From the NCBI RefSeq assembly GCF_007993935.1, contig NZ_VITY01000006.1, forward strand, positions 186,001 through 250,000: 64,000 bases of DNA, written 5' to 3'. Shown here in pieces: positions 1-64,000 of this stretch (position 1 is its first letter; every line of letters begins with the position of its first letter). A program made the translations under genes and the position numbers. The DNA comes from Bradyrhizobium macuxiense. GTDB lineage: Bacteria; Pseudomonadota; Alphaproteobacteria; Rhizobiales; Xanthobacteraceae. A model generated the notes under the pieces. The model saw only the letters and a program-made list of their open reading frames with translations. It searched no databases and was not told the DNA's origin.

Positions 1-2
1 TC

Positions 3-1298
3 GAGAACGAGCTGACGCCGGTCAACAACCGCGCCGTGGTCGCGATCGACGGCGTGCGCGACAAGCTGCGCGTGTTGCTGGTGTCCGGCGAGCCGCATGC
101 CGGCGAGCGCACCTGGCGCAACCTGTTGAAGTCGGACCCCAGCGTCGATCTCGTGCACTTTACGATTCTGCGTCCGCCGGAGAAGCAGGACGGCACGCCG
201 ATCAACGAGCTGTCGCTGATCGCGTTTCCGACCCGCGAGCTGTTCCAGCAGAAGATCAACGAATTCCAGCTGATCATCTTCGATCGCTACGCCCGCCAGG
301 GCGTGCTGCCGATCGCCTATTTCGACAACATCGCGCGCTATGTCCGCTCCGGCGGCGCGGTGCTGGTTTCGGCCGGCCCCGACTACGCCTCGACCACCAG
401 CATCTGGCGCACGCCGCTGGATTCGGTGCTGCCGGCCGAGCCGGTCGGCGTCACCGAGAAGCCGTTCTATGCGCATCTGAGCGATGCCGGGAAACGCCAT
501 CCGGTGACGCGCGGGCTGGAAGGCTCGAATGCCGAGCCGCCGCATTGGAGCCGGTTCTTCCGCACCGTCGACACCCGCAACGCGATCAACCCGCCGGTCA
601 TGACCGGCGCCGACGGCAAGCCGCTGCTGCTGCTGTCGCGGTTCGGCGAAGGCCGCGTCGCGCTGCTGCTCTCCGACCAGATCTGGCTGTGGGCGCGCGG
701 CTATGAGGGCGGCGGACCGCATCTCGATCTGCTGCGGCGGGTGTCGCACTGGCTAATGAAGCAGCCCGACCTCGACGAAGAGGCGTTGCGCATGCAGGTG
801 CAGGGCAAGGACCTGATGGTGGTGCGGCAGACCATGGCCGACACCGTGTCGCCCGTCACCGTGACGTCGCCGAGCGGCGCCACGCATGAACTGACGCTCA
901 CCGCCGGCGATCCCGGCGAGTGGCGCGCGACCTTGCCCGCGAACGAGCTCGGCCTGTGGCAGGCCACCGACGGCACGCTGAAGGCGCTGATCAATGTCGG
1001 CCCGACCAACCCGAAGGAATTCTCGGAAGTCACCTCGACCACCGACATGCTGAAGCCGCTGGCGCAGGCGACCGGCGGCGACGCACGGCGCATCGTCGAC
1101 GGATCGAGCCTCGACATGCCGCGCATCGTGCCGGTGCGCGCGTCCTCGATCTTCCGCGGCGACGGCTGGCTCGGCGTCAAGATGCGCGACGCCAGCGTGG
1201 TCAAGGGCGTCGGCGTGCTGCCGATGTTCGCCGGCCTGGTCGGCCTGCTGCTGCTGCTCGGCGGATTCGCGGCAACCTGGCTGCGTGAGGGACGCTGA
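3..1298 (+). CDS. C-terminal part of a membrane protein with a class I glutamine amidotransferase-like domain (5' end outside the window)
   Basis: The frame is open from the first bases of the window, so about 431 C-terminal residues are seen and the true start lies upstream. The first ~200 visible residues resemble the Rossmann-like fold of class I glutamine amidotransferase-like domains (segments LRVLLVSGEPH, LIIFDRY, YVRSGGAVLVSAGPDY); I see no obvious catalytic Cys-His-Glu triad, so it is probably non-enzymatic. A hydrophobic segment closes the protein (VLPMFAGLVGLLLLLGGFAA) before a short basic tail, suggesting the bulk lies outside the cytoplasm. Proteins of this type in Rhizobiales usually sit at the end of a MoxR/DUF58/BatA-like gene cluster; that cluster would be left of the window. 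The assignment is by resemblance only. Confidence 0.75.
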   Translation, partial: ENELTPVNNRAVVAIDGVRDKLRVLLVSGEPHAGERTWRNLLKSDPSVDLVHFTILRPPEKQDGTPINELSLIAFPTRELFQQKINEFQLIIFDRYARQGVLPIAYFDNIARYVRSGGAVLVSAGPDYASTTSIWRTPLDSVLPAEPVGVTEKPFYAHLSDAGKRHPVTRGLEGSNAEPPHWSRFFRTVDTRNAINPPVMTGADGKPLLLLSRFGEGRVALLLSDQIWLWARGYEGGGPHLDLLRRVSHWLMKQPDLDEEALRMQVQGKDLMVVRQTMADTVSPVTVTSPSGATHELTLTAGDPGEWRATLPANELGLWQATDGTLKALINVGPTNPKEFSEVTSTTDMLKPLAQATGGDARRIVDGSSLDMPRIVPVRASSIFRGDGWLGVKMRDASVVKGVGVLPMFAGLVGLLLLLGGFAATWLREGR

Positions 1299-1381
1299 CA
1301 CCAATAGCGCGCATATCCAATCGGCCCCGTTGCTGCAATCCCACACCAGCAACGGATCGATAAAGTGGGTCTGAACCACCG

Positions 1382-1428
1382 TTGACATCGCGGCCGCCGT
1401 CCGATGTTATAATGTAACATCGGACGGC
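1382..1428 (+). promoter_or_regulatory. Promoter with Zur-type palindrome
   Basis: Positions 1396-1428 form a perfect inverted repeat: two 14-base arms (gccgtccgatgtta and its complement) around a 5-base spacer. The core TGTTATAATGTAACA differs by one base from the E. coli-type Zur core TGTTATAATATAACA. A TATAAT hexamer lies inside the palindrome (1408-1413) and a TTGACA hexamer lies upstream (1382-1387), with a longer than usual 20-base spacer. A repressor bound here would cover the -10 region. It lies about 40 bases upstream of the DUF2946 gene and fits zinc-dependent repression of that gene and the following TonB receptor. Zur identity is inferred from the motif. Confidence 0.75.
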
Positions 1429-1469
1429 CGGGGAATGAGCGCCGTGCCGATGGGTGGGGCTCTATCGGC

Positions 1470-1895
1470 ATGAATTGGTTCCGGAGACACATCAAGACTG
1501 GCTCGCGGCTGGCGCTGTTCGCGCTCGCCGTCCAGTTCGTGCTGTCGTTCGGGCACTTCCACCCCATCGCGGCCGCGCAAGCCGCGCCCGCTGCCCAGAG
1601 CGGCCTGTCGCTGCTCGATCTCGCCTATATCGGGACCTCGGCGACGCCGGACCTCGCGGTCCAGGTGACCGGGACCGAGCCGCCCGTCAGGCACGACAAC
1701 GACCGGCATCATCCCGCCGACAATTGCGCGATCTGCGCCATCATCTCGCTCGCCAGCAGCATGCTGTTCACCGCGCCGCCGGTGCTGTTGCTGCCGGAGG
1801 CTGTCGAGCTTCTGTTCCGCACCACCAATGCCGAATTCCTCCATCTGAAGTCGGCGCCCGCGGCCTTCCGTTCCCGCGCACCTCCTGTGTCCTGA
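1470..1895 (+). CDS. DUF2946-family protein, probable metal-linked envelope protein
   Basis: This 141-residue protein starts with a basic N-terminus and a hydrophobic segment (residues ~13-30), then a hydrophilic stretch with a His cluster (RHDNDRHHPADNC) and a CAIC motif, then a second hydrophobic stretch (~95-115). The tail RSRAPP is typical of DUF2946 proteins. DUF2946 genes are often found beside TonB-dependent receptors and copper or zinc genes. The His/Cys cluster suggests metal binding, but the function is not established. It is the first gene after the Zur-type palindrome and is followed after ~130 bases by the receptor gene, so both are likely co-regulated. Start chosen at the ATG at 1470, after a G-rich stretch. 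Confidence 0.8.
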   Translation: MNWFRRHIKTGSRLALFALAVQFVLSFGHFHPIAAAQAAPAAQSGLSLLDLAYIGTSATPDLAVQVTGTEPPVRHDNDRHHPADNCAICAIISLASSMLFTAPPVLLLPEAVELLFRTTNAEFLHLKSAPAAFRSRAPPVS

Positions 1896-2025
1896 CATCG
1901 ACTGATTGCTGCACGCCCTGAGCGGACGGCCGCGTCACAGTTGCGGCTTCCCGCGGGGCAAATCGGGATCGATCCGTCGTTTCGACGGGGGCTGGATCAT
2001 CACTTCCAGCACTTGGACCAGGACA

Positions 2026-4392
2026 ATGACACTTCAGAAGACACGGGCACTCCACATCGGAGGCGCGAGCTGGCTGCTGCTCGGCGCCATGCATGGCAGC
2101 GCGCTGGCCGACGACACGCCGACGCAACTCCCTGACGTCACGGTGACGGCGCCAAGCCCGATCCAGCGGCACCGCACTGTGCCAACGCGTGCGCCGGTTC
2201 ACGTCGTCCGGGCTGCGCCGAGCCGCAACCGCGAACGCGCCGCGGCGGTGCAACCGGCGCAAGCGGCACCGGCGCCTGCGCCACAACAGGGCGTGCTGCC
2301 CGTCGTCACCGACCAGTTCGCGACTGTCACCGTGGTGCCGAACGAAGAACTGCGGCGCTCCGGCGGCGCCACGCTCGGCGATCTCTTGTTCTCCAAGCCC
2401 GGCATCACCGGGTCGAGCTTCGCGCCCGGCGCATCGAGCCGGCCGATCATCCGCGGCCTCGACGTCAACCGCGTCGGCATCGTCGAGAATGGCCTCGGCG
2501 GCGGCGGCGTCTCCGATCTCGGCGAAGATCATTTCGTGCCGATCGATCCGTTCTCGACCAACCAGATCGAGGTGGTGCGGGGACCTGCGGCGCTGCGCTA
2601 CGGCTCGACCTCAATCGGCGGCGTGGTGAGCGCGACCAACAACCGGATTCCCGACGCGATGCCGACCTGCGCGGCGGCACCGTTCCAGAGCTATGGGCTG
2701 CCGGTGAAGGCGCCGCTGGCCGACGCCGGCGGCCCGGGTTGCCTCAATGTCGAGACTCGCACCTCGGTAAGCTCGGTCAATCGCGGCGTCGAAGGCGGGA
2801 TGCTGCTGGATGCCGGCGGCAACAATGTCGCCGTGCATGCCGACGTCTACGGCCGCACGACCAGCGACTACAGCATTCCGAGCTATCCGTATCTGTTCGA
2901 CCAGACCCGACCGGTGGGCGGCCGCCAGCCGAATTCCGCGACACAGTCGGACGGCGCCTCGGTCGGCGCGTCGTATTTCTTCCAGGGCGGCTATATCGGC
3001 GCGGCGATCACGCAGAACGACTCGCTCTACCACATCCCCGGCATCGACGGCTCCGACCACAAGACCCGGATCGACGCGCACCAGACCAAGATCGCGGTCA
3101 AGGGCGAGTACCGGCCCGATGCTGCCGCGATCGACGCCGTGCGGTTCTGGGTCGGCGCGACCGACTATCGCCACAACGAGCTCGGCCTTGCCGACCCGAC
3201 CGATCTGTTCAGCGACGGCGTGCGCCAGACCTTCACCAGCAAGGAGCAGGAAGCCCGCGTCGAGGTGCAGATGATGCCGTTCAACGCACGCTTCGCAACC
3301 GTGACGACCGCGTTCGGCCTGCAGGGCGGCCACCAGGAGTTGACCGCGCCGAGCCCGGACGATCCGGGCGCGCTGTTCAACGGCCTGTGGAGCCCGAACA
3401 ACAACAACCGCGTCGCGGGTTACGTGTTCAACGAGTTCAAGTTCACGGACCAAACCAAGGCGCAAATCGCGGGCCGTATCGAGCATGTCGAGCTGCACGG
3501 ATCGATGCCGGATTTCCCGGCGAACTTCCTGCCCGACGGCGCGCCGCAGAGCGCGGTGTCGCGCAATCCGTCCTACACGCCGGTCAGCGGCAGCGTTGGG
3601 CTGATCCAGAACCTGCCCGGCGATCTCGTCGGCAGCATCACGGCGCAATATGTCGAGCGCGCGCCGAAGCCCGCCGAGCTGTTCTCGCGCGGCGCGCACG
3701 ATGCGACCGCAACTTTCGACATCGGCAATCCGAACCTGACTATCGAGACCGCGAAATCGGTCGAGATCGGCCTGCGCAAGGCGACCGGACCGTTCCGCTT
3801 CGAGGCCACCGCCTACTACACCCGCTTCAGCAATTTCATCTATCGCCGCCTGACCGGGGTGATGTGCGGCGGTGATTTCGATTCCTGCGGCAATGGCGAT
3901 CCGAGCAACGAGGCGCGCCAGGCGGTCTACTCGCAGCGGGACGCGATCTTCCGCGGCGCCGAATTCCAGAGCCAGCTCGATATCGGCGCGCTCAACGGCG
4001 GCATCTGGGGCATCGAGAACCAGTTCGACGTGGTGCGTGCCACCTTCACCGACGGCACGAACGTGCCGCGGATTCCGCCGGTGCGGCTCGGCGGTGGCGT
4101 CTACTGGCGCGACAGCAACTGGTTCACCCGCGTCAACCTGGTGCACGCGTTCGCGCAGAACGACATCGCCGTGATCGGCGAGACCCCGACCGCGGGCTAC
4201 AATCTGCTGAACGCGGAGATCACCTACAACACCAAGCTCAATCAGTCATGGATCGGCGCGCGCGAGATGACGCTTGGTCTGGTCGGCAACAATCTGCTCA
4301 ACCAGAACATCCGCAACTCCGTCTCCTACACCAAGGATGAGGTGCTGATGCCGGGCCTCGGCGTGCGGGCGTTTGCGAACTTGAAGTTCTGA
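2026..4392 (+). CDS. TonB-dependent outer-membrane receptor, ZnuD-like
   Basis: The 788-residue protein has a signal peptide ending near residue 28 (GSALADD), a TonB-box-like LPDVTVTAP, an Ala/Pro-rich segment (~40-90), a plug domain (~100-235) and a long barrel ending in phenylalanine (FANLKF), as expected for BAM recognition. The plug motifs IRGLDVNRVGIVENG and IEVVRGPAALRYGS followed by IGGVV and NRIP resemble the zinc receptor ZnuD. Cysteine pairs occur in the plug (CAAAP...GGPGC) and in a later loop (MCGGDFDSC). The start at 2026 was chosen because it begins the signal peptide; the frame is open further upstream to 1906. The upstream Zur-type site supports zinc uptake; another metal is possible. 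Confidence 0.85.
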   Translation: MTLQKTRALHIGGASWLLLGAMHGSALADDTPTQLPDVTVTAPSPIQRHRTVPTRAPVHVVRAAPSRNRERAAAVQPAQAAPAPAPQQGVLPVVTDQFATVTVVPNEELRRSGGATLGDLLFSKPGITGSSFAPGASSRPIIRGLDVNRVGIVENGLGGGGVSDLGEDHFVPIDPFSTNQIEVVRGPAALRYGSTSIGGVVSATNNRIPDAMPTCAAAPFQSYGLPVKAPLADAGGPGCLNVETRTSVSSVNRGVEGGMLLDAGGNNVAVHADVYGRTTSDYSIPSYPYLFDQTRPVGGRQPNSATQSDGASVGASYFFQGGYIGAAITQNDSLYHIPGIDGSDHKTRIDAHQTKIAVKGEYRPDAAAIDAVRFWVGATDYRHNELGLADPTDLFSDGVRQTFTSKEQEARVEVQMMPFNARFATVTTAFGLQGGHQELTAPSPDDPGALFNGLWSPNNNNRVAGYVFNEFKFTDQTKAQIAGRIEHVELHGSMPDFPANFLPDGAPQSAVSRNPSYTPVSGSVGLIQNLPGDLVGSITAQYVERAPKPAELFSRGAHDATATFDIGNPNLTIETAKSVEIGLRKATGPFRFEATAYYTRFSNFIYRRLTGVMCGGDFDSCGNGDPSNEARQAVYSQRDAIFRGAEFQSQLDIGALNGGIWGIENQFDVVRATFTDGTNVPRIPPVRLGGGVYWRDSNWFTRVNLVHAFAQNDIAVIGETPTAGYNLLNAEITYNTKLNQSWIGAREMTLGLVGNNLLNQNIRNSVSYTKDEVLMPGLGVRAFANLKF

Positions 4393-4401
4393 GACAAACG
4401 T

Positions 4402-4429
4402 ATCCCTCTGCCGTCAGCGGCAGAGGGAT
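4402..4429 (+). terminator. Hairpin after the TonB receptor gene
   Basis: A perfect 12-base-pair stem (atccctctgccg at 4402-4413 pairing with 4418-4429) with the loop tcag starts nine bases after the receptor stop codon. There is no strong T-run, so it may act as a terminator or as an mRNA 3'-end stabiliser. Confidence 0.65.
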
Positions 4430-4439
4430 CTGCTGTTGC

Positions 4440-4527
4440 GTAGCCCGGATGGAGCGCAGCGCAATCCGGGGCAGCTATACCTGCGGCGGGACTGATCCCG
4501 GATTTCGCTTCGCTCCATCCGGGCTAC
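4440..4527. repeat. Intergenic palindrome, family A copy 1
   Basis: An 88-base inverted repeat begins GTAGCCCGGATGGAGCG and ends CGCTCCATCCGGGCTAC. The outer arms are ~30 bases long and partly mismatched, around a divergent centre. The same ends recur at 17479, 20800 and 44679. It lies between convergent genes. Confidence 0.85.
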
Positions 4528-4532
4528 AAGCG

Positions 4533-4850
4533 TCAGTGGCCGACGACGACTTCGCTGATCTGGATCACCGGCTGCTGGTCAGTGTAGTTCGGAATGTCGC
4601 CCAAGATCTCCTGGGCGTGCTTGCTCATACCGGCGGCGAAGGCTTCGACCGAGTCGCAGAAGATGTGGCACATCCCGACATAGGTCGCGGGTTGCCCCGG
4701 CGCGCCGCCGGCGATCCCCTTGTCGACGGTGTAGTATTTGCAGGCGTCGCCCAGCCGCGCCTTCACCAGGGGCATGTGCTTGTCGCGATAATAGTCGTGA
4801 TCAAAGCGCGCGCCTGGATTGTTCGGATACATCACACTGACCTTGATCAT
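4533..4850 (-). CDS. EthD-family protein
   Basis: This 105-residue protein matches the EthD ferredoxin-like fold: an N-terminal strand MIKVSVMYPN, a GARFDHDYYRDKHMPL helix region with the typical Y-x3-H-MPL element, and a C-terminal strand QISEVVVGH. Members are small dimeric alpha/beta-barrel proteins sometimes linked to ring or ether degradation, but most have no known substrate. The ATG at 4850 was preferred to the in-frame GTG at 4859, since an AGGGAGA ribosome site lies about 10 bases upstream of the ATG and directly abuts the GTG. No operon partner is evident. Confidence 0.85.
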   Translation of the reverse strand: MIKVSVMYPNNPGARFDHDYYRDKHMPLVKARLGDACKYYTVDKGIAGGAPGQPATYVGMCHIFCDSVEAFAAGMSKHAQEILGDIPNYTDQQPVIQISEVVVGH

Positions 4851-4964
4851 GGCGCGCACTCTCCCTGTTGATATGACATGCGCCGGTCTTGTCCCGGCGC
4901 TTGCCTCAACTGTGCTTCAGTTTCTGATGGCGCGCAACCGTTCCCGCGATGGCCCGCGCGGATG

Positions 4965-5477
4965 TCAGATCGCCTTGCTCCAGTCCGGCTGGATCGGTCC
5001 AGATACGCCCTCGAACGCGCCGTCAACCAGTTCCATGACAAGCAGGCGACTGTAGTCGACCGGGCCGGGCATCGTCATCCGCCCCTTCGGCACCGGCTTG
5101 AAGCCGACTCGCGCATAATATGGTTCGTCGCCGACCAGCACGATCAGCCGATGGCCCTTGGCCCGGGCGTCATTGATCGCACGCTCGAGCAGCGCGCGGC
5201 CGACGCCGCGGCTGCGGAACGGCGGCTCGACCGTCAACGGCCCGAGCATCAGCGCCGGCGTATCGCCGATGGTGACCGGTAGCTGGCGCACCGAGCCGAC
5301 CAGCAAGGTGCCGATCCGCGCGGTGAAGGAGACGTCGAGCAGATGATCGACATGCTCGCGCAGCCGGTAGGCGCTGAGCACGAAGCGGCCGGGCCCGAAG
5401 GTGCGCTCGTGCAGGCGCTCGATCGCCTGGGCGTCTTTCGGGGTCTCGGGCAGGATGGTCAGGGACAATTCGGTCAT
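4965..5477 (-). CDS. GNAT-family N-acetyltransferase
   Basis: The 170-residue protein has the GNAT fold: strand and helix at the N-terminus (DAQAIERLHERTFGPGRF), the central strand LMLGPLTVEP, then the acetyl-CoA pyrophosphate loop RSRGVGRALLERA (~residues 93-105) and the following strand LIVLVGDEPYYARVGF. It resembles the YhbS group of predicted acetyltransferases; the acceptor is unknown. It lies 39 bases downstream of the NUDIX gene on the same strand, so the two are probably co-transcribed. Confidence 0.88.
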   Translation of the reverse strand: MTELSLTILPETPKDAQAIERLHERTFGPGRFVLSAYRLREHVDHLLDVSFTARIGTLLVGSVRQLPVTIGDTPALMLGPLTVEPPFRSRGVGRALLERAINDARAKGHRLIVLVGDEPYYARVGFKPVPKGRMTMPGPVDYSRLLVMELVDGAFEGVSGPIQPDWSKAI

Positions 5478-5516
5478 TGTGGGGCGCGGGATAGCATCTG
5501 GCGCGGGCGCGGTCCA

Positions 5517-6005
5517 TCACCGCCATGTGGCCGGCGGCGGCCTGCCCTCGAGCACCTCCGCGATCCGCAGCCGCGTGCCGGGGGTGGTCTCCTCCGGCAG
5601 CGCGGCCGGATCGAAGAAGCCGCAGGCCACGATCTCGCGATTCGGCTCCGGCAGCCGGTCCTGCCGGTAGTTCCGGACGACATAGACCGCGACATGATCG
5701 CGCGGCGAGACATGGCTGTTGTGGAAGATGCCGTGCAGCACCGGCTCGCCGGTGAGCTCGATCCGCCCCTCCTCCTCCAGCTCGCGCCGCAGCGACTCGA
5801 TAAAACTTTCGCCGACCTCGACCCCGCCGCCGGGCAGATACCAGCCGTGGACGTAGCTGTGCTTGACCAGGAACACGTTGTTGTCGGCGTCCAGCACCAC
5901 GGCGCGGACCCCGAGCGTCATGCTGCGGACCAGCCGCCAGTAGAAATGAAACACCCACCTGATCTGCGGCTCGTAGCGCTTGCGTAAATCGAGCAGGACC
6001 GTCAC
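5517..6005 (-). CDS. NUDIX hydrolase
   Basis: The 162-residue product carries a complete Nudix box: GGGVEVGES then SLRRELEEEGRI, which fits G-x5-E-x7-RE-x2-EE-x-G with Arg after the last Gly. NUDIX enzymes hydrolyse nucleoside diphosphate-linked substrates using Mg bound by the box glutamates; the substrate is not predictable here. The frame is open to 6200, but the GTG at 6005 follows a GAGGG ribosome site by ~5 bases, and the upstream stretch would overlap the divergent metallophosphoesterase leader. It heads a likely two-gene unit with the GNAT gene. Confidence 0.85.
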   Translation of the reverse strand: MTVLLDLRKRYEPQIRWVFHFYWRLVRSMTLGVRAVVLDADNNVFLVKHSYVHGWYLPGGGVEVGESFIESLRRELEEEGRIELTGEPVLHGIFHNSHVSPRDHVAVYVVRNYRQDRLPEPNREIVACGFFDPAALPEETTPGTRLRIAEVLEGRPPPATWR

Positions 6006-6163
6006 TGAACCCTCGCCATCATGCTGTTTGATCCGTGCTTGATCCTTGCTTTGATCCTTGCGCGCCTGCGCAGCTCTTGCCAATACAGGACAGGACGTTC
6101 GGGATAGCACGACATGACCGGCTGCCGGCCACTTTTCACCGACAATCCGAAGGGAATTGCGTG

Positions 6164-7051
6164 ATGGCAGCGTTCCGCCTCGCGCATCTGTCGGATCCAC
6201 ATCTGCCGCCGCTGCCGGCGGCGCGGCTGCGCGACCTCGCCGGCAAACGCGCCTTCGGCTATTTGAACTGGACGCGCAACCGTCACAAATATCACCGCCG
6301 CGACGTGCTCGATGCGCTGGTATCGGACATGCAGGCGCAGCAGCCGGACCATGTCGCCGTGACCGGCGACCTCGTCAACCTCGCGCTGGATGCCGAGTTC
6401 AATCCGGCCCGGCAATGGCTGGAGGGTGTCGGCGGCGCTGCCGACGTCACCGTGGTCCCCGGCAATCACGACGCCTATGTGCGCGCGACCCGGCATCGCT
6501 TCGTCAGCCACTTCGGCGAGTATCTGCGCGGCGACGCCGATGGCGCAGCGACGCATTTTCCGTTCGTGCGCCGCCGCGGCCCGGTGGCGCTGATCGGCGT
6601 CTCCTCGGCGGTGCCGACGCCGCCGCTGATGGCGACCGGCTGGCTCGGCCATGCCCAGCTCACAGCGCTGGAGACGATCCTCGCGCAGCTGTCGCGGGAG
6701 GATGCGTTCCGCGTCCTCCTGGTTCATCACCCGCTGCACTCCGACGGGCGCGCCAAGCGGCTGACCGATTCGCATCAATTGCTCGCGCTGCTCAAGCGGC
6801 ACGGCGTCGAGCTGGTGCTGCACGGCCACGATCACATCCATTCGACGATGTGGTTCGATGGCCCCGAGCGGAAGATCCCGGCAATCGGCGTGCCGTCGGC
6901 ATCGGCGCTGGCGCGCAAGCACTATCCGGCGGCGGCCTACAATCTGTTCTCGATCGAGCGCGACGGCAACGCCTGGCGCTGCGAGCAGACCGTGCGCGGC
7001 CTCGGCCATCACGACGGCATTCGCGAGCTGAAGCAAGTGCGGTTGTCCTGA
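6164..7051 (+). CDS. Calcineurin-like metallophosphoesterase
   Basis: All signature blocks of the dimetal phosphoesterase fold are present in order in this 295-residue protein: LSDPHL near the N-terminus, GDLVN, GNHDA, VHHPL and HGHDH. These supply the Asp, His and Asn ligands of the two metals. Family members cleave phosphodiesters or phosphomonoesters, such as cyclic nucleotides or UDP-diacylglucosamine; this one has no signal peptide and is probably cytoplasmic. The ATG at 6164 was chosen over an upstream in-frame ATG at 6035 because an AAGGGA site lies ~10 bases before it. Confidence 0.88.
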   Translation: MAAFRLAHLSDPHLPPLPAARLRDLAGKRAFGYLNWTRNRHKYHRRDVLDALVSDMQAQQPDHVAVTGDLVNLALDAEFNPARQWLEGVGGAADVTVVPGNHDAYVRATRHRFVSHFGEYLRGDADGAATHFPFVRRRGPVALIGVSSAVPTPPLMATGWLGHAQLTALETILAQLSREDAFRVLLVHHPLHSDGRAKRLTDSHQLLALLKRHGVELVLHGHDHIHSTMWFDGPERKIPAIGVPSASALARKHYPAAAYNLFSIERDGNAWRCEQTVRGLGHHDGIRELKQVRLS

Positions 7052-7077
7052 AGCGCGCTGCTTTTCCGGATCAAGCG

Positions 7078-7848
7078 TTAATCGCCACCGCCGCCGCCAC
7101 ACCCGCCGCCGCAGCCGCCTCCGCTGTCGCCGCCGCCTCCACCGTCGCCACCGCCTCCATCACCGCCGCCGTGGCCGCCACCATCGCCGCCATGGCTTCC
7201 GTCGCTGCCGGCATCGCCGAAGCCCGCCGACGATCCGTCGATCGATGAGTCCGAGAAATCACCACCGCAATAGGGGCTGCTGCCGGCAATGCCGCTGCGC
7301 CGCAGCGCCTCGCAGTCGGTGTGATAGATGAAGCCGTTCGCAATGTTCAGCTTGGCATCGAGCGCGAACAACAGCGGCAGCCGCGTCGGCCTGATCGGAT
7401 CGATGTTCTCGTATTTGCAGCAGTACCACCAGACCCGCCGCAGCCCTTCATTGCTCCGGCGCCGCTCCTTCACCAGCACGACGGCCGGCGTGTGATGCAG
7501 GAACGTGCCGAACGCGCGGCGGCAGAACGCGTCGTATTCGCGGGTGTAGAGAATGAATTCGTGCCAGAGATCATCGGCCGCCTGCGACGGCATCGAGACG
7601 TAGCGCTTGCCGCTCATCAGATGGGCGAGGAAGAACTGCCGCAGGCCGCGCGACACCAGCGCGCTGTCCTTGCGGGAGAAGCCGGGGTGATGTTTCTCGA
7701 GCCGGGCCAGCAGCCCCGCCGGCCATTTGAAGGTGCGGATATATTCGGCGCGCCGCAGCGTCTGCCATTTGCCGAACAGCACGGCGCTGCCGATCACGGC
7801 GCCTGCCGCCAGCACGCCGAAAAATGCCGAGGCGGGTGTTATGACCAC
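7078..7848 (-). CDS. Protein with GRDP-like WH motif and a Gly/Asp/Cys-rich tail
   Basis: The 256-residue protein opens with a hydrophobic segment (~residues 5-25), then a core containing DDLWHEFILYTREYDAFC followed by FGTFLHHTP. That pattern (WH...T..Y..FC...G.FLHH) resembles the glycine-rich-domain-protein (GRDP-like) core. The last ~50 residues are low complexity, with runs of Gly, Asp and Ser and final CGGGCGGGGGD-type repeats. The function is unknown. The start is a GTG at 7848 after a G-rich ribosome-site-like stretch; a family F palindrome lies just upstream. The tail is GC-extreme but in frame with the core. Membrane anchoring by the N-terminus is likely. Confidence 0.7.
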   Translation of the reverse strand: MVITPASAFFGVLAAGAVIGSAVLFGKWQTLRRAEYIRTFKWPAGLLARLEKHHPGFSRKDSALVSRGLRQFFLAHLMSGKRYVSMPSQAADDLWHEFILYTREYDAFCRRAFGTFLHHTPAVVLVKERRRSNEGLRRVWWYCCKYENIDPIRPTRLPLLFALDAKLNIANGFIYHTDCEALRRSGIAGSSPYCGGDFSDSSIDGSSAGFGDAGSDGSHGGDGGGHGGGDGGGGDGGGGGDSGGGCGGGCGGGGGD

Positions 7849-7870
7849 GATGCCCCCCGCCCCTATCTGA

Positions 7871-7942
7871 GCATGATCTCCGCGCAAACGCGTTCCGCGT
7901 TTGTCGCGAGGGAAAACCGCTTCGCACTTTTCCGGATCATGC
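7871..7942. repeat. Intergenic palindrome, family F copy 1
   Basis: The ends are gcatgat and atcatgc, and the interior includes gaaaaccgcttcgcacttttccgg, similar to the copies at 27942 and 34676. It lies between two minus-strand genes and ends at the stop codon of the upstream one. Confidence 0.75.
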
Positions 7943-7943
7943 T

Positions 7944-8519
7944 TCAGAAATTCTGCACACTCGCCAACAGCGCGAAACCGAACAGCGCCAGCGCGCCGAG
8001 GATGAAGCCGAGCACGAACATGCCGACCCCGCCGCGGCGCTTCGGCGCCACCACCGGTACGGGCGGCGGCGCCGGCGGCTCGGCAACCGGAAGCGGCGTT
8101 GCCACCATCGCATGCTCGCGCTCGATCAGGCGGCGCGCCACATAGTCGGTGACCGCATCGACGATCACGGCCACGTCGTGCGATTCGGCGAGCACGATGC
8201 GGCCGAACCTCGTGTCCTGCACGAAGCGGTAGATGCGCTTGTCGCGGCCCATCAGCACATGCGCGACGACGTCGATCCAGAGCCGCGGTGTCTCGCCCTG
8301 GCTGATGCCGCGGTCGAACAAGTCGACCCTCGCCGGCACCTGCGCGAACAGCGGATCGAGCGCGTCGTTGAGGATCTCGAGCCGCGCCACTTCGGCATCG
8401 CGCAGCTCGACGACGACGCCGGTGCGGTCGGCCGCTTCGATCCGCGCCCGCCGCAGCGCCTCTCGCAGCGTCGGCCGCATCTCGCGCGCCTCGCTGCCGG
8501 TGTTCTGCGGATCGGACAT
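7944..8519 (-). CDS. Conserved hypothetical protein with a C-terminal membrane anchor
   Basis: I do not recognise a functional domain in this 191-residue protein. The first ~140 residues are soluble and mixed charge (LREALRRARIEAADRTGVVV, with a region rich in Asp and Arg), followed by a Pro/Ala linker (PLPVAEPPAPPPVPVV), a basic patch (KRRGG) and one C-terminal transmembrane helix (MFVLGFILGALALFGFALLA). This looks like a tail-anchored inner-membrane protein with a cytoplasmic N-domain. It lies upstream of the glycine-tailed gene on the same strand, separated by a family F repeat. An AAGG site precedes the ATG. Confidence 0.75.
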   Translation of the reverse strand: MSDPQNTGSEAREMRPTLREALRRARIEAADRTGVVVELRDAEVARLEILNDALDPLFAQVPARVDLFDRGISQGETPRLWIDVVAHVLMGRDKRIYRFVQDTRFGRIVLAESHDVAVIVDAVTDYVARRLIEREHAMVATPLPVAEPPAPPPVPVVAPKRRGGVGMFVLGFILGALALFGFALLASVQNF

Positions 8520-8732
8520 GCCTTGCGGCCTCGTGGTGACGGGTTTGCTTAGCCATTAACCTATCAGCAACCATGACGTCCGCAAAGGACGTTGGTTCCC
8601 AAGCACTTAGGCGATCACTTATCCCCAGATCAAAAAACCCACGCGGTGTCCCAAAAGCGGTCGACCCCACCCGGATGAACCGGATGGGGCCGCCGTCCTT
8701 GGACGTTTTCTTAGCTCTGATAATTCTGGCGC

Positions 8733-8942
8733 TCAGGCCGAAACCCGCGACGGCTCCTCGACGATCGAGAAGCGCACGCCGGCCTTGTGGCGGCTCTCTT
8801 CCGAGACTTCCTTCCAGCACTCTTCGGCTTCCTTGCGGGTCTTGAACGGACCGCGGACCTGGGCGGAGCCTTCGACGAGCTTGTGGAAGTTCATCGACCC
8901 GAACTCGCCGCCGATCACCCAGAAATTGCTGCCCTTGCTCAT
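8733..8942 (-). CDS. DUF4170 domain protein
   Basis: This 69-residue protein matches DUF4170: FWVIGGEF near the N-terminus, GPFKTRKEAEECW in the middle and a final strand FSIVEE. The family is common in alphaproteobacteria and has no known function. An AAAGGAGACTGACG stretch before the ATG gives a good ribosome site. It is divergent from the XRE-family regulator gene at 9186. Confidence 0.88.
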   Translation of the reverse strand: MSKGSNFWVIGGEFGSMNFHKLVEGSAQVRGPFKTRKEAEECWKEVSEESRHKAGVRFSIVEEPSRVSA

Positions 8943-9146
8943 CGTCAGTCTCCTTTGAAAAAACCGTGCTGCCTTTGCTCAGCCGCCTGAAACCTGATCC
9001 CCGCAACCTGCTCGCCGGTTCGACATTCTTGACAGAGCATCGCGAAGTGCGTGTCAGGAGATAAACGCGAAAAGCTGAAGTTCGTACAGATCCCTTGTTT
9101 TTTATTGGTGATGTCATGTAACATCTGAACTTGTAATAAATGTCGA

Positions 9147-9166
9147 TTTGTAAATTCTGTCACAAA
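9147..9166 (+). promoter_or_regulatory. Imperfect palindrome upstream of the acyl-CoA regulator gene
   Basis: TTTGTAAATTCTGTCACAAA is an inverted repeat whose outer five bases match exactly and whose seven-base arms match at six positions. It lies 20 bases before the start of a PccR/ScfR-type regulator gene. PccR sites are described as TTTGCAAA repeats, so this could be an autoregulatory site; the match is partial. Confidence 0.35.
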
Positions 9167-9185
9167 ATAGGTCAGGAAGGCTGCC

Positions 9186-10628
9186 ATGCCCGGCGAATCT
9201 GGAAAGAAGCTGTTCGTCGGGCCGCGGTTCCGGCGGATCCGCCAGCAATTGGGGCTGTCGCAGACCCAGATCGCCGAGGGGCTCGGCATCTCGCCCTCCT
9301 ACATCAACCTGATCGAGCGCAACCAGCGCCCGGTGACCGCGCAGATCCTGCTGCGGCTGGCCGAGACCTACGATCTCGATCTGCGCGATCTCGCCACCGC
9401 CGACGAGGACCGCTTCTTCGCGGAACTCAACGAGATCTTCTCCGACCCGCTGTTCCGCCAGATCGACCTGCCGAAGCAGGAGCTACGCGACCTCGCCGAG
9501 CTCTGCCCCGGCGTGACGCATGCGCTGCAGCGACTCTACGCCGCCTATACCGAGGCGCGCCGCGGCGAGACGCTGGTGGCGGCGCAGATGGCTGACCGCG
9601 AAGGTTCGCAGTTCGACGCCAACCCGATCGAGCGGGTGCGCGACCTGATCGAGGCCAACCGCAACTATTTTCCAGAGCTCGAGACCGCGGCGGAAACTCT
9701 GCGCGACGAGCTCAACGTCCCGACCGAAGGCCTGTTCACCGCACTCGCCACGCGCTTGCGCGAAAAACATTCGATCGTCACCCGTGTCATGCCGGTCGAC
9801 GTGATGCGCGAGACGCTGCGCCGTTTCGACCGCCACCGCCGGCAGCTCCTGATCTCCGAGCTCGTCGACAGCTCCGGCCGCAGCTTCCAGCTCGCGCTGC
9901 AGATCGGCTTTGTCGAATGTGGCGCGGCGATCGACGCGATCGTCAGCCGCGCCGGGCCGCTCGACGACACCGCGCGCAGGCTCTATCGCATCACGCTCGC
10001 CAATTACTTCGCGGCCGCCGCGATGATGCCCTACCAGCCGTTTCATTCCGCCGCCGAAGCCCTGAGCTACGACGTCCACGTGCTGGCGCAGCGCTTCAAC
10101 GCCGGCTTCGAGCAGGTCTGCCACCGCCTCACCACGCTGCAACGGCCGAACGCGCGCGGCGTGCCGTTCTTCCTGCTGCGCGTCGACAATGCCGGCAACG
10201 TGTCGAAGCGGTTTTCCTCCGGCACCTTCCCGTTCTCCAAGTTCGGCGGCACCTGCCCGCTCTGGAACGTGCATTCGACCTTCGACATGCCCGACCGCCT
10301 GCTCAGCCAGGTGATCGAGCTGCCGGACGGCACGCGCTACTTCTCGATCGCGCAGACGGTGCGCCGGCCGGTCGCGCCCTACCCGCAGCCGCAGCCGCGC
10401 TTCGCGATCGGGCTCGGCTGCGAGATCCGTCACGCGGCCAAGCTGGTCTATGCGACCGGGATGGATCTGGAAAAGGCCGAGGGCACCCCGATCGGCGTCA
10501 ACTGCCGGCTCTGCGAGCGCGAGAATTGCAGCCAGCGCGCCGAACCGCCGATCACCCGCACGCTGATCCTGGATGAAACGACGCGGCGGGTGTCGTCGTT
10601 CGCGTTTTCGAACGCGCGGGAGTTGTGA
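9186..10628 (+). CDS. Short-chain fatty acyl-CoA regulator, XRE family (PccR/ScfR/RamB type)
   Basis: The 480-residue protein has an N-terminal Cro/C1-type HTH (residues ~12-68: RRIRQQLGLSQTQIAEGLGI then SYINLIERNQRPVT), a middle ImmA/IrrE-like region and a C-terminal DUF2083-like domain with conserved cysteines (GTCPLWN, GLGCEIRHA, NCRLCERENC). This is the architecture of regulators that sense short-chain acyl-CoA and control propionyl-CoA carboxylase, glyoxylate-cycle or methylcitrate genes. The four C-terminal cysteines may bind metal. Start at the ATG at 9186, with AGGAAGG upstream. Its targets are not evident in the immediate neighbourhood; the nearest acyl-CoA genes are the beta-oxidation operon at 36-42 kb. 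Confidence 0.88.
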   Translation: MPGESGKKLFVGPRFRRIRQQLGLSQTQIAEGLGISPSYINLIERNQRPVTAQILLRLAETYDLDLRDLATADEDRFFAELNEIFSDPLFRQIDLPKQELRDLAELCPGVTHALQRLYAAYTEARRGETLVAAQMADREGSQFDANPIERVRDLIEANRNYFPELETAAETLRDELNVPTEGLFTALATRLREKHSIVTRVMPVDVMRETLRRFDRHRRQLLISELVDSSGRSFQLALQIGFVECGAAIDAIVSRAGPLDDTARRLYRITLANYFAAAAMMPYQPFHSAAEALSYDVHVLAQRFNAGFEQVCHRLTTLQRPNARGVPFFLLRVDNAGNVSKRFSSGTFPFSKFGGTCPLWNVHSTFDMPDRLLSQVIELPDGTRYFSIAQTVRRPVAPYPQPQPRFAIGLGCEIRHAAKLVYATGMDLEKAEGTPIGVNCRLCERENCSQRAEPPITRTLILDETTRRVSSFAFSNAREL

Positions 10629-10630
10629 GA

Positions 10631-10888
10631 TCAATCCACAGCGGCAAACGCCTTGCACCACCCGTCCTTGCCGATGACACCGTCCACCACCTTGCAGCCG
10701 TCGGGCGCGACGAACAGTGTGCACAGACCGCAGGAGTAGATGCCGTTCGGCGTGTCCTGATATTCGGCCTGCGGTTTTGTCATTTTGTCGGAAGCGGCTG
10801 CGCGTCGCAGCAGGAGCGCAGCGGGAAGTCCTGCGATGGCTGCGCCGACGAAAGCGCGCCGCGAGCGTGCGGGTCGTTGTTTGGCCAT
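10631..10888 (-). CDS. High-potential iron-sulfur protein with Tat signal
   Basis: The 85-residue product begins with a twin-arginine signal (SRRAFVGAAIAG...), so it is exported folded to the periplasm. The mature part has four cysteines in the HiPIP order: YSCGLCTLF, DGCKVV and GWCKAF, which ligate a single 4Fe-4S cluster. HiPIPs carry single electrons between membrane complexes. The frame is open much further upstream, but the ATG at 10888 gives a full Tat signal and follows a GGAGG-like stretch. The gene is convergent with the XRE regulator; the stop codons are two bases apart. Confidence 0.88.
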   Translation of the reverse strand: MAKQRPARSRRAFVGAAIAGLPAALLLRRAAASDKMTKPQAEYQDTPNGIYSCGLCTLFVAPDGCKVVDGVIGKDGWCKAFAAVD

Positions 10889-11374
10889 TGGAGTTGTGCC
10901 TCCATTTGTCAGCGGTCGAAATTGTACCCGCCATTGCAAGCGAAGCGAACAGTCCCACCGTCGCAGCCCAACACGCGGTGTCATCACCCGCGAAAGCGGG
11001 TGATCCAGTATTCCAGAGACAGCAGTGTTAGAGCCGGGAGGCCGCGGCGTACTGGATCGCCCGGTCAAGCCGGACGATGACAGGTGAGGATGGGACAAAG
11101 CTCCTCCCACGTCGTCCCTGCGAAAGCAGGGACCCATACGCCGCGGCCGGTGTTGTGAATGGGACTCGTCGTTCCGATGTGACGCATCAATCCGCATCGG
11201 TGGTTATGGGTCCCTGCTTTCGCAGGGACGACACTGAATGCCTCGCGGCGCCTGTGAGTCGCACATCCGCCGTCGGGCAAATCAGCGCCGGGGGCCACGC
11301 TCCCCTCGTCATTCCGGGCGGGCGAAGCAAGCCCCGGAATGACAAGGGGACGGACGCGCAACCGGCGCGACCAC
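10889..11374. other. Repeat-rich intergenic region
   Basis: There is no convincing gene in this 486-base gap. It holds three palindromic units in a row: a 104-base unit (10979-11082, ends gtgtcatcaccc and acgatgac, with the hairpin tcacccgcgaaagcgggtga inside), the family D repeat at 11111-11232, and a short inverted repeat at 11308-11343 (gtcattccggg / cccggaatgac). Confidence 0.7.
11111..11232. repeat. Intergenic palindrome, family D copy 1
   Basis: This 122-base element starts gtcgtccctgcgaaagcagg and ends cctgctttcgcagggacgac, with inner gacccatacgccgcgg and ggttatgggtc. A near-identical copy lies at 43850-43971. Confidence 0.85.
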
Positions 11375-11812
11375 TCAAGGTTTGCGCAGATTGAGCGAGA
11401 AGCGCAGGTTGAGCGGCTGCAACATTTCCGGCGGCGGTGCCTCGCCGACATTGCCGCGCTTCAGGATGGTGCGCAGATCCTCGGTCGCGCCGGCGTCGTT
11501 GAACGCAGGAAACGTGACGCGCTCGACGGTGCCGTCCGGGTTGAGCCAGGCGCGCACCACGAGCGTCGGCGGCGGCCCGTTCTCCTTGCCGGAATGCTCG
11601 ATCACCCAGTTGCGGAAGCGATTGGCGACCGTCTCGTCGGCCGCGATCCATTCCTCGAACCGGTATTTGACCAGCTTGGCGAACTGCGCCCAGGACGGCG
11701 GCGCCTGTTCGGGATTGCGAAAGTCTTGAGCATGGCCTGGCGCCGGGGAGAAGACGAGCAGGCCGAACGAGAGCACGAGCGTGCCCCGCAGAATGAGCAT
11801 GGTTCTGGACAA
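11375..11812 (-). CDS. Periplasmic protein with a TonB C-terminal-like domain
   Basis: The 145-residue protein has a signal peptide (hydrophobic LRGTLVLSFGLLVF, cleavage after PGHAQ). The C-terminal ~80 residues (VVRAWLNPDGTVERVTFPA...) resemble the strand-helix-strand pattern of the TonB C-terminal domain, where a conserved basic pair around a glycine precedes the second strand. It has no N-terminal anchor like true TonB, so it is probably a stand-alone periplasmic version of unknown function. The ATG at 11800 is an alternative start. It lies just downstream of the protease gene on the same strand. Confidence 0.65.
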   Translation of the reverse strand: MSRTMLILRGTLVLSFGLLVFSPAPGHAQDFRNPEQAPPSWAQFAKLVKYRFEEWIAADETVANRFRNWVIEHSGKENGPPPTLVVRAWLNPDGTVERVTFPAFNDAGATEDLRTILKRGNVGEAPPPEMLQPLNLRFSLNLRKP

Positions 11813-11864
11813 GGGTTGACCGCAGACAGCAGGCTGACAGGACGACGCGAGAGCAACTAGTCGC

Positions 11865-12611
11865 TCATTGTTGCAGGCATGTGACGCGCGCCGAGATGCT
11901 GGCGGCGCGATGCGCGCGGGACGCGGTGCCGCTCATCTGCGGCCGGTCGTCCTCCTGGAAGCGCACGCCATGTGCGGCAAGAAAGGATTTGGCGTGCGCG
12001 GCATCGACCGCCAGCACACGATCGATCGTGGTCCTGCGGCTCACCACCCCTTCGACGAGGCCGCGGGAGTCCAGCACCGGCGCTCCGCTGGTGCCGAAGG
12101 TGACATTCGAGCGCAGCACGAGATGCTCGGGATCGCGCAGCGTGGTGTCGACGAACGCGTTGCCGAGGGATCCGCCATGCGCGAGCATCGGCTTCAGGCG
12201 GTCATAGGCCTCGGCGAACACCATGTCGTTGGCGACGGACGGGCTGACGCGCGGAAATACCGCTGCGAGGCCCAGCGTGCGCGGGACCTTGATCAGGGCA
12301 ATGTCGCTCGCAGCCAGCGCCACGACGCGCGCTGCAACGGCGCGGCCCTCCTTGCTGACGACAATACGGGCGCAGTCCACGACTGCATGACGCGCGGTCA
12401 GCATGTGGCCGAGATCGTCGACAAAGAACGCGGTGCCGTCGAGCCGCTGGCTGACGGCAGGCGGGCCGTCGACGTCGCGCGCCAAAGGCTTCGCCGCCTC
12501 GATCTTCCGCACCGGTTGAAACGGCGAGAATGGCACCTGCGCCGCGGCCCGTTGCGGCGTGAAGCCGGTGAGCGCGCAACCGATCGCGATACCGCAGGCC
12601 AGCCGGATCAT
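11865..12611 (-). CDS. Trypsin-like serine protease, secreted
   Basis: The product (248 residues from the ATG at 12611) has an N-terminal signal peptide ending near QRAAAQ, then a chymotrypsin-fold domain with the triad blocks in order: LTARHAVVDC (His), ASDIALIKV (Asp) and FGTSGAPVLD (Ser). It is therefore probably an active periplasmic protease. No PDZ domain is visible, unlike DegP. The start is uncertain: the frame is open to 12749 and no strong ribosome site precedes the ATG at 12611. The 52-base gap to the TonB-C-like gene suggests possible co-transcription. Confidence 0.75.
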   Translation of the reverse strand: MIRLACGIAIGCALTGFTPQRAAAQVPFSPFQPVRKIEAAKPLARDVDGPPAVSQRLDGTAFFVDDLGHMLTARHAVVDCARIVVSKEGRAVAARVVALAASDIALIKVPRTLGLAAVFPRVSPSVANDMVFAEAYDRLKPMLAHGGSLGNAFVDTTLRDPEHLVLRSNVTFGTSGAPVLDSRGLVEGVVSRRTTIDRVLAVDAAHAKSFLAAHGVRFQEDDRPQMSGTASRAHRAASISARVTCLQQ

Positions 12612-13060
12612 GCGGGCAGGCAATTTCGCGCGCGTCACCGATACCGCGCCGCCAACAATCGAAACCAGGTGATGCACCCTCAGACCCCAACCCTGCCCGA
12701 CGCCGCCGCGCAAGCCGCGCGCTAGCAGCGTCTGTACATTACACCGCACTCTCTACTTCATTTCGCGCGGCGTAGCCGATTTTCCGAGACGACATTTTGT
12801 CGGCGATCCAAGGCGATCCAGGCACGCGCGGCGCAATGCGCGCTGCTCGGCTTGAGCGGGGATCGCAGACCCGGGTGATGGCCGCGTGCCGATCCAGCCT
12901 AGACTACCCGCGCTCCGTCCGTGTCCCACCTATGTGATTGGTCTGGCTGGAGAATACGCCGATCGCGGCATCGTCAATGGCAGCCTACTTCTGTCCGCGC
13001 TCATTTTATGATATCAAAAAATATCAGCAATTATGCTGGATGCATCAGGGGTTTGCTCCC
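12612..13060. other. Intergenic region with an AT-rich inverted repeat
   Basis: There is no gene I can support in this divergent gap beyond a possible upstream extension of the protease. The stretch from about 13000 to 13035 is unusually AT-rich and holds the inverted repeat TGATAT-CAAAAA-ATATCA (13009-13026), 35 bases before the SPFH gene start. This may be its promoter or operator region. Confidence 0.45.
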
Positions 13061-14032
13061 ATGACCATGCAAGACCATTCCGCTTCAGGCCTTTCCACGA
13101 TCAAGGTCAGGGTCGACGACCGGCCGGCCATCCTTGTCGGCAGCGGCTATGTCGCGCTTCTGCTCGCGCTGTTCTTTCTCGTGCTCACCGTCTGGTGCGG
13201 CTACGGCGCGTTCATGCACGCCTCGACCTGGTCGCTGCTCGGCGCGCTGCTGAGCCTGATCGTCGCCATTCTGTTCGGCTCGTCGATCTATTCGCTGCAG
13301 CCGAACGAGAGCGCGGTGCTGACATTGTTCGGCGCCTACGCCGGCACGGATTCCACGCCGGGGCTGCGCGCCACCGTGCCGTTGTTCAAGATCGCGAAAG
13401 TATCGCAGCGCGTCCGCTACCATGAATGCGGCAAGCTGAAGGTCAACGATCTGATCGGCAACCCGATCGAGATCGGCGCCGTTGTGGTCTGGCGCGTCGA
13501 CAACAGCGCCAAGGCGATCTTCCAGATCGACGACTATGCCGACTTCGTCGGCGCGCAGACGGAATCGGCGCTGCGCCACATCGCCGGACGCCATCCCTAT
13601 GATTTCGACGAGGCGGTCGCGCATGCGGGTCCCGACGAGGCCGCCAGCCACGACCAGGTGGCCGCACGCACGCTGTCGCTGCGCGAGAGCGGCGATCAGG
13701 TCACCAACGAGTTGATCGTCGAACTCAAGGAGCGCCTTGCGGTGGCCGGCGTGACCATCAACGAAGCCTGGATCAACCATCTCGCCTACGCGCCGGAGAT
13801 CGCCCCGGTGATGCTGCGCCGCCAGCAGGCGAGCGCGGTGATCGCCGCGCGCAAGCTCGTGGTCTCGGGCGCGGTCGACATCGTCAAGGAGGCGCTCGAC
13901 AAGCTGAAGGAGCAGACCGACATCGATCTCGATCCCGAACGCAAGGCGGCGATGGTGTCGAATCTGCTTGTGGTGCTGGTCTCCGACAAGGATGCGACGC
14001 CGGTCGTCAACACCGGAACACTGTATGCCTAA
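13061..14032 (+). CDS. SPFH/Band 7 domain membrane protein
   Basis: The 323-residue protein has two predicted transmembrane helices (GYVALLLALFFLVLTVW and LLGALLSLIVAILFG), followed directly by an SPFH domain (from SLQPNESAVLTLFGAY through VRYHECGKLKVND and IGAVVVWRVDN) and a C-terminal helical region with QASAVIAARKLVVSGAVDIV. SPFH proteins oligomerise on membranes and organise microdomains or protease regulation (stomatin/HflK type). The start at 13061 was chosen because TCAGGGG lies ~10 bases upstream; the frame is open to 12938. Its last eight bases overlap the next gene, so the two are translationally linked. Confidence 0.85.
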   Translation: MTMQDHSASGLSTIKVRVDDRPAILVGSGYVALLLALFFLVLTVWCGYGAFMHASTWSLLGALLSLIVAILFGSSIYSLQPNESAVLTLFGAYAGTDSTPGLRATVPLFKIAKVSQRVRYHECGKLKVNDLIGNPIEIGAVVVWRVDNSAKAIFQIDDYADFVGAQTESALRHIAGRHPYDFDEAVAHAGPDEAASHDQVAARTLSLRESGDQVTNELIVELKERLAVAGVTINEAWINHLAYAPEIAPVMLRRQQASAVIAARKLVVSGAVDIVKEALDKLKEQTDIDLDPERKAAMVSNLLVVLVSDKDATPVVNTGTLYA

Positions 14033-14237
14033 GCGCGGGCGCCCCAAGGGGCCGGACAAGGAGCCGATCCTGCTGCGGCTCGGCGGCCCGCTGCTTGGCA
14101 TCCTCGACCGGCTGGCCGCCGCGGAATTCCGCTCGCGCCAGGGCCAGATCGAAAAGCTCTTGCACGAGGCGCTGGTCCGGCGCGGCGCCTGGCCGCCAAA
14201 CGCGGATGCGGAAGAGGAATCATCGGACTCCGGCTGA
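14025..14237 (+). CDS. Small basic Arc/ribbon-helix-helix-like protein
   Basis: This 70-residue protein starts inside the end of the SPFH gene (8-base overlap). Its N-terminus is strongly basic (MPKRGRPKGPDKEP), followed by ILLRLGGPLLGILDRLAAA and SRQGQIEKLLHEALVRRG, which fits a strand-helix-helix DNA-binding fold of the Arc/MetJ type, with the RSRQGQIE turn typical of the second helix start. The acidic tail is EEESSDSG. It may bind DNA to regulate the operon or act as a partner of the SPFH protein. The family call is by pattern. Confidence 0.7.
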   Translation: MPKRGRPKGPDKEPILLRLGGPLLGILDRLAAAEFRSRQGQIEKLLHEALVRRGAWPPNADAEEESSDSG

Positions 14238-14514
14238 CACACAAGCGGCCGCGACGCCGGCGTGAGTCAGATGCCGCGGCGGCTCGATTACGCGCTGCGA
14301 GCGAGGGAGCGGACGTCGCGCGACAGCACAACCGGCCGGGGCTAATGCGAGCCAGCATGCGCGCGCGACATCCGCCCGAGCTAATGCCCATCCGTTGACG
14401 CGCCCCGGATCAGCGGCACGCAACGGCCCCCGCCTCTGCGCGGGACGCTGCGAAGCGCCGCCGCGCGAGAGTGACATCAGATCGATCTGCGCCGCGTTTG
14501 GTCGTCCGTGGCCG

Positions 14515-14850
14515 TCAGCTGCCCGGCGGCGAGTAGGCAGCCTTGAGCTTGGCCGCGTGCTGACGCACGACCTTGATCTCGTCCTGGGTAAACAGCCGGA
14601 CCAGCTTCACGTTCTGGATGGCGCCAGCCGCGACGACGATGCCGGTGATGGCAGGCGCGACGGTCGGATCCGGAACGTCGAAGATCACCATCACGCTGGG
14701 GCCGTCGGTCGCCATGCTGTACATCGAAATCAACTTGCCGCCGCCCGCCTCGATCAACTTCTTGGCCGCCTCCAATCGATTGGTGCTCGGGTTCTCCAGG
14801 ATGTTGTTGATCGCACGCGGCGTGTATTCCCCTGAGAGGCAGAAATGCAT
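14515..14850 (-). CDS. GYD-domain protein
   Basis: This 111-residue protein resembles the GYD family: an N-terminal strand MHFCLSGEYT, ITGIVVAAGAIQNVKLVRLF in the middle and MYSMATDGPSVMVIFDVPD with the D-G-P element. The family is a small ferredoxin-like fold with unknown function. The ATG at 14850 follows a GGAGGG site by about eight bases; the frame remains open to 14961 without a better signal. No operon partner. Confidence 0.82.
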   Translation of the reverse strand: MHFCLSGEYTPRAINNILENPSTNRLEAAKKLIEAGGGKLISMYSMATDGPSVMVIFDVPDPTVAPAITGIVVAAGAIQNVKLVRLFTQDEIKVVRQHAAKLKAAYSPPGS

Positions 14851-15231
14851 GGCAATCCCTCCATCTTTGTCTGGGAATGAAAAGGCATTCACCCGGGCGT
14901 CGCCCAGGGCAGAAGGAGATTTCGTACTGAAATGAAGAAGAAAGGGCCTGCCGATGGCCATGAGCGCTGCCGCTCATTCTCCGGAATTCGGCGTAACCGG
15001 TGGCAGCTCGCCGCGCAATCTACATCAAGTGCACGGCAAATGAAATCGCGTTCCTGCGTGACGAATGAATCGATCGATGATCGATGCGGCATGGAGGGGC
15101 AGCGTGCCTGACCTGACGCGCGCGCGTGACCTCACGCCATCTCTGCATCGGCTGTCGTGACAGCGCCTTGCAAACGCTGGCGATCTGCCTCAGTGTCCGC
15201 GTCTCCCGCAAGAACAAGAGAAAGAACACTC
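14851..15231. other. Intergenic region without a recognised element
   Basis: This is a 381-base divergent gap between the GYD and aldo/keto reductase genes. I see no gene, repeat family member or convincing operator. It presumably holds both promoters. Confidence 0.5.
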
Positions 15232-16182
15232 ATGAAGCATCGTCCGCTCGGCCGCTCCGGTCTCACCGTCCCTCCCCTCTGCTTCGGCTGCAACGTGTTC
15301 GGCTGGACGGTCGACGAAGCCTCGTCGTTTCGCCTGCTCGATACCGTGCTCGATCAGGGGCTGACGTTCCTGGATACGGCCGACGTCTATTCGCGCTGGG
15401 TGCCGGGCCATCACGGCGGCGAGTCCGAGACGATCATCGGCAAGTGGATGAAGGCGCGCGGCAACCGCAATCGCGTCATTCTCGCCACCAAGGTCGGCAT
15501 GGATATGGGAGGCGGCAATGTCGGGCTGAAGCCGGACTACATCGCGCGCGCGGTCGAGGATTCGCTGCGACGGCTGCAGACCGATCACATCGACCTCTAC
15601 CAGTCCCACAAGGACGACGAGACGACGGCACAGGAAGAGACCCTCGCGGCCTACGACAAACTGATCAAGGCCGGCAAGGTCAGGGCGATCGGCGCTTCGA
15701 ACTTCTCGCCGGAGCGGCTGCAAGCTGCGCTCGATATTTCCAAGGCGAGCAACCTTCCCCGCTACGAGAGCATGCAGCCCGAATACAGCCTGGCGGAGCG
15801 GTCGAGCTACGAAGGCGCGCTGCAACGCGTCTGTGTTGAGAACGACGTCGGCGTGATCACGTTCTTCTCGCTGGCCGCCGGATTCCTGACCGGCAAATAT
15901 CGCTCGGAGAGCGACTTCGCCAAGAGCCCGCGCGGGACGCGCAGCATTCCAAAATACATGAACCCGCGCGGTCTGCGCATCCTCGCCTGCCTTGACGAGG
16001 TCGCCGCGGAAACCCGCGCCGAACAGGCCGCGGTCGCGCTTGCCTGGCTGATGGCCAAGCCCGGCATCACCGCTCCGATTGCCAGCGCGACCAAGCCCGA
16101 GCAAGTCGCAACGCTGGTCGCGGCGGCGAAGCTCGAGCTCAGCAAGAACCAGGTCGAACGGCTCGATGCGGCGAGCGCATAG
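15232..16182 (+). CDS. Aldo/keto reductase
   Basis: The 316-residue protein is a (beta/alpha)8 NAD(P)H-dependent aldo/keto reductase. The catalytic Asp and Tyr are in FLDTADVYSR, the Lys in ILATKVGMD, and the His position in DLYQSHKDDE. IGASNFSPERL and the late segment IASATKPEQV match the cofactor-phosphate region. It fits the YajO/YghZ-like group acting on small aldehydes, but the substrate is unknown. The ATG at 15232 follows an AAGAGAAAGAAC purine-rich stretch. Confidence 0.9.
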   Translation: MKHRPLGRSGLTVPPLCFGCNVFGWTVDEASSFRLLDTVLDQGLTFLDTADVYSRWVPGHHGGESETIIGKWMKARGNRNRVILATKVGMDMGGGNVGLKPDYIARAVEDSLRRLQTDHIDLYQSHKDDETTAQEETLAAYDKLIKAGKVRAIGASNFSPERLQAALDISKASNLPRYESMQPEYSLAERSSYEGALQRVCVENDVGVITFFSLAAGFLTGKYRSESDFAKSPRGTRSIPKYMNPRGLRILACLDEVAAETRAEQAAVALAWLMAKPGITAPIASATKPEQVATLVAAAKLELSKNQVERLDAASA

Positions 16183-16220
16183 CGCGGCGTAATTCAGTGG
16201 AATAGCGACGACACCGTGCT

Positions 16221-16373
16221 CCTCTCCCCGTTCTTACCGAGAGAGGGTTGGGGTGAGGGGCTGGCTCCGCACGCACAGTGAACAGTCGGACTCGCGGAGG
16301 CTCCCCCTCACCCGGAACGCATCTAACGATGCGTTCCGACCTCTCCCCGCACGCGGGGCGAGGTGAAGTCGAG
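16221..16373. repeat. Intergenic palindrome, family E copy 1
   Basis: An element of about 150 bases with the outer motifs cctctccccg...ggggtgagggg and ccccctcaccc...gacctctccccgc. It resembles the copy at 42252. It lies between the convergent aldo/keto reductase and htpX genes. Confidence 0.75.
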
Positions 16374-16407
16374 CCAGTTGCTCGATCCGAAGTAAATTCA
16401 CCTAGCC

Positions 16408-17340
16408 TTAACCCCACGGCCCGCGTTGGCCTGACGATCCGCCCCACGGGCTCCGCGGCGGGTAGCTCGCACCAGCCGGGCGCGGCGCGGTCTGGGTGCC
16501 GAGCTCGGCGGCGAGCTGCTGCAGCGCGGCGATGCGGTTCGCGGTCGAGGGATGGGTGGCGAACAGATTGTCGACGCCGTGGCCCGACAGCGGGTTGATG
16601 ATGAACATGTGCGCGGTGGCCGGATTGCGCTCGGCTTCCATGTTCGGCACCTGATGCGCCGAATTCTCGATCTTCGCGAGCGCAGACGCCAGCCACATCG
16701 GCTGACCGACGATGCGCGCGCCATAATTGTCGGCGGCGTATTCGCGGGTGCGGCTGATCGCCATCTGCACCAGCATGGCGCCGAGCGGCGCCAGGATCAT
16801 CATCGCGATCGAGCCTATGATGCCGGGGCCGTTGTTGTTACGGTTGCCGCCGAAGAACATGCCGAACTGCGCCAGCATCGAGATCGCGCCGGCGATCGTC
16901 GCCGTGATCGTCATGGTCAGCGTGTCGTGATGCTTGATATGCGCAAGCTCGTGCGCGATCACGCCGGCGAGCTCCTCGCGGCTGAGCTGCTGCATCAACC
17001 CCGTAGTGACGGCAACCGCAGCGTTCTCCGGATTGCGGCCAGTCGCGAACGCATTGGGCTGCGCCTCGTCCATCACGAACACGCGCGGCATCGGGAGCGC
17101 CGCGCGCTGCGCGAGCTCGGCGACGAGATTGTAAAGGTCCGGCGCCGAGCGCGCGTCGACCTGATGGGCGCCGTACATCGACAGCACCATGCGATCGGAA
17201 TTCCAGTAGGTGAACAGGTTTGTCGCAGCCGCGACGATCAGCGCGATCACGGCGCCGGTGCCGCCGCCGATCAGATAGCCGACGCCCATGAACAGCGCGG
17301 TGAGGCCGGCAAGCAGGAGCGCGGTACGAAAATAGTTCAT
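16408..17340 (-). CDS. htpX: Zinc metalloprotease HtpX
   Basis: The 310-residue inner-membrane protein has two N-terminal hydrophobic segments ([35 protein letters not shown]), the zinc motif HELAH (from [14 protein letters not shown]), and two further hydrophobic segments. The third zinc ligand region is [11 protein letters not shown]. HtpX is an M48-family protease that removes misfolded membrane proteins alongside FtsH. The C-terminus is Pro/Gly rich. The ATG at 17340 has CAGGGAACCACG before it. The gene looks monocistronic. Confidence 0.93.
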
Positions 17341-17478
17341 CGTGGTTCCCTGACGGCAGGCGGAATGCTGCCACAATCGACGCCGCTGAGGTAGGGATTT
17401 TGCCGCCGACGCCGCAAGAGGAACCCGTGCGTCGCAGCGCCGCGGCGCGGATTAACGATTGGTCATGTGCGGCGATCC

Positions 17479-17566
17479 GTAGCCCGGATGGAGCGCAGCG
17501 CAATCCGGGAGCGATGCCTCACCCCGCGACCTGATCCGGGATTACGCTTCGCTTCATCCGGGCTAC
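17479..17566. repeat. Intergenic palindrome, family A copy 2
   Basis: It begins gtagcccggatggagcgcag and ends gcttcatccgggctac, with outer arms matching the copy at 4440. Confidence 0.85.
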
Positions 17567-17594
17567 TCGCTACGAGGTCGCTACGAAAGCGCGT

Positions 17595-19247
17595 CTACTC
17601 CGCCGGCACCTGCGCGAGCCGTGTCCGCCGCTCGCGCAGCGCAACCCGCAGCATGCGGGCGAGCTGGGCCCGGCTGTAGGGCTTTCCGAGGAACAGGATG
17701 CCCTGCTCGAGCTTGCCGTCCTGGTCGATGGCGTTCTCGGTGTAGCCCGATGTGAACAGCACGCGCAGCCCGGGGCGGCGCCGCTCGGCCTCGGTGGCAA
17801 GCTCGCGCCCGTTCATCGCGCCGGGCATGATGACGTCGGTGAACAGGAGGTCAACCGGCGCGCCGCTATCGAGCACGGCGAGCGCCTCGGCACCGCTATT
17901 GGCCGACAGCGTGGTGTAGCCGAGGCTCTCGATCTGGGTCAGCACGTAGGAGCGCACCAGCCTGTCGTCCTCGACGACGAGCACGATCTCTTGCGCGCCG
18001 CGCGCCTCCGGCTGCCGCGGCTCGGGCACCGCGGCCGGCGAGACCGCCGCCGCGCGCGGCAGATAGAGCATGACCCTGGTGCCGCGGCCGAGCTCGCTGT
18101 CGAGCACGATGTGCCCGTTCGACTGCTTGACGAAGCCGTAGACCATGCTGAGACCCAGCCCAGTGCCCTTGCCGACGTCCTTGGTGGTGAAGAACGGCTC
18201 GAACACCTTGGCGAGATCGGCTTCCGCGATGCCTTGGCCGTTGTCGATCAGCGCGATCGCAATGTAATCGCCGGCGGCGAGCCCGTCATGGCCGTGCACA
18301 TCAGACGGCTTGAGCTCGGCGGTGCGGGTCTCGATCCGCAGCTGGCCGCCCTTCGGCATCGCGTCGCGCGCGTTCAGCGCGAGATTGATGATCGCGGTGA
18401 CCAGCTGGTTGGAATCGACCAGCGCGCGCGGCAGATCGGGCATCGGGTGAAAATCGATATCGACATGATCGCCGATGGTCGGTCGCAGCAGCTCGATGGT
18501 GTCGACCATCAACGCGTTGACGTCGACGTCGCTCGGCTGCAGCGGCTGCTTGCGCGCGAAGGCGAGCAGATGCCGCGTCAGCGATGCGCCGCGCTCGGCG
18601 GCGTCGCGGATCAGGGCGGTGATCTCGGTGAGCTGGCGGTTGTGGGTGACCGCCTCGGCCAGGATGTCGATGGTCCCGGTGATGACGGTGAGGATGTTGT
18701 TGAAGTCGTGCGCGATGCCGCCGGTGAGCTGGCCGACCGCTTCCATCTTCTGCGCCTGGCGGATCTTGTTCTCATTGACCTCGGCCTCGCGGAAACGCTC
18801 GAGCAGGAATTCCGAGTGCTGGCGCTGCCGTTCCTCCTCGGCGAGCGCGATATGCGCCTCGCGCAGTTGCGCCTCGGTCGGGATCGCCAGGATCTTCGGG
18901 ATCAGCGGCCACAGCAGCACCGCGGTGAAGATCGAGGCGATTGCGGTCAGCGCCTTGAGCAGGCCTTCGAGACCGTAGATCGGCACCCACAGCGTGTAGA
19001 TCGAGAACACATGGGTGAGACCGCAGGCCAGGATGAAGGCGGCGAACGGCCAAGCCATCCAGCCGAACTGGAAGTCGCGCCGCTTGGAGACGAGGATCGC
19101 CAGCGCAAACGGGATCGAAAAATACGAAGCGGCAATGATGGCGTCTGAAATCACATGCAGCCAGATCAGCTCGGGCTCCCACAACAGGCAGATGCCGTGT
19201 GGCGAAAATGTCGACGAATCCAACAGACGCTCGAGAAAGCTCCACAT
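17595..19247 (-). CDS. Hybrid histidine kinase with ethylene-receptor-like membrane sensor
   Basis: The 550-residue protein has three transmembrane helices (~residues 28-115), then a coiled linker, a HisKA domain with the phospho-acceptor in GGIAHDFNN (His180), an HATPase domain (N box [10 protein letters not shown] boxes DNGQGI and GKGTGLGLS) and a C-terminal receiver with acceptor Asp in [10 protein letters not shown]. The sensor matches plant ETR1 at its ethylene/copper-site residues with a constant offset of ten: Asp35, Tyr42, Ile45, Pro46, Ile72, Cys75 and His79 (ACGLTHVF). Unlike ETR1 there is no GAF domain. The ATG at 19247 was chosen over an upstream GTG (19280) because CCCGGAGGGACCC precedes it. 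Ligand binding is inferred, not shown. Confidence 0.88.
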
Positions 19248-19435
19248 GGGTCCCTCCGGGCGCGATCGATCCGCCGACACCCCTGCCCGCGAATCATCGG
19301 CCGATCATGGCGGCGGCACTTCAACCTGCCTTAGCCCAATTGGTCCAAGGCCCGCACCCCCGTTGTTGCCCGGTGTCAGCCTGGTGTATGCAGATCGGGC
19401 CTGAAATCCCCCTTTTTCCCCAGCCGGTGACATCG

Positions 19436-20782
19436 ATGCCAGCATCTTCCCTCCGCGCCCCGATCATGATCGCAGCGATCGCGGGGGCGCTGGCGCTCTC
19501 CTCGCTCGGTCAGGCGCAGCAGTTGCTGCCCAACCCCGCGGGGCCCGCGCCAGTCAGGCCGCGCCCGCCGGCGGCGGCCTCACCCAGGGCTGCGTCCTGC
19601 CACAACGGGCAAAACTTCGATCGCTTCCTCGCCGAGCTGAAGCAGAAGGCGGTCGCCGCCGGCGTCTCGCAGCGCACGATCGCTGAGGCCGCGCCGTACC
19701 TGGTCTACGACCAGGGCATCGTCAACCGCGACCGCGGCCAGCGCGTGTTCGGGCAGATATTCACCCAGTTCGCCGGCCGCATGGCCGCGAATTATCGCAT
19801 GCAGCAGGGCCAGCAATACATCCGGACCTATGCGGCCGCGTTCGCGCGTGCCGAGAAGGAGTATGGCGTGCCGCCGGCTGTCATCGCCGCGTTCTGGGGG
19901 CTGGAGAGCGATTTCGGCGCCCAGATGGGCAATCTGCCGACGCTGAAATCGCTGGTGTCGCTGGCCTATGACTGCCGCCGCTCGGAGATGTTCCAGGGCG
20001 AGACCATCGCGGCGCTGAAGATCATCGAGCGCGGCGACCTGACGCCCGACGAGATGATCGGCTCATGGGCCGGCGAACTCGGGCAGACGCAATTCCTGCC
20101 GACGCACTATTTCAACTATGCCGTCGACTATGACGGCGACGGCCATCGCAATCTGCTCGCGAGCGGTCCCGACGTGATCGGCTCGACCGCGAACTACATC
20201 GCCAACGGATTGAAGTGGCGGCGCGGCGAGCCGTGGCTGCAGGAGGTGCGCGTGCCGCAGGCCGCGAATTTTCCGTGGGACCAGGCCGACCTCACCGTCA
20301 AGCTGCCGCGCTCGAAATGGGTTGCGCTCGGCGTGACTCTGACCGACGGCAAGGCGCTGCCAAGTGACGAGCTTCCGGCCTCGCTGCTGCTGCCGATGGG
20401 CCGCATGGGTCCAGCGTTCCTCGCTTATCCGAATTTCGCCGCCTACACCGAGTGGAATAACTCGCTGATCTACTCGACCACCGCCGGTTATCTCGCCGGC
20501 CGCATCGCGGGCGCACCGCCGATGCAGCGGCCGCACGCCCCGGTCGCGCAGCTGCCGTTTGGCGAGATCAAGGAGCTGCAGGGGCTCTTGGCGCGCGCCG
20601 GCTACGACGTCGGCAAGATCGACGGCGTGATGGGCCAAGCGAGCCGCAGCGCGGTGAAGGCGATGCAGATGAAATACGGCCTGCCTGCGGATTCCTGGCC
20701 GACCGCGGAGCTGCTCGCGCGGATGCGCGGCGGCGGTCGCACCCAGCCGGCCGCGGACGCCGCGATGCCGGGGATGCGGTAG
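19436..20782 (+). CDS. Lytic murein transglycosylase (MltB family) with peptidoglycan-binding domain
   Basis: The 448-residue product has a signal peptide (APIMIAAIAGALALSSLGQAQ), a proline-rich segment, then the SLT-type catalytic domain with the glutamate in FWGLESDFG and the following GELGQTQFLPTHY. A C-terminal peptidoglycan-binding domain begins at EIKELQGLLARAGYDVGKID. It cleaves glycan strands in the periplasm, forming 1,6-anhydro ends. The ATG at 19436 was chosen because it begins the signal peptide; 19466 is an alternative. The gene is divergent from the hybrid kinase gene, whose start lies ~190 bases away. Confidence 0.9.
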   Translation: MPASSLRAPIMIAAIAGALALSSLGQAQQLLPNPAGPAPVRPRPPAAASPRAASCHNGQNFDRFLAELKQKAVAAGVSQRTIAEAAPYLVYDQGIVNRDRGQRVFGQIFTQFAGRMAANYRMQQGQQYIRTYAAAFARAEKEYGVPPAVIAAFWGLESDFGAQMGNLPTLKSLVSLAYDCRRSEMFQGETIAALKIIERGDLTPDEMIGSWAGELGQTQFLPTHYFNYAVDYDGDGHRNLLASGPDVIGSTANYIANGLKWRRGEPWLQEVRVPQAANFPWDQADLTVKLPRSKWVALGVTLTDGKALPSDELPASLLLPMGRMGPAFLAYPNFAAYTEWNNSLIYSTTAGYLAGRIAGAPPMQRPHAPVAQLPFGEIKELQGLLARAGYDVGKIDGVMGQASRSAVKAMQMKYGLPADSWPTAELLARMRGGGRTQPAADAAMPGMR

Positions 20783-20799
20783 TCCCGCTCTCACTTTCC

Positions 20800-20881
20800 G
20801 TAGCCCGGATGTAGCGAAGCGGAATCCGGGAAGACAACCGAACGTGGCTCCCCGGATTGCGCTGCGCTTCATCCGGGCTAC
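20800..20881. repeat. Intergenic palindrome, family A copy 3
   Basis: It begins gtagcccggatgtagcgaag and ends gcgcttcatccgggctac. It is directly followed by a family C element. Confidence 0.85.
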
Positions 20882-20894
20882 GCCGTCTTTTTTC

Positions 20895-20996
20895 CCCGTC
20901 ACCCTGAGGAGCGCGCAGCGCGTCTCGAAGGGTCGACGGCCACCGGCCGGGCCGTGCATCCTTCGAGACGCGCTTCGCGCTCCTCAGGATGACGGG
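20895..20996. repeat. Intergenic palindrome, family C copy 1
   Basis: It begins cccgtcaccctgaggagcgc and ends gcgctcctcaggatgacggg, with inner tctcgaagggt and atccttcgaga. A second copy lies at 33677. Confidence 0.85.
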
Positions 20997-21128
20997 ATTG
21001 AGAAAGCGCCACGGAAATATTTGACCAAGTGTTACAGCCTCCCGCAGTTGTATTCTTCCAACCGCGCCCCATTTGCAGCATCGCCGTTCGGTAACATCCG
21101 GACTTTCATCAGCACCAGGGAGCATCAC

Positions 21129-21632
21129 ATGTCCTTCCATGACGCCGTCGTCCCCGCATATTTGCAGATCCTAAGCAGCCTCACCGGCGAGTTGACCAAG
21201 GCCGAGGCGCATTGCGAAGCGAAGAAGATCGCGCCCGAGGTGCTGCTGGCATCGCGGCTCTATCCGGACATGCTGCCGCTGACGAAGCAGATCCAGCTGG
21301 TCTGCGATCACGCCGCACGCGGCTGCGCGCGGCTGACGCACAGCGAGGTGCCGTCAACGCCCGACACCGAGAAGAGCTTCGGCGAACTGAAGCAGCGGCT
21401 GGCGAAGACGATCGACTATGTGAAGTCGTTCAAGCCGGAGCAGTTCGAAGGCGGCGACGCCAAGGACGTCACCTTCCCGATCGGCCCCGACCGCACCATG
21501 ACCTTGAAGGGCCAGCAGTTCCTCAGCGCGTTCTCGTTCCCGAACTTCTATTTCCACGCCGTGACCGCGCACGGCATCCTGCGCCACAACGGCGTCGAGG
21601 TCGGCAAGCGCGATTTCCTCGGCGCGAGCTGA
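21129..21632 (+). CDS. DUF1993 family protein
   Basis: This 167-residue protein matches DUF1993: an N-terminal helix FHDAVVPAYLQILSSLTGEL, the LLASRLYPDMLPLTKQIQ segment, and a C-terminal FYFHAVTAHGILRHNGVEVG. The fold is expected to be a DinB-like four-helix bundle; the paired histidines could bind metal but no function is known. The ATG at 21129 is preceded by CCAGGGAGCATCAC, giving a ribosome site. The gene lies 108 bases before the SDR gene on the same strand. Confidence 0.87.
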   Translation: MSFHDAVVPAYLQILSSLTGELTKAEAHCEAKKIAPEVLLASRLYPDMLPLTKQIQLVCDHAARGCARLTHSEVPSTPDTEKSFGELKQRLAKTIDYVKSFKPEQFEGGDAKDVTFPIGPDRTMTLKGQQFLSAFSFPNFYFHAVTAHGILRHNGVEVGKRDFLGAS

Positions 21633-21740
21633 CGCGATATTCCCCGTCGCGGGATTTTCCCGCTGCGGCGGATACGTCGCCTCACCAGCGCAGCCGTGCT
21701 ACTGCTCCCTGACAACAACAAGACGTCAGGGAGCACGCCA

Positions 21741-22601
21741 ATGTCGACCACAACCCACGCACCGAAAGCCATCGATCCCTCCTCGTCGCTGCACGCCGAA
21801 GCGCTGGGATTGGCGAAGAACCACGGCCGCCTCACCGGCCGCCGTATCATCGTGGTCGGTGCGGGACAGCGCACAATCGTCGACGAGGAACCGCCAATCG
21901 GCAACGGCCGCGCCATGAGCGTGCTGTTCGCGCGCGAGGGCGCCGCGGTCGCCTGCCTCGACGTCAACAAGGACGCCGCCGACGGCACCGTCGCGCAGAT
22001 CACAAAGGAAGGCGGCAAGGCCTTTACCGATGTGGTCGATGTCTCCGACGTCGCGGCGATCGCGCCCGCGGTCGAACGCTGCGCGCAAAAGCTCGGCGGG
22101 CTCGACGGGCTGGCGCTCAATGTCGGCATTTCCTCCGGCCTGTCATTGCCCAAGATGACGGCGGAAGCCTGGGACCGCGACTACGCCGTCAATGTGCGCA
22201 GCCACATGCTGTTCGCGCAGAAGGCGCTCGAGCTGATGGCGCCGGGCGGCGCGATCATCCTGATCTCGTCGATGGCGAGCCAGCGCGCCGGCGGCCGCAA
22301 CCCGGCCTATGAATCCTCCAAGGCGGCGCAGATCGCGCTCGGACGGGCGATTGCGCGGGCCGGCGAGGACAAGGGCATTCGCTGCAATGTGATCGCGCCC
22401 GGCTTCATGGATACCCCGATGGGCCGCGACGCCAGCCGCAGGCGATCGGATCGCGCCTTGACAGTGCCTTTCGGCCGCCAGGGCACCGGCTGGGAGGTCG
22501 CCTATTCTGCGCTGTTCCTGATTTCGAATGAATCCTCCTATGTGAACGCGCACACTCTGTTCCTCGATGCCGGCCACATGGGCGGAATCGTGCGCGGCTG
22601 A
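21741..22601 (+). CDS. SDR-family oxidoreductase with an insertion in the cofactor motif
   Basis: The 286-residue protein is a classical-type short-chain dehydrogenase: LNVGIS for the Asn/NAG region, ILISSMAS for the catalytic Ser and YESSK for the Tyr-x3-Lys pair. The usual TGxxxGIG motif is replaced by VGAGQRTIVDEEPPIGNG, so the glycine motif is split by an insertion of about eight residues. The N-terminus before it is also extended. The substrate is unknown. The ATG at 21741 follows CAGGGAGCACGCCA. The OYE gene follows after 75 bases; the two may form a redox operon. Confidence 0.85.
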   Translation: MSTTTHAPKAIDPSSSLHAEALGLAKNHGRLTGRRIIVVGAGQRTIVDEEPPIGNGRAMSVLFAREGAAVACLDVNKDAADGTVAQITKEGGKAFTDVVDVSDVAAIAPAVERCAQKLGGLDGLALNVGISSGLSLPKMTAEAWDRDYAVNVRSHMLFAQKALELMAPGGAIILISSMASQRAGGRNPAYESSKAAQIALGRAIARAGEDKGIRCNVIAPGFMDTPMGRDASRRRSDRALTVPFGRQGTGWEVAYSALFLISNESSYVNAHTLFLDAGHMGGIVRG

Positions 22602-22676
22602 TCTGCGGACGGGCCATTGCGCTCGTCGCCGCAATGCACAACTCTCCCTCATCGATCATTGTCTGGAACATTTCAC

Positions 22677-23780
22677 ATGAGCCAATCGACCAAACTCCTC
22701 GAGCCTTACAAGCTGGGCGCGCTGACCTTGCCGAACCGCCTGGTGATGGCGCCACTGACGCGCAACCGCGCGGTGCCGCCGGGCATGGTGCCGAGCCCGC
22801 TCGCGGTGGACTATTACGGCCAGCGCGCCTCCGCCGGCCTCCTGATCACCGAGGCGAGCCAGGTCTCGCAGCAGGGCCAGGGCTATCAGGACACGCCCGG
22901 CATCTATTCGAAGGAACAGGTCGAAGCCTGGCGCAAGGTCACCGATCGCGTGCATGAGCGCGGCGGCCGCATCTTCATCCAGATCTGGCATGTCGGCCGC
23001 ATCTCGCATACCTCGCTGCAGCCGAACGGCGGCGCGCCGGTGGCGCCGAGCGCGATCCGCGCCAAGACCAAGACCTTCGTGAACGGCACCTTCGCCGACG
23101 TGTCCGAGCCGCGCGCGCTCGAACTGTCGGAAATCCCTGGGATCATCGAGGACTTCAAGCGCGGCACCGCGAATGCGCTGGCGGCCGGCTTCGACGGCGT
23201 CGAGATCCACGGCGCCAACGGCTATCTGCTCGACCAGTTCGCCCGGGACAGCACCAACAAGCGCACTGACGCCTATGGCGGCTCGATCGAGAAGCGCGCG
23301 CAGCTGATGCTGGAAGTCTCCAAGGCGGTCGCTAAAGAGGCCGGCGCCGACCGCACCGGCATCCGCATCTCGCCGGTGACGCCGGCCAACGACGTCTCCG
23401 ATTCCAATCCGCAGCCGCTGTTCGACCACATCGTCGACCAACTCAACGCGTTGAAGCTGACCTATATCCACGTCATCGAGGGCGCGACCGGCGGCCCGCG
23501 CGACAATTTGGCCTTCGACTACGCTTCGCTGCGCAAGCGCTTCAAGCAGACTTACATCGCCAACAACGGCTACGACTTCGCGCTGGCGGAGAAGGTGCTG
23601 GAGGCAGACGCGGCCGATTTGATCGCATTCGGCAAGCCATTCATCTCCAACCCCGACCTGGTCGAGCGGCTGAAGGCCGGCGCCCCGCTCAACGAATGGG
23701 ACAAGGCGACCTTCTATGGCGGCGGCGCCAAGGGCTACACCGACTATCCAACGCTGAAGGCGACCGAACCGGCGGAGTAA
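22677..23780 (+). CDS. Alkene reductase, Old Yellow Enzyme family
   Basis: The 367-residue protein is an FMN-dependent (beta/alpha)8 enzyme of the NemA/OYE group. Diagnostic parts are LPNRLVMAPLTRNRA near the N-terminus, QIWHVGRISH, EIHGANGYLLDQF with the His/Asn pair that binds the substrate carbonyl, and DLIAFGKPFISNPDLV at the C-terminal flavin-phosphate region. Such enzymes reduce activated alkenes or nitro compounds with NAD(P)H. The start at 22677 begins the conserved protein. The upstream SDR gene may supply or consume related substrates. Confidence 0.92.
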   Translation: MSQSTKLLEPYKLGALTLPNRLVMAPLTRNRAVPPGMVPSPLAVDYYGQRASAGLLITEASQVSQQGQGYQDTPGIYSKEQVEAWRKVTDRVHERGGRIFIQIWHVGRISHTSLQPNGGAPVAPSAIRAKTKTFVNGTFADVSEPRALELSEIPGIIEDFKRGTANALAAGFDGVEIHGANGYLLDQFARDSTNKRTDAYGGSIEKRAQLMLEVSKAVAKEAGADRTGIRISPVTPANDVSDSNPQPLFDHIVDQLNALKLTYIHVIEGATGGPRDNLAFDYASLRKRFKQTYIANNGYDFALAEKVLEADAADLIAFGKPFISNPDLVERLKAGAPLNEWDKATFYGGGAKGYTDYPTLKATEPAE

Positions 23781-23803
23781 AGTCAGCCTCGCTGCCTCGC
23801 GAT

Positions 23804-23889
23804 CGTCATTGCGAGGAGCCAAGCGACGAAGCAATCCATGCTTCGTATTCTGCGGCGCGATGGATTGCTTCGCTTCGCTCGCAATGACG
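23804..23889. repeat. Intergenic palindrome, family B copy 1
   Basis: It begins cgtcattgcgaggagccaag and ends gcttcgctcgcaatgacg, with inner gcaatccat and atggattgc. Similar copies lie at 48626 and 51628. Confidence 0.85.
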
Positions 23890-23899
23890 GAAACAGAAC

Positions 23900-23925
23900 G
23901 GCCGGGATCGCTCCCGGCCCTTTTT
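23900..23925 (+). terminator. Rho-independent terminator after the OYE gene
   Basis: The stem ggccggga/tcccggcc with loop tcgc (23900-23919) is followed by cttttt. This is the best-formed terminator in the window on the plus strand. Confidence 0.85.
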
Positions 23926-24024
23926 CATTGCGCACCATCGGATTTCTATGCATCGACGCCCTCGCGGCACGACAAGCGCTGGCCTCGACCTCCGGCACCG
24001 CATAGCATGGTGCGCATCGAGAGC

Positions 24025-24858
24025 ATGACACGGTCACATGCGGGAATGAGCAAGGACAACGCCGAGGATATCGTTCGACGCGCGACCGCTGCCTACAACA
24101 GCGGCCGGCACGACGAGGCGATCGCGCTTTGCGAGCGCGGCCTTTCACGTCAGCCCGGCGAACCGATGCTGAGCCATCTGCTGGCGGCCGTGCTGTTTGC
24201 CAAAGGCGAGATCGCGCCGGCCCGCAGGCATGTCGAGACCAGCCTGGCGCGGCGTCCCGACAATGCCGCGGCGCGGCTGCTGGCCGGCCGCCTCGCCCGC
24301 TCCGGCGGCGAATTCGATGCGGCGCTGGCGCATCTCGAGCGCGCCATCGCGCTGAAGCCGCAGCGCGATGCCTTCGTCGAGAAGGCGCGCACGCTGGATC
24401 TGGCCAGCCGCAAGGGACAGGCGCGCGAGGCCTGGGAGGCGATCCTCAAGGCCATCCCGGAGCATCAGGAAGCCAATGCGCGCCTCGGGCGGCTGGCCTG
24501 GGAGGATGGCGAGCTCGCCAAGGCTGCAAGCCTGCTTGCGCGCGCCACCGCGAGCCCGGCGCCCGCATCGGTATGGTTTGATCTCGGCGTGGCAAAGCAG
24601 GATCTGCGCGACCATGATGGCGCGGCACACGCCTATCGCACGGCGCTCGAGATCAAGCCGGACTATGCCGAGGCGGCACTCAATCTCGGGATCGCGCTGC
24701 AGGAGGACGGCAAGCCCGACGCCGCGATGCAGGCCTTTGCGCGCGCCTACGGCCTGCGTCCAAAACTGTTCGGATCAATCGCGATGGCGCTGACCTCGGC
24801 CCCGCATGGCCGCCTGTGGCTCGATGAGGGCGCGCTGCGCGCGGCCTTAAGTAACTAG
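24025..24858 (+). CDS. Tetratricopeptide-repeat protein
   Basis: About seven TPR-like helix pairs fill this 277-residue protein, for example AYNSGRHDEAIALCERGLSR, LARSGGEFDAALAHLERAIA and LGVAKQDLRDHDGAAHAYRT. TPR proteins are scaffolds for protein-protein contacts; no enzymatic domain or signal peptide is seen, so it is probably cytoplasmic. The start is uncertain: in-frame ATGs at 24007, 24025 and 24046 all lack a strong ribosome site; 24025 is a compromise. The stop overlaps the convergent gene by 12 bases. Confidence 0.8.
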   Translation: MTRSHAGMSKDNAEDIVRRATAAYNSGRHDEAIALCERGLSRQPGEPMLSHLLAAVLFAKGEIAPARRHVETSLARRPDNAAARLLAGRLARSGGEFDAALAHLERAIALKPQRDAFVEKARTLDLASRKGQAREAWEAILKAIPEHQEANARLGRLAWEDGELAKAASLLARATASPAPASVWFDLGVAKQDLRDHDGAAHAYRTALEIKPDYAEAALNLGIALQEDGKPDAAMQAFARAYGLRPKLFGSIAMALTSAPHGRLWLDEGALRAALSN

Positions 24859-25557
24859 CCGCCCGCGCTTGGCACGGAAATGCTTGCGGTAGACATTGGG
24901 CGCGGCCAGCACTTCGCCGACCACTTTTGCATAGGCTTCGCGGTGTGCGTCGTCGAAGGCTTCGAACACCAGTTCGGGCGCTTCGCGCGGCACGGCGAAG
25001 CATTGCGCGACCGGCGTTCCTTTCGGCAATACACCGGCAAAATCAGGCTGGGTCCAGACCGCCGGGAAATTGATCCCGCCGTCGTGAAACCGGTCGGCGT
25101 CAACGAGGCCCGAGATCAGCCGGAACGGCAAGTCGTCGCGATTGACCGGATGCGTCGCGAACAGCGACCAGCCCGGTTCGAGCTCGATGGTCCAGAAGCT
25201 GTTGAATTTCAGCGCGGCCTGGCCGTTGGCGAACGGCGCGCCGGCAAACTGCGCGACGGGATGGAAGCTGAGCGGCGCGCGCGGATGACCTTGCGTTGCC
25301 GGCTCCGGAATGTCCCAGTCCCAAGCGAACGCGCCGTGCTCGACCCTGATATCGCAGGGCAGCGGGATCATGACCCCGTAGGCCATCGCATCGACGAAGG
25401 GCGGGCATTGCTTGACCGTGCGGATGTCGCGGTCGTGGATCTCGGAATGCGCCTTCGCCGGCATCGCGCGCAGCCAATCGGGCAACGCAGTGCGGGCCGG
25501 GAACGGCCGCGGCAGATGCTCGGCAAGCCGCGGATCACAGCGAAAGATCATGCGCAT
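24847..25557 (-). CDS. Conserved hypothetical protein, 236 residues
   Basis: I do not recognise a named domain with certainty. The protein is soluble, rich in aromatic residues and proline, with the block KQCPPFVDAMAYGVMIPLP followed by FAWDWDIPEP and a later FNSFWTIELEPGWSLF. This pattern (Cys-Pro-Pro, then an amphipathic strand pair) resembles DUF6065-type proteins of unknown function. No signal peptide is seen. The ATG at 25557 has GGGAGTTCACC before it, a good ribosome site. It is convergent with the TPR gene. Confidence 0.72.
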   Translation of the reverse strand: MRMIFRCDPRLAEHLPRPFPARTALPDWLRAMPAKAHSEIHDRDIRTVKQCPPFVDAMAYGVMIPLPCDIRVEHGAFAWDWDIPEPATQGHPRAPLSFHPVAQFAGAPFANGQAALKFNSFWTIELEPGWSLFATHPVNRDDLPFRLISGLVDADRFHDGGINFPAVWTQPDFAGVLPKGTPVAQCFAVPREAPELVFEAFDDAHREAYAKVVGEVLAAPNVYRKHFRAKRGRLVT

Positions 25558-25672
25558 GGTGAACTCCCGGGATCATGATGCGATGACAAGGCGACGCATG
25601 ATGACCTCATCGCGCTATTTGAGCACAATCCCGAAAGGCGCTCCACTCTTCCGGATACAGGCGTCGATCAAG

Positions 25673-25698
25673 CAAAAAGGCCGGGATCGCTCCCGGCC
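25673..25698 (-). terminator. Rho-independent terminator of the glp operon
   Basis: On the minus strand the stem GGCCGGGA/TCCCGGCC (25679-25698) is followed by TTTTT. It lies 44 bases after the stop codon of the substrate-binding protein gene and marks the end of the glp operon. Confidence 0.85.
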
Positions 25699-25741
25699 TT
25701 CTGTAGTTTGCGGATGGCGTGGGCGGTCAAGCCTTGCCGCC

Positions 25742-27523
25742 TTACTTCGCTTCGGCGCGCTTGGGCGGCGAGGCCGGCCACGACTTGATCAGGGTGTCGT
25801 AGTCGATCGTCTCGCCCTTCGGCTTCTCGTTCGCGAGCTTGCGCTGCGGAGCGATGGTGCCGTCCTTCTCCGCCTTCTTGTACCAGTACTCGGCGGTTTC
25901 CTTCTTGTTCAGCTTCGGTCCGCAGGCGCCCTGCACACCGGACTTCTCAAGACGCTCCATCACCGAATCCTGGGCCGCGGCGAGCGCGTCCATCGCAGCT
26001 TGCGGCGTCTTCGCACCGGACGACGCATCGCCGATGTTCTGCCACCACAGCTGAGCGAGCTTCGGATAGTCAGGCACGTTGTTGCCGGTCGGGGTCCACT
26101 GCACGCGCGCGGGCGAGCGGTAGAACTCGATCAGGCCGCCGAGCTTTGGCGCACGCTCGGTGAACGACTTGTCCCAGATGTCGGATTCACGGATGAAGGT
26201 GAGACCGACTTGGCTCTTCTTCAGGCTCGTCGTCTTGGAGACGATGAACTGCAGATAGAGCCAGGCCGCCTTGCGGCGATCAACCGGGGTCGACTTCAAG
26301 AGCGTGGCCGAACCCACGTCCTGGTAGCCGAGCTTCATGCCGTCCTTCCAGTACGAGCCGTGCGGCGACGGGGCCATACGCCACTTCGGCGTACCGTCCG
26401 CGTTCATCACGGCAATGCCCGGCTTCACCATGTCGGCGGTGAAGGCGGTGTACCAGAAGATCTGCTGGGCGATGTTGCCCTGCGAGGGCACCGGGCCCGA
26501 CTCGGAGAAGGTCATGCCCTGTGCCTGCGGCGGAGCATACTTCTTCATCCAGTCGAGATACTTGACGATCGAATAGACCGCCGCCGGGCCGTTGACGTCG
26601 CCGCCCCGCTCGACCGACGAGCCGACCGGACGGCAGCCTTCCATGCGGATGCCCCATTCGTCGACCGGCAGGCCGTTCGGGAGACCCTTGTCGCCGTTGC
26701 CGGCCATCGACAGCCAGGCGTCGGTGAAACGCCAGCCGAGCGAGGGATCCTTCTTGCCATAGTCCATATGGCCGTAGACCTTGACGCCGTTGATCTCCTT
26801 GACGTCGTTGGTGAAGAAGTCGGCGATATCTTCATAGGCCGACCAGTTCACCGGAACGCCGAGATCGTAGCCATACTTGGCCTTGAACTTGGCCTTGTAT
26901 TCCGGGTTGGTGAACCAGTCGTAGCGGAACCAATAGAGGTTCGCGAACTGCTGGTCGGGCAGCTGATAGAGGTGGCCGTTCGGTGCCGTGGTGAACGACT
27001 TGCCGATGAAGTCGTCGACGTCGAGCATCGGGTCGGTGACGTCCTTGGCTTCGCCCTTCATCCATTCCGTCAGGTCGACCGCCTGGCCGTAACGGAAGTG
27101 GGTGCCGATGAAGTCGGAGTCGTTGATCCAGCCGTCATAGACGTTCTTGCCGGACTGCATCTGGGTCTGGATCTTCTCGACGACGTCACCTTCCTGGATG
27201 ATGTCGTGCTTGACCTTGATGCCGGTGATCTCCTCGAACGCCTTGGCGAGCGTGCGGGATTCGTATTCGTGCACCGTCAGGGTTTCGGAGACGACGTTGA
27301 TCTCCATGCCCTTGAAGGGGGCAGCGGCCTTGATGAACCACTGCATCTCCTTCATCTGGTCGTCCTTGGAGAGGGTCGACGGCTGGAATTCGCTGTCGAT
27401 CCACTTCTTCGCGGCCGCCTCGTCGGCGCGGGCCGGCGCGGCGATAGCCACTGATGCCACAGCCAGCGCGACGACGCTGGTCATGGTCAGAAGACTATCC
27501 TTGGTCCTTCTCAAGTGTCGCAT
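25742..27523 (-). CDS. glpV: Glycerol ABC transporter substrate-binding protein
   Basis: The 593-residue protein has a signal peptide (MRHLRRTKDSLLT..., cleavage after PARA) and the alpha/beta two-lobe fold of extracellular solute-binding proteins, but is longer than typical sugar binders (~420 residues). Position and family match GlpV, the periplasmic binding protein of the rhizobial glycerol transporter. It would capture glycerol and deliver it to the GlpP/GlpQ permease. The ATG at 27523 has a strong GGAGGA site. It is the last gene of the operon, followed by a terminator. No glycerol kinase gene follows it, unlike the order known in Rhizobium leguminosarum. Confidence 0.87.
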   Translation of the reverse strand: MRHLRRTKDSLLTMTSVVALAVASVAIAAPARADEAAAKKWIDSEFQPSTLSKDDQMKEMQWFIKAAAPFKGMEINVVSETLTVHEYESRTLAKAFEEITGIKVKHDIIQEGDVVEKIQTQMQSGKNVYDGWINDSDFIGTHFRYGQAVDLTEWMKGEAKDVTDPMLDVDDFIGKSFTTAPNGHLYQLPDQQFANLYWFRYDWFTNPEYKAKFKAKYGYDLGVPVNWSAYEDIADFFTNDVKEINGVKVYGHMDYGKKDPSLGWRFTDAWLSMAGNGDKGLPNGLPVDEWGIRMEGCRPVGSSVERGGDVNGPAAVYSIVKYLDWMKKYAPPQAQGMTFSESGPVPSQGNIAQQIFWYTAFTADMVKPGIAVMNADGTPKWRMAPSPHGSYWKDGMKLGYQDVGSATLLKSTPVDRRKAAWLYLQFIVSKTTSLKKSQVGLTFIRESDIWDKSFTERAPKLGGLIEFYRSPARVQWTPTGNNVPDYPKLAQLWWQNIGDASSGAKTPQAAMDALAAAQDSVMERLEKSGVQGACGPKLNKKETAEYWYKKAEKDGTIAPQRKLANEKPKGETIDYDTLIKSWPASPPKRAEAK

Positions 27524-27599
27524 GTTGATTCCTCCGGTTGCAGCGACAAACTAAGTACCCCAGGTCCGGGTAGACCCCGGATCTGCTCTTTTTCGCCTC

Positions 27600-27926
27600 T
27601 CAGACGGTGCGAAAGATCACCGCAGCTGAGGCAAGCGAAATCAGTGTTGCGAGCCACAGGCTCGAAATATCAATGCCCTCCCCGATCGGCAGGGTGAAAA
27701 TCGGATCGGTACCGACGAGGCCGATCCACAGCAAATGGATCACCGCCGCCAGCACCAGCGAGACGAACAGGCGATCGCCGCGCGTGGTCGGAATGCGCAG
27801 CACGCCAACCCGCTCGGCCTCGGGATAGGCCGCAGCGAGCCAGGTCATCACGCCGAGCGTCGAGGCGAGCAGCACGAAGAAGATCGCGGTCGGCAGCGTC
27901 CAGGCCATCCATGCGATGGATTCCAT
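27600..27926 (-). CDS. glpU: Small membrane protein of the glycerol transporter operon (DUF2160)
   Basis: The 108-residue protein has three hydrophobic segments: WTLPTAIFFVLLASTLGVMT, LFVSLVLAAVIHLLWIGLV and the C-terminal LWLATLISLASAAVIF. It matches the DUF2160 family, which is found only in glp-type ABC operons between permease and binding-protein genes. It could be an accessory subunit of the transporter, but its role is unknown. The ATG at 27926 has AAGGAG about eight bases upstream. The gap to the upstream permease gene (66 bases) holds a family F palindrome. Confidence 0.82.
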   Translation of the reverse strand: MESIAWMAWTLPTAIFFVLLASTLGVMTWLAAAYPEAERVGVLRIPTTRGDRLFVSLVLAAVIHLLWIGLVGTDPIFTLPIGEGIDISSLWLATLISLASAAVIFRTV

Positions 27927-27941
27927 GATCCTACTCCTTGC

Positions 27942-27986
27942 GCATGATCCGGTCCGAAAACCGGCTTCCACTTTTCGGGATCATGC
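27942..27986. repeat. Palindrome, family F copy 2, inside the glp operon
   Basis: gcatgatccggtccgaaaac / ttttcgggatcatgc, with inner ccggcttccac. It fills almost the whole gap between glpQ and glpU, so it is transcribed as part of the operon mRNA. Confidence 0.8.
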
Positions 27987-27992
27987 GCCCTC

Positions 27993-28799
27993 CTAGACCC
28001 GGCCGAGCGCGAAACCGCGCGCGATGTAGTTGCGGACGAACCAGATCACGAGCGCCCCTGGGATGATGGTGAGCACGCCGGCCGCGGCAAGCAGGCCCCA
28101 ATCCATGCCGGCAGCCGAGACCGTGCGCGTCATGATCGCCGCGATCGGCTTGGCCTGCACCGAGGTCAGCGTGCGCGCCAGCAGCAGCTCGACCCATGAG
28201 AACATGAAGCAGAAGAACGCGGCGACGCCGATCCCGCTCGCGATCAGCGGCACCAGGATCTTGATGAAGAAGCGCGGGAACGAATAGCCGTCGAGGAACG
28301 CGGTCTCGTCGATCTCGCGCGGCACGCCCGAGACGAAACCCTCGAGGATCCACACCGCCAGCGGCACGTTGAAGATGCAGTGCGCGAGCGCGACCGCCCA
28401 CGGCGTATCGAACAGGCCGATCGCCGAATAGAGGTTGAAGAACGGCAGCGCATAGACCGCCGCCGGCGCCATGCGGTTGGACAGCAGCCAGAAGAACAGA
28501 TGCTTGTCGCCGAGGAAGCGGTAGCGCGAGAACGCATAGGCCGCCGGCAACGCCACCGCGATCGAGATCACGGTGTTGATGACGACATATTCCAGCGAAT
28601 TGATGTAGCCGGAATACCAGCTCTCGTCGGTGAAGATGCGCCGGTAGTGCTGCAGCGTCGGCGTGTGCGGCCACAGCGTCATCGTCGAGACGATCTCGGC
28701 GTTGGTCTTGAAGCTCATGTTGACGAGCCAGTAGATCGGCAACAGCAGGAAGATCAAAAACAGCGCCATGATGAGGCGACGACCGGGGATCGAGTGCAT
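27993..28799 (-). CDS. glpQ: Glycerol ABC transporter permease
   Basis: The 268-residue protein has about six transmembrane helices and the binding-protein-dependent permease EAA loop (VPREIDETAFLDGYSFPRFF), which contacts the ATPase. The C-terminal FVRNYIARGFALGRV is typical of the MalG/UgpE group. The ATG at 28799 overlaps the stop of glpP by one base and follows AGGAG; a GTG three bases earlier is less likely. It pairs with GlpP to form the membrane channel. Confidence 0.9.
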   Translation of the reverse strand: MHSIPGRRLIMALFLIFLLLPIYWLVNMSFKTNAEIVSTMTLWPHTPTLQHYRRIFTDESWYSGYINSLEYVVINTVISIAVALPAAYAFSRYRFLGDKHLFFWLLSNRMAPAAVYALPFFNLYSAIGLFDTPWAVALAHCIFNVPLAVWILEGFVSGVPREIDETAFLDGYSFPRFFIKILVPLIASGIGVAAFFCFMFSWVELLLARTLTSVQAKPIAAIMTRTVSAAGMDWGLLAAAGVLTIIPGALVIWFVRNYIARGFALGRV

Positions 28800-29773
28800 C
28801 ACGCCACTCCTTCCTTCGGTTTGAGCACGCCTGCGGGCCTGGGTGCGGCCGCTGCCTTAGGCTCGGCCGCCGGCTCGCCCTGCGCCACGGCCTTACGTTC
28901 GGTGCCCGCATTGGTCATCACGGTGTAGAACACCCAGCACACGATCAGGATGATCAGATTGTAGACCAACGACAGCGCCGCGGCCTTGCCGAGGTCGAAC
29001 TGGCCGAGCGCGATCTTGACGAGCTCGATCGAGACGAAGGTCGTCGAGTTGCCGGGGCCGCCGCCGGTGACCACAAACGGCTCGGTGTAGATCATGAAAG
29101 AGTCCATGAAGCGCAGCAGCACCGCAATCAGCAGCACGCGGTTCATCTTCGGCAGCTGGATCGCCTTGAACACCGCCCAGCGCGAGGCGCCGTCGATCTG
29201 CGCCGCCTGGTAATAGGCGTCGGGGATCGACTTCAGGCCGGCGTAGCACAGCAGCGCGACGAGGCTGGTCCAGTGCCAGACGTCCATCACGATGACGGTG
29301 ACCCAGGCGTCGACCTCATTGGACACGTAGTTGTAGTTGAAGCCGAGATGGTTCAGCACATAGCCAAGCAGGCCGATATCGGGCCGGCCGAAGATCTGCC
29401 AGATGGTGCCGACCACGTTCCACGGAATCAAGAGCGGCAGCGCGAGGATGACGAGGCAGGCCGCGACGCTCCAGCCCTCACGCGGCATCGACAGTGCGAC
29501 GATGATGCCGAGCGGCACCTCGATCGCAAGGATCACGGCGGAGAAGAACAAATTGCGGCCGAGCGAGGCCAGGAACCGGCCGCCGAGATCGGTCGAGGGA
29601 TCGAGCAGCTCCTTGAACCAGCCGACACCGTTCCAGAAGAACTGGTTGTTGCCGAAAGTATCCTGCATCGAATAGTTCACGACCGTCATCAGCGGCAGCA
29701 CCGCCGAGAACGCGACCACCAGGAACACCGGCAGCACCAGGAACCAGGCTTTTTGGTTGATCGTCTTGTCCAT
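28799..29773 (-). CDS. glpP: Glycerol ABC transporter permease
   Basis: The 324-residue protein has six main transmembrane helices, a large periplasmic loop after the first, and the EAA-loop segment YYQAAQIDGASRWAVFKAIQ. It resembles the MalF/UgpA-type partner. A Pro/Ala-rich cytoplasmic tail of ~35 residues (EPAAEPKAAAAPRPAG) is unusual. The start codon overlaps the stop of glpT (ATGA), so translation is coupled. It works with GlpQ, GlpS and GlpT. Confidence 0.9.
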   Translation of the reverse strand: MDKTINQKAWFLVLPVFLVVAFSAVLPLMTVVNYSMQDTFGNNQFFWNGVGWFKELLDPSTDLGGRFLASLGRNLFFSAVILAIEVPLGIIVALSMPREGWSVAACLVILALPLLIPWNVVGTIWQIFGRPDIGLLGYVLNHLGFNYNYVSNEVDAWVTVIVMDVWHWTSLVALLCYAGLKSIPDAYYQAAQIDGASRWAVFKAIQLPKMNRVLLIAVLLRFMDSFMIYTEPFVVTGGGPGNSTTFVSIELVKIALGQFDLGKAAALSLVYNLIILIVCWVFYTVMTNAGTERKAVAQGEPAAEPKAAAAPRPAGVLKPKEGVA

Positions 29774-30858
29774 CAGGCGACCCCTTCCACCAAATGGCTG
29801 TCGGCATAGACGTGGACATAGGCGGGATTGAAAACGAGACCGGCGGTATCGCCGGAGACCGAGAAGCCCGGCGGCACGCGCGCCGCGAGCTTGGTGTTGC
29901 CGACGCGGACACGGGCGAACTGGATGCGGCCGAGATCGTCGATCCGTTCGATCGTGGCCGAGAGCAGCCCGGACGCCGGCGGCGCGACATCGACGAATTC
30001 GGGCCGCACGCCGATCTCGATCTTCGCAGCCTTCGGTAGCACACCATAGTTGCGGTGCAGGCCGATGACGTGGCCGTCGATCCGCGCCTCATGGCCCGAG
30101 ACCTCGGCGGGCACGATGTTCATGCCGGGCGAGCCGATGAAATAGCCGACGAAGGTGTGCGCCGGCTTGTCGAACAATTCGGCCGGCGTGCCGCTCTGCA
30201 CCACGCGGCCGTCATGCATGACGACGACGGTATCGGCGAAGGTCAGCGCCTCGGTCTGGTCGTGGGTGACGTAGATCATCGTGAGATCGAGCTCGCGATG
30301 CAGCGCCTTCAGCTTGGAGCGGAGCTGCCATTTCAGCTCGGGATCGATCACCGTCAGCGGCTCGTCGAACAGCACGGCGGCGACGTCGGAACGCACCAGG
30401 CCGCGGCCGAGCGAGATCTTCTGCTTGGCGTCGGCGGTGAGCCGCGTCGCCTTGCGGTTCAGATACGGCGTGAGGTCGAGCAGACCGGCGATCTGCTTGA
30501 CCCGTGCATCGACCTCGGCCTTGGCGATACCGCGGTTCTTCAACGGGAAGGCCAAGTTCTCGCCCACCGTCATGGTGTCGTAGATCACAGGAAACTGGAA
30601 CACCTGCGCGATGTTGCGCTTCTGCGTCGACAGCGGCGTGATGTCCTTGCCGTCGAACAGGATCTGGCCGCGCGACGGCGTCACGATGCCGGAAATCAAA
30701 TTGAGTAGCGTGGTCTTGCCGCAGCCGGACGGCCCGAGCAACGCATAGGCGCCGCCCTGCCGCCAGGTCATGGTGACCGGCTTCAGCGCAAAGGATTCCA
30801 GCGGCGCGTCGTTGCCGTTGTAGGACTGCGCGAGATCAACGAGGTCAATGCGGGCCAT
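29773..30858 (-). CDS. glpT: Glycerol ABC transporter ATPase with degenerate signature motif
   Basis: The 361-residue protein is a CUT1-type ATPase: Walker A GPSGCGKTTLL, Q loop VFQFPVIYDTMT, Walker B AAVLFDEPL, switch His in YVTHDQTEA, and a C-terminal TOBE-type regulatory domain. The signature motif, normally LSGGQQQR, reads LTADAKQK, so this subunit should not complete an ATP site for its partner. GlpS keeps a canonical signature but has lost its switch His, so the pair would form one good and one degenerate site. The gene lies 12 bases after glpS. Confidence 0.88.
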   Translation of the reverse strand: MARIDLVDLAQSYNGNDAPLESFALKPVTMTWRQGGAYALLGPSGCGKTTLLNLISGIVTPSRGQILFDGKDITPLSTQKRNIAQVFQFPVIYDTMTVGENLAFPLKNRGIAKAEVDARVKQIAGLLDLTPYLNRKATRLTADAKQKISLGRGLVRSDVAAVLFDEPLTVIDPELKWQLRSKLKALHRELDLTMIYVTHDQTEALTFADTVVVMHDGRVVQSGTPAELFDKPAHTFVGYFIGSPGMNIVPAEVSGHEARIDGHVIGLHRNYGVLPKAAKIEIGVRPEFVDVAPPASGLLSATIERIDDLGRIQFARVRVGNTKLAARVPPGFSVSGDTAGLVFNPAYVHVYADSHLVEGVA

Positions 30859-30870
30859 GAAGCATCTCCC

Positions 30871-31955
<1,085 letters not shown>

Positions 31956-31959
<4 letters not shown>

Positions 31960-33500
31960 GCCCGTCCTCCCGCTTCGCGGAGGGGACGTTCACCGGACAC
32001 GCGGTTGGCGGCCATCCACTCGTCGAGCGCGGCGATTTCACCCGCCGTCATCCGCAAGCCCAGCTTGGATCGTCGCCAGACGACATCTTCCGCAGTCCGA
32101 GCCCATTCGTTCGCCATCAGGTACCGGACTTCACTCTCCGTCAAGGTGGCGCCGAAGGAACGGCCGAGATCTTCAGCCGATGCTGCATTGCCGAGGACCT
32201 TGCCGGCGCGCGTGCCGTAGGCGCGCGCGAGACGGTTGGCATGGGGCTGCGTGAGGAATGGATGGTTGCGAACCAGCTCGGCGGCGAGCGCCACGACGGC
32301 CGACACATCCATGTCGCCGCCGGGCAGCGGCGCCTTGCCGGTCCAGCCCTCCTGCGCTTTCGCACCCTTGAGATAAGGCGCGAGCCGCTCCAGCGCCTCT
32401 TCGGACAGCCGGCGATAGGTCGTGATCTTGCCGCCGTAGATCGAGAGTAGCGGCGCACCGCCGGGCGTATCGAGTTCGAACACATAGTCGCGGGTCGCGG
32501 CCTTGGCCTCGCTCGCGCCGTCGTCATAGAGCGGACGCACGCCGGAATAATTCCAGACCACGTCCTGCGGCTTCACCGGCTTGGCAAGGTATTCGCTGGC
32601 GGAGGCGCAGAGATATTCGATCTCCTCCTGCGTCGCCTTCACCTCGGCCGGATCGCCGTCATAGTCGCGATCGGTGGTGCCGATCAGCGAGAATTCGTCC
32701 TGATAGGGAATCACGAAGATGATGCGGCCGTCGGCATTCTGGAAGATGTAGGCGCGGTCGTGGTCGTAGAGCTTGGGCACCACGATGTGCGAGCCCTGCA
32801 CCAGGCGCACCTTGGCCCGCGCGTTGACGCCGGCGCCCGACGCCAGCACCTGTTCAACCCAGGGACCGCCGGCATTGACCAGCACGCGCGACTTGATCGT
32901 CTCACGCGAACCGCTCGTCGTATCCTCGACCGTGACGTGCCAGACACCGTCGACCTGCCGGGTCTCGACCGCGCGGGTGCGGGTGCGGATCTCGGCGCCG
33001 CGATCGGCGGCATCGCGCGCCGTCAGCGCAACCAGCCGCGCGTCGTCGACGAAGCAGTCGGAATATTCGAAGCCCTTGGTGTAGCGGCCGGGGATCAGCG
33101 GCTTGCCGACCACGTCGCGCGTCAAATCGACCGAGCGCGTCGCCGGCAGCAGATGCCGGCCGCCGATATGGTCGTAGAGGAAGAGGCCGAGCCGCAGCAG
33201 CCAGGCCGGGCGCAGGCCGGCATGGTGCGGCAAAACGAAACGCAGCGGGCGAATGATATGGGGCGCGATCTGCCAGAGAATCTCGCGCTCGATCAGCGCC
33301 TCACGCACCAGACGAAACTCGTAATATTCGAGATAGCGCAGACCGCCATGCACGAGCTTGGTCGACCAGGACGACGTCCCACTGGCCAAGTCATTCATTT
33401 CACAGAGGAAAACAGAATTACCCCGGCCTGCCGCATCGCGCGCGATGCCGCAGCCATTAACGCCGCCTCCAATGATGGCGAGGTCGTAAATTCGGTCCAA
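31956..33500 (-). CDS. glpD: Aerobic glycerol-3-phosphate dehydrogenase
   Basis: The 514-residue flavoprotein begins with the FAD-binding motif IYDLAIIGGGVNGCGIARD and contains the GlpD blocks SSWSTKLVHGGLRYLE, IGTTDRDYDGDP and SIYGGKITTYRRL. It oxidises glycerol-3-phosphate to dihydroxyacetone phosphate at the membrane and feeds electrons to quinone. The start appears to be TTG at 33500, with GGGGGAAG about ten bases before; the MDRIYDL start matches the family. It is the first gene after the glpR gene and heads the glycerol operon. Confidence 0.93.
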
Positions 33501-33566
33501 AGAACGCTTCCCCCGGCAACCGCCTTCGCTTTGACGGTTTTACTTTCGGATTGGAGTAGATCACAA

Positions 33567-33590
33567 CAAAAAACGAAAGAAAAGCGAAAA
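33567..33590 (-). promoter_or_regulatory. Candidate GlpR operator
   Basis: On the minus strand, two TTTCG-type half-sites repeat 11 bases apart (complement CGAAA at 33574-33578 and 33585-33589), each followed by a T-rich run. A third, inverted copy lies at 33544-33548. The stretch is ~70 bases upstream of glpD and unusually AT-rich. DeoR-family GlpR repressors in other bacteria bind TTTCG-containing sites, so this is a plausible operator; it is inferred from position and motif. Confidence 0.45.
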
Positions 33591-33676
33591 TGGGGAACTT
33601 TAGCTGGGGATTTTTTGGGCGGGATGATCGCGGCGGGGGCAGAATCTCTCGCCACCACCCACGCGACGACGTTCAC

Positions 33677-33786
33677 CCCCGTCACCCTGAGGTGCGAGCG
33701 AAGGGAGCCTCGAAGGGTGCATGGCCCGGCTGGTGGCCGTCGATCCTTTGAGACGCGCGCAAGAGCGCGCTCCTCAGGATGACGGG
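33677..33786. repeat. Intergenic palindrome, family C copy 2
   Basis: It begins cccgtcaccctgaggtgcga and ends gcgctcctcaggatgacggg. It lies between the stop codon of glpR and the glpD promoter region. Confidence 0.85.
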
Positions 33787-33813
33787 TCAGAGTATGAATG
33801 CTTGGCGAGTGAG

Positions 33814-34644
33814 CTACGCGCTGCGCAGCGTCGCCGGTGTCGCGTCGACGCCATTGTCGTCGATGTCGACGGCCGGCTTGTCCATCGCCACGACCACCTC
33901 GATCCCTCTGCTGTGGCAGATGTTGGCGAGGCCCGCAGGCAACGGCGAGTCGGTGACGAAGGTCTGGATCTGGCTCATATGGGCGATGCGCACCGGCGCG
34001 CTGCGGCGGAGTTTGGTCGCATCCGACACCAGCATGACATTGCGCGCATTGGCGATGATCGCCTGCGCCACCTGCACCTCGCGATAGTCGAAGTCGAGCA
34101 GCGCGCCCTCCTCGTCGATCGCGGACGCACCGATGATGGCGTAGTCGACCTTGAACTGGCCGATCAACTGCGTCGCGGTGGAGCCGACCACCGCACCGTC
34201 GGCGCGGCGCACCGTGCCGCCGGCCACCACCACCTCGATGCGCGGATGGCGATAGAGCAGCATCGCGACATTGAGGTTGTTGGTGATGACGAGCAGGTCC
34301 TCATGCGAGGTCAGCGCGCTGGCGACCTCTTCCGTGGTGGTGCCGATATTGATGAACAACGAGCAGCCGTTCGGAATCCGCGCGGCCGCGGCGGCGCCGA
34401 TCGCCTTCTTCTCCTCGGCAGCGACGAAGCGGCGCGCCTCATAGGCGAGGTTCTCGACACCGGAGGCGATGATCGCACCGCCATGGATACGGGTCAGCGA
34501 CCGCTCGTCGCAGAGATCGTTGAGGTCCTTGCGGATGGTCTGCGCCGACACCTCGAACCGCTTGGCAAGGTCTTCGACCATGACCCGGCCGAATGCGCGT
34601 GCAATGTTGAGGATTTCAGTCTGGCGATGGGAGAGTCCGGCCAC
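33814..34644 (-). CDS. glpR: DeoR-family repressor of glycerol genes
   Basis: The 276-residue protein has an N-terminal DeoR winged HTH (RQTEILNIARAFGRVMVEDL, then VSAQTIRKDLNDL and ERSLTRIHGGAI) and a C-terminal sugar-phosphate-binding DeoRC domain (LFINIGTTTEEVASAL, VVVAGGTVRRADGAVVG). GlpR repressors respond to glycerol-3-phosphate. The start is GTG at 34644, after AAGGGGG; the frame is open to 34764 without a better signal. It precedes glpD on the same strand; a family C palindrome and a candidate operator lie between. Confidence 0.9.
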   Translation of the reverse strand: MAGLSHRQTEILNIARAFGRVMVEDLAKRFEVSAQTIRKDLNDLCDERSLTRIHGGAIIASGVENLAYEARRFVAAEEKKAIGAAAAARIPNGCSLFINIGTTTEEVASALTSHEDLLVITNNLNVAMLLYRHPRIEVVVAGGTVRRADGAVVGSTATQLIGQFKVDYAIIGASAIDEEGALLDFDYREVQVAQAIIANARNVMLVSDATKLRRSAPVRIAHMSQIQTFVTDSPLPAGLANICHSRGIEVVVAMDKPAVDIDDNGVDATPATLRSA

Positions 34645-34675
34645 GGCGGCCCCCTTGAAACGGCAATTGGTTGGA

Positions 34676-34720
34676 GCATGATCATTTCGGAAAACCGGCT
34701 TCCACTTTTCCGGATCATGC
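34676..34720. repeat. Intergenic palindrome, family F copy 3
   Basis: gcatgatcatttcggaaaac / cacttttccggatcatgc, with ccggcttc between. It lies upstream of glpR, between it and the HAD hydrolase gene. Confidence 0.8.
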
Positions 34721-34804
34721 TCTCGCCCATGGTGCGACCGTTCGGCACCGAGGTCAACGAGCAAGCATCGCCGAGGTTAAGAACTGCGTTGCAGCAATGC
34801 CGAT

Positions 34805-35515
34805 TTACCAAGTCATGGCCGACGCAACCAGGCGGATCAATTCCGGATCGTCGAATGCCCGGGCGCTGGCGACGGCGCCCGCCGCGAGCAGATCGGCATG
34901 ATTGAGCCCGGTTCGCATCCCGATCGTCGCGATGCCCGCCGCCGTCGCGGACTGAACGCCGGAGCGCGAGTCCTCGAACGCCAGTGACGCCGATGCCGCC
35001 GCACCCGCGAGGCGCAGCCCCTCGAGATACGGCAATGGGTGCGGCTTGCCGTGCGCCAGCTCGTCGCCGATCACGAGGGCCTTGAAACGCTGCGCAATGC
35101 CCAGTCCCGAGAGCAGCAGTTCGGCGTTCGGGCGCGGCGCATTGGTCACCGCCACCATCGGCACGCCGGCGCGATCGGCGCGATCGAGCAGCGCCATCAA
35201 TCCCGGCACCGGCACGATCTGGCCGCTGACCAGTTCGCGGAAAATCCGCTCCTTCTCGCTGAGGATGGCGGCGCGGCGCTCAGGCGGCTCGTGGGCGAGG
35301 AAGCGCTCGCCGATCGACGCATTGGAGAAGCCTTGCAGCTCCCTGCCGAAGCGCGCGCGATCGAACGCGTGCCCGTGAGGGCCGAGCACCTGGTTGAACG
35401 CGGCCAGATGGAGTGGATCGGTGTCGGCGAGCGTGCCGTCGATATCGAACAGCAACGCCCCTTGCGTCTGCGACGCTCCGTGGGTCTGCGACGCTTGGCC
35501 TCGTGTCTGCGACAT
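34805..35515 (-). CDS. HAD-family hydrolase
   Basis: The 236-residue protein has HAD motif I (LLFDIDGTLADTDPLH), motif II near MVAVTNAPRPNA, the Lys region GKPHPLPYLEGL, and motif IV LAFEDSRSGVQSA. It fits the beta-phosphoglucomutase/phosphoglycolate phosphatase group acting on small phosphate esters. The N-terminus carries three imperfect repeats of SQT(R/H/Q)GA before motif I, encoded by tandem DNA repeats; a shorter start is possible. No strong ribosome site precedes the ATG at 35515. Its position beside glp genes could suggest glycerol-phosphate chemistry, but that is speculative. Confidence 0.87.
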   Translation of the reverse strand: MSQTRGQASQTHGASQTQGALLFDIDGTLADTDPLHLAAFNQVLGPHGHAFDRARFGRELQGFSNASIGERFLAHEPPERRAAILSEKERIFRELVSGQIVPVPGLMALLDRADRAGVPMVAVTNAPRPNAELLLSGLGIAQRFKALVIGDELAHGKPHPLPYLEGLRLAGAAASASLAFEDSRSGVQSATAAGIATIGMRTGLNHADLLAAGAVASARAFDDPELIRLVASAMTW

Positions 35516-35597
35516 CCGGGGAAGTTTCCGTGAACCGGATGCATCAATACAGACTCCAGCGGCGCGCGCAAACGGCGCACCGCGGCTCAATGGCCGA

Positions 35598-35792
35598 TCA
35601 GGAAGCGACCTGCAAAATTTGCCCGGTGACAAGGCGTCGCGCCGCACGCTCGGCCTCGCGTGCGTTGCGGAAGATTTGGCCTTCAAGAGCCTGGAAAAGG
35701 TGCGAGGCTGCAAAAAACGCGTACCCGCGTGCGTCGCGCACCACGATACCCGCTGTTTCTGAATTTACCTCGATCACGCAGCTGTCTGACAT
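35598..35792 (-). CDS. Small conserved hypothetical protein
   Basis: This 64-residue protein is soluble and mostly alpha/beta: an N-terminal strand CVIEVNSETAGIVVRD followed by an amphipathic helix (FFAASHLFQALEGQIFRNAREAERAARRLV). I recognise no domain; the length and the strand-helix pattern look real rather than random. The ATG at 35792 lies after a gap following the thioesterase gene on the same strand. No function is proposed. Confidence 0.6.
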   Translation of the reverse strand: MSDSCVIEVNSETAGIVVRDARGYAFFAASHLFQALEGQIFRNAREAERAARRLVTGQILQVAS

Positions 35793-35956
35793 TGTCGGCC
35801 TCGGTTTGATTCCGGGCCGACAACGGTGTCACTGCCTGTTTGTTCCTCGGTTTATTTGCGAACCGAAGCGCCATTTTTGCAATCAGGCAGCGCTCCGGTC
35901 TCAGTTTCGACGCGTTTTACTCGCGCCGAATCAGCGGCGTTTTCGCGCGAAAAACG

Positions 35957-36418
35957 TCAGGTCGAAATCGTCGCGCCGTCGCGCTGGATCGGTTGCGGAT
36001 GGCCCTGCTCGTCGATCGAGACATAGGTGAAATTGCCGTCGGTGACGAGGATCGATTGCTGCTCGCGGCGGCGCAGCACCCAGGCTTCGAGATGTACCGT
36101 GATCGAGGTGCGGCCGACGCGCACGAGATTGGCGTGCACCGAGACGAGATCGCCGACATAGACCGCCTTGCGGAAATTCATCGCCTCGATCGCGACCGTC
36201 ACGGTGCGCGATTTCGCGACCTTGCCGGCGAACACGCCGCCGCCGAGATCCATCTGGCTGAGCAGCCAGCCGCCGAAGATATCGCCATTGGCGTTGGTAT
36301 CGGCCGGCATCGCCAGCGTGCGGATGCAGAGATCGCCCTGCGGCTCGTTGCCGCTGATCGGCGGCGCGTGAACGTGGGTCTCGGGTGCTTGGGTGTCGGT
36401 CACTTGCGAGTCGGTCAC
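35957..36418 (-). CDS. Acyl-CoA thioesterase, hotdog fold (YciA type)
   Basis: The 153-residue protein is a hotdog-fold thioesterase of the YciA/BACH group: LAMPADTNANGDIFGGWLL with the catalytic Asp region, then VAIEAMNFRKAVYVGDLVSV and WVLRRREQQ. It hydrolyses short- to medium-chain acyl-CoA esters. The GTG start at 36418 overlaps the stop of the upstream FadJ-type gene by four bases (GTGA), so the two are translationally coupled. It ends the beta-oxidation operon and could release CoA from excess intermediates. Confidence 0.88.
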   Translation of the reverse strand: MTDSQVTDTQAPETHVHAPPISGNEPQGDLCIRTLAMPADTNANGDIFGGWLLSQMDLGGGVFAGKVAKSRTVTVAIEAMNFRKAVYVGDLVSVHANLVRVGRTSITVHLEAWVLRRREQQSILVTDGNFTYVSIDEQGHPQPIQRDGATIST

Positions 36419-38517
36419 TTGAAGCCCTCCCAGCCGGTATCCGGGGCAAATCGCCCGCCGAACTTGCGCATCAGCGATTGCATGGTCGACACGATATTGT
36501 CGACCCCGCGGCTGCGCGCATAGTTGAGCGGGCCGCCGCGGAACGGGGCATAGCCGGTGCCGAAGATCATCGCGCCGTCGACCATGTCGGGATCGTCGAC
36601 GATGCCCTCGCGCAAGGCGGCAACGCAGACATTCGAGATCGGCAGCACAAGCCGGTCGATCATCTCGTCGCTCACCTTCGGACCGGTCTCCGGCAACGGC
36701 GATTTCTCCGCCTTGCCGTCCTTCCAGGTGTAGAAGCCCTTGCCGGTCTTGCGGCCGAGCTCGCCCTTGGCGACCTTTTCGCGCAGCCAGGCCGGCGTCG
36801 GCGGCAGCGTGTCGCCGAACTTCGAGCGCAGCATGTCGCCGACGTCGAGGCAGATATCGAGGCCGACCTGGTCGGCAAGCTCGATCGGGCCCATCGGCAT
36901 GCCGAACTCGATCGCGGCTGCGTCGATCAGGCGCTGGTCGGTCTTCTCGTCCAGCATCATCATCGCTTCCAGCATGTACGGCGTCAGCGCGCGGTTGACG
37001 AGGAAGCCCGGCGAGCTCTTCACCGGCAGCGGCAGGCGGTCGATGGCGCCGACGAAGGCACGCGCTTCCTGGAGCATCGCGGCATCCGTGCCGTCATGGC
37101 TGACGACCTCGACCAGTTGCAGCCGCGACACCGGGTTGAAGAAATGCAGACCGAGCAGCCGCTCCGGACGCGCCAGCGTGGTGCGCAGATCCTGCAACGG
37201 GATGCTCGATGTGTTGGTGGCGAGGATCGCGCCGGGCTTCATCCTCGGCTCGAGCGAGGCATAGACCTTCTGCTTCAGCTCGAGCTTTTCCGGCACCGCC
37301 TCGATGATGAGATCGGCGTTGCGGACGCCCTCGCCGTCCATGTCGGGGATCAGCCGGTCGAGCGCGTCGCGCTGGTCGATCTTCCTGCGCATGATCTTGC
37401 CGAACAGCTCGGAGGCGCGCTTCATCGCGCCGGCGATCGGCTCGGCCTTCATGTCGGCCAGCGTCACCCTCATGTCCTGGTTGGCGCACCAGGCCGCGAT
37501 GTCGCCGCCCATCGCGCCGGCGCCGATGACATGGACGTGCTGCACCTTGTTGCCGGTGCCGGCCACCTTCTTCATCTGCTCACGCAGGAAGAACACCCGG
37601 ATCAAATTCTGCGCCGTCGGCGTCACCATCAGATTGGCGAACGAGGCCTTCTCCGCGTTCAGCATCGCCGCGCGGTTGCCGGCGTGCTTCTCCCAGAGCT
37701 CGATCAGCGCATAGGGCGCTGGATAATGCTTGCGCGGCGCCGCCTTCTCGGCCTCGCTGCGCATCCGCGAGGCGAGAAAGCCCCTGACTGGACCCGAATT
37801 GAGCAGCGAATTGAGCGCGCCGGGCCTGGCGCGCTTCAGCCGCCCGAACACCGCATCCTTGACCGCGTTGCGGACATGGCGCTCCTGGGTGACGGCATCG
37901 ACCAGCCCGAGGGATTTGGCGCGGCGTGCATCGATCGTCTTGCCGGTCAGCATCAAGGTCATCGCCTGCATCGGGTTGACCAGCTCGGTGAAGCGCACGG
38001 TGCCGCCGAGGCCGGGATGCAGGCCGAGCATCACCTCCGGGAAGCCGAACCTGGCATCGTCGATCGCGATCCGCATCTGGCAGGCGAGCGCGACCTCGAG
38101 GCCGCCGCCGAGGCAGAAGCCGTGGATGACGGCGACCGACGGCACGCGCAGCGCCTCCAGGCGGTCGATCACCGCATGGGCGCGGCCGATCTGGGTCTCG
38201 ACAGCGCCGGGATCGGTGACGCCGCGAAACTCATTGACGTCGGCGCCGGCGATGAAGCCGCTTTTCTTGGCCGAGCGCACCACGAGGCCGGTCGGCCGTT
38301 GGTTCTCCAGCGCCGTGACGATGGCGTCGAGCTCTTCGAGCAGATCGGCGGACAGCGTATTGGCGCTGGCACCAGCGCGGTCGAACAGCAGCCAGGCAAT
38401 GCCGTCCTCGTCACGCGTCAGCTTGAAATTCCTGTACGGGCTCTCGGTGGCCGGCTTCGGCCCGAGTTCGAGCACGCGATCGGCGAGAAGGTCCATGATC
38501 CGTGAATCCATGATCAC
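36415..38517 (-). CDS. fadJ: Bifunctional enoyl-CoA hydratase/3-hydroxyacyl-CoA dehydrogenase
   Basis: The 700-residue protein fuses a crotonase domain (SGFIAGADVNEF, GGGLEVALACQMRIA) with a 3-hydroxyacyl-CoA dehydrogenase domain (Rossmann motif VIGAGAMGGDIAAW, NTSSIPL, LGLHFFNPV). This is the FadJ/FadB architecture, performing hydration and oxidation of beta-oxidation intermediates. The start could be GTG at 38517, overlapping the thiolase stop (GTGA), or ATG at 38511. It pairs with the thiolase encoded upstream. Confidence 0.93.
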   Translation of the reverse strand: MIMDSRIMDLLADRVLELGPKPATESPYRNFKLTRDEDGIAWLLFDRAGASANTLSADLLEELDAIVTALENQRPTGLVVRSAKKSGFIAGADVNEFRGVTDPGAVETQIGRAHAVIDRLEALRVPSVAVIHGFCLGGGLEVALACQMRIAIDDARFGFPEVMLGLHPGLGGTVRFTELVNPMQAMTLMLTGKTIDARRAKSLGLVDAVTQERHVRNAVKDAVFGRLKRARPGALNSLLNSGPVRGFLASRMRSEAEKAAPRKHYPAPYALIELWEKHAGNRAAMLNAEKASFANLMVTPTAQNLIRVFFLREQMKKVAGTGNKVQHVHVIGAGAMGGDIAAWCANQDMRVTLADMKAEPIAGAMKRASELFGKIMRRKIDQRDALDRLIPDMDGEGVRNADLIIEAVPEKLELKQKVYASLEPRMKPGAILATNTSSIPLQDLRTTLARPERLLGLHFFNPVSRLQLVEVVSHDGTDAAMLQEARAFVGAIDRLPLPVKSSPGFLVNRALTPYMLEAMMMLDEKTDQRLIDAAAIEFGMPMGPIELADQVGLDICLDVGDMLRSKFGDTLPPTPAWLREKVAKGELGRKTGKGFYTWKDGKAEKSPLPETGPKVSDEMIDRLVLPISNVCVAALREGIVDDPDMVDGAMIFGTGYAPFRGGPLNYARSRGVDNIVSTMQSLMRKFGGRFAPDTGWEGFK

Positions 38518-39797
38518 ACCATCTCAATCAACATCGCGCCGCCCTGCCCGCCACCGATGCATTCGGTGGCGACGCCGCGCCTGGTGCCGAGCCGCTTCAT
38601 CGCATTGACCAGATGCAGCACGATGCGGTTGCCGCTGGTGCCGACGGGATGGCCGAGGCTGATCGCGCCACCATCGACGTTCAACTTCGCGCGGTCGATC
38701 TCGCCCGCCGCGCCGTCAAGCCCGAGAATCTCGCGGCAGAATTTGTCGTCGTTCCAGGCGGCGAGGCAGCCGAGCACCTGGGTCGCAAAGGCCTCGTTCA
38801 GCTCCCAGGTGTCGACGTCCTGCAAGGTCATGCTGTTGCGCTTGAGCAGCGCGCTCGCCGACAGCACCGGGCCAAGGCCCATGATCGAGGGATCGAGCGC
38901 CGACCACTGGCTGTCGAGGATGACGGCCTTCGGCGTCAGCCCGTGCTTGGCCACCGCGGTCTCGGACGCCAGGATCACCCAGGAGGCGCCGTCGGTGATC
39001 TGCGAGGAATTGCCGGCGGTGACCTGACCCCACGGGCGCTCGAACACCGGCCTCAGCTTTGCCAGCGTCTCGGCTGTGGAGTCCGGGCGAACGCCATCGT
39101 CATGATCGTAGAACTTGCCGTCGCGCGAGAACGCGGTCTCGACCTCGCCCTTGAGGAAGCCCTCCTTCTGCGCGTTGGCCAATCGCTGATGGCTCTGGGC
39201 CGCGTAAGCATCGGACTGCGCGCGGGTGATGCCGAAGAGATGGCCGACCTTCTCGGCGGTCTGGCCCATGTTGAGCTCGGTGATCGGATCGGTCAGCCCG
39301 CGCTCGAGGCCGATGATCGGCTTGAAGTAGCTCGGCTTCACCTTCAGCGCCGCGGCGATCTTGGCACCCAGCCCCTTGGCGCCGGCAAAGCCGGCAAACC
39401 AGCGCACGCCGGAATTGGGCCAGACCAGCGGCGCGTGGCTCAGTGCCTCGGCGCCGCCGGCGAGGATCAGATCGGAGATGCCCTCGCGGATGTAGCGATA
39501 GCCGGTGTCGATCGACTGCATGCCGGAGCCGCAATTGATCTGCACCGTGAAGGCGACCATCTGCTCGCCCATGCCGAGCCGGAGCGCCGCGACCCGCGCC
39601 GGGTTCATCTCGTCGGCGATCACGTTGACGCAGCCAAGGATGACCTGGTCGAAGGCATCAGGCGCGAATGGCTGCCGCGCCAGTAGCGGCCGGCCGCATT
39701 GCACGGCGAGATCGACCGGGGTGAACGGGCCGGGACCGGAGCGCGCCTTCAGGAACGGCGTCCGGCTGCCGTCGACGATAAAGACTGGTCGCGCCAT
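38514..39797 (-). CDS. fadI: Acetyl-CoA C-acyltransferase (thiolase)
   Basis: The 427-residue thiolase has the acylation Cys in QINCGSGMQSID, the GHPVGTSGNR histidine block and the second catalytic Cys in ECIGGGQGGA. It performs the last step of beta-oxidation, releasing acetyl-CoA, and its order before FadJ fits a FadI/FadJ-type complex. The ATG overlaps the stop of the acyl-CoA dehydrogenase gene by one base. Confidence 0.92.
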   Translation of the reverse strand: MARPVFIVDGSRTPFLKARSGPGPFTPVDLAVQCGRPLLARQPFAPDAFDQVILGCVNVIADEMNPARVAALRLGMGEQMVAFTVQINCGSGMQSIDTGYRYIREGISDLILAGGAEALSHAPLVWPNSGVRWFAGFAGAKGLGAKIAAALKVKPSYFKPIIGLERGLTDPITELNMGQTAEKVGHLFGITRAQSDAYAAQSHQRLANAQKEGFLKGEVETAFSRDGKFYDHDDGVRPDSTAETLAKLRPVFERPWGQVTAGNSSQITDGASWVILASETAVAKHGLTPKAVILDSQWSALDPSIMGLGPVLSASALLKRNSMTLQDVDTWELNEAFATQVLGCLAAWNDDKFCREILGLDGAAGEIDRAKLNVDGGAISLGHPVGTSGNRIVLHLVNAMKRLGTRRGVATECIGGGQGGAMLIEMV

Positions 39798-42064
39798 CAG
39801 CTCGCCGCCCTCTGCTCACCAAGCTCCTGGAAGAACTGATGCACGTCGGCGGATTTCTTGTAAATCGGGGACAGCGCCTCGGGCGCAAAATCATCGACCT
39901 CGATGACTTTTGCGACGGCCTCGTGAGCGGCGGCGAGCTTCTCGCCGTCATCCTGGGTGATGACGCCCTTCCTGACCGCCTCCTGCCAGTCATGAAGCCG
40001 CGCCGCACGCAGCTGCTTGGCCGCATCCTCGGCCGCGACAACGAGACGGAAGGCCTTTTCCAGCCGCGCAATGCCGCCGTCGTCCTCGACAAAGGCGAGG
40101 TCCGGCGTCAGGCGGTCGCGCGCCGCTGATGGCGACAGCACGAGCTGGGCGCACAGATGCACGACGCGATCAGACGGGCCGGTGACGCGTGCGCCGAACG
40201 GCTGGATCAGGAATTTCAGCAGCCACGCCACCGGACGGTTCGGCAGGTTGGCAAGGATCTCCGCAAAGCGATTCTCGATCGTCTTGAAGCCTGACGCCAT
40301 GCACCATTCGAGCGCAGGCAGATCCTCCTTCTGCCGGCCCTCGTCCTGCCAGCGTTTCAGCGCGGCGGAGAGCAGATAGAGCTCAGACAGGATGTCGCCG
40401 AAGCGTGCGGAGAGCATCTCCTTGCGCTTCAATGCACCGCCGAGGGTGAGCAGCGCCATGTCGGCGCACAGCGCGAACGCCGACGAATAGCGTGACAGCT
40501 GGCGATAGAACTTCGTGGCATCGCCGGCATCCGGCGCCGGCGCGAACAGGCCGAAGCTCCAGCTGCGGCCCCAGGCGCGGAACATGGTCGCAAAGCTGTG
40601 GCCTACATGCTTCCAGAACGCGGTGTCGAATGCGGCGAGGCCCTTGTCGCGATCGGTCTCGCTGAGCGCGTTCATCTCCTGCAACAGGTAGGGATGCGCG
40701 CGGATCGCGCCCTGCCCGAACACGATCAGATTGCGGGTCAGGATATTGGCGCCCTCGACGGTGATGCCGACCGGCACCGAGCGGTAGAGCCCGCCGAGAT
40801 AGTTCTGCGGCCCGTCGATCACGGCCTTGCCGCCATGGATGTCCATGGCGTCGTCGATCGCGATCCGCATCCGCTCGGTGGCGTGCAGCTTCATGATGCC
40901 GGAGATGACGGCGGGGTGGTGCCCCTCGTTCAGCGCAGCGCAAGTCAGCCGCCGCGCGGCGTCGAGCAGATAGGAGGTCGCAGCGATGCGCGCCAGCGGC
41001 TCTTCGATGCCCTCGAACTTGGAAATGGAAATGCCAAACTGCTCACGGATGCGGGCATAGGCGCCGGTGGTACGCGCGGCATAGGCGGCGCCGGCGGCCG
41101 ACAGCGACGGCAGCGAGATGCCGCGGCCGGCGGCGAGCGCCGTCATCAGCATCTTCCAGCCTTGGCCGAGCCGCTCCTGGCCGCCGATGATGTAGTCGAG
41201 CGGGATGAAGACGTCCTTGCCCCGGTTCGGGCCGTTCTGGAACACCTGCATCGCCGGCAGATGGCGGTGGCCGATCGAGACGCCGGGCAGATGGGTCGGG
41301 ATCAGCGCGACCGTGATGCCGAGCTCGTCCTCGCTGCCGACGAGGTGATCGGGATCATAGGCCTTGAAGGCAAGGCCGAGCAGTGTCGCGACCGGACCGA
41401 GCGTGATGTAGCGCTTGTGCCAGTTGAGCTTCAGCCCGAGCACCTCGCGGCCTTCGAAATTGCCCTTGCAGATGATGCCGGTGTCGATCATCGAGGCGGC
41501 GTCCGAGCCGGCCTCCGGGCTGGTCAGGCCGAAGCAGGGAATGTCCTGGCCCGCGGCCAAACGCGGCAGCCATTTGTCCTGCTGCTCCCTGGTGCCGAAG
41601 CGCATCAGGAGTTCACCCGGCCCGAGCGAGTTCGGCACCATCACGGTGACGGCCGCGGTCAGCGAGCGCGACGAGATTTTCCGCACCACTTCGGAATGCG
41701 CATAGGGCGAGAAGCCGAGGCCGCCGAATTCCTTGGGGATGATCATGCCGAAGAATTTCTTGGCCTTGATGAAGGCCCAGACCTCGGGCGGCAGATCGCG
41801 CCATTCCCAGTTGATCTTCCATTCGTCGAGCATCGTGCTGAGCTCGTCGACCGGACCGTGCAGGAAGGCGTTCTCCTCGTCGGTCAATTTGGCTGGCGCG
41901 AATGCCAGCAATTTCGACCAATCGGGATTGCCGGTGAAGAGATCGGCGTCCCACCAGACGTCGCCGGCTTCCAGCGCCTCGCGCTCGGTGTCGGACATGG
42001 TCGGCAGCACGCCACGCGCCCAGGAGAAGATCGGCTTGGAAAGGTAATCGCGGCGGAAGCTCAT
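39797..42064 (-). CDS. fadE: Acyl-CoA dehydrogenase, FadE type
   Basis: The 755-residue protein is a long-form acyl-CoA dehydrogenase: substrate/FAD region CFGLTSPEAGSDAASM, MDIHGGKAVIDGP and the catalytic Glu block VEGANILTRNL, plus the FadE-specific C-terminal extension (about 230 residues). It catalyses the first oxidation of beta-oxidation with FAD. It is the first gene of the four-gene operon (fadE, fadI, fadJ, thioesterase), with GAGGACTCCACC before its ATG. Confidence 0.93.
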   Translation of the reverse strand: MSFRRDYLSKPIFSWARGVLPTMSDTEREALEAGDVWWDADLFTGNPDWSKLLAFAPAKLTDEENAFLHGPVDELSTMLDEWKINWEWRDLPPEVWAFIKAKKFFGMIIPKEFGGLGFSPYAHSEVVRKISSRSLTAAVTVMVPNSLGPGELLMRFGTREQQDKWLPRLAAGQDIPCFGLTSPEAGSDAASMIDTGIICKGNFEGREVLGLKLNWHKRYITLGPVATLLGLAFKAYDPDHLVGSEDELGITVALIPTHLPGVSIGHRHLPAMQVFQNGPNRGKDVFIPLDYIIGGQERLGQGWKMLMTALAAGRGISLPSLSAAGAAYAARTTGAYARIREQFGISISKFEGIEEPLARIAATSYLLDAARRLTCAALNEGHHPAVISGIMKLHATERMRIAIDDAMDIHGGKAVIDGPQNYLGGLYRSVPVGITVEGANILTRNLIVFGQGAIRAHPYLLQEMNALSETDRDKGLAAFDTAFWKHVGHSFATMFRAWGRSWSFGLFAPAPDAGDATKFYRQLSRYSSAFALCADMALLTLGGALKRKEMLSARFGDILSELYLLSAALKRWQDEGRQKEDLPALEWCMASGFKTIENRFAEILANLPNRPVAWLLKFLIQPFGARVTGPSDRVVHLCAQLVLSPSAARDRLTPDLAFVEDDGGIARLEKAFRLVVAAEDAAKQLRAARLHDWQEAVRKGVITQDDGEKLAAAHEAVAKVIEVDDFAPEALSPIYKKSADVHQFFQELGEQRAAS

Positions 42065-42251
42065 GGTGGAGTCCTCATGGATCGGCGGCGCGGATGCATA
42101 ATCTTATCGGAAAGTGCCGGTCCCCGGTGAACACTTCGCTGTTCAAATAAAGCGAAATTGACGCGGCTGAGCCGCCGTTTGTTAACGGCAGGCCGCGCGT
42201 TCAGTTCCGAAAGCTGAGGTGCGACAATCAGGTAGCGGGGGATGGCAAATT

Positions 42252-42373
42252 CACCTCTCCCTTGGGAGAGGTCGGCGCGCAGCGCCGGGTGAGGGGTTAC
42301 GGTCTCTCGTGAGAGCAGCGCCCCCTCACCCGATTTGCTGCGCAAATCGACCTCTCCCCGCTGGGGAGAGGTG
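42252..42373. repeat. Intergenic palindrome, family E copy 2
   Basis: cacctctcccttgggagagg near the left end and cctctccccgctggggagag near the right end, with inner ggtgagggg / cccctcaccc. It lies between fadE and the lactonase gene and fills most of that 317-base gap. Confidence 0.8.
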
Positions 42374-42381
42374 TGGTCAGA

Positions 42382-43626
42382 TCAGGCAGGCCCAGCGCCC
42401 TGGGTCGCGGTATAGACCGCGTAGAGCGACTGGCTTGCGGCCATGAACAGGCGATTGCGCTTGGGGCCGCCGAAGGTGATGTTGCCGCAAACTTCGGGCA
42501 GCCGGATGCGGCCGAGCAGCTTGCCTTCCGGCGACCAGCACGTCACGCCGTTGTAGCCGACCGCACGGCCTGCATTGCTCGAGCACCAGACATTTCCGTT
42601 GACGTCGCAGCGGATGCCGTCCGGTCCGCACTTCACGCCGTCGATCGTGAAATCGCTGAACCGCTTGCCGTTAACAGGCTTGTTGTCGGGGCCGACATCG
42701 AACACGAAGACATCGCCTTTGCCACCCGCGCCGGTATCGCCCGGTCCCTTGCCGGTCGAGACGACATAGAGCTTCTTGTAGTCCGGCGAGAAGCAGATGC
42801 CGTTCGGATCCGGCACCTGGTCCTCGCTGACCACGAGATCGACGCGGCCGGAGGGATCGATGCGATAGCAATTGGTCGGCAGCTCGCGCTTGGCCGGCAC
42901 GAAGCCCGCCGGCTGGCCGATCCGGGGATTGAGCTTGCCGGCGGAATTGCTTGGTCCGCCCGCGGCGTCAGGCTCGCCCTCATAGAGCTGGCCGCCATAC
43001 GGCGGATCGGTGAACCAGTAGCTGCCGTCGGGATGCGCGACGATGTCGTTCGGGGAGTTCAGCCGCTTGCCTTGATAATTGTCGGCAAGCACCGTCGCAG
43101 TGCCGTCATTCTCGTAGCGCGTCACGCGGCGGGTGAGATGTTCGCAGGACAGCTGGCGGCCCTGGAAGTCGAACGAATTGCCGTTCGAATAGTTCGACGG
43201 CATCCGGAACACGCTGACATGGCCATCATCCTCAGACCAGCGCATCTGCCGGTTGTTGGGGATGTCGCTCCACAGGAGATAGCGGCCCTGCGAGCTCCAG
43301 GCCGGGCCCTCCGCCCACAGCAGGCCGGTATGGAGGCGCTTGATCGAGGTGTTGGGCTGGGCCAGATCGTTGAAGGACGGATCGACCGCGATGATGTCGG
43401 GGTCCCAGAAATAGGTGGTCGGCGCGCCGCGCGGGCTGAAGTCGCGCGGCGGGCTGGTGATGGTTGTCGGCGGCCCGACCGGCGCCGGCGCATTCTGGGC
43501 CAGCGCGCCACTGACGCCGGTTGCGGCAGCAGCCGCCCCCACCGCCAATCCCTGGACTAGTGTTCGCCGTGAAACGTTCGGATCGCGCCGCTCTTCTGTT
43601 GGATTGCTCCGCGGTTGGCGTGTCAT
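42382..43626 (-). CDS. SMP-30/gluconolactonase-type protein with Tat signal
   Basis: The 414-residue protein begins with a twin-arginine signal (VSRRTLVQGLAVGAAAAATG, cleavage after GALAQ) and has the six-bladed propeller pattern of SMP-30/gluconolactonase proteins: WAEGPAWSSQGRYLLWSDI, LNSPNDIVAHPDGSYWFTD and DPNGICFSPDYKKLYV. These bind Ca or Zn and open lactone rings such as gluconolactone. It would act in the periplasm. The ATG at 43626 has GTGGGAGGATGCG upstream. No operon partner. Confidence 0.88.
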   Translation of the reverse strand: MTRQPRSNPTEERRDPNVSRRTLVQGLAVGAAAAATGVSGALAQNAPAPVGPPTTITSPPRDFSPRGAPTTYFWDPDIIAVDPSFNDLAQPNTSIKRLHTGLLWAEGPAWSSQGRYLLWSDIPNNRQMRWSEDDGHVSVFRMPSNYSNGNSFDFQGRQLSCEHLTRRVTRYENDGTATVLADNYQGKRLNSPNDIVAHPDGSYWFTDPPYGGQLYEGEPDAAGGPSNSAGKLNPRIGQPAGFVPAKRELPTNCYRIDPSGRVDLVVSEDQVPDPNGICFSPDYKKLYVVSTGKGPGDTGAGGKGDVFVFDVGPDNKPVNGKRFSDFTIDGVKCGPDGIRCDVNGNVWCSSNAGRAVGYNGVTCWSPEGKLLGRIRLPEVCGNITFGGPKRNRLFMAASQSLYAVYTATQGAGPA

Positions 43627-44039
43627 CGCATCCTCCCACTCTGTTGACCGGCCGTTGATCCGGCCTGGCGCGCGGGAGGTTAGACTGCTCGCCCCGAGGT
43701 TGCGAGTGACGGATTTTCATCACGGCGCGCGGAAATTTCACATTGTCGTGGTTTCCGCTTCCGTCATTGGGGGCGAGAAGGCAAAGCGCTGTACTCGCCA
43801 CAAGCCCTCTTCGTTCGTTTGATGCATACGTCGCGCCACATTTACAACTGTCGTCCCTGCGAACGCAGGGACCCATACGCCGCGGCGGGTGTTGTGAATG
43901 GGGCTCGTCATTCCAGCATAATGCAACAATGAACATTCGTGGTTATGGGTCCCTGCTTTCGCAGGGACGACACTGAGTGTGTTGCGCAATGTGTGAGGCA
44001 AATGTCCGTTGGCTCGCAATGACGGTTACATGGACTGGC
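43627..44039. other. Intergenic region holding a family D repeat
   Basis: This 413-base region has no supported gene. It contains the family D palindrome at 43850-43971 and the end motif tggctcgcaatgacgg (44009-44024), which resembles half of a family B repeat. Confidence 0.6.
43850..43971. repeat. Intergenic palindrome, family D copy 2
   Basis: gtcgtccctgcgaacgcagg ... cctgctttcgcagggacgac, 122 bases, with inner gacccatacgccgcgg and ggttatgggtc. It is nearly identical to the copy at 11111. Confidence 0.85.
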
Positions 44040-44663
44040 TCAATCCGGCCGGATCATCTCGAACATGTTTTCCGGCTTGATCTCGAAATAGTCACCTCTC
44101 CGGCCGGCGCGGACGATCGGGTGCGCGAGACCGGTCTGGTAGACGCCGTCCTTGATGAAGGCCTTGTCGATGTGGACGGCGACGACCTCGCCGAGCGTCA
44201 GCCAGGCCTCGGCCTTCTTGCCGTCGGCGCCCTGGAGCTGGATGATCTGGCTCACCTTGCATTCGAACGACACCGGGCTTTCGGCGACGCGCGGCACGTT
44301 GACGAGCTTGCCGGGTACCTGCGTCAGGCCTGCGAGCTTGAACTCGTCGACATCGCGCGCGACATGCGCCGCGGTCGCGTTCATGTGCTTGGCCAGATCC
44401 ATCGTCGCCAGATTCCAGACGAACTCGCCGGTGTCCTGGATGTTGGCGACGCTGTCCTTCCAGTTGGTGGAGGAGAAGCCGATGATCGGCGGCACGTAGC
44501 AGAAGGCGTTGAAGAAGCTGTAGGGCGCGAGGTTGACGTTGCCGCCCTTGTCACGCGAGGCGATCCAGCCGATCGGCCGCGGCGCCACGATGGCGTTGAA
44601 CGGATCGTGCTTCAGGCCGTGGCCGTTCTTCGGCTCGTAGAAATGCAGGTCTTTCGCGGTCAC
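44040..44663 (-). CDS. Flavin reductase-like protein (FMN-binding)
   Basis: The 207-residue protein matches the flavin reductase-like domain family: FNAIVAPRPIGWIASRD near the N-terminus, the NLAPYSFFNAFCYVPPIIGF FMN-binding block, and VNVPRVAESPVSFECKV. It may supply reduced flavin to a monooxygenase or reduce another substrate; no partner oxygenase is adjacent. The GTG start at 44663 is preceded by AAAGGGG. It could be transcribed alone. Confidence 0.88.
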   Translation of the reverse strand: MTAKDLHFYEPKNGHGLKHDPFNAIVAPRPIGWIASRDKGGNVNLAPYSFFNAFCYVPPIIGFSSTNWKDSVANIQDTGEFVWNLATMDLAKHMNATAAHVARDVDEFKLAGLTQVPGKLVNVPRVAESPVSFECKVSQIIQLQGADGKKAEAWLTLGEVVAVHIDKAFIKDGVYQTGLAHPIVRAGRRGDYFEIKPENMFEMIRPD

Positions 44664-44678
44664 GGTGCAGCCCCTTTG

Positions 44679-44763
44679 GTAGCCCGGATGGAGCGCAGCG
44701 CAATCCGGGGCGATCTCGCAAGCGGATCAATACCCGGATTGCGCTGCGCTCCATCCGGGCTAC
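44679..44763. repeat. Intergenic palindrome, family A copy 4
   Basis: gtagcccggatggagcgcag ... gctccatccgggctac. Followed by a half copy of family B (cttcgctcgcaatgacggg). Confidence 0.85.
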
Positions 44764-44822
44764 AACGTCGCTTCGCTCGCAATGACGGGAGAGTCAACTG
44801 ACGAAAACGTCAGCCCTGGCGC

Positions 44823-45431
44823 TCAATGGGCGCGGGCGCGCGGAGACAGGCCGGCGATCACGAAATCGATCATCTGGTCGATGGTCGGACCTGGCTTGGT
44901 GGCGCATTGGGCGATCATCTGCGGGTGGAAGAACCGCATCATCGCCGTGCAGGCGCACAGCGCGGCAACCTCGAGATCATCGACCTCGAACTCCCCCGAC
45001 GCCATGCCCTGCGCTATCACCTCGCCGATGGTGTTGCCGATCAGCTCGATATGGGCGACGCAGACCTCCCAGTCCTCCTGCATCGCGATCTCGACCATCT
45101 CGTGCATCTTGGAATCGCCGACATAGCGCTCGGTGTTCATCCGATTGATGGTCGTCATCATCTGCCGCAGGCGCGTCGCGGCCGGCCCCTCCGACCGCGC
45201 GATCCGCTGCGCCTCGATCTCGACCTCGCCCATCAGGCCGCGCGCCACGCCTTCGTGGATCGACTTCTTCGAATCGAAGAAGCGGTACACGTTGGCGGGG
45301 CTCATCCGCAGCTCTTTGGCGATGTCGGCGACCGTGGTCTTCTGGTAGCCGATCTGCCGGAACAAGCGCTCCGCCACCACGAGAATCCGTTCGCGGGTGT
45401 CGGTTTCGCTATGTTCCGAGATCAGTGTCAT
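44823..45431 (-). CDS. TetR-family regulator of the RND efflux operon
   Basis: The 202-residue protein has a TetR N-terminal HTH (ERILVVAERLFRQIGYQKTT, VADIAKELRMSPANVYRFF) and a helical ligand-binding C-domain. It is the last gene after the RND adaptor and pump genes on the same strand, so it probably represses the operon and itself. The ATG at 45431 was chosen; an upstream TTG (45452) would overlap the RND stop. A candidate operator lies upstream of the adaptor gene at 49863. Confidence 0.87.
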   Translation of the reverse strand: MTLISEHSETDTRERILVVAERLFRQIGYQKTTVADIAKELRMSPANVYRFFDSKKSIHEGVARGLMGEVEIEAQRIARSEGPAATRLRQMMTTINRMNTERYVGDSKMHEMVEIAMQEDWEVCVAHIELIGNTIGEVIAQGMASGEFEVDDLEVAALCACTAMMRFFHPQMIAQCATKPGPTIDQMIDFVIAGLSPRARAH

Positions 45432-45452
45432 GTTGGCCTGCTCAATCTTCAA

Positions 45453-48400
45453 TTATTCGGCCGCCTCAGCAAGTGGAAATGCGAGTTGTCCTTTTCCCGC
45501 ATGCTGCGGCGCAGTATCGGTCTGCTCGGGGCCGCTCTCCTCGAGGGTCTTGCGGAACCAGAGGGCGTAAAGGCCCGGCAGATACAGCAAGGTCAGGAAG
45601 GTCGCAACAAACAAACCGCCCATGATGGTGATCGCCATCGGGCCCCAGAACGCCGAGCGCGACAGCGGGATCATGGCGAGGATCGCGGCGAGCGCGGTCA
45701 GCACCACCGGCCGGGCGCGCCGGACGGTGGCCTCGACGATCGCCTCCCGGCGGGTCAGGCCGGACGCCACGTCGCTCTCGATCTGATCGACCAGGATGAC
45801 CGTGTTGCGCATGATCATGCCGGCGAGCGCGATCAGGCCGAGCAGCGCCACGAAGCCGAACGGCTGGTTGGCGACGTTGAGCCCCAGCGAGGCGCCGACG
45901 ATGCCGAGCGGCGCGGTCAGGAACACCAAGGTCAGGCGCGAGAAGCTCTGCAGCTGGATCATCAGGAGCGTCAGCATCACCATCACCATCACGGGGAAGA
46001 GGATGAAGATCGACGCATTGCCCTTGGCGGATTCCTCGAACGCGCCGCCCGGCTCGATCCGGTAGGCCGGCTCGAGATGGGCTTGGATATCCTTCAGCTT
46101 CGGCGAGATCTGGTTGGTGACGTCGGGCGCCTGCACGCCGTCGACGACATCCGAGCGCACCGTGATCGCCATGTCGCGGTTGCGCCGCCACAGGATCGGT
46201 TCCTCATGCGCATACTCGATCTTGGCAATTTGCTGCAGCGGGACCGCCACACCATTGCGTGACGTGATGGTGAGGTCGCCGACCCGGCCGAGATCGAGCC
46301 GTTCGGACTGGACCGCACGGGCGACCACGCCGACCTTCTCGATGCCGTCGCGGATCGTGGTGACCGGCGCGCCCGAGATCAGCATCGCCAGCGCCTGCGA
46401 GACGTCCTGCGGGGTCAGGCCGAGCGCGCGCGCCCGGTCCTGGTCGACGGCAAGCTTCAGATAGGGCGACTGCTCGTTCCAGTCGAGCTGGACGTCCTTG
46501 ACGTTCTTGTTCTGGCGCATGATGTCGCGCACCTGGTAGGCGATGTCGCGCACCTTGTTGGCGTCCGGCCCGATCACGCGGAACTGGACCGGGAAGCCGA
46601 CCGGCGGACCGAAGTTGAAGCGATCGACCCGGACCCGTGCCTCGTTCAGCGCGCCGTCGGCGGCGGCCTGCTCGATCTTCGCCTTGACGCGCTCGCGCGC
46701 CTCGACGTTCTTGGCGAGGATCACGATCTCGGCGAACGCCTCGTTCGGCAGCTGCGGGTTGAGGCCGAGCCAGAAGCGCGGCGAGCCCTGGCCGACATAG
46801 GCGGTGTAGGTCGCAATGTCCTGGTCGCCCTTCAGCAGCCCTTCGGCCTGCTTCACCGCCTTCTCGGTGACGTTGAAGGCCGTGCCCTCGGGCAGGCGGA
46901 GCTGCAGGAACAGCTCGGGCCGCTCCGACAGCGGGAAGAACTGCTGCTGGACGTGACCGAAGCCCACGATCGCGGCAACGAACACACCGACGGTCGCCGC
47001 CACCACCTTGATGCGGTGATCGACGCACCACTGCACGACGCTGCGCAGGCCACGATACATCCGCGTCTCGTAGATCGCGTGCGGATCGTGGTTTTGGTGC
47101 ACCTTGATGTTCGGCAGCAGCTTGACGCCGATATAGGGCGTAAAGATCACCGCAACGAACCAGGAGGCGACCAGCGCGATCGCCACGATCCAGAAAATGC
47201 CGCCGGCATATTCGCCGACCGCCGAATTGGCAAAGCCGATGGGGAGGAAGCCAGCGGCCGTGACCAGCGTCCCCGTGAGCATCGGAAACGCAGTAGATTC
47301 CCAGGCAAAGGACGCCGCCTTCATGCGGTCCCAGCCCTGTTCCATTTTCACCACCATCATCTCGACCGCGATGATGGCGTCGTCGACCAGCAGGCCGAGC
47401 GCGATGATCAGCGCGCCGAGCGTGATGCGGTGCAGGTCGAGCGACATCGCGTTCATCACGATGAAGACGATGCCGAGCACCAGCGGCACCGACAGCGCCA
47501 CCACGATGCCGGTGCGCCAGCCGAGCGCGACAAAGGAGACGAACAGCACGATCGCGAGCGCCTCGACGAAGGAGTGCACGAACTCGCCGACGGCGTGCTC
47601 GACCACCTTGGGCTGGTCGGCGATCTGCTGGACGTCGATGCCCTGCGGCACCGCCTTCATGAACTCGGCGGTCGCCTGCTGCACTTCCTTGCCGAGCTCG
47701 AGGATGTTGGCGCCCTTGGCGGTGACGACGCCGATGCCGAGCGCGGGCTTGCCTTCCTGACGGACCTTGAAGCTCGGCGGATCGACATAGCCGTGGCTGA
47801 CGGTTGCGATATCGCCGAGCCGGAACACGCGGCCGTTGCTCTCGACCGGCGTTTCGGCAACCGCCTTGACGCCGTCAAGCGCGCCGGTGACGCGCAGCGG
47901 CACGCGCTGCGACGAGGTCTCGACCGTGCCGGCCGGCGTGACGTTGTTCTGCTTGGCGAGCGAGTCGAACAGCGCCTGCGGCGTGATGCCGAGGGTCGCG
48001 AGCTTGGCGTGCGAGAACTCGACGAAGATGCGTTCGTCCTGGGTGCCATAGAGGTCGATCTTGGTGACACCCGGCACCTTCAGCAGGCGCTGGCGGAAGC
48101 CTTCGGCGACCTTCTTGAGCTGCGCGTAATTGGCGCCGTCGCCGGTCATCATATAGAGGATCGAATCGACGTCGGAGAATTCGTCGTTCACGACAGGACC
48201 GAGGATGCCGGAGGGCAGCTCGCCCTGCACGTCGACCAGCTTCTTGCGCAGCAGGTAGAAGAGATAGGGCACGTCCTTCGGCGAGGTCGAATCCTTGAAG
48301 GAGACCTGCATCGCCGTGAAGCCCGGCTTGGAATAGGTCTGCACCTTGTCGAAGAACGGCAGCTCCTGCAGCTTCTTCTCGATCGGATCGGCGACCTGCA

Positions 48401-48590
48401 TCTGCATTTCCTGCGAGGTCGCGCCCGGCCACATTACCGAGACGTTCACCACCTTGACGGTGAAGAACGGATCCTCGGCACGGCCGAGCTTCTCATAGGA
48501 GAAGAAGCCGGCGGCGCCGAGGATGATCATCAGGAACAGCACCAGCGTCGGATGGCTGACCGCCCAGGCCGAAAGGTTGAAGCGCTTCAT
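45453..48590 (-). CDS. RND-family efflux pump, inner-membrane subunit
   Basis: This 1045-residue protein is a complete RND transporter with twelve transmembrane helices and two large periplasmic loops. Motifs include VSVMWPGATSQEMQMQVADP after TM1, the TM4 region LGALIIALGLLVDDAIIAVE with paired Asp residues for proton relay, and the C-terminal PLGIVGASLGLN and MIMRNTVILVDQI. It exports drugs, solvents or similar compounds using proton influx. The ATG at 48590 was chosen over 48608 because CTGGAGAGTTCG precedes it. It pairs with the lipoprotein adaptor gene upstream; no outer-membrane factor gene is present. Confidence 0.93.
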   Translation of the reverse strand: MKRFNLSAWAVSHPTLVLFLMIILGAAGFFSYEKLGRAEDPFFTVKVVNVSVMWPGATSQEMQMQVADPIEKKLQELPFFDKVQTYSKPGFTAMQVSFKDSTSPKDVPYLFYLLRKKLVDVQGELPSGILGPVVNDEFSDVDSILYMMTGDGANYAQLKKVAEGFRQRLLKVPGVTKIDLYGTQDERIFVEFSHAKLATLGITPQALFDSLAKQNNVTPAGTVETSSQRVPLRVTGALDGVKAVAETPVESNGRVFRLGDIATVSHGYVDPPSFKVRQEGKPALGIGVVTAKGANILELGKEVQQATAEFMKAVPQGIDVQQIADQPKVVEHAVGEFVHSFVEALAIVLFVSFVALGWRTGIVVALSVPLVLGIVFIVMNAMSLDLHRITLGALIIALGLLVDDAIIAVEMMVVKMEQGWDRMKAASFAWESTAFPMLTGTLVTAAGFLPIGFANSAVGEYAGGIFWIVAIALVASWFVAVIFTPYIGVKLLPNIKVHQNHDPHAIYETRMYRGLRSVVQWCVDHRIKVVAATVGVFVAAIVGFGHVQQQFFPLSERPELFLQLRLPEGTAFNVTEKAVKQAEGLLKGDQDIATYTAYVGQGSPRFWLGLNPQLPNEAFAEIVILAKNVEARERVKAKIEQAAADGALNEARVRVDRFNFGPPVGFPVQFRVIGPDANKVRDIAYQVRDIMRQNKNVKDVQLDWNEQSPYLKLAVDQDRARALGLTPQDVSQALAMLISGAPVTTIRDGIEKVGVVARAVQSERLDLGRVGDLTITSRNGVAVPLQQIAKIEYAHEEPILWRRNRDMAITVRSDVVDGVQAPDVTNQISPKLKDIQAHLEPAYRIEPGGAFEESAKGNASIFILFPVMVMVMLTLLMIQLQSFSRLTLVFLTAPLGIVGASLGLNVANQPFGFVALLGLIALAGMIMRNTVILVDQIESDVASGLTRREAIVEATVRRARPVVLTALAAILAMIPLSRSAFWGPMAITIMGGLFVATFLTLLYLPGLYALWFRKTLEESGPEQTDTAPQHAGKGQLAFPLAEAAE

Positions 48591-48625
48591 CGAACTCTCC
48601 AGGTCCAAATCGTCTCGACTTCAAT

Positions 48626-48710
48626 CGTCATTGCGAGCGAAGCGAAGCAATCCATTTCTTCAGCACGCGGCGACGTGGATTGCTTCGTCGCTTCGCTCCT
48701 CGCAATGACG
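48626..48710. repeat. Palindrome, family B copy 2, inside the efflux operon
   Basis: cgtcattgcgagcgaagcga ... gcttcgctcctcgcaatgacg, in the 125-base gap between the adaptor and pump genes. Confidence 0.85.
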
Positions 48711-48715
48711 CGGGA

Positions 48716-49822
48716 CTAGAACGACAGCGACGACACGACCCGCACCTTCTGGCTCGGATCGAGTTTCTGCACGCCGAGGGCGACCACCTTGGCGCCGTCG
48801 TCGACGCCGCCGGAGATGACGACATTGTTGCTCTCATAGGCCTTCACCTTGACCGGCTTCAGCGCGATGTCGCCCTTGTCGTCGACGATGTAGAGCGAGG
48901 GATCGCCGCCCTGGCTGTACAGCGCCGACAGCGGCAGCTTCGCCACCCGCTCGCTCGCCTTGTCGGCCAGGGTCAGCGTCGCGGTCATGCCGAGCGAGAC
49001 CGCCTCGTCGGCGTCCGGCAGCGAGAATTTTGCGAGATAGGTGCGGGTGGCGGGATCGGCCTGCGGCGCGACCTCGCGCAGCTTCGCGGCATAGGTCTTC
49101 TTGGCGTCCGACCATAGCGTCACCGTGGCAACGCCCGACCTGGCACGAGCAAGAAGCGTCTCTGGGATCGCGACGACAGCTTCCTTCTCGCCAAGTCGGG
49201 CGACGCGGATCGAAGCCTGGCCCGCGGCAACCACCTGGCCGGGCTCGATCATGGTCGCTGTGACGACACCCCGGGTGTCGGCCACCAGCGTTGCATAAGA
49301 GAGGGAGTTCTTGGTCAGCTCGACCGAGCGCTCGGCGCGGTTCAGCCGCGCCCGCGCCTCGTCGCCGGCCGCCTTGGCGGAATCGAGCGCCGCATCGGTG
49401 GTCCAGCCCTTGGCCTTCAGGTCCTTGGCGCGCTGCTCGGCGGCGGCGGCCTGCGCCAGCACGCCGGTGGCGGCCTGGAATTCGGCCTCGGCCTGCTCGG
49501 CCTGCAGCTTCAGGTCGACCTCGTCGAGGGTGGCCAAGGGCTGGTCGACGTCGACTGTCTGTCCGACCTCGACCAGCCGCTTGGCCACCTTGCCGGCAAC
49601 CCGAAAGCCCATATCGGCTTCGATACGGGGCTTGATGGTGCCGACAAAGCTGCGCTCAGGGGTTTCAGCTTCGTAGTGGACGGTCGCCACCAGAACGGGG
49701 CGTCCCGGCTCGGCGGTTTCGGCCGCCTTTTCATTGCAGCCGGTCAGCGCGAACACCGCAAAAGCAAGCGATGCTCCCGTCAAGAGCCTGTAATAGCTCG
49801 AGAAAATGGAACGGCCGAACAT
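48716..49822 (-). CDS. RND efflux adaptor lipoprotein
   Basis: The 368-residue protein has a lipobox (VFALTGCNEK) and the membrane-fusion fold: barrel-sandwich strands (VGTIKPRIEADMGFRVAGKV), a helical hairpin (DLKLQAEQAEAEFQAATGVL...) and a C-terminal beta region. It links the RND pump to an outer-membrane channel. It is the first gene of the operon; its ATG at 49822 has GGAGAATTCAG upstream. Its promoter region contains a candidate TetR operator. Confidence 0.92.
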   Translation of the reverse strand: MFGRSIFSSYYRLLTGASLAFAVFALTGCNEKAAETAEPGRPVLVATVHYEAETPERSFVGTIKPRIEADMGFRVAGKVAKRLVEVGQTVDVDQPLATLDEVDLKLQAEQAEAEFQAATGVLAQAAAAEQRAKDLKAKGWTTDAALDSAKAAGDEARARLNRAERSVELTKNSLSYATLVADTRGVVTATMIEPGQVVAAGQASIRVARLGEKEAVVAIPETLLARARSGVATVTLWSDAKKTYAAKLREVAPQADPATRTYLAKFSLPDADEAVSLGMTATLTLADKASERVAKLPLSALYSQGGDPSLYIVDDKGDIALKPVKVKAYESNNVVISGGVDDGAKVVALGVQKLDPSQKVRVVSSLSF

Positions 49823-49862
49823 CTGAATTCTCCATCGGGCTGATGACTGATGAAGAGTATCG

Positions 49863-49879
49863 ATTTATCACTGATGAAT
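49863..49879 (-). promoter_or_regulatory. Candidate TetR operator of the efflux operon
   Basis: ATTTATCA-C-TGATGAAT is a 17-base pseudopalindrome with 7 of 8 arm positions matching, 41 bases upstream of the adaptor start codon. TetR-family regulators commonly bind such short palindromes near the promoter of the operon they control. Confidence 0.5.
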
Positions 49880-50201
49880 GTCAATAATCGTCAGCAGTAA
49901 CCTATTCGTGAGGAGCGCCGTGAACAGCGCGGCATTTCCGGGTGTAGAGCCTTGGAAGTCGAGACTTGGAAAAGACTTGGAAGATGGCCAGCCCGGATGA
50001 ACCGAAGCGAAACCCGGGACTGTGCATGGGGTTGTTTTCGATTTTTCGAGCCCGGCGGCTGGATCACGCAACCACCGTCCCATGGGCCCGGCATGTCCGC
50101 GCCAGAAATCGTAGGATGGGTGGAGCGCACTGATACCCATCAATCCCGCCGCGGACACCGAACGATGGGTATCGCTTCGCTCCACCCATCCTACGCAGGA
50201 T
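49880..50201. other. Intergenic region with half and full palindromes
   Basis: No gene is seen. It holds half of a family A-like repeat (agcccggatgaaccgaagcg at ~49990) and the palindrome at 50111-50194. Confidence 0.55.
50111..50194. repeat. Intergenic palindrome, family A-like variant
   Basis: gtaggatgggtggagcgcac ... gcttcgctccacccatcctac. It has the same architecture and length as family A but different arm sequence. Confidence 0.75.
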
Positions 50202-51527
50202 CTACTTCGCGTCGGCGAACTCGGTCTTGGTCTCGTGGCTGCCGAGGAAAACCAAGAGGCCGGCCGCGAGCGGCAGCAGCGAAAGTACCAATAGACCGGT
50301 CGAGGTGCTGCCGGTCGCCTCCTTCACCCAGCCGATCAGATAGGGTCCGCCGAAACCGGCGAGGTTGCCGATCGAGTTGATCAGCGCGATCGCGCCGGCG
50401 GCCGCGGTGCCGGACAGCCAGGCAGTCGGCAGCGTCCAAAACACCGCGAAGGTGCAGAACACCCCGATCGCGGCGACCGTCAGCACGACCATCGTCATGG
50501 TCGGATCGGTGATGTAGCTGGAGACGGCGAGCGCCAGCGCCGTGAGCAAGAGCGGCGCGCCGACATGAAACACGCGCTCCCGCGTCGCATCCGAACGACG
50601 CGCCCACAGGATCATCGCGACGGTGCCGAACGCATAGGGGATCGCGGTGACGAAGCCGGTCTGCGCGTTGGTCAGGCCGAACGCCTTGACGATCTGCGGC
50701 AGCCAGAACTGCATGCCGTAGAGCGAGGCGACGAAGCCGAAATAGATCGCGCTGAGCGCCAGCACCTTCGGCGAGGACAGCGCCTCGAACAGCGTGAAGT
50801 GCTTCGCCGCCTGCTTGGCCGCGACCTCGGCGTCGAGCTTCGCCTTCAGCCACGTCTTCTGCTCCGCCGAGAGCCAGTCGGCCTTCTCGGGCCGGTCGGT
50901 CAGATAGAACCAGGTGACGATGCCGAGCAGCACCGAGGGGATGCCCTCGATGACGAACAGCCACTGCCAGCCCTTCAGCCCCATCACGCCGTCGAGGCCG
51001 AGCAGCAGGCCAGAGATCGGCGCGCCGATCGCGGTCGAAACCGGGACGGCGATCGCGAAGGCGGCGAGAAAGCGCGCGCGATACTCGGCCGGATACCAAT
51101 AGGTCAGATAGAGGATGATGCCGGGGAAGAAGCCGGCCTCGGCCACGCCGAGGAAGAAGCGTAGCGCGTAGAAGCTGTGCTCGTCATAGACCGCCGCCAT
51201 CAACGCCGAGAGGATGCCCCAGCTCACCATGATGCGGGCGATCCACTTGCTGGCGCCGAACCGCTCCAGCGCCAGATTGCTCGGCACCTCGAAGACGAAA
51301 TATCCGATGAAGAAGATGCCGGCGCCGAAGGAGAATACCAAGGGCGAGAACTTCAGCTCGGCATTCATGGTGAGCGCCGCGAAGCTGAGATTGACGCGGT
51401 CGAGATAGGAGAAGAAGTAAGCCAGGATCAGGAACGGGATCAGCCGCCAGGAGATCGCGCGGATCGTGGACGTCTCGATCTCGCTGCGGGCGCCGCGATC
51501 GGGCGCGACGGTTGCGGTCTGGCTCAT
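50202..51527 (-). CDS. MFS transporter of the anion:cation symporter type
   Basis: The 441-residue protein has twelve transmembrane helices and typical MFS/ACS elements: FFSYLDRVNLSFAAL in TM1, GVAEAGFFPGIILYLTYWYP in TM4, and a second-half pattern LINSIGNLAGFGGPYLIGW. ACS-family members take up organic anions such as aromatic acids, sugar acids or allantoate; the substrate here is unknown. The promoter faces the family B palindrome at 51628. It appears monocistronic. Confidence 0.88.
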   Translation of the reverse strand: MSQTATVAPDRGARSEIETSTIRAISWRLIPFLILAYFFSYLDRVNLSFAALTMNAELKFSPLVFSFGAGIFFIGYFVFEVPSNLALERFGASKWIARIMVSWGILSALMAAVYDEHSFYALRFFLGVAEAGFFPGIILYLTYWYPAEYRARFLAAFAIAVPVSTAIGAPISGLLLGLDGVMGLKGWQWLFVIEGIPSVLLGIVTWFYLTDRPEKADWLSAEQKTWLKAKLDAEVAAKQAAKHFTLFEALSSPKVLALSAIYFGFVASLYGMQFWLPQIVKAFGLTNAQTGFVTAIPYAFGTVAMILWARRSDATRERVFHVGAPLLLTALALAVSSYITDPTMTMVVLTVAAIGVFCTFAVFWTLPTAWLSGTAAAGAIALINSIGNLAGFGGPYLIGWVKEATGSTSTGLLVLSLLPLAAGLLVFLGSHETKTEFADAK

Positions 51528-51627
51528 CTGTTTCCCCCAGGCTGTTGCTTGCGTCCAGGATTATTGGCTGACCCCGGATTGAGCAATGGCAAATACTATT
51601 AGCTCACAGCCCAGATGGGAAACCATC

Positions 51628-51713
51628 CGTCATTGCGAGCGAAGCGAAGCAATCCATCGATCCGCATACGCGGACGGATGGATTGCTTCGTCGCTCCGCT
51701 CCTCGCAATGACG
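51628..51713. repeat. Intergenic palindrome, family B copy 3
   Basis: cgtcattgcgagcgaagcga ... gctccgctcctcgcaatgacg, between the ycaQ-like and MFS genes. Confidence 0.85.
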
Positions 51714-51730
51714 AGCGGAGAGAATGTGCC

Positions 51731-52894
51731 CTACTCCGCCAACTGGAATCGCGCGAAGCGGTCGAGCTCCTCCTCTATGCGGCGCTTCAGCTCCTTGCGC
51801 CCCGCCTGCTTCTTGCCGTTGCCGACCCAGCTCCATTTCTGCATCAGCAGCTTCTTGTTCTGCCGATCGGTCTTGAGGTCGAGGGCGGCGACGATGTCGT
51901 CGCCGACCAGCACCGGCAGCGCGAAATAGCCGAACAGGCGCTTCTCCTTCGGCACATAGGCCTCGAAGCGGTGGCCGTAGTCGAAGAACAGCTCGGTGCG
52001 CTTGCGCTGGATGATCAGGGGATCAAACGGCGAGAGGATGTGAACCAAGGCCGGATCACCCTCGCCGGTCGCTTCCAGCACCTCGGGTCGCGCCCAATGC
52101 TCCTGCTTGCCGGCGCCGTCGAGCGCGATCCGCACCAGCTCCTTGCGGCGAACCCTCGCCTCGATCAGGCTGCGCACCACCTTTTTGCTCGGCGCGTCCA
52201 GATGGCAGATCGAGTCCAGGCTGACGATGCCCTGCGAGCGCAGCGCGCGGTCGAGCAGGTAGGCCGTCCGGGCCGCAGCCGGCGCGGGCTTCGGCGGCTT
52301 GTCCCAGCCGAAATGCCTGCCCATCAGCTCGTAGGTCTTCAGCATGCCGGCGCGTTCGCTGATCGTGACCACGCCGCCATAGAAGGCGAGCTGCAGCGCA
52401 CGCTTGGAGGGTTTCCGGCTCTGCCAGAGATGCTCCTTCTCGGTCAGCACGTCGTCTTCGATGTCGCGGATGGTGAGCGGACCCTCGCGCAGCAGCCGCA
52501 TGATCTTGCGCGTATCCGCAGGGGTCACCGACGAATACCATTTGTGGCCATCGCGCTTATGCGCCTTCATGAGCGGCAGGAAGATGCCGATGTCCTTGGA
52601 CGGAATGTAGGACAGCGCGTGCGTCCAATATTCGAACACGCTCTTGTCCTGGCTCTGCGCCTGCTTGAGGTCGGCGCGGCGGTAGTCCGGAATCCTGCTG
52701 AACAGGATATGGTGATGGCAGCGCTCGATCACGTTGATGGTGTCGATCTGCACATAGCCGAGATGGTCGACGGCGGCCGCCACCGCTGACGCACCCTCCC
52801 CGAACGGCGCCGTTGTATCGAGCCGCTGCGCGCGCAGCCAGATGTGGCGGGCAGCAGCATTGTTCAGGGATAAGGGTTCGGCGGCGCGGGGCAT
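51731..52894 (-). CDS. ycaQ: YcaQ-type winged-helix protein, probable DNA crosslink glycosylase
   Basis: The 387-residue protein matches the YcaQ/AlkZ family: YVQIDTINVIERCHHHILFS, containing the Q-x-D catalytic motif, and a C-terminal winged-helix region. YcaQ unhooks interstrand DNA crosslinks by excising alkylated bases. No signal peptide or membrane segment is present. It is adjacent to the MFS gene, but there is no evidence of a functional link. Confidence 0.87.
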   Translation of the reverse strand: MPRAAEPLSLNNAAARHIWLRAQRLDTTAPFGEGASAVAAAVDHLGYVQIDTINVIERCHHHILFSRIPDYRRADLKQAQSQDKSVFEYWTHALSYIPSKDIGIFLPLMKAHKRDGHKWYSSVTPADTRKIMRLLREGPLTIRDIEDDVLTEKEHLWQSRKPSKRALQLAFYGGVVTISERAGMLKTYELMGRHFGWDKPPKPAPAAARTAYLLDRALRSQGIVSLDSICHLDAPSKKVVRSLIEARVRRKELVRIALDGAGKQEHWARPEVLEATGEGDPALVHILSPFDPLIIQRKRTELFFDYGHRFEAYVPKEKRLFGYFALPVLVGDDIVAALDLKTDRQNKKLLMQKWSWVGNGKKQAGRKELKRRIEEELDRFARFQLAE

Positions 52895-52999
52895 TGCCCA
52901 GGCAATGTAGTGAGATTCGCGCCGCTGTGGAGAGCGGCGCGAGCGAAATCAGCCGTGCATGATCATCGCCCCTGGACGTTGGGCGGCGCTTCGGGCCGC

Positions 53000-53242
53000 C
53001 TACTGCGATCCAACGGCCCGCCGCAACCACGGAACGTCCGCCATCGCCGCCGCGAGCGCGGCGCTTTCCTCATGGAAGACCCGGGACGAATGACCGCCGA
53101 CCGGAAACCAGCCGCGGCCATCTTCCACGTCCCGCCGATACTCCTCGAAGCCAACAGTCCGATCCGGCCGAACGAAGATATCGATGCAGCGCGAGGCACC
53201 CTCGTCATTGATCGAGCGAAGGACGCGATTGACGTGGGCCAT
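53000..53242 (-). CDS. Conserved hypothetical protein, 80 residues
   Basis: The protein from the ATG at 53242 begins MAHVNRVLRSINDEGASRCI and continues through VGFEEYRRDVEDGRGWFPVG. It is a small soluble alpha/beta protein that I cannot assign to a family. A GGAGGACATC ribosome site precedes the ATG, which supports it. Other open frames over this interval look like shadows. Confidence 0.6.
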   Translation of the reverse strand: MAHVNRVLRSINDEGASRCIDIFVRPDRTVGFEEYRRDVEDGRGWFPVGGHSSRVFHEESAALAAAMADVPWLRRAVGSQ

Positions 53243-53293
53243 GATGTCCTCCTCTCCGCCACGCGCCCCTGCCGAGGGCCGGCCTATCCGACC

Positions 53294-53307
53294 GTGACCT
53301 AGATCAC
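53294..53307 (+). promoter_or_regulatory. CRP/FNR-like half-site pair upstream of the OmpA-like gene
   Basis: GTGACCTAGATCAC has the GTGA-N6-TCAC arrangement of CRP/FNR-family sites, 87 bases before the start codon. The spacing suits activation, but no other evidence is seen. Confidence 0.4.
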
Positions 53308-53393
53308 ATTCCCGGCTTTGAACCCGTCCTAGGTTCCCAGCATCAAAACGATAGCAGCCGGATTGGCTGGCCGGACATTTAAGGACCAAAACC

Positions 53394-54026
53394 ATGACCC
53401 GCTCTCATTCCTTGTCTTTTTTGACAATCGGCGCTGCGCTGTCGATGACGGCGGGCGTCGCACTGGCCGGCAGCGACACCGTTCCAGCCGCCCAGATCCT
53501 CAATGCGCTGAAGCCGAAGTCGGCCACCCGCAGCCTCTCCGCCGGCACGCAGGTCGACCCGGCCGCTTCGGCCAAGGAGGCAAGCTTCCTCAACAGCGTG
53601 CGCAACCGGCAGACCCGCTCGCTGTCATTGGGCGGACGCCAGGAGATCGCCGACATCGCCGCCAACAAGCCGAAGATCGATCTGGAGATTCACTTCGACT
53701 ACAACTCGGCGGAGATCGCCAAGGGCTCGGCCCAGGCGGTGCAGGAGCTCGGCAAGGCGCTGTCGGATGCCAGCATGAAGGGCTCGACCTTCATCCTCGC
53801 CGGCCACACCGATGCGATCGGCAGCGAGGCCTATAACCAGGACCTCTCGGAGCGCCGCGCTGACACCATCAAGACCTATCTGGTCGAGCATTACGGCCTG
53901 AACGGCTCCGATCTCGTGACCGTCGGCTATGGCAAGACCCGGCCGAAGGACCCGAACGCACCGATGGACCCGACCAATCGCCGCGTGCAGGTCGTCAACA
54001 TGGATACCAAGACGGCGCAGCAGTAA
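53394..54026 (+). CDS. OmpA-family protein
   Basis: The 210-residue protein has a signal peptide (SFLTIGAALSMTAGVALAG), a ~70-residue linker rich in Ala and Lys, and a C-terminal OmpA/MotB domain (LEIHFDYNSAEIAKGSAQAV, LAGHTDAIGSEAYNQDLSER, GYGKTRPKDP) that binds peptidoglycan. It lacks a beta-barrel, so it is a periplasmic peptidoglycan-binding protein, or a lipoprotein-free relative. AAGGACC precedes the ATG. A hairpin at 54041 follows the stop. Confidence 0.88.
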   Translation: MTRSHSLSFLTIGAALSMTAGVALAGSDTVPAAQILNALKPKSATRSLSAGTQVDPAASAKEASFLNSVRNRQTRSLSLGGRQEIADIAANKPKIDLEIHFDYNSAEIAKGSAQAVQELGKALSDASMKGSTFILAGHTDAIGSEAYNQDLSERRADTIKTYLVEHYGLNGSDLVTVGYGKTRPKDPNAPMDPTNRRVQVVNMDTKTAQQ

Positions 54027-54040
54027 TCTCCCGAACGTCC

Positions 54041-54071
54041 GATCCGCCTGTCAGACCCCGGCAGGCGGATC
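54041..54071 (+). terminator. Hairpin between convergent genes
   Basis: gatccgcctg (54041-54050) pairs with caggcggatc (54062-54071) across an 11-base loop. A short T-rich stretch follows (acttgtttc). It may terminate the OmpA-like gene and, on the other strand, the PMT gene. Confidence 0.6.
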
Positions 54072-54088
54072 ACTTGTTTCGGAGGGAT

Positions 54089-55393
54089 TCAAATCCAGTT
54101 CTGGAACAGCATCAGCCGATTGAAGGTCGCGATCGAGGTCTCGATCGCGGCGACCGTGATCGGCAGCATCGCGATGAAGCCCGCGCATCCGACGGCGACG
54201 AAGGCCCACAGCAGCCAGCGCGGCGCGCCCTTGCGCGTCAAGGCGTAGACCAGCACGAAGCTCGCGGTGGTCGCCGCCGGCAGATAGTAATAGATGAAGC
54301 CGAGCGTGCGCGGCAGCAGCGCCCAGGCGAGATACGGACCGAGATAGAACGCAAGCACGAGAAACGCATCGCGGCCGCGGGCGACGATCCAGTCGCGCAG
54401 CGCGACGATCAGCGCGATCAATGCCGGCCACAGCACCAGCGGATTGCCGAGAAACACGACCGCCGCGAACCTGTCATCGCCGACCTTCTCGAACAGATAC
54501 CAGACCGGGCGCACCAGGAACGGCCAGGACGGCCATGAGCTCATATAGGTGTGGCCCGCAATCGCGGTCGTGGTGTTGTCGGCAAAGATCCGGCGCTGCG
54601 CCTCGATGATGTCGCTGAACGAGAGGCCGTAGAGCGGCACGAAGGTCGCGAGATAGACCGCCGCCGGAATCAGCACGAAACACACGATGAAGTGCCGAAG
54701 ACGGAAGTCCGGCCAGAGGTCCGGCCGGTACCAATCCTCCGCATTGGCGTCGGCGAAGCGCGCGCGCCAGCCCTGCATCAGGCGGATCATCACGACGATC
54801 GCGATGCAGGTCGCAAGCACGAACAACCCGCTCCATTTGCAGGCACACGCCAGCCCCGCGGCCAATCCCGCCAGCGCGAAGGCAGACTGCGGCCGCGCTT
54901 GCCTGAAGCCATGGATGAAAGCTGCAATCGCGAACAGACAGAACGCGAGCGCGAAAATATCCAGCATCGCGATCCGCGACTGCACGAACAGCATCTGGTT
55001 GAAGAAGGCGAGCAGCATGGCAGCGATCGCGCGTTCCTGCGACGCGAACAGCGCGAGCGCGCCGAGATAGACGGCGACCAGCGCCAGCGTGCCGAACAGC
55101 GCCGCGGGATAGCGCCATCCGAGCGGCACATCGCCGAACGCCTTGATCGAGAGCGCGATAATCTCCTTGGCAAGCGGCGGATGCATCGGATTGAGAATCG
55201 GGCCCTCGAGCACCGGCTGGAGCATCTGCCGCGCCGCCGGCACGTAGTGCACCTCGTCGAAATAGAGCTTGTCCGGCGCCGTGATCCCGAGCAGCAGCAC
55301 GACATGGGCGACGACGAAGATGATCGCCGCGACGATCGCCGTGCGGGCGGCGGGACGCCGCAGAGCTGAGGGAGATTTGGATGCGATGATCAA
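54089..55393 (-). CDS. PMT/GT39-type membrane glycosyltransferase
   Basis: The protein has many transmembrane helices and matches protein mannosyltransferase/GT39-type enzymes: LYFDEVHYVPAARQM with the acidic pair after TM1 and MHPPLAKEIIALSIKAFGD, the conserved PPL region. Such enzymes use a lipid-linked sugar donor at the periplasmic face to modify proteins or envelope glycans. The start is uncertain: the TTG at 55393 is a compromise, since the frame is open to 55546 and no strong ribosome site is visible. It is divergent from the FecR gene. Confidence 0.75.
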   Translation of the reverse strand: MIIASKSPSALRRPAARTAIVAAIIFVVAHVVLLLGITAPDKLYFDEVHYVPAARQMLQPVLEGPILNPMHPPLAKEIIALSIKAFGDVPLGWRYPAALFGTLALVAVYLGALALFASQERAIAAMLLAFFNQMLFVQSRIAMLDIFALAFCLFAIAAFIHGFRQARPQSAFALAGLAAGLACACKWSGLFVLATCIAIVVMIRLMQGWRARFADANAEDWYRPDLWPDFRLRHFIVCFVLIPAAVYLATFVPLYGLSFSDIIEAQRRIFADNTTTAIAGHTYMSSWPSWPFLVRPVWYLFEKVGDDRFAAVVFLGNPLVLWPALIALIVALRDWIVARGRDAFLVLAFYLGPYLAWALLPRTLGFIYYYLPAATTASFVLVYALTRKGAPRWLLWAFVAVGCAGFIAMLPITVAAIETSIATFNRLMLFQNWI

Positions 55394-55630
55394 AGGGCGA
55401 GCACGTGGAGGAGAACGAGTGTGAGCGAAGTGTGAGCTACGGTCGCGCCGTTGCACGCGACGCGTGTGAACTGTGTGATCGGAACTCACTTTCACAACCG
55501 CAGCGTTGAACGCAATCGAATCGACAGAGACTAACCATCCAGTCACCTCGGGGAAGTTTGTGACATATATACAATATCAGATGCATGTCCGATCCGGTAC
55601 GATGACTCCGTTCAATCGATCGGTATTGCA

Positions 55631-56335
55631 ATGAATTCGTCTCGCAGCCTTTTTTCCCTGCTTGCACTCGGTCTTTTCGTCGCCCTGACGGCGCATCCCG
55701 CTCAGGCGCAGACCCGCGTCGGCGAAGCGGCGATGGTGAAGAACGAGGTTCTCCGCATTGCAGCTGCAACCACGCCGATCAATGTCGGCGACGCGCTGCT
55801 GCGCGATGAGACGGTGCGCACCGGCCTCGAAAGCGCCGCGCGGCTGGTGATGGCCGACAGCACCAACCTCTCGCTCGGGCCGAATGCCTCGCTGAAGCTC
55901 GACCGCACCGTGTTCGACGACGAGCATCATTATCGCGATGTCGCGATCCGCCTCACCTCGGGTGCATTCCGCTTCGTCACCGGCCACTCGGACAAGGCGG
56001 CTTACAAGATCACCACACCGCTTGCGACCATCGGTGTTCGCGGCACGGTGCTCGATATCCTGTCACAGCGCGGCAAGACCACCGTGGTGTTGCAGGAAGG
56101 CGCTTCGACCGTGTGCACATCGAGCCGGCAATGCATCGACCTGACCCAACCCGGCGACACCGCGATCATCACTTCGAGCGGCGGCCGCACCACGATCCAG
56201 AAGACCAACAACCCGCCTTGGACCTTTGCGGCGACCTGTACCCAGGCCGCGGGGCTTTGCACCGTCACCCAGTTCGCGGATGCGTCACCGGCGACGCCGC
56301 CGGTCGACGACACCGGAATGCTGTGCGGACGGTGA
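55631..56335 (+). CDS. FecR-domain periplasmic protein
   Basis: The 234-residue protein has a signal peptide (LFSLLALGLFVALTAHPAQA) and a FecR domain (LRDETVRTGLESAARLVMAD, LTSGAFRFVTG, YKITTPLATIGVRGTVLD). Typical FecR proteins are anti-sigma partners with a membrane segment, but this one has none after the signal peptide, so it acts in the periplasm or outside. Cysteine pairs (VCTSSRQC, CTQAAGLC, MLCGR) may form disulfides. Its stop is two bases before the next start codon, so it is translationally linked to the outer-membrane barrel. Confidence 0.85.
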   Translation: MNSSRSLFSLLALGLFVALTAHPAQAQTRVGEAAMVKNEVLRIAAATTPINVGDALLRDETVRTGLESAARLVMADSTNLSLGPNASLKLDRTVFDDEHHYRDVAIRLTSGAFRFVTGHSDKAAYKITTPLATIGVRGTVLDILSQRGKTTVVLQEGASTVCTSSRQCIDLTQPGDTAIITSSGGRTTIQKTNNPPWTFAATCTQAAGLCTVTQFADASPATPPVDDTGMLCGR

Positions 56336-56337
56336 CG

Positions 56338-57504
56338 ATGGCACGGCGCATCCATCACGTGGTCCTGTCGACGGCTCTGACGTTGGCGCTGTCGGTCGCG
56401 ATGCTGCAGGCGCTGGCTGCGCCGGCTCAGGCACAGACTCCAACGCCGAACTGCACGTCGATTCCCGATACCAACCTGTCAGCATTTGTGTCGTCGAACT
56501 GTGGAGCGACGCCCACGCCGACGCCCACCCCCACGCCGACACCTACTCCCACGCCAACACCGACGCCCACGCCGACCCCGACGCCGAGCCCGTCGCCGAC
56601 ACCGATCACCGGCGCGCCGTCGAGCGGCAGTTCGATCAACAACCTCGCCGACCAGCGCTTCAACCAGATGATCACCAACCGCGTGCTCGGATCGGTGCTG
56701 CTCGGCGTCAACGAGCAGGTCAATTGCGACGACTGCATCAGTGCGTTCGGCGCCGCCGGCTCGTTCTCGGCCGGCATCCATGGCCGCAAGACCATCACGC
56801 CGAACCTGTCGCTGCTCGCCGGCATCGCCTACACGCAATATGGCGAGGGCGGCTACAACGTCACCAGCGCGCCGATCGGCGCCTTCGCGCTGCGCTATGA
56901 CTTCGTCGACTGGGGCTCGTCGCGGCCGTTCTTCGACATCGGCAGCATCCTCTCGCCGTCGGAGAAGGTGCGCTACACCCGCAGCTACACGACCAGCCTC
57001 GGCCCGGTGTCGGTCACCGGCCAGACCTCGAGCGAGAATTACGGCGTGTACGGGCGCGCGGGCTGGATCAGCCGGCTGTCGGCGCGTGACGAGGTCGCGG
57101 CCTCGGTCGAGGTCTGGCAGCTCTGGCAGCGGGTCAAGGGCTACAGCGATCCGGCTGTCGCCTTCAATCCGTTCGATGCCACCATCGCCGACGGCACCGA
57201 TCGCACCAGCCTGGTCAAGATCGGCGGCCAGTGGACGCATCTGTTCGGATCGAGCATCGAAACCAACATCAATGGCGGCTGGGTGCAATCCTTCGCCACC
57301 CATTCCGGCATCGTCGCCACCGTCACCGGCGATGGCACCATCGTGCCGACGATCGGCAATCAGGGCTGGTTCGAATATGGCGGCCGCGTCGGCTTCCGCA
57401 TCACCAAGGGCTGGATCGCCGACCTCTTCCTCAACGGTACCGCCGGACCACAGCCGGTCGGCAACACGGTGCACGGCGGCGTCGGGCTGCGGATCAGCTA
57501 CTAG
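56338..57504 (+). CDS. Outer-membrane beta-barrel protein with a Thr-Pro linker
   Basis: The 388-residue protein has a signal peptide (TALTLALSVAMLQALAAPAQA), a short Cys-containing segment, a (TP)n tract of 16 Thr/Ser-Pro dipeptides (encoded at 56509-56604), and a ~280-residue beta-barrel ending in ...HGGVGLRISY. The terminal aromatic residue fits a BAM signal. It looks like a secreted domain presented by a barrel, similar to small autotransporters or FecR-associated surface proteins. The linker is low complexity and could vary in length between strains. It follows the FecR gene by two bases. Confidence 0.8.
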   Translation: MARRIHHVVLSTALTLALSVAMLQALAAPAQAQTPTPNCTSIPDTNLSAFVSSNCGATPTPTPTPTPTPTPTPTPTPTPTPTPSPSPTPITGAPSSGSSINNLADQRFNQMITNRVLGSVLLGVNEQVNCDDCISAFGAAGSFSAGIHGRKTITPNLSLLAGIAYTQYGEGGYNVTSAPIGAFALRYDFVDWGSSRPFFDIGSILSPSEKVRYTRSYTTSLGPVSVTGQTSSENYGVYGRAGWISRLSARDEVAASVEVWQLWQRVKGYSDPAVAFNPFDATIADGTDRTSLVKIGGQWTHLFGSSIETNINGGWVQSFATHSGIVATVTGDGTIVPTIGNQGWFEYGGRVGFRITKGWIADLFLNGTAGPQPVGNTVHGGVGLRISY

Positions 57505-57531
57505 GACGAGAGCCCCGTCCGCATCCCTTCC

Positions 57532-57592
57532 CGGCTAGCGGATCCCACCGCCGCTAGCCGCGGTCTCACAACGATCGACGTTCAATCGTTGT
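57532..57592. terminator. Two hairpins between convergent genes
   Basis: cggctagcg (57532-57540) pairs with cgctagccg (57552-57560). A second hairpin pairs acaacgat (57568-57575) with atcgttgt (57585-57592), overlapping the end of the minus-strand gene. Confidence 0.55.
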
Positions 57593-57911
57593 CCCAGTAG
57601 CCATCCGAGTACCCTTCGCGGTACCCGTATGAATAGCCGCGATCATATCCGCCCGGATATTCATCGCCGTAATCGTACACGTGACGATGGTAGCGGACGA
57701 CGGGGGCAGGCGAATAATAGTCCCTCTCGTAGACATAGGCTCGAGCCGCACGCGAGGTCATGGTGGAGCCCAGCAGGGCGCCGACGGCCAGGCCGCCAAC
57801 GATGCCGACGGCCACGGCGTCTGCGCGCCGGCCGCGGGCGGTGGCTTCCGTCGACGCAAGACACCCCATCGCGATGACCGCGGCGGTCGTGAGAACAGCT
57901 ATTCGTTTCAT
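57582..57911 (-). CDS. Small secreted Gly/Tyr-rich protein
   Basis: This 109-residue protein has a signal peptide (AVLTTAAVIAMGCLASTEATA), a hydrophobic glycine-rich stretch (GIVGGLAVGALLGS) and a tail rich in Tyr, Asp and Gly (YGDEYPGGYDRGYSYGYREG). It resembles glycine/tyrosine-rich envelope proteins of unknown function. The ATG at 57911 is preceded by AGGATATGCGTGA. It is convergent with the beta-barrel gene. Confidence 0.72.
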   Translation of the reverse strand: MKRIAVLTTAAVIAMGCLASTEATARGRRADAVAVGIVGGLAVGALLGSTMTSRAARAYVYERDYYSPAPVVRYHRHVYDYGDEYPGGYDRGYSYGYREGYSDGYWDND

Positions 57912-58083
57912 TCACGCATATCCTTGTTTGAGTTCGAGAACCGCGCAGGCCGGTGGCAGCGATCGACCATCGCGCTTACCGCAGGATGACGTCGCCGCGC
58001 GACCGGCATCCTGCTCCGCCGTGCCCTCGAGTCCTCTTGTCGGTTCATCCGCGCCGGATGGCCGGCGCGCCAATGGAGAGCCT

Positions 58084-58404
58084 CTAGAACGTGACGAGGT
58101 CCTTGATCTCGCTGCGGACAAATCGCGGCACAACCCGTCTGCCCACGAAGTCGTTCCAGTCCTTGAACTTCGACTTCGTTCTCGCCTCCGTGATTGCAGT
58201 CACGGCGCGAACGCTGAGATGCGGAAGCTTGACCAATTCGCTGACAGGAGCGGTGTTGAGGTTGATCTTTTCGGTCCGGCCGACGGGCTCTCGTGCCGCG
58301 GGTGCCTGGCGGGTTGAGCCGGTGATTGATGGAGATGTCTGCGCGAGCGCGGTCGCACCGATGATACAAACACTGAGGCAGATGCAAACGAACCGAGTAA
58401 ACAT
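58084..58404 (-). CDS. Small secreted helix-hairpin-helix (ComEA-like) protein
   Basis: The 106-residue protein has a signal peptide (MFTRFVCICLSVCIIGATALA) and a C-terminal HhH domain with INLNTAPVSELVKLPHLSVR and VTAITEART, the pattern of ComEA DNA-binding domains. It may bind DNA or a nucleic acid-like polymer in the periplasm. No competence genes are nearby, so a role in uptake is not supported by context. It lies just downstream of the Gly/Tyr-rich gene. Confidence 0.8.
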   Translation of the reverse strand: MFTRFVCICLSVCIIGATALAQTSPSITGSTRQAPAAREPVGRTEKINLNTAPVSELVKLPHLSVRAVTAITEARTKSKFKDWNDFVGRRVVPRFVRSEIKDLVTF

Positions 58405-58515
58405 GGACCGTTGTCCTTCGTGATATGACGCCCTTCACCCGCGGCCGATAAAGCGGGCGCCGATTACCGCAAGCTTACGGTCGCGATCGTCGCAGCGACT
58501 TTCTGAAGCATCCGG

Positions 58516-60186
58516 TCAGCGGATCACGACGAACAGTCCGGCGCGGCGCGCTGCGGTGGATCGGCTCGCAGCGATATTCGTCTTGGCCAACATCGTTGCG
58601 AGGCTTGAAGCTGCGCTGCCCGGCTCGCGAAGCGGCGCCACCAGGAATGCAACCAGGTTTCGCCTGGCGCCTGGAATTCCGAGCAAGCTCGATTGAATGG
58701 AAATTTCGCGCCTGACATAGTGTCCGGCCTGCGCCGCCATCCGCTCGGTCCATTCAAGGCAATCATCCTGATCATCGAAGCAGAGTGCAGCCCAGCCGCG
58801 CTCCGGCGTCACCTGGCGAGGCAATGCCAATGAATACTGGTAGGCGAAGGGATCGCCATAGTACGGGTGATCGGAGCTGTAGAACGCCACCGCCAGCCCG
58901 AGGCTATCGTTGCCTCCGACGATCGACAGGGGCGTCCCCATTTCCTCGTGCCACAGGCGGGTGAGTTTGTCTGCCGCCTGGTGATAAAAGTTTCGTCCCT
59001 CCTCATAGCCGTGGCTGTTGCGGTAAAGCGCATGAATCGGGGCCGCGATCACAGCGGCCACGATCGCAATGCCGGCAACGAGGAGCGCTGCATTGACCGT
59101 GTAGAAGCGCTCGATCCGGTAGCGGGTGCTGCAAACAATCGGCACGGCAAGCAGGAACAATCCCTGCAGCGCCCATAGCGACGGCAAGTCGGTGCAGAGG
59201 AATATGGAGGTGATGAATGGAAGCACGATCGTGCCGACCGCGACGTGCCAGAGCAGCTTCAGGTTTGGATCCGACGACGCCATATCGCGAGACAGGCGCC
59301 TGATTCGATAGCCTGCGATCATCACCCACGTCGCGGCGGCCAGACTCACTGCCGCAGCAAGGCCGAGCAGGAAATTGGTGGCGTCTTGCAAAGACGTCAG
59401 GAAATCGGCCCGCACATGGGTTGCTGCATAGTAGACGGGCTCCGCGCCTGTCTCGGCCAGCCATTGCAGGTGCGGAAACAGCGCGAGCAGCCCGGCCGCG
59501 GTGGAGATCCAGGGCGAACTGGAGGTGAAGTAGGCGCGTCGCAACGGATGAACCATCGCCGACAACGCGAAGCTCGCGACCAGAAAGATGGAATAGTACT
59601 TGCCCAACATGGCAAGGGAGGCCGTCAGACCTGCGGCAATCGCCCAGAGCGGCGCCCTGGTTTCAAAGGCGCGGAGGAAGCAATAGGTCGCAAGGGGCCA
59701 GACCGCGAGCAACACCGCGTTGGCGTTGAAGCGCTGTGCATGAAATTGATACGCCGGGGTCAGCATGAGCAGGAGCAGCACGAGCAGGCGCTTGTGCCCG
59801 CCGACAAACCGCCTTGCAATCAGGTCGACGAACCACAATGCTAGCGCCGCATTCGTCATCGCCATCAGCTGCAACGACCAGTCGGTCAGCGGAAAGGCCG
59901 AGGTCCACGCGCCGGTCACCCATCCCATCAACGGCGGGTGCTTGGGATAGCCCCACGCGAAATGCCGTCCATAGGTCCAGGTCTCCAGCACGTCGGGATG
60001 CAGGCCAGCGCCGTGATAGGCCACGGCCAGATACAGCGTCCAGATGCTAACGAAGCCGGCGAGCAGCAGTGGTACCGACCACCCTGCTTCGACCCCTTCC
60101 AGCCACCGGTCGAACGGGCGGCGCCAACACGCCGGCTGGCGATCCGACCGCTTGGCCATCGCCGACAACGCAAAATCTACCGGCAT
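58516..60186 (-). CDS. GT39/ArnT-type membrane glycosyltransferase
   Basis: The 556-residue protein has ~11 transmembrane helices and matches ArnT/PMT_2-type glycosyltransferases: GYPKHPPLMGWVTGAW with the conserved PPL element, FHAQRFNANAVLLAVWPL, and MLGKYYSIFLVASF. A soluble C-terminal region with Asp-rich CFDDQDDCLEW follows. It would transfer a sugar from a lipid donor in the periplasm. It is the second such enzyme in this envelope region (see 54089). The ATG at 60186 is well defined. Confidence 0.85.
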   Translation of the reverse strand: MPVDFALSAMAKRSDRQPACWRRPFDRWLEGVEAGWSVPLLLAGFVSIWTLYLAVAYHGAGLHPDVLETWTYGRHFAWGYPKHPPLMGWVTGAWTSAFPLTDWSLQLMAMTNAALALWFVDLIARRFVGGHKRLLVLLLLMLTPAYQFHAQRFNANAVLLAVWPLATYCFLRAFETRAPLWAIAAGLTASLAMLGKYYSIFLVASFALSAMVHPLRRAYFTSSSPWISTAAGLLALFPHLQWLAETGAEPVYYAATHVRADFLTSLQDATNFLLGLAAAVSLAAATWVMIAGYRIRRLSRDMASSDPNLKLLWHVAVGTIVLPFITSIFLCTDLPSLWALQGLFLLAVPIVCSTRYRIERFYTVNAALLVAGIAIVAAVIAAPIHALYRNSHGYEEGRNFYHQAADKLTRLWHEEMGTPLSIVGGNDSLGLAVAFYSSDHPYYGDPFAYQYSLALPRQVTPERGWAALCFDDQDDCLEWTERMAAQAGHYVRREISIQSSLLGIPGARRNLVAFLVAPLREPGSAASSLATMLAKTNIAASRSTAARRAGLFVVIR

Positions 60187-60378
60187 GAAGCCTTCGTTTT
60201 CATATCGCGAACGCCATGTCGGCGACGCTCATCGACATGCTCTTCACAGCCAGCATTACGACAGCCTGACGCGGCTCAGCTCACGTCTCCAGGGTGGCCT
60301 CGCCAACGCTGATGGCGGTCATGCGCCGGTAATGCTGATCGATGCCTCTGGCGGATCAATCCCGTCGAGGAGATCCGC

Positions 60379-60538
60379 ATGCAAAGACTCGCCATCATGA
60401 TGATCATGACGCTGATTGGCTTTGGAGTGCTTGGTGCTCGAAGCCGGCGCCGGTTACGGGGCAGCAGTGGCCGCAGGGGTCATTGACGCCTTGGCGATCG
60501 CGTCAGCCGTGGCGGCGGGCCGTCGCGGAAGCGATTGA
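60379..60538 (+). pseudogene. Possible frameshifted small membrane protein
   Basis: An ATG with an excellent GAGGAG site (60379) starts a short hydrophobic frame (MQRLAIMMIMTLIGFGVL) that ends soon after a basic stretch. One base later, another frame continues with a plausible protein end (LEAGAGYGAAVAAGVIDALA then a basic tail RRGSD) and stops at 60538. Together they give a ~52-residue membrane protein. A single +1 shift joins them. It could be a broken gene, a programmed frameshift, or a sequencing error. Confidence 0.4.
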
Positions 60539-60692
60539 GCCCGATCGGCGCCATTCTGACGGGCCTTGCACAGGGCCGCCGATCGGGCCGCGACCTCATC
60601 GCTCCTGGGATCAAAAAAGCCGGTCAAATCACCAAGAAAATGCCCCTCACATCAACGTATTGAGATGAAAGATCGCACTTTTCCCGCCAGCC

Positions 60693-60719
60693 GTAATCTT
60701 ATGGTAATCCGTCCGTAAT
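60693..60719 (+). promoter_or_regulatory. Three GTAAT direct repeats, candidate response-regulator box
   Basis: GTAAT occurs at 60693-60697, 60704-60708 and 60715-60719, each 11 bases from the next. OmpR/PhoB-family regulators bind direct repeats at about 11-base spacing, so this may be an autoregulatory site for the gene that starts at 60754. Confidence 0.55.
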
Positions 60720-60753
60720 GGTAGAAGCCGTGTCTCATGCTTGGGAGAATGCG

Positions 60754-61425
60754 GTGCGAGTTCTGGTCGTGGAGGATGACCCTCAGCTTGGGCCATGGCT
60801 GCGGGATACTCTGGGAACGGCCTTCGGCTCATCTGATATGGTCACGACGCTCGAGGAAGGCCGGGCCGCTATTGCCGTCCGGAATTTCGAACTGGTGGTG
60901 ATCGACCGCGGACTGCCGGATGGTGATGGCTTGGCCTTGCTGCGCGACCTGAAGCAACAGAAGCCGAGCCCCGCGACGATTGTGCTGACGGCGCTTGATG
61001 ATCCCGTCGATATTGCACGCGCCCTCGACGACGGGGCGGACGACTATGTCGCCAAGCCATTTGAACCGATCGAGTTGGTCGCGAGAGCGAAGGCGGTGCT
61101 CCGGCGTCTGTTCCTGGATCGAGGGGCGGTCGTTCGCATCGGCAATCTGAGCTACGACGTCCTCAATCGCGAGGTCTGCGTCGATCACCAGCCGATTGTC
61201 GTCCCGCGGCGTGAACTGGCAATCCTGGAAGCCATGGTGCGGCGGATCGGGCGCGTGGTCCTGCGCGAGACGCTTGAAGTTGCTGCCTATGATTTTGACG
61301 ACGAGATTCAATCGAACGCGATCGAGGCGCATGTTTCGCGGCTGCGTCGGCGCCTCCGTGCGGCCAACTGCAAGATCGTCATCAAACCGGTCCGTGGCCT
61401 CGGCTATCTGTTGAGTGGTGAATGA
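60754..61425 (+). CDS. OmpR-family response regulator
   Basis: The 223-residue protein has a receiver domain (VLVVEDDPQL, acceptor Asp in VVIDRGLPDGDG, Lys in VAKPFEPIEL) and a C-terminal winged-helix DNA-binding domain (SNAIEAHVSRLRRRLRAANC, VRGLGYLL). It fits the QseB/TctD-type group. The GTG at 60754 follows GGGAGA; an ATG at 60718 would overlap the third GTAAT repeat and is less likely. The stop overlaps the kinase start (ATGATG), so they are translationally coupled. Confidence 0.9.
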   Translation: MRVLVVEDDPQLGPWLRDTLGTAFGSSDMVTTLEEGRAAIAVRNFELVVIDRGLPDGDGLALLRDLKQQKPSPATIVLTALDDPVDIARALDDGADDYVAKPFEPIELVARAKAVLRRLFLDRGAVVRIGNLSYDVLNREVCVDHQPIVVPRRELAILEAMVRRIGRVVLRETLEVAAYDFDDEIQSNAIEAHVSRLRRRLRAANCKIVIKPVRGLGYLLSGE

Positions 61426-62849
61426 TGATGTTCAAGTGGCAAACGCTCAAGCGCATCCATCGGTCGATTGCAGTGCTGTCCGCGACGCTCATCGGCGCCG
61501 TGACGACGATCATGCTGCTCTGCGCGGCAGCCTTGCTGATCCGGTTTGGCGGCGACGACGACGGCACCTGGGCCGCGGCCGACGTCGCCGACGCCTTGAA
61601 GGCAGCCGTCACACGCAACGAGGCGGGCCAGCTCGCCCTCAAGCACACCTCGCGGCTGGAGGAGATCACCCGCAATTTTCCGACGTTCTGGTATGTCGTC
61701 TCCGACAAGAGTGGCGAGGTTAGCTACGGCCCGGTGCCGAAATGGCGTCCACAAAAGACGCTGGCGTCACGTGACGGGACGAGTTTCCTCGCCTATGCGA
61801 TCGACGGCGAAACCACGAAGCTGAAGAAGATGGCCGGCGTCCGAAACACGCCGGTGGGCGAGGTATGGATCGAAACCGGTGGCGTGGCCTATACGGCAAC
61901 GCAACTGACGGTCGGAACGCTCACCGATGCGACGATCGTTGCGCTCCCCATCATCCTCGTCCTGGCAGCGACGGCGTTTACTGCCATGGTTTTCGTGCCG
62001 ACGCTCATCGCGCGTCCCGTTCGGGCCGTCGCCGCGGCCGCCGAGATGATCGACGGAGTTTCAGATGGCCGACGACTGCCGGAAGACAATGCGCCATCCG
62101 AGCTCTTGCCTCTCGTCATGGCGTTCAATCGCGCGCTGTCGCGGATCGACACCGCTTCAAAAGCACAGCGAAATTTCCTGTCGAATGCGGCACATGAACT
62201 TCGGACGCCTTTGACCAATGCGCGCACCATACTCGAGCAGGTCGAGGACGCTCCGTTGCGTACCAAGCTGATAGCCGAGAACCAGAAGCTGTCGTCGATT
62301 GTCACCATGCTGCTGCAGTTGGCGCGCATCTCGGCCGAACCCGCCGAACTGATCGACATGGATCTTGCTGCGCTCGCGCGCAGGGTGGCGGCCGAACACG
62401 TGCCGATGGCGTTGAAGAACGGAAGCGATGTCGAGTTCACCGAGCCGCGTCACCCGGTCCGGGTGCGCGGTTCGGAAACCGCGATCGGCGTTGCACTCTC
62501 GAATCTGATCCGAAACGCCGTGACGCATGGAAGCGCGGGCGGCTCCGTCCTCATCAAGGTCGAAGCGCCAGCGCGGTTGAGCGTTGTTGACTTCGGATCC
62601 GGTCTGCAGCTTGGCCAACCCGAACGTCTGCTCGAGCCCTTCAAGCGTGGAAACACCGGCGCGGAAGGAACTGGGCTCGGGCTTTCGATCGTTTCCCAGG
62701 TGATGACCACCCACAACGGCAGTGTTTCCCTCCGCGATACGCCGGGAGGCGGCACCACGGTCGAGCTGAACTTTCCGGCCCTTCCCTGTCAGCCGTCAGA
62801 GCTGCCGCAGGGGAGAAAGGCCGCCCACGCCATGACCGACGCTGCCTGA
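61422..62849 (+). CDS. Sensor histidine kinase
   Basis: The 475-residue protein has two transmembrane helices (~residues 18-40 and 165-190) around a periplasmic sensor, a HAMP-like region (VPTLIARPVRAVAAAAEM), a HisKA domain with FLSNAAHELRTPLTNAR (acceptor His), and an HATPase domain (NLIRNAVTHG, GTGLGLSIVSQV). It partners the OmpR-family regulator upstream. The stimulus is unknown; its place beside envelope genes suggests an envelope or surface signal. Confidence 0.9.
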   Translation: MMMFKWQTLKRIHRSIAVLSATLIGAVTTIMLLCAAALLIRFGGDDDGTWAAADVADALKAAVTRNEAGQLALKHTSRLEEITRNFPTFWYVVSDKSGEVSYGPVPKWRPQKTLASRDGTSFLAYAIDGETTKLKKMAGVRNTPVGEVWIETGGVAYTATQLTVGTLTDATIVALPIILVLAATAFTAMVFVPTLIARPVRAVAAAAEMIDGVSDGRRLPEDNAPSELLPLVMAFNRALSRIDTASKAQRNFLSNAAHELRTPLTNARTILEQVEDAPLRTKLIAENQKLSSIVTMLLQLARISAEPAELIDMDLAALARRVAAEHVPMALKNGSDVEFTEPRHPVRVRGSETAIGVALSNLIRNAVTHGSAGGSVLIKVEAPARLSVVDFGSGLQLGQPERLLEPFKRGNTGAEGTGLGLSIVSQVMTTHNGSVSLRDTPGGGTTVELNFPALPCQPSELPQGRKAAHAMTDAA

Positions 62850-62858
62850 AGCGAACTT

Positions 62859-62886
62859 CCCTCGCCTCGCGGAAGCGAGGCGAGGG
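62859..62886. terminator. Strong hairpin between convergent genes
   Basis: A 12-base-pair stem (ccctcgcctcgc / gcgaggcgaggg) with the loop ggaa follows the kinase gene. There is no T-run on the plus strand. It may stop transcription from both sides. Confidence 0.65.
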
Positions 62887-62927
62887 ACAATGGCCCACGC
62901 CGCCTTGCCTTCATAGGCCCGGCGCGA

Positions 62928-63362
62928 TCAGGCGGTGGCTGCCGCGGATTGCTTCGTCGCGGCCTCGACGTCCATCCACATCACTTCCCAGATGTGACCA
63001 TCGGGATCCTCGAAGCTGCGGCCGTACATGAAGCCGTAGTCCTGCTTCGGCGACGGATCGGCGGTGCCGCCCGCGCCCTTCGCCTTGGTCACATAGCCGT
63101 CGACGGCGTCGCGGTTATCGGCGGAGAGGCAGACCAGCACTTCGCTCGTGGTCCTCGCATCGGCGATCGTCTTCGGCGTGAACTGCCGGAATTTGTCGTG
63201 GGTCAGCAGCATGACGAAAATGGTCTCCGAGATCACCATGCAGGAGGCGGTCTCGTCGGAGAATTGCGGGTTCTTGGTGGCGCCGATGGCCTCATAGAAC
63301 GCAGTGGAATGGGCGAGATTGCTGACCGGCAGGTTGACGAAGATCATTTTGGGATTGGCCAT
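62928..63362 (-). CDS. VOC-family (glyoxalase-like) protein
   Basis: This 144-residue protein matches the VOC/glyoxalase fold: MIFVNLPVSNLAHSTAFYEA near the N-terminus, LLTHDKFRQF in the middle and FEDPDGHIWEVMWMD at the C-terminus, with the late Glu and Asp positions that often bind metal. The substrate is unknown. The ATG at 63362 has GGAGTGCTTCTC before it; the frame is open to 63425 without a better site. Confidence 0.88.
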   Translation of the reverse strand: MANPKMIFVNLPVSNLAHSTAFYEAIGATKNPQFSDETASCMVISETIFVMLLTHDKFRQFTPKTIADARTTSEVLVCLSADNRDAVDGYVTKAKGAGGTADPSPKQDYGFMYGRSFEDPDGHIWEVMWMDVEAATKQSAAATA

Positions 63363-63467
63363 GAGAAGCACTCCAATTGGCGGGGTTGTGGCCCGAGGAC
63401 GAACCGCATAGCCGCTTCCCGACATCGCTGCGCGAATTTTTCTTGCGGCGTCGTGCCGCAGGCGGCC

Positions 63468-63998
63468 TCAGGTCACGATCGGCGTCGGCATGGTCAAAAA
63501 TGCCCGTGTCACATGCCAGAACAGCTCACGATTGGTGGCGAGCGCCACCGAATGGGCGGTGCCGGGCAGGATGATGAACTGGCGGTCGCCATTCGGCAGC
63601 TTGTTGAAGAACTCCTCGAGATCAGGGACGGCCGCGATCCCGTCATACTCGCCGCGAACCAGCAGCACCGGCGCCAGCACCTTCTCCGGATGCACCACCG
63701 GCAAATTGGCGGTCATGTCGAGATAGGTGCCGGTCGGGATCTGGTCGCCGAACTGCATCTCGACATCGGCCAGCACCTCGATCACGGCGGGGTCCGACGT
63801 GCCGGGCCGGTCGCGGGTCGCAATCGAGCGGATCATGTCGCGGTCGCGCTTGCGCATGTTGTGGCTGCGGTAATAGGCAAGCTGCTCGGCGCGCTTTGCC
63901 AGTGTCGGCGAGCCCTCGCCCTTGTACGTGAAGGCGGCGAACACCAGCCGGCCGATCCGCTCGGGCGCCGCCATCGCGAAGGCGCCGGCCCGCAGCGC
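63468..63998 (-). CDS. Alpha/beta hydrolase, N-terminal part outside the window
   Basis: This is an open frame to the right edge, so the N-terminus including the nucleophile elbow is missing. The visible part contains the acid region VLLVRGEYDGIAAVPDLEEF (Asp) and the final histidine in LPGTAHSVALATNRELF, the usual last two members of the alpha/beta hydrolase triad. It is probably a small hydrolase of unknown substrate. It lies 105 bases upstream of the VOC gene on the same strand. Confidence 0.8.
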   Translation of the reverse strand, partial: ALRAGAFAMAAPERIGRLVFAAFTYKGEGSPTLAKRAEQLAYYRSHNMRKRDRDMIRSIATRDRPGTSDPAVIEVLADVEMQFGDQIPTGTYLDMTANLPVVHPEKVLAPVLLVRGEYDGIAAVPDLEEFFNKLPNGDRQFIILPGTAHSVALATNRELFWHVTRAFLTMPTPIVT

Positions 63999-64000
63999 GC

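Follow-up and report, generated by a model that had tools for sequence, protein, structure and literature searches.

We found that a gene of Bradyrhizobium macuxiense encodes a hybrid sensor kinase whose N-terminal membrane domain is of the ethylene-receptor type and carries a complete set of ethylene-site residues. The gene lies in the window, by which we mean the whole 64,000-nucleotide stretch of DNA analysed (contig NZ_VITY01000006.1, positions 186,001 to 250,000). Judged from its sequence and its evolution, the protein is likely an ethylene receptor that depends on Cu(I) and belongs, with SynEtr1 and AzoEtr1, to the bacterial ETR1-N class; it would relay its signal via its own receiver, and it probably lets the bacterium sense ethylene. 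Bacterial sensors of this type are already known, and the window protein is a well-supported further case. The features of the gene are the following:

17595..19247, minus strand: hybrid sensor kinase gene, 550 amino acids, ETR1_N - HisKA - HATPase_c - receiver (open reading frame and Pfam)
19253..19257, minus strand: Shine-Dalgarno-like GGAGG, five bases 5′ of the ATG at 19247 (sequence)
19179..19202, minus strand: PHGxCxxW motif codons, P16 to W23, just N-terminal of helix 1 (55-sequence alignment)
18882..19172, minus strand: three-helix ethylene-binding-type domain, Pfam ETR1_N, residues 26-122 (Pfam, site residues, AlphaFold2)
18546..18734, minus strand: HisKA domain, residues 172-234, with the phospho-acceptor His180 within GGIAHDFNN (Pfam)
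18051..18416, minus strand: HATPase_c domain, residues 278-399, with N292, D335 and G361 present (Pfam)
17649..17984, minus strand: C-terminal receiver, Response_reg residues 422-533, with D427, D471, S500 and K522 present (Pfam)

The hybrid kinase that the sequence-only reading had placed here is thus a real gene with four Pfam domains; it runs on the minus strand, a point that the reading had left unsaid. Because the GGAGG sits five bases before the ATG, we favour the 550-residue form over a 561-residue form starting at GTG. The sensor matches ETR1_N (PF25487) with an E value of 2.2e-37 and a score of 127.7 bits (cut-off 27), and the same model matches in 137 of 195 genomes of the genus and in none of 14 control genomes (places among the matches listed), so the domain is not a chance match. 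AlphaFold2, run on the 55-sequence alignment, predicts long helices at residues 25-55, 62-85 and 91-120 (mean pLDDT 87) and a further helix at 125-149 that points towards the kinase. Together with the Pfam order, these three helices bear out the earlier description of a three-helix domain followed directly by HisKA, HATPase and receiver; Pfam finds neither PAS nor GAF in the stretch that leads to the kinase. The residues expected for histidine kinase output (H180, N292, D335, G361) are all present. Kinase and receiver align best with PRK13557 (NF010076, 393.7 bits) and with a CckA-type model (NF046020, 351 bits), at scores far under the curated cut-offs of 631 and 1000, and these hybrid kinases match the window protein only from residues 152-154 on, behind the sensor. 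Neither the sensor sequence (0 matches in the PDB at E <= 10) nor a fold search of the 150-residue predicted model (0 matches at E <= 0.001) found a relative in the PDB.

Scans for sigma-70-like promoters and terminator-like sequences found nothing at the ends of the kinase gene. A sigma-54 site has been suggested for AzoEtr1. We claim none upstream of the window gene: the whole window holds 20 two-mismatch matches against 26.7 expected, and only two lie between 19248 and 19530, at 19491 and 19512, both on the plus strand.

We then aligned the sensor with the N-terminal sequence of Arabidopsis ETR1, in which Y32 is one of the seven binding residues. Against this reference, D35, Y42, I45, P46, I72, C75 and H79 of the window protein correspond to D25, Y32, I35, P36, I62, C65 and H69 of ETR1, at a constant offset of +10 at all seven, as the earlier reading had stated. 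D25, I35, P36, I62, C65 and H69 are named as ETR1 site residues in the literature (PMC6586836), and alanine scanning of ETR1 is reported to have found seven residues necessary for ethylene binding, which AzoEtr1 has (PMC11819568). In PMC13012798 we found no passage on single ETR1 residues.

To place this site in its family, we took 60 plus nine loci of the genus and 80 loci from a contig scan. They contain 150 frames that match the sensor; 148 of these entered the residue counts, the two frames of L147, whose matches are short, being excluded. These frames fall into several classes: in class A, the window type, the sensor runs straight into the kinase and then the receiver; in class B, a PAS domain separates the sensor from the kinase (for example L030, 637 amino acids from a conserved Met; Pfam); class C has the layout of class A with the ethylene site lost; and class D has no ATPase domain. 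Some frames, for example several from Methylobacterium and Novosphingobium, have no receiver match. Other arrangements were also observed. In a Methylococcaceae locus (L138:4001-6949), ETR1_N, PAS, HisKA, HATPase, Response_reg (two stretches) and Hpt place a whole phosphorelay in one chain. A short frame (L056:4671-5357, minus strand) joins an ETR1_N domain with all seven residues intact to a partial HisKA_2. Two copies are apparently broken, one as a 250-residue frame that stops after the sensor (L115:3968-4717) and one with the sensor match split across two frames (L147:1553-3504).

All 26 window-class rows have the seven residues intact; at least four of these rows come from genomes sampled twice (L083, L085, L086 and L088 repeat L014, L019, L021 and L015). 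In a set of 42 non-redundant site-bearing sequences, whose sensors are less than 80% identical to each other (class C excluded, and the sampling biased to intact sites), D, Y, I, I, C and H never vary, and 40 sequences retain P46. Besides the window, 68 loci of the genus were hand-picked from among the matches listed to span the classes, so that their counts are no frequencies: 52 have all seven residues, 15 are class C and one has Ser for Cys. For relatives from the contig scan, all seven residues are found in 77 of 79 frames, a figure inflated by peptide patterns that themselves hold six of the seven site residues (Y, I and P of helix 1; I, C and H of helix 2); the other two frames have P to A and P to S. 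The ethylene site is kept, yet not absolutely, since natural variants exist (in ETR1 numbering, C65S in L046, P36A in L125 and P36S in L145). The first of these is an otherwise full-length protein of the PAS class (L046:3390-5444, minus strand) in which the metal-ligand Cys has become Ser.

Conservation extends beyond the seven residues. T101, S105 and T108 of helix 3 are invariant in the same 42 sequences and align with T94, S98 and T101 of ETR1. The pocket could in principle serve a small ligand other than ethylene, for example carbon monoxide, a different alkene or some molecule that dissolves in the membrane; the constraint on the pocket residues does not tell which ligand they bind, and the invariant helix-3 residues may shape a different specificity. 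We regard this as decidedly unlikely, given that the bacterial relatives tested biochemically bind ethylene (PMC11819568) and that the helix-3 residues are those of ETR1 itself, where S98 moderately affects ethylene binding (PMC6586836).

The PHGxCxxW motif is a separate matter: P16, H17, G18, C20, L21 and W23 are invariant in 55 aligned sequences, and the motif is missing from the ETR1 sequence used here and from L056. We considered it as part of the copper site and rejected this, as all 15 class C copies still have H17, and 14 of them C20, despite the loss of the site. The full PHGxC is kept in 11 of the 15, and the motif is not tied to the ethylene site.

Next we examined how selection acts on the sensor. 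In class A the median dN/dS is 0.084 for the sensor and 0.138 for both kinase and receiver (105 pairs from 15 of 17 genus loci), and between class A and the PAS class the sensor is 77% identical, the kinase 48% and the receiver 47%. One can imagine that the ethylene-type domain is an inherited membrane anchor and dimeriser that now senses nothing, much as the class C kinase persists with its site lost. This we hold to be very improbable: the class A sensor is more constrained than the kinase and receiver it would merely anchor, and its seven residues are intact throughout the window class.

Class C itself, a sister class of the window type, comprises 15 copies (L050-L055 and L057-L065), all of which have lost the site while the checked kinase residues are intact. 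Y has become F, P has become A and H has become R in 15 of 15, with the signature DF[IT]A[VA]CR, and the Asp and Cys of the ethylene site are retained. H180, N292, D335, G361, D427, D471, S500 and K522 are present in 64 of 64 rows (26 of class A, 15 of class C, 20 of class B and three others, namely L003, L004 and L114, which have intact sites and of which L004 and L114 are identical in the kinase). A tree built from the kinase without the sensor columns (134 rows, quick method, SH-aLRT support only) places class A, class C and these three on one branch of 44 rows with an SH-aLRT of 100. Class C is 81% identical to the three in the kinase and 53% in the sensor, and class A is 64% identical to them in the kinase and 75% in the sensor.

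The median dN/dS of the class C sensor is 0.325 (91 pairs from 14 of the 15 copies), about four times that of class A. Furthermore, 70 columns of the sensor region vary in at most one of 49 site-bearing rows, and 16 of these columns are fully switched in class C, including four of the seven sites (Y42, P46, I72, H79) as well as H31, T101 and T108. The concentration of losses on the seven sites is modest (hypergeometric 0.043, with columns treated as independent) and alone only suggestive; the rate difference is the stronger evidence. Collectively, a slow sensor in class A and a fast one in the site-lost class C support a selected ethylene site, and on a plain reading the site appears to be what selection holds in class A, class C being a kinase released from it.

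The host genome (8.82 Mb in 48 contigs) has nodC (740.6 bits, cut-off 550), nifH (456.8 bits, cut-off 394.35), an ACC deaminase gene, acdS (587.1 bits, cut-off 392), and, among the matches listed, a single ETR1_N match. The earlier reading spoke of a plant-associated type of bacterium, and these genes of the host agree with it; the kinase gene itself is not tied to nodulation or symbiosis. Full-length orthologues (at least 87% identity) occur in 22 of the 195 genus genomes, with one further match at 70%, and nodC (E <= 1e-150) is found in 14 of these 22 against 105 of 195 overall. The gene is thus not confined to nodulating genomes, 8 of the 22 having no nodC match at that threshold. An acdS match (E <= 1e-110) is present in 22 of 22, yet also in 172 of 195 overall, and we rejected a link of the orthologue with either gene across the genus, as the 195-genome counts give no strong one. 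Among the matches listed, the orthologue is the sole ETR1_N match in 21 of its 22 genomes, and G076 has three.

Beyond the genus, at least 585 candidate stretches yielded at least 570 confirmed relatives, of which the best 80 were retained. The closest named sensor relatives within these 80 are 93-99% identical and include Bradyrhizobium oropedii, pachyrhizi, viridifuturi, embrapense and tropiciagri, which we take to be members of the B. elkanii supergroup. Besides Bradyrhizobium, Methylobacterium, sphingomonads, Azospirillum, Caulobacter and Phenylobacterium are among those represented. The relatives are distributed among alphaproteobacteria of soil and water, so they do not by themselves point to a role on plants.

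We also compared gene neighbourhoods at 20 places with open frames of 567-637 amino acids, picked among the matches listed, of which 16 are window-type. Two genes flank the kinase:

16408..17376, minus strand: M48 (HtpX-type) peptidase, downstream neighbour (Pfam), adjoining the orthologue in 14 of 16 loci
19199..20782, plus strand: SLT_2 lytic transglycosylase with a peptidoglycan-binding domain, divergent neighbour (Pfam), in 16 of 16 orthologous loci

The true start of the transglycosylase is probably later than the start of its open reading frame. Five of the 16 orthologous loci come from genomes without nodC, and neither neighbour was found within the 5-6 kb flanks of the four non-window-type loci or of 40 further loci. 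The gene thus appears to be stably established on the chromosome of a single clade rather than to belong to a symbiosis island.

These neighbours bear on a further alternative, in which the protein is a copper or redox sensor that uses its Cu(I) site to follow oxygen, peroxide or the supply of metal and binds ethylene only incidentally. All 26 window-class rows retain both metal ligands (C75 and H79), the M48 peptidase could hint at envelope stress, and relatives are common outside plant-associated bacteria. We nevertheless consider it unlikely. Y42, I45, P46 and I72 are conserved too, beyond the metal ligands, and the seven residues are those needed for ethylene binding by ETR1, while both bacterial relatives tested bind ethylene (PMC11819568). 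The Cu(I) dissociation constant of ETR1, near 1e-15 M, fits a fixed cofactor better than a signal (PMC6586836), and Pfam assigned none of the ten neighbours scanned to a copper-homeostasis family.

The preferred reading is thus a copper-dependent ethylene receptor, and homology with ETR1 suggests how it would work. A homodimer would hold Cu(I) between Cys75 and His79 of helix 2, beside Asp35 of helix 1; in ETR1, the modelled dimer interface has two Cu(I) near C65 and H69, with infrequent D25 contacts (PMC6586836). Ethylene would bind the metal in a pocket of Tyr42, Ile45, Pro46 and Ile72, residues that are present and constrained. The change could then travel from helix 3 through the helix at 125-149 to the dimerisation helix, along the layout seen in the predicted model. 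Ethylene probably lowers autophosphorylation of His180, if the sign is that of the inverse-agonist model that Carlew and colleagues put forward for AzoEtr1 and SynEtr1 because disruption of the receptor gives constitutive ethylene responses (PMC11819568). Phosphate would pass from His180 to Asp471 of the attached receiver. From there it may go on via an unlinked phosphotransfer protein, or back with the receiver as a sink, because no response regulator, receiver or Hpt gene was found by Pfam among the ten neighbours scanned. The output is likely to be attachment, biofilm or metabolism in soil or on roots rather than nodulation only. The earlier suggestion that the protein could sense ethylene or another ligand through copper is accordingly strengthened for ethylene, with membership of an ethylene-binding family, constraint on the seven residues and the faster-evolving site-lost class all pointing that way.

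Ethylene binding has been reported for two bacterial members of the family, SynEtr1 and AzoEtr1 (PMC11819568). AzoEtr1 of Azospirillum brasilense resembles the window protein in its N-terminal ethylene-binding-type domain, its seven residues and its histidine kinase output; its residues 1-130 give saturable ethylene binding by Pichia pastoris cells, and ethylene or disruption of the gene cuts biofilm and root colonisation (PMC11819568). Its host, like ours, is a plant-associated alphaproteobacterium. AzoEtr1 differs in its length of 525 amino acids, in the PAS domain that separates its sensor from its kinase and in overlapping a separate 135-residue response regulator (PMC11819568), whereas the window protein has no PAS, an attached receiver and no regulator gene among the ten neighbours scanned. 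SynEtr1 (slr1212 of Synechocystis) also signals via a kinase (PMC11819568); unlike the window protein, it contains a GAF domain that senses light (PMC7700396), and its signal goes to slr1213, a regulator encoded apart from it. Arabidopsis ETR1 shares the three-helix Cu(I)/ethylene-type domain, the seven residues and a kinase with a C-terminal receiver; it differs in a GAF domain between sensor and kinase and in N-terminal disulphides at residues 4 and 6 (PMC6586836), and signalling by plant receptors is for the most part independent of histidine kinase activity (PMC11819568).

Many proteobacteria have already been predicted to carry such receptors (PMC11819568, PMC7700396), and the output domains of predicted bacterial ethylene receptors vary (PMC7700396). 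Bradyrhizobium is not mentioned in PMC11819568. Among the open-licence papers listed, we found none on a rhizobial ethylene receptor and no binding, metal or phosphorylation datum for a Bradyrhizobium relative; Lacey and Binder 2016 may list Bradyrhizobium.

Variation in output also occurs within the genus. In five genomes (G037, G072, G080, G143 and G158), a frame of 364-396 amino acids combines the sensor with the phospho-accepting helix and a receiver but lacks an ATPase domain. The ATPase-less frames, designated class D, are:

L160:7905-8996
L161:7818-8996
L162:7836-8996
L164:7812-8999
L119:3923-5071
L163:7287-8435, minus strand

For L119 (B. elkanii WSM2783), which has the same sequence as L066 of G037, Pfam gives ETR1_N, HisKA and Response_reg only; the other four frames were read by eye, and by reading the ethylene-site residues are intact. 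The loci are syntenic, the longer aligned flank pieces showing about 88-94% DNA identity in five of five. All five genomes have nodC, and four have no other ETR1_N match among the matches listed. Both the sensor (median dN/dS 0.074, 10 pairs from 5 loci) and, strongly, the accepting helix (0.057, 10 pairs) are constrained. Having no ATPase domain, this version should not phosphorylate itself; it should instead be a phosphotransfer or phosphatase module, or the partner of another kinase.

Taken together, these observations raise the possibility, which we put forward tentatively, that ethylene perception has radiated within one nodulating genus into an intact receptor, a site-lost kinase class and an ATPase-less, ethylene-gated phosphotransfer or phosphatase module. 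If so, the ATPase-less class, with its full site, would act only by taking phosphate from another kinase or by stripping phosphate, a possible new output mode, and the site-lost class C provides natural negative controls. As the PDB searches by sequence and fold found no solved structure of such a domain, the bacterial ethylene-binding domain could also be a structural target. The window gene makes rhizobial ethylene sensing directly testable: because it is the sole ETR1_N match in nearly all genomes that have it (among the matches listed), a single deletion should abolish binding. If the reading is true, the symbiont would both lower host ethylene, through an acdS product that destroys the ethylene precursor, and read it.
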